A stretch of DNA of 64,000 nt from contig JAQGDQ010000582.1 in the NCBI GenBank assembly GCA_030141605.1, positions 62,001 to 126,000 of the forward strand. The letters are read 5' to 3'. This DNA is from Tubiluchus corallicola. Lineage: Eukaryota > Priapulida > Priapulimorpha > Priapulimorphida > Tubiluchidae. The position numbers and the translations under genes are program-made. Below the pieces are notes generated by a model. That model worked only from the letters and a program-made list of their open reading frames with translations, made no database searches and was not told the origin of the DNA. Shown here in pieces: positions 1 to 64,000 of the stretch. Positions within the stretch are counted from its first letter, which is position 1. Each line of letters begins with the position of its first letter.

Positions 1-1
1 A

Positions 2-46
2 AAAGAAGCAGAACGAGCAAAGAATGCTGAAGAAGAACGACGCAAG
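2..46 (+). CDS. Exon of the unrecognised charged protein (5' truncated by window)
   Basis: Reads KEAERAKNAEEERRK in frame 2 and ends at donor GTGCAC in phase 0. Other frames stop or lack a continuation. The charged heptad-like composition suggests a helix or coiled coil. The exon may start before the window. Confidence 0.6.
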
Positions 47-3000
47 GTGCACACTAATTATTACACTTATCTCAACAGTTTATTTTTGAAATATATTTGT
101 ACAGTATTAGAATAAGGAGTTTAGGTACGTGATAGGTAAAGCAAAAGGAATGTAATTATTAGCAGTATGACATTATGACTCTTATGCATTGCTCTCCAAT
201 CTTCCACATTTGCTTACAGAGCCTGTCAGTAATAGTATTTTGACACAATAAGCCTTTTCACAGTTCCAGCGGTTGATGATATCGTGAAAAGGTCAAAGGT
301 TAAGTGTACCAGACAATGCATTTGTGTATACTTGGCAATGCCCCGCAGTCCATGCTATTGAAATAGTAAGAGTTTTAACAGCTAGCCAGATTGTTGTTCT
401 TGTTCCCAAGCAAGATCCTGCTAGTAAATCACTGTATGCACAGACTAATGCATAGTTAAGTAACATCCATATAAAACAACTGAAGTTACTGAACAAACGT
501 GGCAGACGGCTTTGCTTTACCAACAGTTCACATGATGGTAGTGGTTACGATGCATTGCTGTGGTACACTTAATCTTTCACCTGCAACAACTGCACGTGTG
601 CACAACGAAACTGTGAAAAGGCTTAGTCTTTAGTGTTAGTTAGCAGTTAGCAATTCAAGTGATGAGGCCATTGATGCACAGTGCATGTCTGTAGTTGGTT
701 CAGGAATTCGTGGAAGGACTTGGAAAAGGTGTCTAGGTTTTGCTGATGATCGATTAGGAATAATGAAAAAATTTCGTTCTACTTTTCTCTTTCTCTCTCC
801 CTCGCCTCTCTATTTATGTCTATTCTCTGGTCCTAGTGACCTCAAAGAGAACTCGGTGTCTAAGAGTGAACTAGACACTCTACTGAAAGCACATCTGAAT
901 AGGCCTGTATCTGCTAGTGCTCCAGACTCAGTTTCATCGCAAAAGAAAAGCTGTGCAGAAGCAGCTAAACAGTTGTGATGAGAACTTCCAACTCTTAAAT
1001 TCAGGCAAACAGCGCTCGGGCGAGAAAGATGTTGCTGCTTTAAATGAAAGTGACGGATGCGTTGAAGTCAAAAAGCGCCGACGTCCACGGCTCGGGCAAA
1101 GCAACAGCCTTAAGTGATCACGAGATCAGCGACTGGAAGTTTGCTTCTCAAAACGAGTAAACCGCTTCGTAGAATATTCGCGACGCGTTTAGACCAGGAC
1201 ACGCAAGCGTCAGAAATTCAACGTTTCATAGATGAGTCGTGTGACATTTTCCGTTAGTGTTGAGCAGCTCAAGACTAATTATAACACGTACTTTTCTTTT
1301 GTTATTAGCTGCCACGGTACTGATGAGTACAATGAAATTATGAGCGCCGAATTATAGCCAGCAGGAACCTTAGTGAAACCATATTACGCACCAAAAATAG
1401 CAAAGAACAAAACTACTTTATCACAAACATTAACGCAAGAATCAAGACTGCCTTCTACCGGTAGTTCTAAACCGTCTTTATCCACTCACAGTGAAGGGCA
1501 AAGTGACAAACTCATCCATCATGTAACAGGTGGCGGTACCACTAACAGTTCAACTTATCTACCCAATGATGAGCTACAACTACAGCCAACTAGCGACTCT
1601 CAAGATAGCGAGCTATAATTGCAACTCTGTTATACATCCCGAGTCTCAATATGTTATTCGGGAATTGTGCAATTCATGCGATGTAATACTTCTGCAAGAA
1701 ACAATGTTGCCAAAGCAGGAACTGGGATATCTGTCGTGCATTCACCCAGATTTCTACGGTCAAGGTGTTTTCGCCAACCGACTTATCAGTTGGAATGGTG
1801 GAAGAAAGACCACAAGGTGGACTGGCAATTCTGTGGAAGAAAAGCCTACCTGTTACTAGCAGACTTCTCACACTTGATGACGTTTACAGGTTTATGGGCA
1901 TATCCTTCTCAATTCCTGGGAAACTTATGCCACTCGTATTGCTTAATGCTTATTTCCCCTATGAAGCAGATTGTAATATTGATGAATTTAGGCCTTGTCT
2001 AGGTAATCTCGTTTCTATTATTGACACGACAGAATCTAGTTATGTCTGTTGCATTGGTGACTACAATTGTCATCCTTATAAACGATTTTATCAGGTACGT
2101 TATATCTGATGTAGCCAAAATGTCTAGCTTATCTTTTACGTTCGTAAGTGTGGCTCTCAATTCTACCACTTGGCTTGACCATGTCATTAGTACTTGTGCT
2201 ATGGACTCCTTAATTGGTGATGTGTTGGTTAATTATGATCTCACAAGCACAGATCACATGCCCTTAATGCTAAACACATGTTTAGATAAAATGCTTACAT
2301 CGCCAAGTGATGGAGTTTTAGTAACTCCAGCGGAGGTTTTGAATGGTCATGTTTGTGCCCGGGCCTTGTCTTCTTCTCCAACAAGAAGATGTCTCGTAAT
2401 GTGGTCGACTGGGATAAAGCAACTAATGTCCAACTTCTTGATTATCATACAATGACACAATCCCTACTTTCTAGTATTGCTGTACCGTATCACGTTATTC
2501 ATTGTGGTGATATCCACTGCAATAATGAGTACCACAAACAAGAATTATCTTTAATGTATGATAACATCATTGGGGTGCTTAACACAGCTGCCCAACTTAC
2601 TTTTCCTGATTGTTCACATTCGAAAAGTCACGATCCCATTAAAGACAAAATAATACCCGTCTGGAATGATTTTGTTTCAGAGAAACACAGACATTTTCGC
2701 CATTGTTTCCTTAATTGGTGCGCAAGTGGTAAACCTCGAGATGGATTCATTGCAAACGATACGTCTCAGGCACGCGCACACTTTAAACTTGCTTTGCGTG
2801 AGTGCAAACGGCAAGAAAAAACGCTTGTAGCTGACAAAATTGCTTACAAGCTAATGAATTGTAACTCTTATGAGTTTTGGGCGATTATTAAAAAGGAAAC
2901 AAATGCGAAAATCCCTCTTCCTGCGAAAATCGACGAAATCACTGGGGAGAAAGCTATTTGTGGGGTGATTATTACAAGGACATTTTAAACTCTGTAAATA

Positions 3001-4149
3001 ATGGTGACATTGAAGCTGTGATTTCTTTTACAGTAAGTGAAGTGAAACACGCCATTTCTACTTTGTCATTGCACAAATCGGCTGAACATGACGCCATTAA
3101 ATCCGAACATTTTAGAAACGCTTTTCATATGCTAGCAATATTACTAGCACTTTTCTATTGTTCCTGCGTGACAAATTGTTTTTTGCCTTATGCACTGATG
3201 CTGTCAGTGATTATTCCAATCGTGAAAGACAAAAATAAGGAAATCACAGTCACAAGTAATTACAGGCCGATAGCACTCGCCTCAGTGTCTAGCAAACTTC
3301 TTGAAATTTTACGGTTAAACAGGTACGGCTATTTACTTTCGACGACGCCAAACCAATTTGGTTACGTTGATAAATTAGGTTCAGAAATGTATTTATACAC
3401 CAATAAGGAAGTAATTGATTATTATGTTCAACGGGAGAGTCCAGTTCACATTTTATATTTGGATGCGTCAAAAGCTTTTGGTAGAGTAAATTACTACAAA
3501 CTGTTTTTAAAGCTAACAAATTCTGATTTTCCAAATATTGTTATTCGTTTACTAACGTTTTATTTTCTGAACAAAATAAAGTGAGTAAGTGAGTTCACTT
3601 ATTCATACGTTGAGAGTGCTAGAATGATTTCAGTAAATCATAATGTTACATACTTTGATGTTATACACAGGAAAATGGCTTACAGTTTGTACATGAGAGT
3701 AATGTGTAGTACAAATTCATTAATTAAACCTTTAAATGAAAGTGAAGTAGCATACACTTCTGACATTAGAAGACAGTGGAGGATCTTGTTATATTGTAAT
3801 TATACTTAAAGAATGGCTCAATGCAACAAACTTCAATGAAGAGGCACTTTTTGGTGCTAAGCATCACTGCATAATTTATCTTTATATTATGTGTATGTAG
3901 TATGTGATGTTATAGATATCGTGTAATTGTGGTGCATGTATTTTTTATGTTTGTTTTTTATTTTGCATCACTGGATTATTTATCTTTATATTTTGTGTAT
4001 GTAGTATGTAATGTTGTAGATATCGTGTAATTGTGGTGCATGTATTTTTTATGTTTGTTTTTTATTTTGTGCGCGTAAATATGAATTTTGATTCGAAATA
4101 AAGCGTTAAATCAAATCAAAATCAAATCTCTCTCTCTTTCTCTCTCTCT

Positions 4150-4206
<57 letters not shown>

Positions 4207-7200
4207 TCTCTCTTTCTCTCTGCTTGTCTATTGTCTATCTGTCCCTCTACTTGCCTGTCTGCCCATCTGTCTGTCTCTGTTTGTTCTACTTGGTTTCTGT
4301 TGTTGACCAATTTTTCTTTTCGCAACCAAAGCATCTTTCCCATGCTCTAATCCAATGGATTATCAAACATTTTGATAACAGACTTGAAATAAGATTATTA
4401 GTTTACCTCGCAGCTGTTGTTAGTTGGACAGATGAAGCCAAGAATTTGTTAAATACGCTCCCTGTTTAGCTTGAATTCTTGATGAAGTCAGGCACATAAA
4501 TTATTGATAAGTATGGCAACACCCCCGGTGACCTTAATCATCATTAAAATTAATCGATTTGTTTTCATGCAGCAAGAAGCTGAGGAGAGAAGAATTGCCA
4601 AGATACCACCCTGGCGTTTACAGATGTTGGGAATCAAACCTCCAGAGGACAGGTAATTGAATTTTGTTGAAAAGGAAGAAACCAATTCATTTTTATGCAC
4701 CGCTGTTACAGTAGATGAATATTCTGATTTTTGTTTGGTTGTCTTCAGCGTCTGTCTACTTGATTGTCTGACTTTGATTGCCTGACTGTTTGAGAGTCTT
4801 CAGTGTCTGTCTGACTGTCTGGCAGTTTGAGAGGTTTCAGTGTCAGTCGGACTGTCTGACTGTAACTGTCTAACTGTGTGATTGTCATTAGTGTCTGTCT
4901 GACTGTTTTATTGTCTTCAGTGTCTGTCTGAGTGTTCAGTGTTCAGTGTAAGCATGTGGTTTACTAGCATCACTGTAACAAATAGCATAGATTGAGCTGT
5001 GGCTCACACGAGCACAGTTTGTGATATCTTTTTTAAAAAATGCCAGACAAAACATTTCAAAAGAGAATAGGGCTTGTAATATAATATAACAGTTGTTAGA
5101 TTGGTAAGCTCTTGTTTTTTGCTCTCTCTTTCTCTCACCTACTTCCAGATATGTCAAAATAATAATGATGATGATGATAATAATAATAACAATAATAATA
5201 ATAACAGTAATGATAACAACAACAATGAGGACAGTGGCAACACTGTGGCAATGGTGACGACAACAACAATAATATATGGTAGGAACATCACTCTTGCAAC
5301 ATTTAGCCTAACTGCTAATTGATTGGAGAAGCACTCAGAAATTGTGGCAGAATCAGGACTTGAATCCAGCACCTTTGGCTTTGGGGGCATATGCTGTACT
5401 ATTTGAGTTTCTAATTGAACATGTCAACATGGCATAGCTGGTCTCACCCTAGCAATACACAATCACTCAGAACCACCTGTTCATACTAGTGACATATCAC
5501 TACATTTCAATAAACTCAACAGTGGGAGATATAATGTCTGCACCTTTCCGTAGGATATTCAAGACACAAGCACACACGCACGCACACCTGCGCATGCACA
5601 CTTGTGTGCATGCATGCTCAGCCACTCATGTGGAGACCTCACTCATTCATTTGCTTGCTTTCCATATCGATAATTTGTACAGGCAAATTAAGGCTTATGG
5701 GAATTCAATTTTGCTCTGAATGAAAGACCTGCTGATTATCATTTGCCTTTTGCCTGTCACACCTTTCTGGTAAGTCCATGAAATTTTGTTTAGGCAAAGG
5801 TCAAGTCCAAGTCACACAACTACTGTCACGGAACCTGGAGCAAAAAAACGGAGCTACTCATTCGACGAAGTTGAAGTAAATGGACAAGCTAATACTAGGA
5901 GAAGTCATCTATATAAAGGTATGCACACATGATGAAGATGCAAGATCATTGCTTTACACATTGCAGATCTATACTTACTTACAGCAGTGGGGAAGTAGCG
6001 GCCCGTAATTAAAATTAGTGGGGGTGCTGGTTCAGTAAATTTTCAGCCATTATTTTAATACTGTGTAAAATGAAACAAATATATGTAATTTTAATGCTGT
6101 GATTTGTAATTGTAATTTTAAACAAACAAACATTCAAAAATTTATACATAAACTTGATAAAATCCTAAACAAGAAATATTGTTTGCTTACGAATAACGCG
6201 GTAAATTGCCGCAGTTCAAGAATATGCCAGCACACGGCTTTTAATCACCTGACAAATGAAAACACACACTGCTTGAGCGACAGTACTCTTTCTACCTAGC
6301 AGCAGATGCTAGCAGTAGCGTACACTATCTCAGACATATGCACATGGCCGCATGTGTACAACAGCCTAACACACCACTGCGCTGGGCTATGAAGCAAACA
6401 GCGCTACCCTCACATGCTCTGGTTCCGTACAACTATAAAAAAGAACTAAAGAAAAAGGCCTTATTATATTGAATATTATTGATAATATTGAATGAAAATA
6501 GGGGGTGCCACAGTTCCACAGTAGCTATACATGAGTCGCCACTGGTCACAGAATTATTCATGTGACGAGATCCTGCATAACTGAAACTTCAGACTTTGTA
6601 GCAAGTTATTCAAAAGCCTGTTGCAATAAGTACAGTGGAAAAAACAGAGGAAATTTATAGTTGCATTGTGCTATAATGTCATAGATCTGTTTTACAGAAA
6701 ATCTGGAAGAGGAAGCAACTTTGGCAACAACTAAAAAGAACAGTATCCCTCGAAGCCTTTTGGGAGACTTCATGGTGCAGTCATTAGCCAAGAAGGAAAT
6801 GGCCAAATCTGTGTCTGATGAAGAAGGAGAAGACACCGTAAGCACCCTCAGTGAGACACTTTCAGAAAAGCAAGAACATGATGTGGCAATTACTCCTGCC
6901 AAAAAGCCACCAGGAAGGTTACCCAGAAGTCCACTTGCCACTTTGTTGGTGGAGTCCCTGGGACAGAGGCACGGAGACCCAGAAGAAAGCACAATTGACA
7001 TAAAGAAGCTAGCAAACACACATGTTGCTAATGAAAATCAACTACAAAATGTTCCAAAAAGTATGGGCCAGAAATCGGCACAGGTTGGTGATGCAACAAC
7101 TGATGTCACAAAAACTACAAATAATGGAATTCCGGCAGACAGTAACTCACACAATTCCACCTATTTCAATGAAGATTTGCTTAGCAGACGAGCAGACGAT

Positions 7201-7563
7201 GATGACGATGATGATGATGATGAGTACAACTTGAACACTCCCCCAATTATTATTGAAGAAAAAGTGGAAAATAAAATTCCAGATACAGGGTCGAGTACAA
7301 AAACTAATGCTGTTTTAGAAAAGCCTGGTGTGCCAAAGCAAAAGGCCGATGCTGATGATAAACAGGAAGTGGCATCAACAAAGAAAATCACCGATGTCAT
7401 CAGCAGTTTCAAGTCGTTAGAAGCAAAGCAGCAATCACAAGTAAAGGCACTATATCCCATTCAAACGCAGTATTCTGTTCGGCCTAAACAAGCCCAAGTG
7501 CTGGACATGCATGGCAATCCTATTGGCTCATGGAAAGATGCTCTTAGTAATATAAAAAGATAA
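2..7563 (+). CDS. 3' part of an unrecognised charged, low-complexity protein (4 exons seen; 5' end outside window)
   Basis: Exons 2-46, 4573-4652, 5794-5918 and 6698-7563 (stop TAA 7561-7563) join in consistent phase to 371 residues. Each junction has a GT donor and AG acceptor. The first two exons encode an E/K/R-rich, probably helical or coiled-coil stretch, then the segment IPPWRLQMLGIKPPEDR. A basic, Ser-rich exon follows, then a long acidic last exon. The last exon holds two copies of the pattern PRSxLxxxxVxSL (bases 6748-6798 and 6922-6972), a run of nine Asp (about 7195-7222) and a conserved-looking C-terminus ending HGNPIGSWKDALSNIKR. A charged helix followed by a Pro-Trp-x(4)-Leu motif resembles the actin-associated espin, phostensin and taperin proteins, but that is only a resemblance. 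I do not recognise the family. Transcription should end near the AATAAA at 7592. The gene is tandem to, and about 6.3 kb upstream of, the transporter gene. Confidence 0.8.
249..625 (+). mobile_element. MITE family A, complete copy (TA...TA, TIR TAAGCCTTTTCACAGTT)
   Basis: Begins TAAGCCTTTTCACAGTTCC and ends in the inverse (AACTGTGAAAAGGCTTA). The interior is shared with copies at about 30117, 40231, 42792, 49781 and 53130. A TA dinucleotide at each end and no coding capacity suggest a non-autonomous Tc1/mariner-type element. It lies in the 4.5 kb intron of the first gene. Confidence 0.75.
830..4125 (+). mobile_element. Degenerate non-LTR retrotransposon (LINE) with ORF1-like, endonuclease and RT remnants
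   Basis: An ORF1-like basic region (about 830-1370) leads into an APE-type endonuclease domain starting near 1600 (LKIASYNCNSV, DVILLQET, CCIGDYNC, STDHMPL). A linker and the N-terminal half of a reverse transcriptase follow (NYRPIALASVSSKLLE near 3262; LDASKAFGRVN near 3461). The reading frame shifts at least four times (around 1765, 2110, 2350 and 2960) and coding ends near 3584, before the catalytic YxDD block, so the copy is dead. A duplicated 3' UTR and a TCAAA-rich tail end near 4125. It has inserted in the sense direction in the first gene's large intron. The overall plan resembles CR1/Jockey-type LINEs; the exact clade is undetermined. Confidence 0.8.
3861..4070. repeat. About 104-bp tandem duplication in the LINE 3' UTR
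   Basis: The block starting GCATCACTG at 3861 recurs at 3965. Both copies run through ATCTTTATATT and GTGGTGCATGTATTTTT with only a few differences. Confidence 0.8.
4127..4222. repeat. (CT)n microsatellite
   Basis: Long CT dinucleotide run directly after the LINE tail. The Leu/Ser and Arg/Glu reading frames through it are artefacts of the repeat. Confidence 0.95.
4573..4652 (+). CDS. Exon of the unrecognised charged protein
   Basis: Flanked by acceptor TTCATGCAG and donor GTAATT. It continues the E/R-rich helix and then encodes the PPWRLQMLG segment. It ends in phase 2, which the next exon completes. Confidence 0.8.
4740..4945. repeat. Degenerate GTCTGACT-type minisatellite
   Basis: Repeated GTCTGACTGT and CAGTGTCTGTC motifs of variable spacing, in an intron of the first gene. 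Confidence 0.7.
5158..5230. repeat. AAT/GAT trinucleotide microsatellite
   Basis: Imperfect AAT, GAT and AAC triplets in an intron. Confidence 0.85.
5794..5918 (+). CDS. Exon of the unrecognised charged protein
   Basis: Acceptor TTTGTTTAG and donor GTATGC. Encodes a Ser/Thr/Arg-rich segment including KKRSYSFDEVEV, a plausible site for basophilic kinases (inferred from composition only). It ends with one base of a Glu codon. Confidence 0.8.
5985..6544 (+). mobile_element. Non-autonomous hAT-like element, family B (CAGTGG...CCACTG)
   Basis: Starts CAGTGGGGAAGTAGCGGC and ends GAGTCGCCACTG. The interior is shared with the element at 28240-28734 and, inverted, with 36174-36660. No coding capacity. 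A target duplication is not clear for this copy. It lies in the last intron of the first gene. Confidence 0.65.
6698..7563 (+). CDS. Terminal exon of the unrecognised charged protein
   Basis: Acceptor TTTTACAG; 866 nt open to TAA at 7561-7563. Low hydrophobicity, acidic runs and the lack of a recognisable fold suggest an intrinsically disordered tail. The two PRSxL-type repeats and the C-terminal HGNPIGSWKDAL motif look like short linear interaction motifs. Confidence 0.85.
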
Positions 7564-7591
7564 AAATTGACATCGAACACGGTTGTGGTTG

Positions 7592-7597
7592 AATAAA
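7592..7597 (+). terminator. Polyadenylation signal AATAAA
   Basis: Canonical hexamer 29 nt after the TAA stop of the upstream gene, followed by T-rich sequence. This implies a very short 3' UTR. Confidence 0.6.
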
Positions 7598-7599
7598 AT

Positions 7600-8612
7600 G
7601 ACATATTTTTCTAAAATTAAACCTGTAAAGGTTAAAATTTAATGTTTATTATACTTTGTGCCTTTTGTTATCTGTATCATTTAACTTTAATTTTTTGGCT
7701 CTTTCTAATGTTTAGGTGTCGAAGTTCTTACTGTGAAAATAACTGATAGGTCTTATGATGACCTTATCATGATTGGTGGTGGTTTATTACCAAAAAAGGT
7801 CTAGATGGAAAAAAAATTAGTGATAGCTATGTTTGCAAAGTCTTAAAAATTGTTTATCTTTATTATTTATTTTTGTAACATTATTTTACTTTTGATTATG
7901 CTATTTCTGCTTAGAAACAATGCACTTATGTGGTTACTGATTGGTGCAGTGGTACATCCTTCTTAATAGGAATGCAAAAACTCGCTAATTATTGTACCTG
8001 TTAATAAATAATTATAAATATATGCGTGTGTATAATTTTTGTTTTATGTAATAATTTTTGGCTGCTTACTCGATACGCGTAATGCCAATCTGATCACGTA
8101 GCATGTAATTGTAGACTTATAGCACTGTCAATAAATTTAATGATAAAGCAAGCACTATGGGTAGACCTAGTCATAACGTAATTGGCCTTTTGACAGCTGT
8201 TGGGAAGTCAACGTTTGAAATAAATTCTTGTTAATTTGGTATGCAAGCAGTTGCTGATTATGTTAAAATAATTATCAATTTCAGTTTTTATGAATGTTAA
8301 TTTATAATCACATCATTGAATACAAAACTGAATAAATAATGCACTACATTGTCGTTATCATAAATTTTGAAGTCGCATTCTGTTGCTCTTACAGCCGTTT
8401 ATATTAGAAAGCTAGCAAAATATAATAAGTACTGCTAAGGAATAATTATTACAGATTCATTACCTGATTGAGAATGCAGTGTGCCACAATACTGTTACAG
8501 TATACCTATGTCATCAGCTTTGACAAAACTTTAAACTGAAGGAACTTTTAACAAAGAAGAAATGAGAATTTTAAACCTCAATGAGACCGAATTTCAGTGA
8601 CGAAAGCAACTG
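7600..8612. other. AT-rich intergenic stretch
   Basis: No convincing ORF, tandem array or recognised element; only scattered short A/T runs and a second AATAAA near 8003. Confidence 0.5.
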
Positions 8613-8859
8613 AACTGATTTGTGTGGTCGAGTGGTTTAGATGTCGGACTGCAACCACGCAGTCTTGATCTCGTTCGATACTAGCGGCTGTCAATGCCAG
8701 GGCTTATACCCTTACTTGTTATACATTGTTAGTGTGGTGTTGCGTCCTTACCTGTATTGTTGTAAGTCGCTAAACAGCTGTTAGTGTTAATATTGTCTAT
8801 TATTAGCTTAAACAAGCGACGGTAAACAAATCTTGTTTTCGTCTTTCTTTGTCTTTATA
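8613..8859 (+). mobile_element. tRNA-derived SINE
   Basis: The head at 8622-8690 has an A-box-like TGGTCGAGTGG and a B-box-like CGTTCGATAC at tRNA spacing, followed by an unrelated body. The stems do not close well enough for a functional tRNA. Confidence 0.55.
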
Positions 8860-8867
8860 CTTTATAC

Positions 8868-9281
8868 CAGGGGTGTGCATACTGCGGCCCGCCGAGAGAT
8901 GTTGTGCGGCCCGCGAAGAGGTTTGTCAACGTAATGAAAGTGCGGCCCACGCGATCCAACTGAAGTCCGCGCCAATATCGCAAAGATAGTGCGGGTAGTT
9001 TTTTCCTCTATATCGGATGGCATTAACCCTTACAAGACCGTTGTCACTTAATGTCACTGTCGGACATGACGAAATATATGGTTTTTAGTATGAATTTTAA
9101 TAACTTCTAAAATAGTTTCTTGAGTATAGTAGTGCAGTAGTAATGCTGTGACAGATCAGATGCAGAAAAATCGTTATTAGGTCCTACTGTACTTGGCTCC
9201 TTGACCAAACTGCATGCGGCCCGCAGGAATTGCGGGAAAGTTTAATGTGGCCCGGCTAGTCAGATAATTTGCACACCCCTG
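8868..9281 (+). mobile_element. Non-autonomous hAT element with perfect 8-bp target duplication
   Basis: Starts CAGGGGTGTGCATACTGCGG and ends AATTTGCACACCCCTG. It is flanked by the identical octamer CTTTATAC at 8860-8867 and 9282-9289. The GCGGCCCGC-rich subterminal sequence is typical of a widespread hAT group whose ends read CAGGGGTGT. There is no transposase, so it needs a helper in trans. Confidence 0.85.
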
Positions 9282-9289
9282 CTTTATAC

Positions 9290-10429
9290 TAAGAATCCTT
9301 ATAATTAGAGTTTGTCTTTGTTGATTGTGTCACGTGATCAAGTGTTGTGTTATATCAGGAAATGCACATCAACGCATGTAATTTTTTCTATTAAAGCAAG
9401 TTGATTGACCTATTTGGAATACGCGTCGGTTGCATGCTCACGACAGTGTGATTAAATGATAACTTGAAAGAACTCGGGATCTATGTATTTGTCTAGCTGC
9501 TGATTTGGTCCCTCTTCGAATTCTACTCGCGAGCAAAGGTTCGAAACTGTAGACTGTGTGAACACTGAACAGTTTCAAAATAATTATTTGTGGAAACACT
9601 ATTCTGGAAGGAACAGCCTTTTTCCGGCCTTTTAGAGTTCTTTGTGGTCTACTGGTCTTTCACAATCAACCATCACTAGTCGACAGGTTCAGAATGCTTT
9701 AAACATTTTGGGAGAGGACTGCCTACAGATCGTTTGCTATCTATATACTTTTTTCTCTGAATAAAGTTTTGGGATTTCTACAAAACTGCATCATAGTAAT
9801 TGTCTTTATATGAACGAATTCAATGCACTGCACAAATACAATGTTGACGCACACTCAGACAGTGAGATCATTATTATTGTATCACTTTATTGATTGCGAC
9901 TTAAACAATAAACAATTATTGGTAAAAAATTTAAACCAACAAAAAGAGGGAAAATAACGGTAAACGCTAACAGAATAGAAAGAAAATAATAGCAAATGAG
10001 GCTTAATTAGCCAGTGAATCAGTGACGCTTCAGCAGAGATATAACTTTCGTATCTTAGGCTCATCACCATTTTTGTAGCAGTTTCCCATATTGCTGAGCC
10101 ATGTGTGGCAACAAAACTTGTGAAGACTTGGATTGCACATCACATGGGCAATATACAATGCAAGCCTCGTACTTTAGGCTCTAAACTTTTGGTTTGTGCA
10201 CGTGCATGCTATATATATGCGCATATATAAGTACATCATTCAGGATTACTGTTTCGAAGTAACTCACCGCATAGTCTATAAAATTATGTAGAACTAGAAG
10301 GGGTGGAGAATACCAACGAAAAAACTTAGGCTCTATTCTCATTTTGCCAATTCAACCTGCTATCATCTAATTGGTACCAAGTGGTAAGTCATTATTTTAG
10401 ATACTTGTGTTTACTTATGTTGTCTTCAG
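9290..10429. other. Intergenic stretch without identified gene
   Basis: Mixed unique-looking sequence with no ORF of note. Part may be old repeat. Confidence 0.4.
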
Positions 10430-10583
10430 GGATCGTTGTTCACATCGTGCACATTGGCAGCAACTACTCCGATCCCCAAGGAAGAAGAAAGCAGTATTAC
10501 TGCAGCAGACTTTTGCCCTTCAAAAAGCGTTTAAGATTTGCATTTTTAAGACGGTGGCGGAAACATTGGTAGAGTTGGCTCAG
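10430..10583 (+). other. Isolated exon-like block
   Basis: A 154-nt block, less AT-rich than its surroundings, sits between a good acceptor (TTGTCTTCAG) and a donor (CAG/GTAATA). Two frames are open. I found no partner exon. It could be a 5' exon of the transporter gene, a decayed gene or part of a repeat. Confidence 0.25.
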
Positions 10584-10589
10584 GTAATA

Positions 10590-11095
10590 TTAGGATAAAA
10601 ACGGCACTGATAGTTCCAAACTGGTTCTATTCTCACTGAAAAACTACCTTGGCGAGTCTTGAGACTGGCACGTTCGTTGAAAAGTTTGAAAGTTCCTCCA
10701 CGTGCATGACTTACTGTCACCCAACTGAAAAAGTTCTCAAAACTGAGAATGTCATTTTCATGAATGATGTTGTAGACCATAACTAAATCAGCATGTAGCC
10801 GTCTTTCCTCTAGTGATGTTATATGGAGTTCTTGTAGTTGCTGTGGATAATTGAGATTTTCCGTACCTGCAACTCCATGTGTGAATCGTCTTTGAACAGA
10901 TTCCAGCACATCAATGTCTTTCAAGTAATAGGGATTCCAAACTGGACTTGCATACTCTGTAGTATAGGCCTTATAAATAAGGAGAATAGCCAAAGTCTGA
11001 AATCACGAGCTTTGGTTTGGACTCTGACATTGATTACTCTCAATGGTCCAATGGCTTTCTTGGCGATACTGTTACACTGAGTTGCAAATTTTTAA
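10590..11095 (-). mobile_element. 3' fragment of a LINE (C-terminal reverse-transcriptase region)
   Basis: The reverse-strand translation contains EYASPVWNPYYLKDIDVLES, then VQRRFTHGVAG and LEERRLHADLVMVYNII. This is the characteristic segment after the RT palm in CR1/Jockey-like LINEs. A frame change near 10990 continues into a matching upstream segment, so the copy is broken. Confidence 0.8.
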
Positions 11096-13062
11096 GTTGA
11101 TGTTATTATCACCTCCAAATTGCATTTATACTCAAAAGAGTTTAATTGCACTGTACACTGTTGCATTGTGTTTAAGAATATTGAATTAATGTGACTAACT
11201 TGTGATTAATACTTAACAAAAGGAATAATTGGCTGCAAATTTTATTATATTTTATTAATTTTATTACAGTTTTGTTATATTTCTGCTACTCCAGTTTTTT
11301 GCACAATTTATTATATTTATATTCCAATAAAGTATTGCTCTACAGGAAGGGAAGAACAAAATAGTAAAATGTTATGAGGTGATTAATCAGAAGAAAAGGC
11401 TGACCACAATATAGACAACAATTAAAAGATCAAAGTCTCCATAGTAGTAAGTTAACAAATTGTTTGAAAAGTTGACTATGGGTACTGTTAATCAATCGAT
11501 TCTGTCATTCATCATTTTGTTACAACTAACTGTGCTGACTTGAGATCTTTTCCATCTCCAGAAAAACTTTGGTTTAAATCCGGGCATTCAGCTGGGATTT
11601 ACATTGTGCATCCAAAAGGTATTGGTTAGTTTGATACTTTCTGTTGGACCAGCTTCTGTTCCACCTACATAATTATGCTAAGTACCTGACCAGAGACTCG
11701 ATCCTAGATTGTAACTTATCTAATGGTCTCACATTTTAAATCCTGCCACACAGGCTCTTAGATGGCCAAAAATAGAATTCAAATTTTGTGGTATAAGAGA
11801 TCAAGTACCAAGTGTGCTACTTTTAATGCCAAAATATGTCCAAAAGTCCTGAGTTAGATTTCAGTAGCTTTATTACGTGTTACCTGAAAACGAACGATAT
11901 AATTATAAGTAAATTTTGCAAGTGTAACGTAAGATTATACAATTAATTGCATAACATGTATCTGAAAAATTACCGAACATCCTGACTTAAATAATAATAT
12001 TTCACAAAAATAAGAAGACTTACATGTTGTCATCTCTTAGCGCTTTCAGCCCCAAAAGTCCAGCCTCACCAGCAAAGTTTAAAGAATCATGTCAATGTGA
12101 TATTCTACTCGCTTATGTAAAATAATTAATTAATTAACTAAGAAATTGGTCGATTTTACTTATGCCTATTGCTTTATATGCCCAACTCAGCGATTATGCA
12201 GCCATTCCCTGATGACGTCATGGCAGGAAACTTGAAAAGACTACCACCATCACTTGTTGCTTTAACACATTACCCTGCTACACAAATTTTAGGCATTTTG
12301 CACGTGGTTAATGTACAAAAAAGTTACACAACACGAAAACAAGTTCCAAAATGTTTAACATGCGACACCTCGTCAGCCCGATCAGATGCATCACTGCAGT
12401 AAACAAAACACAGGCACAGACATCCCACAATACTTTTCAGACAATCATCCTTATCCTGCCATGACATCAATCACTACAAGTATCCGAAGTTTGGCTAGTG
12501 CTGGTACAGTATTGCAGATGTTCAAATTGATGAGATTGAGCGTATTTTATTAATTAATTCACATAGTTGCTTGCATGAAAACCGGGATATTCAATACAAT
12601 TATTTCTTTTCTGCTTAAGTTGTTGGTTTTGGTATTTATAAACAATGACTAGGCGTTTACTTTAAATGCAAAGTTGCTTATCATAATATCAGTACTCAAA
12701 GCCGAACCCAGACACAATAATATCAGTACCCGAACACATACAAGTAAAAAGTAGTGTTGCTCCGAATACATTTTTTTGTCGGATAAGGAATACTGGATAT
12801 CATCGAATATTTCCCAAAATTGACTTCCGTATTCGGATTATAACCGGATAGGTTTACTAAATTTGGATCGAATATGTGGATCAGATTGGATAATGAAAAA
12901 TTAGTAAATGTTTGCAAACTTTAGCGTCTATAATCTTAAAGTGTAAGGGGTCTTAAGGTTGTTTCATCTTTTGATAGGAATTTCTTCTTAAAAATAGAGT
13001 AAATTTGGGGCCAAAGTGTATCATAGTGTTGTGTCTGGATAGTTGCTACTATACATTATTAC
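11096..13062. other. AT-rich intergenic stretch
   Basis: No supported gene. A patch of repeated GGATA/CGAATA words at 12745-12900 looks like the end of an old repeat. Nothing else is identified. Confidence 0.4.
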
Positions 13063-13255
13063 AGTGCAAACACTGCAGTTACTGAAAGCTTTTTTTTCAA
13101 TTTATTAGTCAAAAATCGATTTTCAATTTGTGTAAATAAATATATAAAATATAAATAAAAATATGCAGTAAATAAATGTATTTCACGTATAATTTTGCAT
13201 GAAAATCCATTGTGTGAGGAGCAGAAACCTACAAAAATTATCAATGTGTTTTTGC
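13063..13255 (-). mobile_element. Fragment of TTAA-flanked repeat family C
   Basis: Inverted relative to an internal block of the complete element at 37245-37951 (shared words around CCTCACACAATGGATTT and AAATTAAAAATTGATTT). No termini are preserved. Confidence 0.5.
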
Positions 13256-13820
13256 ATAGTAAAATCGTCCGTAAGTTGGCAATTTAGCTTTTCTAGTTAT
13301 TTACATATCCTGAATCTCCACTTCATGAAGACCATTTTGATACCAAGCTCATCACGCTCAAATTAAATTTTTAGTATTTTTTGAATATTTTATTGGCATT
13401 TTGATGCTGGAATATAAAAGGCCAATATATTTAGCATTTGTTTTTATAAAAACAAATAACTGACATTTGACCAAATTTTTGTGCATTTTACTTTGAAGCA
13501 TCATGACATAATTTTAACTATGCTGACTTATGGATGGTTTTGGTTTGCAAGCACACATATAACATAATCACTGTTTAGTGAGAGCAGTTTTTCATGAATC
13601 CATGCAAAATGCAACAAACGCTTACAGTACTGAAGGAGTTTAAGACAGAAAGCCTGTATGAATTCTTTCTTATTAATATTTCCGAATTGAAAAAATCTGA
13701 TATGTTTAGCTGTATCTGTTACTATTTTTCAGCTTACAGGTTTTGATATCTTGCTGCTTGTGAAATTTTCTTGTTTTCTTCACACATTGTTAAGGACCAG
13801 TAAACTGACTAAGCCTGGAA

Positions 13821-52854
<39,034 letters not shown>

Positions 52855-53129
52855 TAAATCAGGGTTGCTTAAATGATGAACTTGCAACAATCTGTGAATG
52901 TGTAGGTTAATATTTATTTGCTAGTCGCACAAAGGCACGAGTTTTTGAGATGATGTCACTTTACAGATTCTGCGATACTGAATGTTTACAGTAATTTTTG
53001 TATTGTTGATAGGTTGTAGGCGTTGTTGGTTGTGAAGCAAAACATTTGTACCAAAACAATCCGTTCAAAATGTCCAGTGTTCAGTTTGCATTCAGTGTTC
53101 AACACTGGTAATGAACAATGGTATTACAA

Positions 53130-53517
53130 TAGGCCTGTTCATAGTTACAGCAATTGATGATGATCGTTAAGAATTCAAAGGTTAAGTGTACCAGACAACA
53201 CATTTGTGTACACTTGACAACGCCTCGCAGCCCATGCTGTTGTAATAGTAGCAGCTTTAACAGCTAGCTAGATCCTTATGTAGTTCATTTTTTCTTATTC
53301 CCAAGCAAGATTCTGTTAGTAAATCACTCTACACACAGACTAATGCATTATTAAGTAAAGTCCACCTAAAAACTACTGAAGTTACTGAACTAATGCTTTT
53401 GCATTACCTACATGTCACCTACGATTATACTTAAGACACGTTGCTGTGGGACTGGGACACTTAAACTTTGACCTATAGCAACTACGCATGCGCTCTACGA
53501 AACTATGAAAAGGCTTA
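53130..53517 (+). mobile_element. MITE family A, complete copy, possibly in the transporter 3' UTR
   Basis: TAGGCCTGTTCATAGTTACA to AACTATGAAAAGGCTTA. It lies 275 nt after the stop, before the first AATAAA found downstream. Confidence 0.75.
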
Positions 53518-53839
53518 TTAGTAACATAATCTGATGAGTAACTTAACATTTTTCATGATGCAAAATGCCGAAAACAATTTTGGTCCTGAAGGAGTTAAGG
53601 CCTGCTGCTTACTTTGCATAAATAGGCAAATTTTGTTGTTTTATACATTATACAATGATAGAATAATAGTTGTGATACAACTTCGATTATTTACGTGATG
53701 TGACAGTTGTTAGTTTTGTATTAATAGTTGTGATGCAGCTCTGAACGTTAATATTTTAGTAACAATTAGTTTTATATTGAAATTTGTGATGCAGCTGTAA
53801 ACGTTAATATCAGTGTTTAAGTTTAAATAAGTAGGTATA

Positions 53840-53845
53840 AATAAA
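53840..53845 (+). terminator. Candidate polyadenylation signal AATAAA of the transporter gene
   Basis: First AATAAA I could find downstream of the stop at 52854, in a cluster of overlapping AATAAAT words. It implies a 3' UTR of about 1 kb. Confidence 0.4.
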
Positions 53846-54153
53846 TAAATACATTAATTGTTTGTTTTTGTTGTTTACTCTTGTAAATGATTTCTCTATA
53901 ATCTAAAAAGTTTCACACTGAAAGATCGGAAAGAAATAGGTTTCAGTACCTACATATGTATAGTATATACATATTGACTGACTAAGTTATAGAATGTTAA
54001 TATATCAGTTTAGTCTTTTATTATCTTTCTATCGTTGTGATATTTTAATGGTTGTAATCGTTCAGAATATTTTTGATGTTTTTTTTATAATTTGTCTGTT
54101 TGTTGCTTATAAATTGTGTAACAGTTTTGCCTAAACGCATGTAGTGTACGTAC

Positions 54154-54512
54154 TAGGGTTGAGCATTCTCTACCAGAAAGCGAATTCAAATCAAATCGAA
54201 TCTGAATCAAATTCGTATTGAGTTTGAAAGATTTTTGGAAAAGTTTTCAAACCACTAGTAAAAAGTGGTCTTACAAAGATCATGCATTACTTGATTTTGT
54301 TTTGCAGTAAAACCACTATTAGTTTGTTAAAAATTTTGTGCAGAAACTGCAGCTAAATTGCACTAATTGCATGCTGTTTCAAACATTTAATGTTAAGAAA
54401 CATATGTGGTTGAAGTGCTGAACTATTTGAATCTGTAATTTTAGGTTGGGGGTCGAATTCGAACTAAAAAAACTTGCTCGGATTCGATTTGAAGATTCGA
54501 TGCTCACTCTTA
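54154..54512. mobile_element. Short hAT-type MITE with 8-bp target duplication
   Basis: Starts TAGGGTTGAGCATTC and ends TCGATGCTCACTCTTA. Flanks GTACGTAC (54146-54153) and GTATGTAC (54513-54520) match at 7 of 8. The interior is rich in GATTCGAAT words. Confidence 0.75.
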
Positions 54513-54868
54513 GTATGTACATCACAAGCATCGACTACGGTCCCGGTCTTGGTTGAGTCTCTTCATCAAGTAGAAAAATCACACTAAAATAGTGGAAGCA
54601 GGTGTTAGTTTCACGTAATTGTTGCACTGTATTATGTTGTAATTTTATGAGAGATAATTAAAATTGCACCTGCTGTCATTTTGGCTTCTCCTCATTTGTA
54701 GTTGGCTTCATTTTTCTCTCCGAAACTTGGAAATTTCATTATTTTGTAGAGCAGTTTACTAGCTTTTATAAGGACGTCATCTGTTAATACATTGAAATTG
54801 ACGTCATACTGTGAAAAATTGAAATGGTCGGAGATTTATACATTTTAATGCTGAATCTTAGCTATGTT

Positions 54869-55476
54869 AAGGGCCGGCTCTACTACTAGGCAAACTAGGC
54901 AGTTGCCTAGGGTGCCATATTTGGGAGGCGCCAAATCCTGGAAGTGATTCTTTAATATTTAAATTTCGTATATCTAATAACATAGTGTATGTGTGAATTA
55001 GTTGCATTATTTTCCTGTCGAACTCTATGGTTTATCGATTCCAGAAAGTGTTTTCACGTAGCAAACACTTTGCGTTATCTGGTTTCCTAAGATTACGTAA
55101 TTTCTGACATTATGTCACGCAGTTATTACTGACACATTACCTTGCTTTTGCGGTCTTTAGGACGAATTGAAAAAAACTGGCGTTTCGTATAAAGTACTAT
55201 GGAGTCTTAAATCCAATTTCAAATTCAAGCAATCATAAATACAATTTAAAATTTAACCAGTACAAGCTGTTGATTGGTAATTAACTACACTTAATTGGTA
55301 CACATGTGTAGGCCTAGCATATAAGTACCATTGTACTTTATTATAATAGTATACAAGAAAAAGTCAATATTGGATGTGTTGTGGAAACCGTGGGGGACAG
55401 GACAGGGTTGACTATTGAGGAGATTGCGCTAAAAACAGTTTTGCCTAGGTCGTCAAAATACTTAGAACCGCCCCTG
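54869..55476. mobile_element. Non-autonomous hAT-type element
   Basis: Left end AAGGGCCGGCTCTACTAC with CTAGGCAAACTAGGCAGTTG inside; right end CTTAGAACCGCCCCTG. Flanking octamers GCTATGTT and ACTACGTT match at 6 of 8. A lone terminus of the same type (AAGGGCGGCTCTAAAC) occurs at about 60071. Confidence 0.65.
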
Positions 55477-55484
55477 ACTACGTT

Positions 55485-57532
55485 CTCTTTGTACATCCAA
55501 TGTTCCAGTAAAGAGAAGCAGTTTGGGTCAGTACAGCAGCCATAACCACCTACCACCCAAAGCAGTTCCTCCCACATTTACTCATCGAATTTCTTGATCA
55601 TGCTCTGACGTCGCTTAATTTGCTGCAAATATTTCTGGTCAAAAGCCAAATTTCTCTGCAATTGACATGTAGGTTAGACAAAATGTTTACTGTGTTAGGC
55701 TATCAACTTCATGGGACTTTTTCGTGTTTGGAAACAACAGAGATTGTCAACACACCGCAAACAATTTTTTACTGCAGTTTGTTTACCTAACATTGTCAAT
55801 GGAAATACATATATGTTCATGACACTATTACCAAAAAAATTAACAATGTTAATAATTCGATAGATACGCAATGCCTCCAATAAAAAGAGATGCAGCCATA
55901 TGGCTATAATTAAGAGTACTTTTTAAATTATTTGTCATTTACATTGAGAATAATTTAAAATTTATTCTGTTACAGTTGTAATAGAAGTTTAATTAACAAA
56001 ATTAAATTTGAAACTCTTAAAATCACAGCAATTGTTCGTGTGGGTTCCCAAAATTCTATAAAATTTGTTTATGATGTATGTTGCATAGATTTGTTGCAAA
56101 TTATGGGGCAATTGCTTTGATTAACAAAAACATTTAGATACCTTTTTTCTAGTAAATTTTGTAGTTTCTGTTAACATTACTAATTAAATACTTAACAGGT
56201 CAAACTACTTAAAAAGCTTGAAATTTCGTAATATTGATATTTAATTTGGAATCATTTACTTTTAGACAACTAAGTAAGTGGCAGGTGATTTATATAAAGA
56301 GAAAATGAAAATTAAATATTTTCTCATCTTAAGTATTTATGTAGTTTAGCAACGCAAACAGGTCTGTGTCTATAGTAGTCATACATTTGCCTGCTTTGGT
56401 AGTACACCACAAACTGTTGCCGCGAATGCACGCTGCTGTAACATACCACAAACGGTTAGTGCGCGAGTTAGTACACCACAAACGATTGCTGCTCAAACGC
56501 ACGCTTTGGTAGCACGCAACAAGCTGTTTACTACAGAAACAGTGGGGTATAAATAGCAGCTGGAATGTAGCAGGAATCGTGTAGAAAGAAAGGAGAGAAG
56601 GTTAGCACTCCCCTTGATAAGGACGGAACAGGGCATTTGCCCTCTAACACACATACGGTTAAGGCCTGCTGCTTACTTTGCAGCACTTGACCATATTTTT
56701 CAGTAAAAGCATTTTCGAAATTTAGTTATAAATGCGTTGTCATTTATTAGGTGTGTAGCACACTGAAGATCAGGAGTTCAAACCGTGATTAGTGATTTTT
56801 TTCCTGTTAGCACAATTTTTGTCGTGAATAGTTTTTTCTTTTAAAGGTTCTTAAGCAATTCTTGTAAAAATATATGTGCAAGAAAATAAAAAACAATTTT
56901 GAAAAATAAAAAACCGTTAATTTAACGGTACAGGATGTTCCAAAAACGTCTTCCGAAGGCCGCTGTACAGAAAGATATTGAGTGTTAAAGAGCCAAAAAA
57001 TTGAAATCAGGATCTATATAATTTAGGCTTACTAAACTCAATGACTTCTAATTTTTTTACAAACGTTTGTAAAATTATGGACAAATCGCTTGAAAATCAT
57101 AAGACCTTTTCACACTAATTGGTAAGTCATGTCACAATTTAATGAAAGAGTGTTCATGGAAGCTAGAACCATTATTAAAGAGGCCATGAAAAGGAAATAA
57201 ATAAAACGCAAAAAATTTGTTTCCACGTGGGTTCTGTATAACCTAGATGCAAAAAATCTGAAATCATAGTCATTTTAATCATTTTCAAAATCTTGTAGTC
57301 TAAAATTCTTTTACAAACTTTCAAATATCGACATTTAAATAGAACGAATTATTTAATATTTAATACTTTTTATTTGGAAATAAAGACACCTAACAATTAT
57401 AAAGAGCTACAATTTATTTAATACAGAATTATTTAACATGTCTCGTATTTTTTCACACGACGAATATTATTAGTACAGTATATATTAAATTTCAGCACAA
57501 AAATGTTTGTTAACGACACAAATTTCTTTAAA
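55485..57532. other. Intergenic stretch without identified gene
   Basis: No supported coding sequence. It contains an imperfect roughly 40-bp repeat around ACCACAAAC (56406, 56447, 56482) and GGCCTGCTGCTTACTTTGCA at about 56662, also present near 53599. Confidence 0.4.
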
Positions 57533-58137
57533 GGAAGACAGGATGATTTTTCATATACTAGTCCATTTTCAAGTACGGTAAAAAGTAAACCTTTTAGCAC
57601 AATTAATACTGCAAAAGCGTTTTTGATAATTCAATAATAGATTAAAAACTTAATTAACGGTGGGCGAGTCCAACTATTGATGACATCACTAACTAACATA
57701 ATTTTTAACAGCGAAAAAATATTCCACGAGCGTGTTGCACGTGTTTGGGAAAGCGAAAATTAAAGCACAATGATGCTGTAAGATATTCCGTGTGTTGTAT
57801 TAAAACTAGGCATGTTTTAAGATGAAAATTCAAATTTCAAATTTACCGCTGTGCTCAGGCGTGAGCTACCGAATGTGTGCAGTTCGTAACAAACTAGCAC
57901 ATATTAATTGAGAGGTGCAGCGCCTGCTTTATGTGCAATGGTTTTCGAAATGCAGACGCTAGTGCCGTCTAACCAGCGAAAAGCGAAATGCATGTAACAG
58001 TGAAAAACTAATGGCGCGAACTTGAAATTGTGTTGTGTGGTAATAATTCTTTCACGTAAGTCAATTTTGAAAAAAATAGTATGTTACCACCTTTCAATTG
58101 TTTTGACCTACAGTTTAAGACTGGGTCCGGTTTTGCT
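57533..58137 (+). mobile_element. Interspersed repeat family E, full-length copy
   Basis: Starts GGAAGACAGGATGATTTTTC and ends near GACTGGGTCCGGTTTTGC, like 43296-43890. Confidence 0.72.
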
Positions 58138-58411
58138 TTATTTCAGTTTACCAATTTATTTTACCAGTTTATCAGTAAACTATAAATTATACTGCTTTTT
58201 AAGGAAACGGTAATGTCGGAAAACTAATCTAATCAGTTCAAGTCCCAACTGGTATGTTTTGCTACACCTTTACGAACTCCTCCTGTGTTAAAAAAACTTT
58301 TTAATATTTCATCTAAATTAAATTTATGACGTAAATATCTTAGTTTGTTTATATCTCACGCATGAAATTACGTGCTTAAACGAAAAGATGCTATTTACTG
58401 ATTATAATGCT

Positions 58412-59488
58412 TCACTCATTTATTATCTCTGCATCCCAGTTCAGTTTTTTAGGCTTTTCTGGAAACACTGTGTAAGCATCATTCCACGTATCAAGCAGTT
58501 TACCTCCACACTTGGCACTTTTTTTACTTGATTTACCTGTATGCATTCCCGGTTCACAAAAGTTAGTAATTAATGTTTCGTTTTTACCGCTAATGTTATT
58601 ATAAAGTGTATACATGTGATTTTCGTTAAAGTAATAACCTGTGAATGTATCACTGGCAATTGTCAGTGACCGCCTTCCAAATAATTTAATATACTTGTTG
58701 AGGATCAGATACTTTTCGCCTCGAATGTACGGGCGAAATGAGGAGTCCTCCAATTTCTCAAATGCCCATTGGAGAAATTTCGTCCACACGTGTGGCATGG
58801 GAGCCAAGCCAAATACTCCTACAAGTGGATTTAGGTAAACTGTGTCATTACATTTTGGACACAACGGCATTTTGCGTTGAAGACGACCTCTGTCCGTTCT
58901 TCCAACCAAGGATCCAGTCGTGAGTGTTACAGCACCTACTTCCGGATTATCCTTGTAAAAGAGAAGGGCGGCTTTTATCCATCTGTAATAGAACCTAGAT
59001 GGCGCTGTGTCATCTTCGAACACAATGCCATAGTGTCCTGGTTTTTCTGAAGGTATCCAACAAGTAAACCATTGCATATGAACCCCTTTATTGCGGTCAT
59101 TGACTACGACTTCCTTTTTACCATAGGGCCACTCGAATGAGTTAGCAATATCAACAGTTTCCTTGGATATTTCTTTTTTCCTATCAATACAAATCTTTAA
59201 CTGCACAATATCACCGTCATATTCTGCAGCGGCCAACGCGTTTAGCAGTCTTTCCAATGACCAAGGTCTATTCATCGTCAATACGGCGATCTCCAGATGG
59301 AATGGCTCATCTTTTGTGACGGCACCTGGTGTGGCGAGGATTGAACTTGACCGTTTTGCGTCATCATCAAACGTTTGCCGTTTGTTCTCAGATCGATTTA
59401 ACGTTACGTAACTAATGATGACGAACAACAGCACGACGAAGACGTAAACGCGGCGAAAAATGCCTTTTCTATGTTCACAAATTATCAT
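58412..59488 (-). CDS. Single-exon type II membrane protein with glycosyltransferase-A-like domain, 358 aa
   Basis: Predicted Golgi or ER glycosyltransferase. Start ATG at 59488 is chosen because the longer frame begins with GTG. A short basic cytosolic tail (HRKGIFRR) precedes one membrane anchor (VYVFVVLLFVIISYVTL, about residues 15-31), then a Ser/Thr/Asp stem and a lumenal domain. That domain starts with LEIAVLTMNRPWSLERLLNA, the beta-strand/helix typical of GT2-like nucleotide-sugar folds. VFEDDTAPS is a plausible DxD-type metal site. Cys-containing CPKCND and one NxS/T site in the tail (NET of KNETL) fit a secreted domain. The acceptor and sugar are unknown. No introns interrupt it; retroposition is possible but no poly(A) tract is evident. 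A TATA-like GTATAAGT lies about 75 nt upstream (59560-59567). Confidence 0.8.
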   Translation of the reverse strand: MIICEHRKGIFRRVYVFVVLLFVIISYVTLNRSENKRQTFDDDAKRSSSILATPGAVTKDEPFHLEIAVLTMNRPWSLERLLNALAAAEYDGDIVQLKICIDRKKEISKETVDIANSFEWPYGKKEVVVNDRNKGVHMQWFTCWIPSEKPGHYGIVFEDDTAPSRFYYRWIKAALLFYKDNPEVGAVTLTTGSLVGRTDRGRLQRKMPLCPKCNDTVYLNPLVGVFGLAPMPHVWTKFLQWAFEKLEDSSFRPYIRGEKYLILNKYIKLFGRRSLTIASDTFTGYYFNENHMYTLYNNISGKNETLITNFCEPGMHTGKSSKKSAKCGGKLLDTWNDAYTVFPEKPKKLNWDAEIINE

Positions 59489-59644
59489 GGCGCTTTTTAA
59501 CACGATCAGCTACTCAGAACAGTTAAAATAAAACAGAAGACTGCAGCACTTAACACAGTACTTATACTCAGGTCATTGTTATACGGACTGTGACCTTAAT
59601 ACAAGCCCTGCTACGCACGACGACTATAAATTACTTAGCTTACA

Positions 59645-59844
59645 TACCTATTTGTTTGGAGTTGTTGTATTTTATTTTTGAAATCATGAGTTATTCAGCA
59701 GATAAAATGATCATAAAAAATGAAGTAACACTGAATCTGATAATCTTATCAGATTCAGTGTTACTTCATTTTTTATGATCATTTTATCTGCTGAATAATT
59801 CATGATTTCAAAAATAAAATACAACAACTCCAAACAAATAGGTA
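59645..59844. repeat. Near-perfect palindrome 1 (99-bp arms, 2-nt loop)
   Basis: Left arm 59645-59743 and right arm 59746-59844 are exact inverses except for one G/A difference (CATGAGTTATT versus CATGAATTATT). The centre is GATAA-TC-TTATC. Confidence 0.97.
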
Positions 59845-60057
59845 AAATTTATACGTGAACAATTTATATGCATAGGAGCTAGTAGAAACGCCAAACTTAG
59901 CATGTAAATATGCCAAACAAGATAGATGACTCAATTTTAATCAAAAGGTACCTTTTGATTAAAATTGAGTCATCTATCTTGTTTGGCATATTTACATGCT
60001 AAGTTTGGCGTTTCTACTAGCTCCTATGCATATAAATTGTTCACGTATAAATTTTAC
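59842..60057. repeat. Perfect palindrome 2 (108-bp arms, no loop)
   Basis: Arms 59842-59949 and 59950-60057 are identical in inverse orientation with no mismatch. The centre is AAAAGGTACCTTTT. It overlaps palindrome 1 by the three bases GTA. Confidence 0.97.
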
Positions 60058-60199
60058 GCACTCTTTCTTAAGGGCGGCTCTAAACACGGATACTTGGTAT
60101 TTATTACTTTATTTTATATAATATTTACTATATTCATTATTTAATACTTTTTGTATTAACTTTATTAAATGACTATGACAACAGCATTTATTCAAATCA

Positions 60200-61260
60200 T
60201 TATTGTAAATAAAATGGCCAAATGTTATAAGTGACAAAGATTGGTACGACAAAGTCAAGGGAGAAAAATGGAGCAGGACGATAAAACGTAGAAGGTTTAA
60301 CTAGGTTCATCGCTCTGAAGTCTAGCGCCCCACGAATAACATTAAGTGTCCTGTTTGCGCGAGTGTCAGTTTCTGGTGAGCGGTCACTCCAACGAAGATT
60401 GGTGATGATGGTAGTGCCCAGATTTGGACGCGAAGAAACATGCTCTAGGATTTTGTCGCCCATGCTGTGAGGAAAGTAATTTGGATTTGGAAAATAATTT
60501 GGAAAGTAATCGTGAGCGAATGGTCGGATATTTGATGATATGTTGTCATCGATGTCATTTATATAGGAGAGGAATAAAGCCGGTCCAACAACTGAGCATT
60601 GTGGGTCTCCTGATGAAACATTTATGGGTTTGGAATGAATGCCATTGATGGAGACCTTCTGCGACCGCTCAGAGGGAAAAGATTTGACCCATTGTAGCAT
60701 ATGACCTCTGATACCATAGAATACGAGCTTAGCTATAAGAAGCTGATGTGGGACCCGGTCGAAAGCTTTGCCGAAATCAAGCAGTACACTATATCAACCT
60801 GACAGACTTTATTGCTTTATTTGTCATTTGAAGCTAATGTCCAGTCGTGTACGGATTCTATCAGCTGAATTGAACATGAAAAACACGAACGAAAACCGTG
60901 TTGGATGCCCTTAATACTGCTATAATTGTCAAGATGTGTGTTGACATGTAAGAGGCAGATATGCTCCATTATTTTACAGGCTATGCATGTCTTGAGATAG
61001 GATCTGTAGTTTAAAGCTGAAGAAGTAGATCCTTTTTGTGTTTAGCAGTAGTTTAGTAGTTTAGTGTTTAGTAGTAACTGTCAGCCTTGGCTTTGTTGGA
61101 GACATAGATGTTGCTTTGGTCGATGAGACTTGGGATACCCGTGTGTTCAGTATTCGTGATCTTTACAAAGCTCAAAAAACATTTTGGATTTTCTGCTAGT
61201 GATCCACCAATGACGTCATTAATGTATTCATTATAAATAAACTCAATCAATTAAACTGGA
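60200..61260 (-). mobile_element. Degenerate antisense LINE fragment (reverse transcriptase)
   Basis: Reading down from 61250: a pre-RT segment (NPKCFLSFVKITNTEHTGIP), then CKIMEHI and IQHGFRSCFS (60850-60965), LDFGKAFDRVPHQLLIAKL (about 60720-60785), and SSGDPQCSVVGPALFLSYIN around 60560-60640. Frames shift several times and the YxDD motif reads AHDYF, so the copy is inactive. Confidence 0.85.
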
Positions 61261-61551
61261 TCAGTTAGCAAGCGGTGGCTGCTAAACTAATTTGCATATT
61301 TTGCCCACCGTTGAAAAAACAAAAAAATGAATGTAACAGGAACGAATAACAATGATGAGATTGACAACTGACTGACCAGTGACCGCACATATATAAAGGA
61401 AGGCAACTAACAAACAAACAAAAAACAGGCAAAAAATCAGCAGGTGTACGATCAAGCAAATCGTAACAACAGTTTATGATTATTTTGTATATTCATTAAT
61501 GACAATGTTGACAAATGACAAAAATTACAACAACAAAAACACAATGACGGT

Positions 61552-61612
61552 GGTAATTATGATGATAAAAATGATGATAGCAATGATGATAATGATGATG
61601 GTGATGGAGATA
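61552..61612. repeat. GAT-rich microsatellite
   Basis: GATGAT and AATGAT triplets. Confidence 0.8.
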
Positions 61613-61721
61613 CTTTAGGGATTAAAGCCAATATTCGCACTTTTCAAGTTGATTAAAAACTTTTGATTTTAAATAAAATCTTGGTGTAATCAGGCAGGCA
61701 CCCATCATATTTGATGACTAG

Positions 61722-61860
61722 CTTATCATCATCATCATCATCATCATCATCGTCATCGTTGTTATCATCATCAACATTGTCGTCGTCGTCGTCATCATCA
61801 TCGTCATCGTTATCGTTATCGTAGTAATTGTCGTCGTCATCATCATCATCATCATCATCT
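61722..61860. repeat. (ATC)n/(GTC)n microsatellite
   Basis: Long run of ATC, GTC and GTT triplets. The poly-Asp frame on the minus strand is an artefact. Confidence 0.95.
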
Positions 61861-63200
61861 GTTTTCATGCACATGAGTATGCTTCATTTTCATGAGTAAT
61901 ACATTCCTTCAAATTGTAAAAATAAAGTCATCTGATCCAATTCAATCCAATCCAATTTATATAAAGTAATACTTTTGCTTTGTTAGTGAATTGTTGCTAC
62001 GAATGCTCTGTTATGCAATGTTACTTAAACTTGTTCAAAACGAGCCATCAAAATAAAGTTTAAAAAGTCGAAATTTATATCACTTACAAGTAGTGTTATT
62101 TCATACAGAGCATGCGTTAGCAGTAACTCCTGTAAAACTTGCGAAATTAAACTCCCTCGATGACCGTTAACCGCAGCCATTTTAACAGTAAGTCGTTTGT
62201 AGCAAGTTTAGATAAGATTGCATAAGTTTGAAAAATAAACAGAGCATCCGTAGTGCACACTTTGCTAACTAATCAAAAGTATTAATATATTGCCAATAAG
62301 AACAATAACGTGTTTTTTTAGGTGAATCAGTGGCGCACAATGGGATTGTGCTGCAGTGCTGTTTTATCAGCTGGTGGGAACATTTAAATTCCTGCGAATT
62401 TTCTTTTCTAGTTACGCATGTCTTTCAAACCATTTCGCTCCATTTCATAACTCATTAGCTACTCTCACATACATCAATGTATATATTTATCATTATCTTA
62501 TTTATTAATCCTTTAAGATTTCCACGTACAGTTTGGCCTGTCAAGCTATGGTTTTAGGTTCAAACAGTATGCATCAAAACTATTGTTTATATGTTAGCTA
62601 AAAACTCTTTACTTGTATTATCTAGACTATGTTTTATTTATATTTATATTTGTATTTACTTTATCAGAAAATTATTTTCTCTATTTTAGTGATATTATTG
62701 TAAGATGCAGTGTGGAAATAAATAAACTCTTAAACTCTTGTCAATCTGACCTTCCTTGTGACTTTACATCGTTAAGATTTAATGACGGCCCGCTTTTGGT
62801 ACAACCTGTTTTCAAACTCACTATGATTCATAAACGATCCTCCAGGGCATGCGGCCCTTACTATTGAAACTTGTTGCCTTATGAACTAGGAATGTGCATT
62901 AATTTTGGTACTTTTATATCCAAGTTGAAAAGTCACTAGTTCTTAAAACCATAATGCGATTCCTAAAGACTGTTTTAAATCACCTTTGTAATTTCATAGT
63001 TTTACTTGTATAAATCGTACAATTGAAAATTTATTTGAAATGTTTGCATGATTCTTAGAGATGTTTCAGCTTCATAATGAAAGGTTTTTGATATTTCAAT
63101 TTAAATTGAAAACTCACTGGCTTAACGTTTTTATTTTTTTCTTGATGTATATTGCGCCCACTTTTTATAGTTTATAATTTTATGTAAATTTATTATCTTA
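61861..63200. other. Intergenic stretch without identified gene
   Basis: AT-rich; an AATAAAGTCA word with CCAATTCAATCCAATCC at 61920-61960 looks like a retroelement 3' tail. No convincing ORF. Confidence 0.4.
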
Positions 63201-63203
63201 ATG

Positions 63204-63419
63204 TTATGTGATGTATTCTTCGCTGGTACCGGCGACAGATACAGTAGGCCTTTTCACTTTTTCAATTTTCGCAGTTGGAGCAATATGTGCGGGTGGTGCC
63301 GCCTCTGTGTTCGTGGAATGATTGCCACGATGTATTTGCAGGAGTTCGAGAACGATAGCCTCCGACAAGTCCTCTGTTGCATAATTGCAGCCAGTAATTG
63401 GGCATTGGACAATTGGCAT
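63204..63419 (-). mobile_element. Gag-like N-terminal fragment of an LTR retrotransposon
   Basis: Minus-strand ATG at 63419. A Cys/His finger (CPITGCNYATEDL and later LQIHRGNHS) is followed by KIEKVKRPTVSVAGTSEEYI, which resembles the start of gag-like proteins in many invertebrate LTR retrotransposons. The frame stops at once afterwards and no pol is nearby, so this is a remnant. Confidence 0.55.
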
Positions 63420-63713
63420 TCTCCCGCCTGATCAAAAATAACTTTGGAAGTTTTTGCTCAATCAAAGTGGTTTATTTATGATATTGCAGCAATGATCAGG
63501 CTGAAACAACAACAACAAAATAATTACATGTAATACTGCATAGAGCGTAAGTACAAATATAAATGTTTCGAATGATACTAATTTAAGAATTGTTCCTTTA
63601 ATCACAAAAGTAAAACTGCAAATAATATACCGTTTTAAATGTTAAACATCTGCTTGACACTGCATTAAGTTCTTATTGTTAAATGTGTTAAATCATCATC
63701 ATCATCCAATGAA

Positions 63714-64000
63714 TCACACGTCCAGTGACATGATTCTGCTCACCTCCCTATGCCAGGACTCACTGCTCGCCGCAATGCCCCAAGTACATTTATTTCTAAG
63801 GATCAATGCTGAAGTGTTTAAATTTTTCTGTGCAAATTCTAAATATGTTAACATTTGTCCTCCTGCAGGTTTGTTAGCTGGTTCTATGGCTTGATGAAGA
63901 GCTACCTTCACCGGAATATCATCAGGTAGTCTAAGCATATGCCCAATCCATCTTAAACGGCGTCTTTTTATTTTTCTTGTCCAAGATTCTTCTTTTATTT
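63714..64000 (-). mobile_element. C-terminal end of a LINE polyprotein, running out of the window
   Basis: The minus strand reads KIKRRRLRWIGHMLRLPDD then IPVKVALHQAIEP, typical of the LINE region after reverse transcriptase (RLRWIGHVxRM), and ends SESWHREVSRIMSLDV. The 5' part lies beyond the window. Confidence 0.7.

Follow-up and report, generated by a model that had tools for sequence, protein, structure and literature searches.

Two abutting palindromes and the neighbouring open reading frame

The window, i.e. the whole stretch of 64 kb of contig C1219 that was analysed (assembly total 343.5 Mb), carries two abutting palindromes that together comprise 413 bases. Palindrome 1 (59645-59844) consists of arms of 99 nt each with one mismatch, site 59690 (G) versus 59799, and a 2-nt centre (TC). 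The arms of palindrome 2 (59842-60057) have 108 nt each and show neither a mismatch nor a spacer. The three bases GTA at 59842-59844 are common to both palindromes. This geometry had been described in an earlier note and proved exact to the base. With the outer arms designated a and b and a prime denoting the reverse complement, the order in the window is a-a'-b'-b. The dinucleotide TA is present at the palindrome boundaries (59645-59646, 59843-59844 and 60055-60056). The features of the locus are as follows:

58412-59488, minus strand: open reading frame of 358 codons with the palindromes upstream of its ATG; member of a family present in at least eight genomic places, itself included
59645-59743, plus strand: segment a, outer arm of palindrome 1 and original left side; continuous with the left flank in the alignment to C1096
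59744-59745: centre of palindrome 1 (TC), a fold-back joint
59746-59844, minus strand: segment a', inner arm of palindrome 1, an inverted a; no counterpart at the C1096 site
59842-59844: GTA overlap, microhomology at the a'/b' joint, linking the outer end of a to the outer end of b
59842-59949, minus strand: segment b', inner arm of palindrome 2, an inverted b; no counterpart at the C1096 site
59945-59954: AAGGTACCTT, perfect palindrome of 10 bp at the centre of palindrome 2, where the ancestral a/b joint lies
59950-60057, plus strand: segment b, outer arm of palindrome 2 and original right side; aligns to C1096 with the right flank
60058-60061: point of a 22-bp indel, a deletion in the window or an insertion in C1096, 2-4 bp outside palindrome 2

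Structures of this kind are rare in the DNA that was scanned. With arms of at least 12 nt and a spacer of at most 10, the 64-kb window contains a single other perfect-arm palindrome, a 12-nt AT repeat, and none was detected in 37,020 bases of contig C1096 or in the 18,001 bases of contig C1927 that had been fetched. A control scan with arms of at least 20 nt, tolerance for some mismatches and a spacer of up to 30 turned up one AT dinucleotide repeat in 150,000 bases and nothing else; the 15 control stretches of ten kb were placed at round coordinates on 15 contigs met in prior searches and do not constitute a formal random sample. The double palindrome is not due to chance, because the window otherwise holds only that one 12-nt AT repeat of the same class.

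The palindromes are situated 157-569 bp upstream of the minus-strand ATG at 59488, as had been reported before. At least eight places in the genome, including the open reading frame itself, match at least 498 of 595 query bases. Related copies reside on C1096 and C1927, where the longest frames comprise 304 and 307 codons, respectively, from a GTG slightly upstream. The window frame has 363 codons from the equivalent GTG and 358 from the ATG, while those on C1096 and C1927 terminate earlier. The designation as a glycosyltransferase given in the earlier note could not be confirmed. Database comparison yielded no Pfam match at a threshold of 0.001 and one unrelated, sub-threshold match at 10, and neither NCBIfam nor the PDB sequences gave a match. 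An AlphaFold model built from six sequences (the window protein and five relatives) reached a mean pLDDT of 37.5; an N-terminal helix is predicted in this low-confidence model.

RNA folding of the palindrome region predicts two full-length hairpins (-317.6 kcal/mol), in line with the previous suggestion that a transcript, if made, would form two long hairpins. Such hairpins are expected to follow from the palindromes and are not evidence of function. Most likely, the palindromes represent a neutral scar, for which an incidental effect on the promoter is possible. Rfam models at gathering scores detected only U6atac in the window, away from the palindromes. This is a full-length U6atac minor-spliceosomal snRNA at 56579-56702 on the plus strand (112.4 bits, model positions 1-126).

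A related locus with joined outer arms

Genome searches with each of the palindromes led to two related loci. The places listed for palindrome 1 were C1219 itself, C1096 and C1927, and those for palindrome 2 were C1219 itself and C1096, in a search that passes over very common words and might therefore let an abundant repeat escape. C1096 has the same flanks as the window and is devoid of the central ~203 bp, its outer arms being united as a-GGT-b. Window positions 58542-59743 correspond to C1096 4632-3417 and window positions 59945-60318 to C1096 3418-3023, the two blocks meeting at adjacent bases in C1096. By alignment, the joint before the event reads ...CTGATAA-GGT-ACCTTTTGATT..., for which the C1096 form is GATAAGGTACTTTTTGATT; at the site of AAGGTACCTT, C1096 reads AAGGTACTTT. 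Projected onto this sequence, the centre of palindrome 1 lies right after GATAA and that of palindrome 2 between GGT and ACC, about 4 bp apart. Because the outer arms are joined in C1096, it is very probable that both centres are topologically one and the same ancestral point. The earlier note had concluded from the different arm sequences that two independent inversions were needed, a proposal that is not supported and was rejected on account of the common ancestral centre. From the sequences compared, the locus looks like the product of one recent local event at a single site and not like transposons or independently formed palindromes.

In C1927, similarity includes the left flank and extends over 57 bases in the outer part of a; beyond them the sequence diverges, and C1927 does not cover the a/b joint. 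When the C1096 segment was used as query, five matches other than itself were listed, four of them at the palindrome locus of C1219 and one being the truncated copy on C1927. At about 17570-17920, next to the position that corresponds to the palindrome site, C1927 contains a unit of ~80-84 bp repeated about four times head to tail. The alignments of the window that extend over at least 150 bases are represented here by 9 of 23 matches for C1096 and 8 of 12 for C1927, namely those beyond window position 52000 or with more than 88% identity. We call C1096 a paralogue of the window locus, because the shared block stops on the left at window position 56644 and three related copies exist. The alternative, a very diverged allele, would not change the order of events. 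The U6atac sequence spans this left end of the shared block.

The comparison with C1096 also bears on age. Substitutions (6-8%) affect 66 of 1070 aligned positions to the left of the palindromes and 19 of 260 to their right; for a-GGT-b, where the three GGT positions are identical by construction, the count is 17 of 210. The two arms within the window differ from one another at only 1 of 207 positions as against the 17 of 210 that separate the paralogues over the same segment, and the event is therefore young, which supports the recent origin considered in the earlier note. By our own arithmetic, and assuming no gene conversion, its age is roughly 6-8% of that of the paralogues. For 16 of the 17 substitutions relative to C1096 both window arms have the identical state, and the seventeenth is the sole site at which the arms differ. 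At this site, 59690, the outer arm has G, the inner arm and C1927 have A and C1096 has C. The difference fits a later substitution, and the state of the site argues weakly against a fresh assembly chimera. Most likely, the insertion arose on the window lineage and not before the paralogues duplicated, since older palindromes would show arm divergence at the level of the paralogues unless gene conversion had occurred.

Long perfect palindromes mostly lose the trace of their formation. Here, the related intact locus supplies the likely pre-event sequence and thus exposes all three joints.

Three joints and the routes that could have formed them

Joint 1, the 2-nt centre of palindrome 1, reads GATAA-T-CTTATC. 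In C1096, GATAA is followed by a G, which recurs in the inverted copy, and the T is extra; given this G in C1096, the T looks untemplated or mutated. At joint 2, between a' and b', the outer ends of a and b are united with GTA in common, as TAC both starts segment a and ends segment b. An overlap of at least 3 bp occurs at 6.9% of random joints in this DNA. Joint 3, at the centre of palindrome 2, has no spacer and lies inside the 10-bp palindrome AAGGTACCTT. Positions within 5 bp of the centre of so long a palindrome make up 1.7% of the window, or 1.3% when palindromes composed of A and T only are left aside. C1096 differs by one base (ACT) within AAGGTACCTT, and it is the window's own two arms that point to the existence of the 10-bp palindrome before the event.

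Just beyond the right edge, 22 bp of C1096 are missing from the window, with AC flanking both sides. This indel is possibly part of the same event or unrelated; five indels of at least 6 bp are present in the ~1.5-kb alignment of the window with C1096. With regard to its polarity, C1927 diverges within a, and a third copy of b is absent among the matches listed.

Each of the inverted copies, a' and b', starts from the ancestral a/b point and reproduces the DNA adjacent to it. We favour, at roughly even chances, one break whose two ends were each self-closed, opened further inward and joined by microhomology, which would convert L-a-GGT-b-R, the arrangement still found in C1096, into L-a-a'-b'-b-R. 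A double-strand break at or beside AAGGTACCTT would be followed by self-closure of each end almost without a spacer, either as a hairpin cap or by sister-end fusion. Nicking of the 5'-ending strand at a distance of 99 and 108 nt from the respective tip would then open the closed ends and leave two 3' overhangs of ~100 nt that end in ...GTA-3' and ...TAC-3'. Annealing of these complementary termini and fill-in, that is microhomology end joining, would provide each broken end with an inverted copy of ~100 nt and result in two abutting palindromes. A simulation of these steps returned the observed 413 bases apart from the one later substitution; because the positions of the joints were fitted, as was one additional T, this constitutes consistency and not prediction. 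Spacers of 0 and 2 nt suit closed or fused ends better than a looped, primed hairpin, and near-equal arms (99 and 108) are expected when both ends are processed alike. A looped inverted repeat that could have served as primer is absent from both centres, where the spacers measure 2 and 0 nt and the 0-nt centre lies in the 10-bp palindrome.

A more specific version of the break is germline repair via two covalently hairpin-capped ends, nicks in the 5' strands ~100 nt from the tip and a terminal microhomology of 3 bp. We put it forward tentatively and consider it rather doubtful. If true, it would amount to "long P-nucleotide" repair at both ends, with a double-palindrome signature that can be counted genome-wide.

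One point against the break is that a duplication followed by an inversion yields nearly identical sequence. In that scheme, a 207-bp tandem duplication with 3-bp TAC microhomology would have produced a-b-a-b, and the middle b-a would subsequently have been inverted between the copies of AAGGTACCTT. Direct copies of a palindromic site are inverted repeats at the same time, and template switching or recombination between them would flip the spacer to a-a'-b'-b; inversion of a spacer by template switching between short inverted repeats has been described (PMC8604942). This order of events accounts for the shared ancestral point as well as for its palindromic nature. The 10-bp palindrome is a necessity for it and is merely suggestive for the break. 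Tandem duplication does occur in this neighbourhood, as illustrated by the head-to-tail copies beside the site in C1927. When simulated, it agreed with the observed sequence except for the later substitution and the centre of palindrome 1 (GGTACC to TC), where an additional loss of 4 bp and a base change are required. It would moreover have to place the palindrome in the middle of the unit by chance (99 of 207), for which our own arithmetic gives about 4%, and to drive the inversion by just 10 bp of homology, and no tandem intermediate appeared among the best matches listed in the assembly searches. We regard it as quite possible, if on the less probable side. Two further points weigh on the break: one paralogue alone covers the joint, so that the pre-event state is given by a single sequence, and C1096 could in principle be a deletion derivative. 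In the latter case the arms should have diverged to near the level of the paralogues, barring gene conversion.

An artefact of assembly or library construction, a fold-back chimera at C1219, is disfavoured and appears improbable. Palindromes are difficult to sequence, and the assembly may contain redundant pieces, for example window 30000-31337 and its counterpart on C469. However, the flanking sequence runs on at both sides, an artefact would have to make three joints and still end up where it began, and the arms differ by the substitution at 59690, whose inner state is that of C1927. The window and the loci checked do not contain a single N, and other long palindromes are absent from the 150 kb of controls, which makes the assembly seem not prone to such errors. 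A leading/lagging fork template switch, either ODIRA or another one with later trimming, is very improbable. It would yield near-perfect palindromic joints via a self-complementary closed intermediate, much as in the scheme favoured here. Under ODIRA as described in PMC10766186 (see also PMC10766183), however, one would expect the order X-X'-X, an inverted triplication whose joints fall at short inverted repeats separated by 40-80 nt. The window instead contains each half twice, in the order a-a'-b'-b; its spacers measure 0 and 2 nt, and the model in this description does not yield the a'/b' joint. The triplication was rejected for its wrong order and spacers. Perfect palindromic transposable elements are known, and TA bounds both palindromes, as it would if two palindromic MITEs or foldback elements had inserted side by side at a common TA target. 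This reading was likewise rejected and is the least credible of all: C1096 has no palindromes although a and b are both present at the corresponding site, the arm sequences belong to the normal flanking DNA in C1096 and C1927, and the searches, which passed over very common words, listed no dispersed copies but only C1219, C1096 and C1927 with related flanks. The excision scar of a hairpin-forming transposon was also discarded; by eye, no target-site duplication was seen around the ancestral point, and the few papers listed in a literature search on such scars offered no close parallel.

With regard to redundancy, the identity between window 30000-31337 and C469:6520-7856 is 100% (rounded) over ~1338 bases and points to a very recent duplication or to redundant assembly.

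Relation to known rearrangements

The break with closure of both ends works like a fold-back inverted duplication, yet we do not class it as a standard member of that group, because a priming inverted repeat with a loop is lacking at the centres. Inverted insertions at yeast break ends range from 2 to ~150 bp and are mostly shorter than 14 bp (PMC11724301). They resemble the window in that inverted, break-adjacent DNA is captured by microhomology (0-5 bp in yeast, 3 bp here). As presented there, the yeast insertions involve one end, and their priming takes place at inverted microhomologies that enclose a 41-nt loop, whereas in the window both ends were copied over ~100 nt each with centres of 0 and 2 nt. 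Palindromic joints at broken ends have also been described for collapsed forks, where sister ends fuse with microhomology (PMC13275508), and for hairpin-capped inverted duplications (PMC10622511). The molecules in these accounts are fused end to end or dicentric; here, the palindromes are local and re-joined in place.

Breakage-replication/fusion creates insertions with a median of 184 bp that map beside broken ends, with joints that often exhibit more than 2 bp of microhomology or untemplated bases (PMC12807874). Short, end-adjacent pieces chained in this manner are similar to what is seen at the locus, although that account concerns experimental human clones with many broken ends and ours one site in a genome assembly. 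The four-point template-switch model (PMC7954356) is comparable insofar as inverted local copies create hairpins between related sequences. In its published outline, a single 2->3 excursion copies one contiguous template. Segment a'b', in contrast, corresponds to the inverted ancestral segment in circularly permuted form, for which the model would need one more jump or a template duplicated in tandem. Local n-jumps and fold-back inversions have been reported in cancer (PMC7025897). Within the available text of the literature searched, which covers few subscription journals, we did not find an a-a'-b'-b arrangement derived from both ends of one break and re-joined in place.

The signature a-a'-b'-b can be searched for in long-read genomes and would reveal how frequently both ends of a break are copied inward. 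The locus also corrects a natural misreading, as neighbouring palindromes may be neither independent events nor transposons.

Some additional observations concern the DNA to the right of the palindromes. An open frame on the minus strand at 60200-60700 is Pfam-negative at 0.001; by eye, we take it to resemble a fragment of a non-LTR reverse transcriptase. For the stretch 60058-60700, 40 of 57 candidates were scored, and there are at least 56 matches in the genome when the stretch itself is counted. Further on, at 61541-61862, diverged GAT/ATC tracts in opposite orientation give rise to weak inverted repeats.
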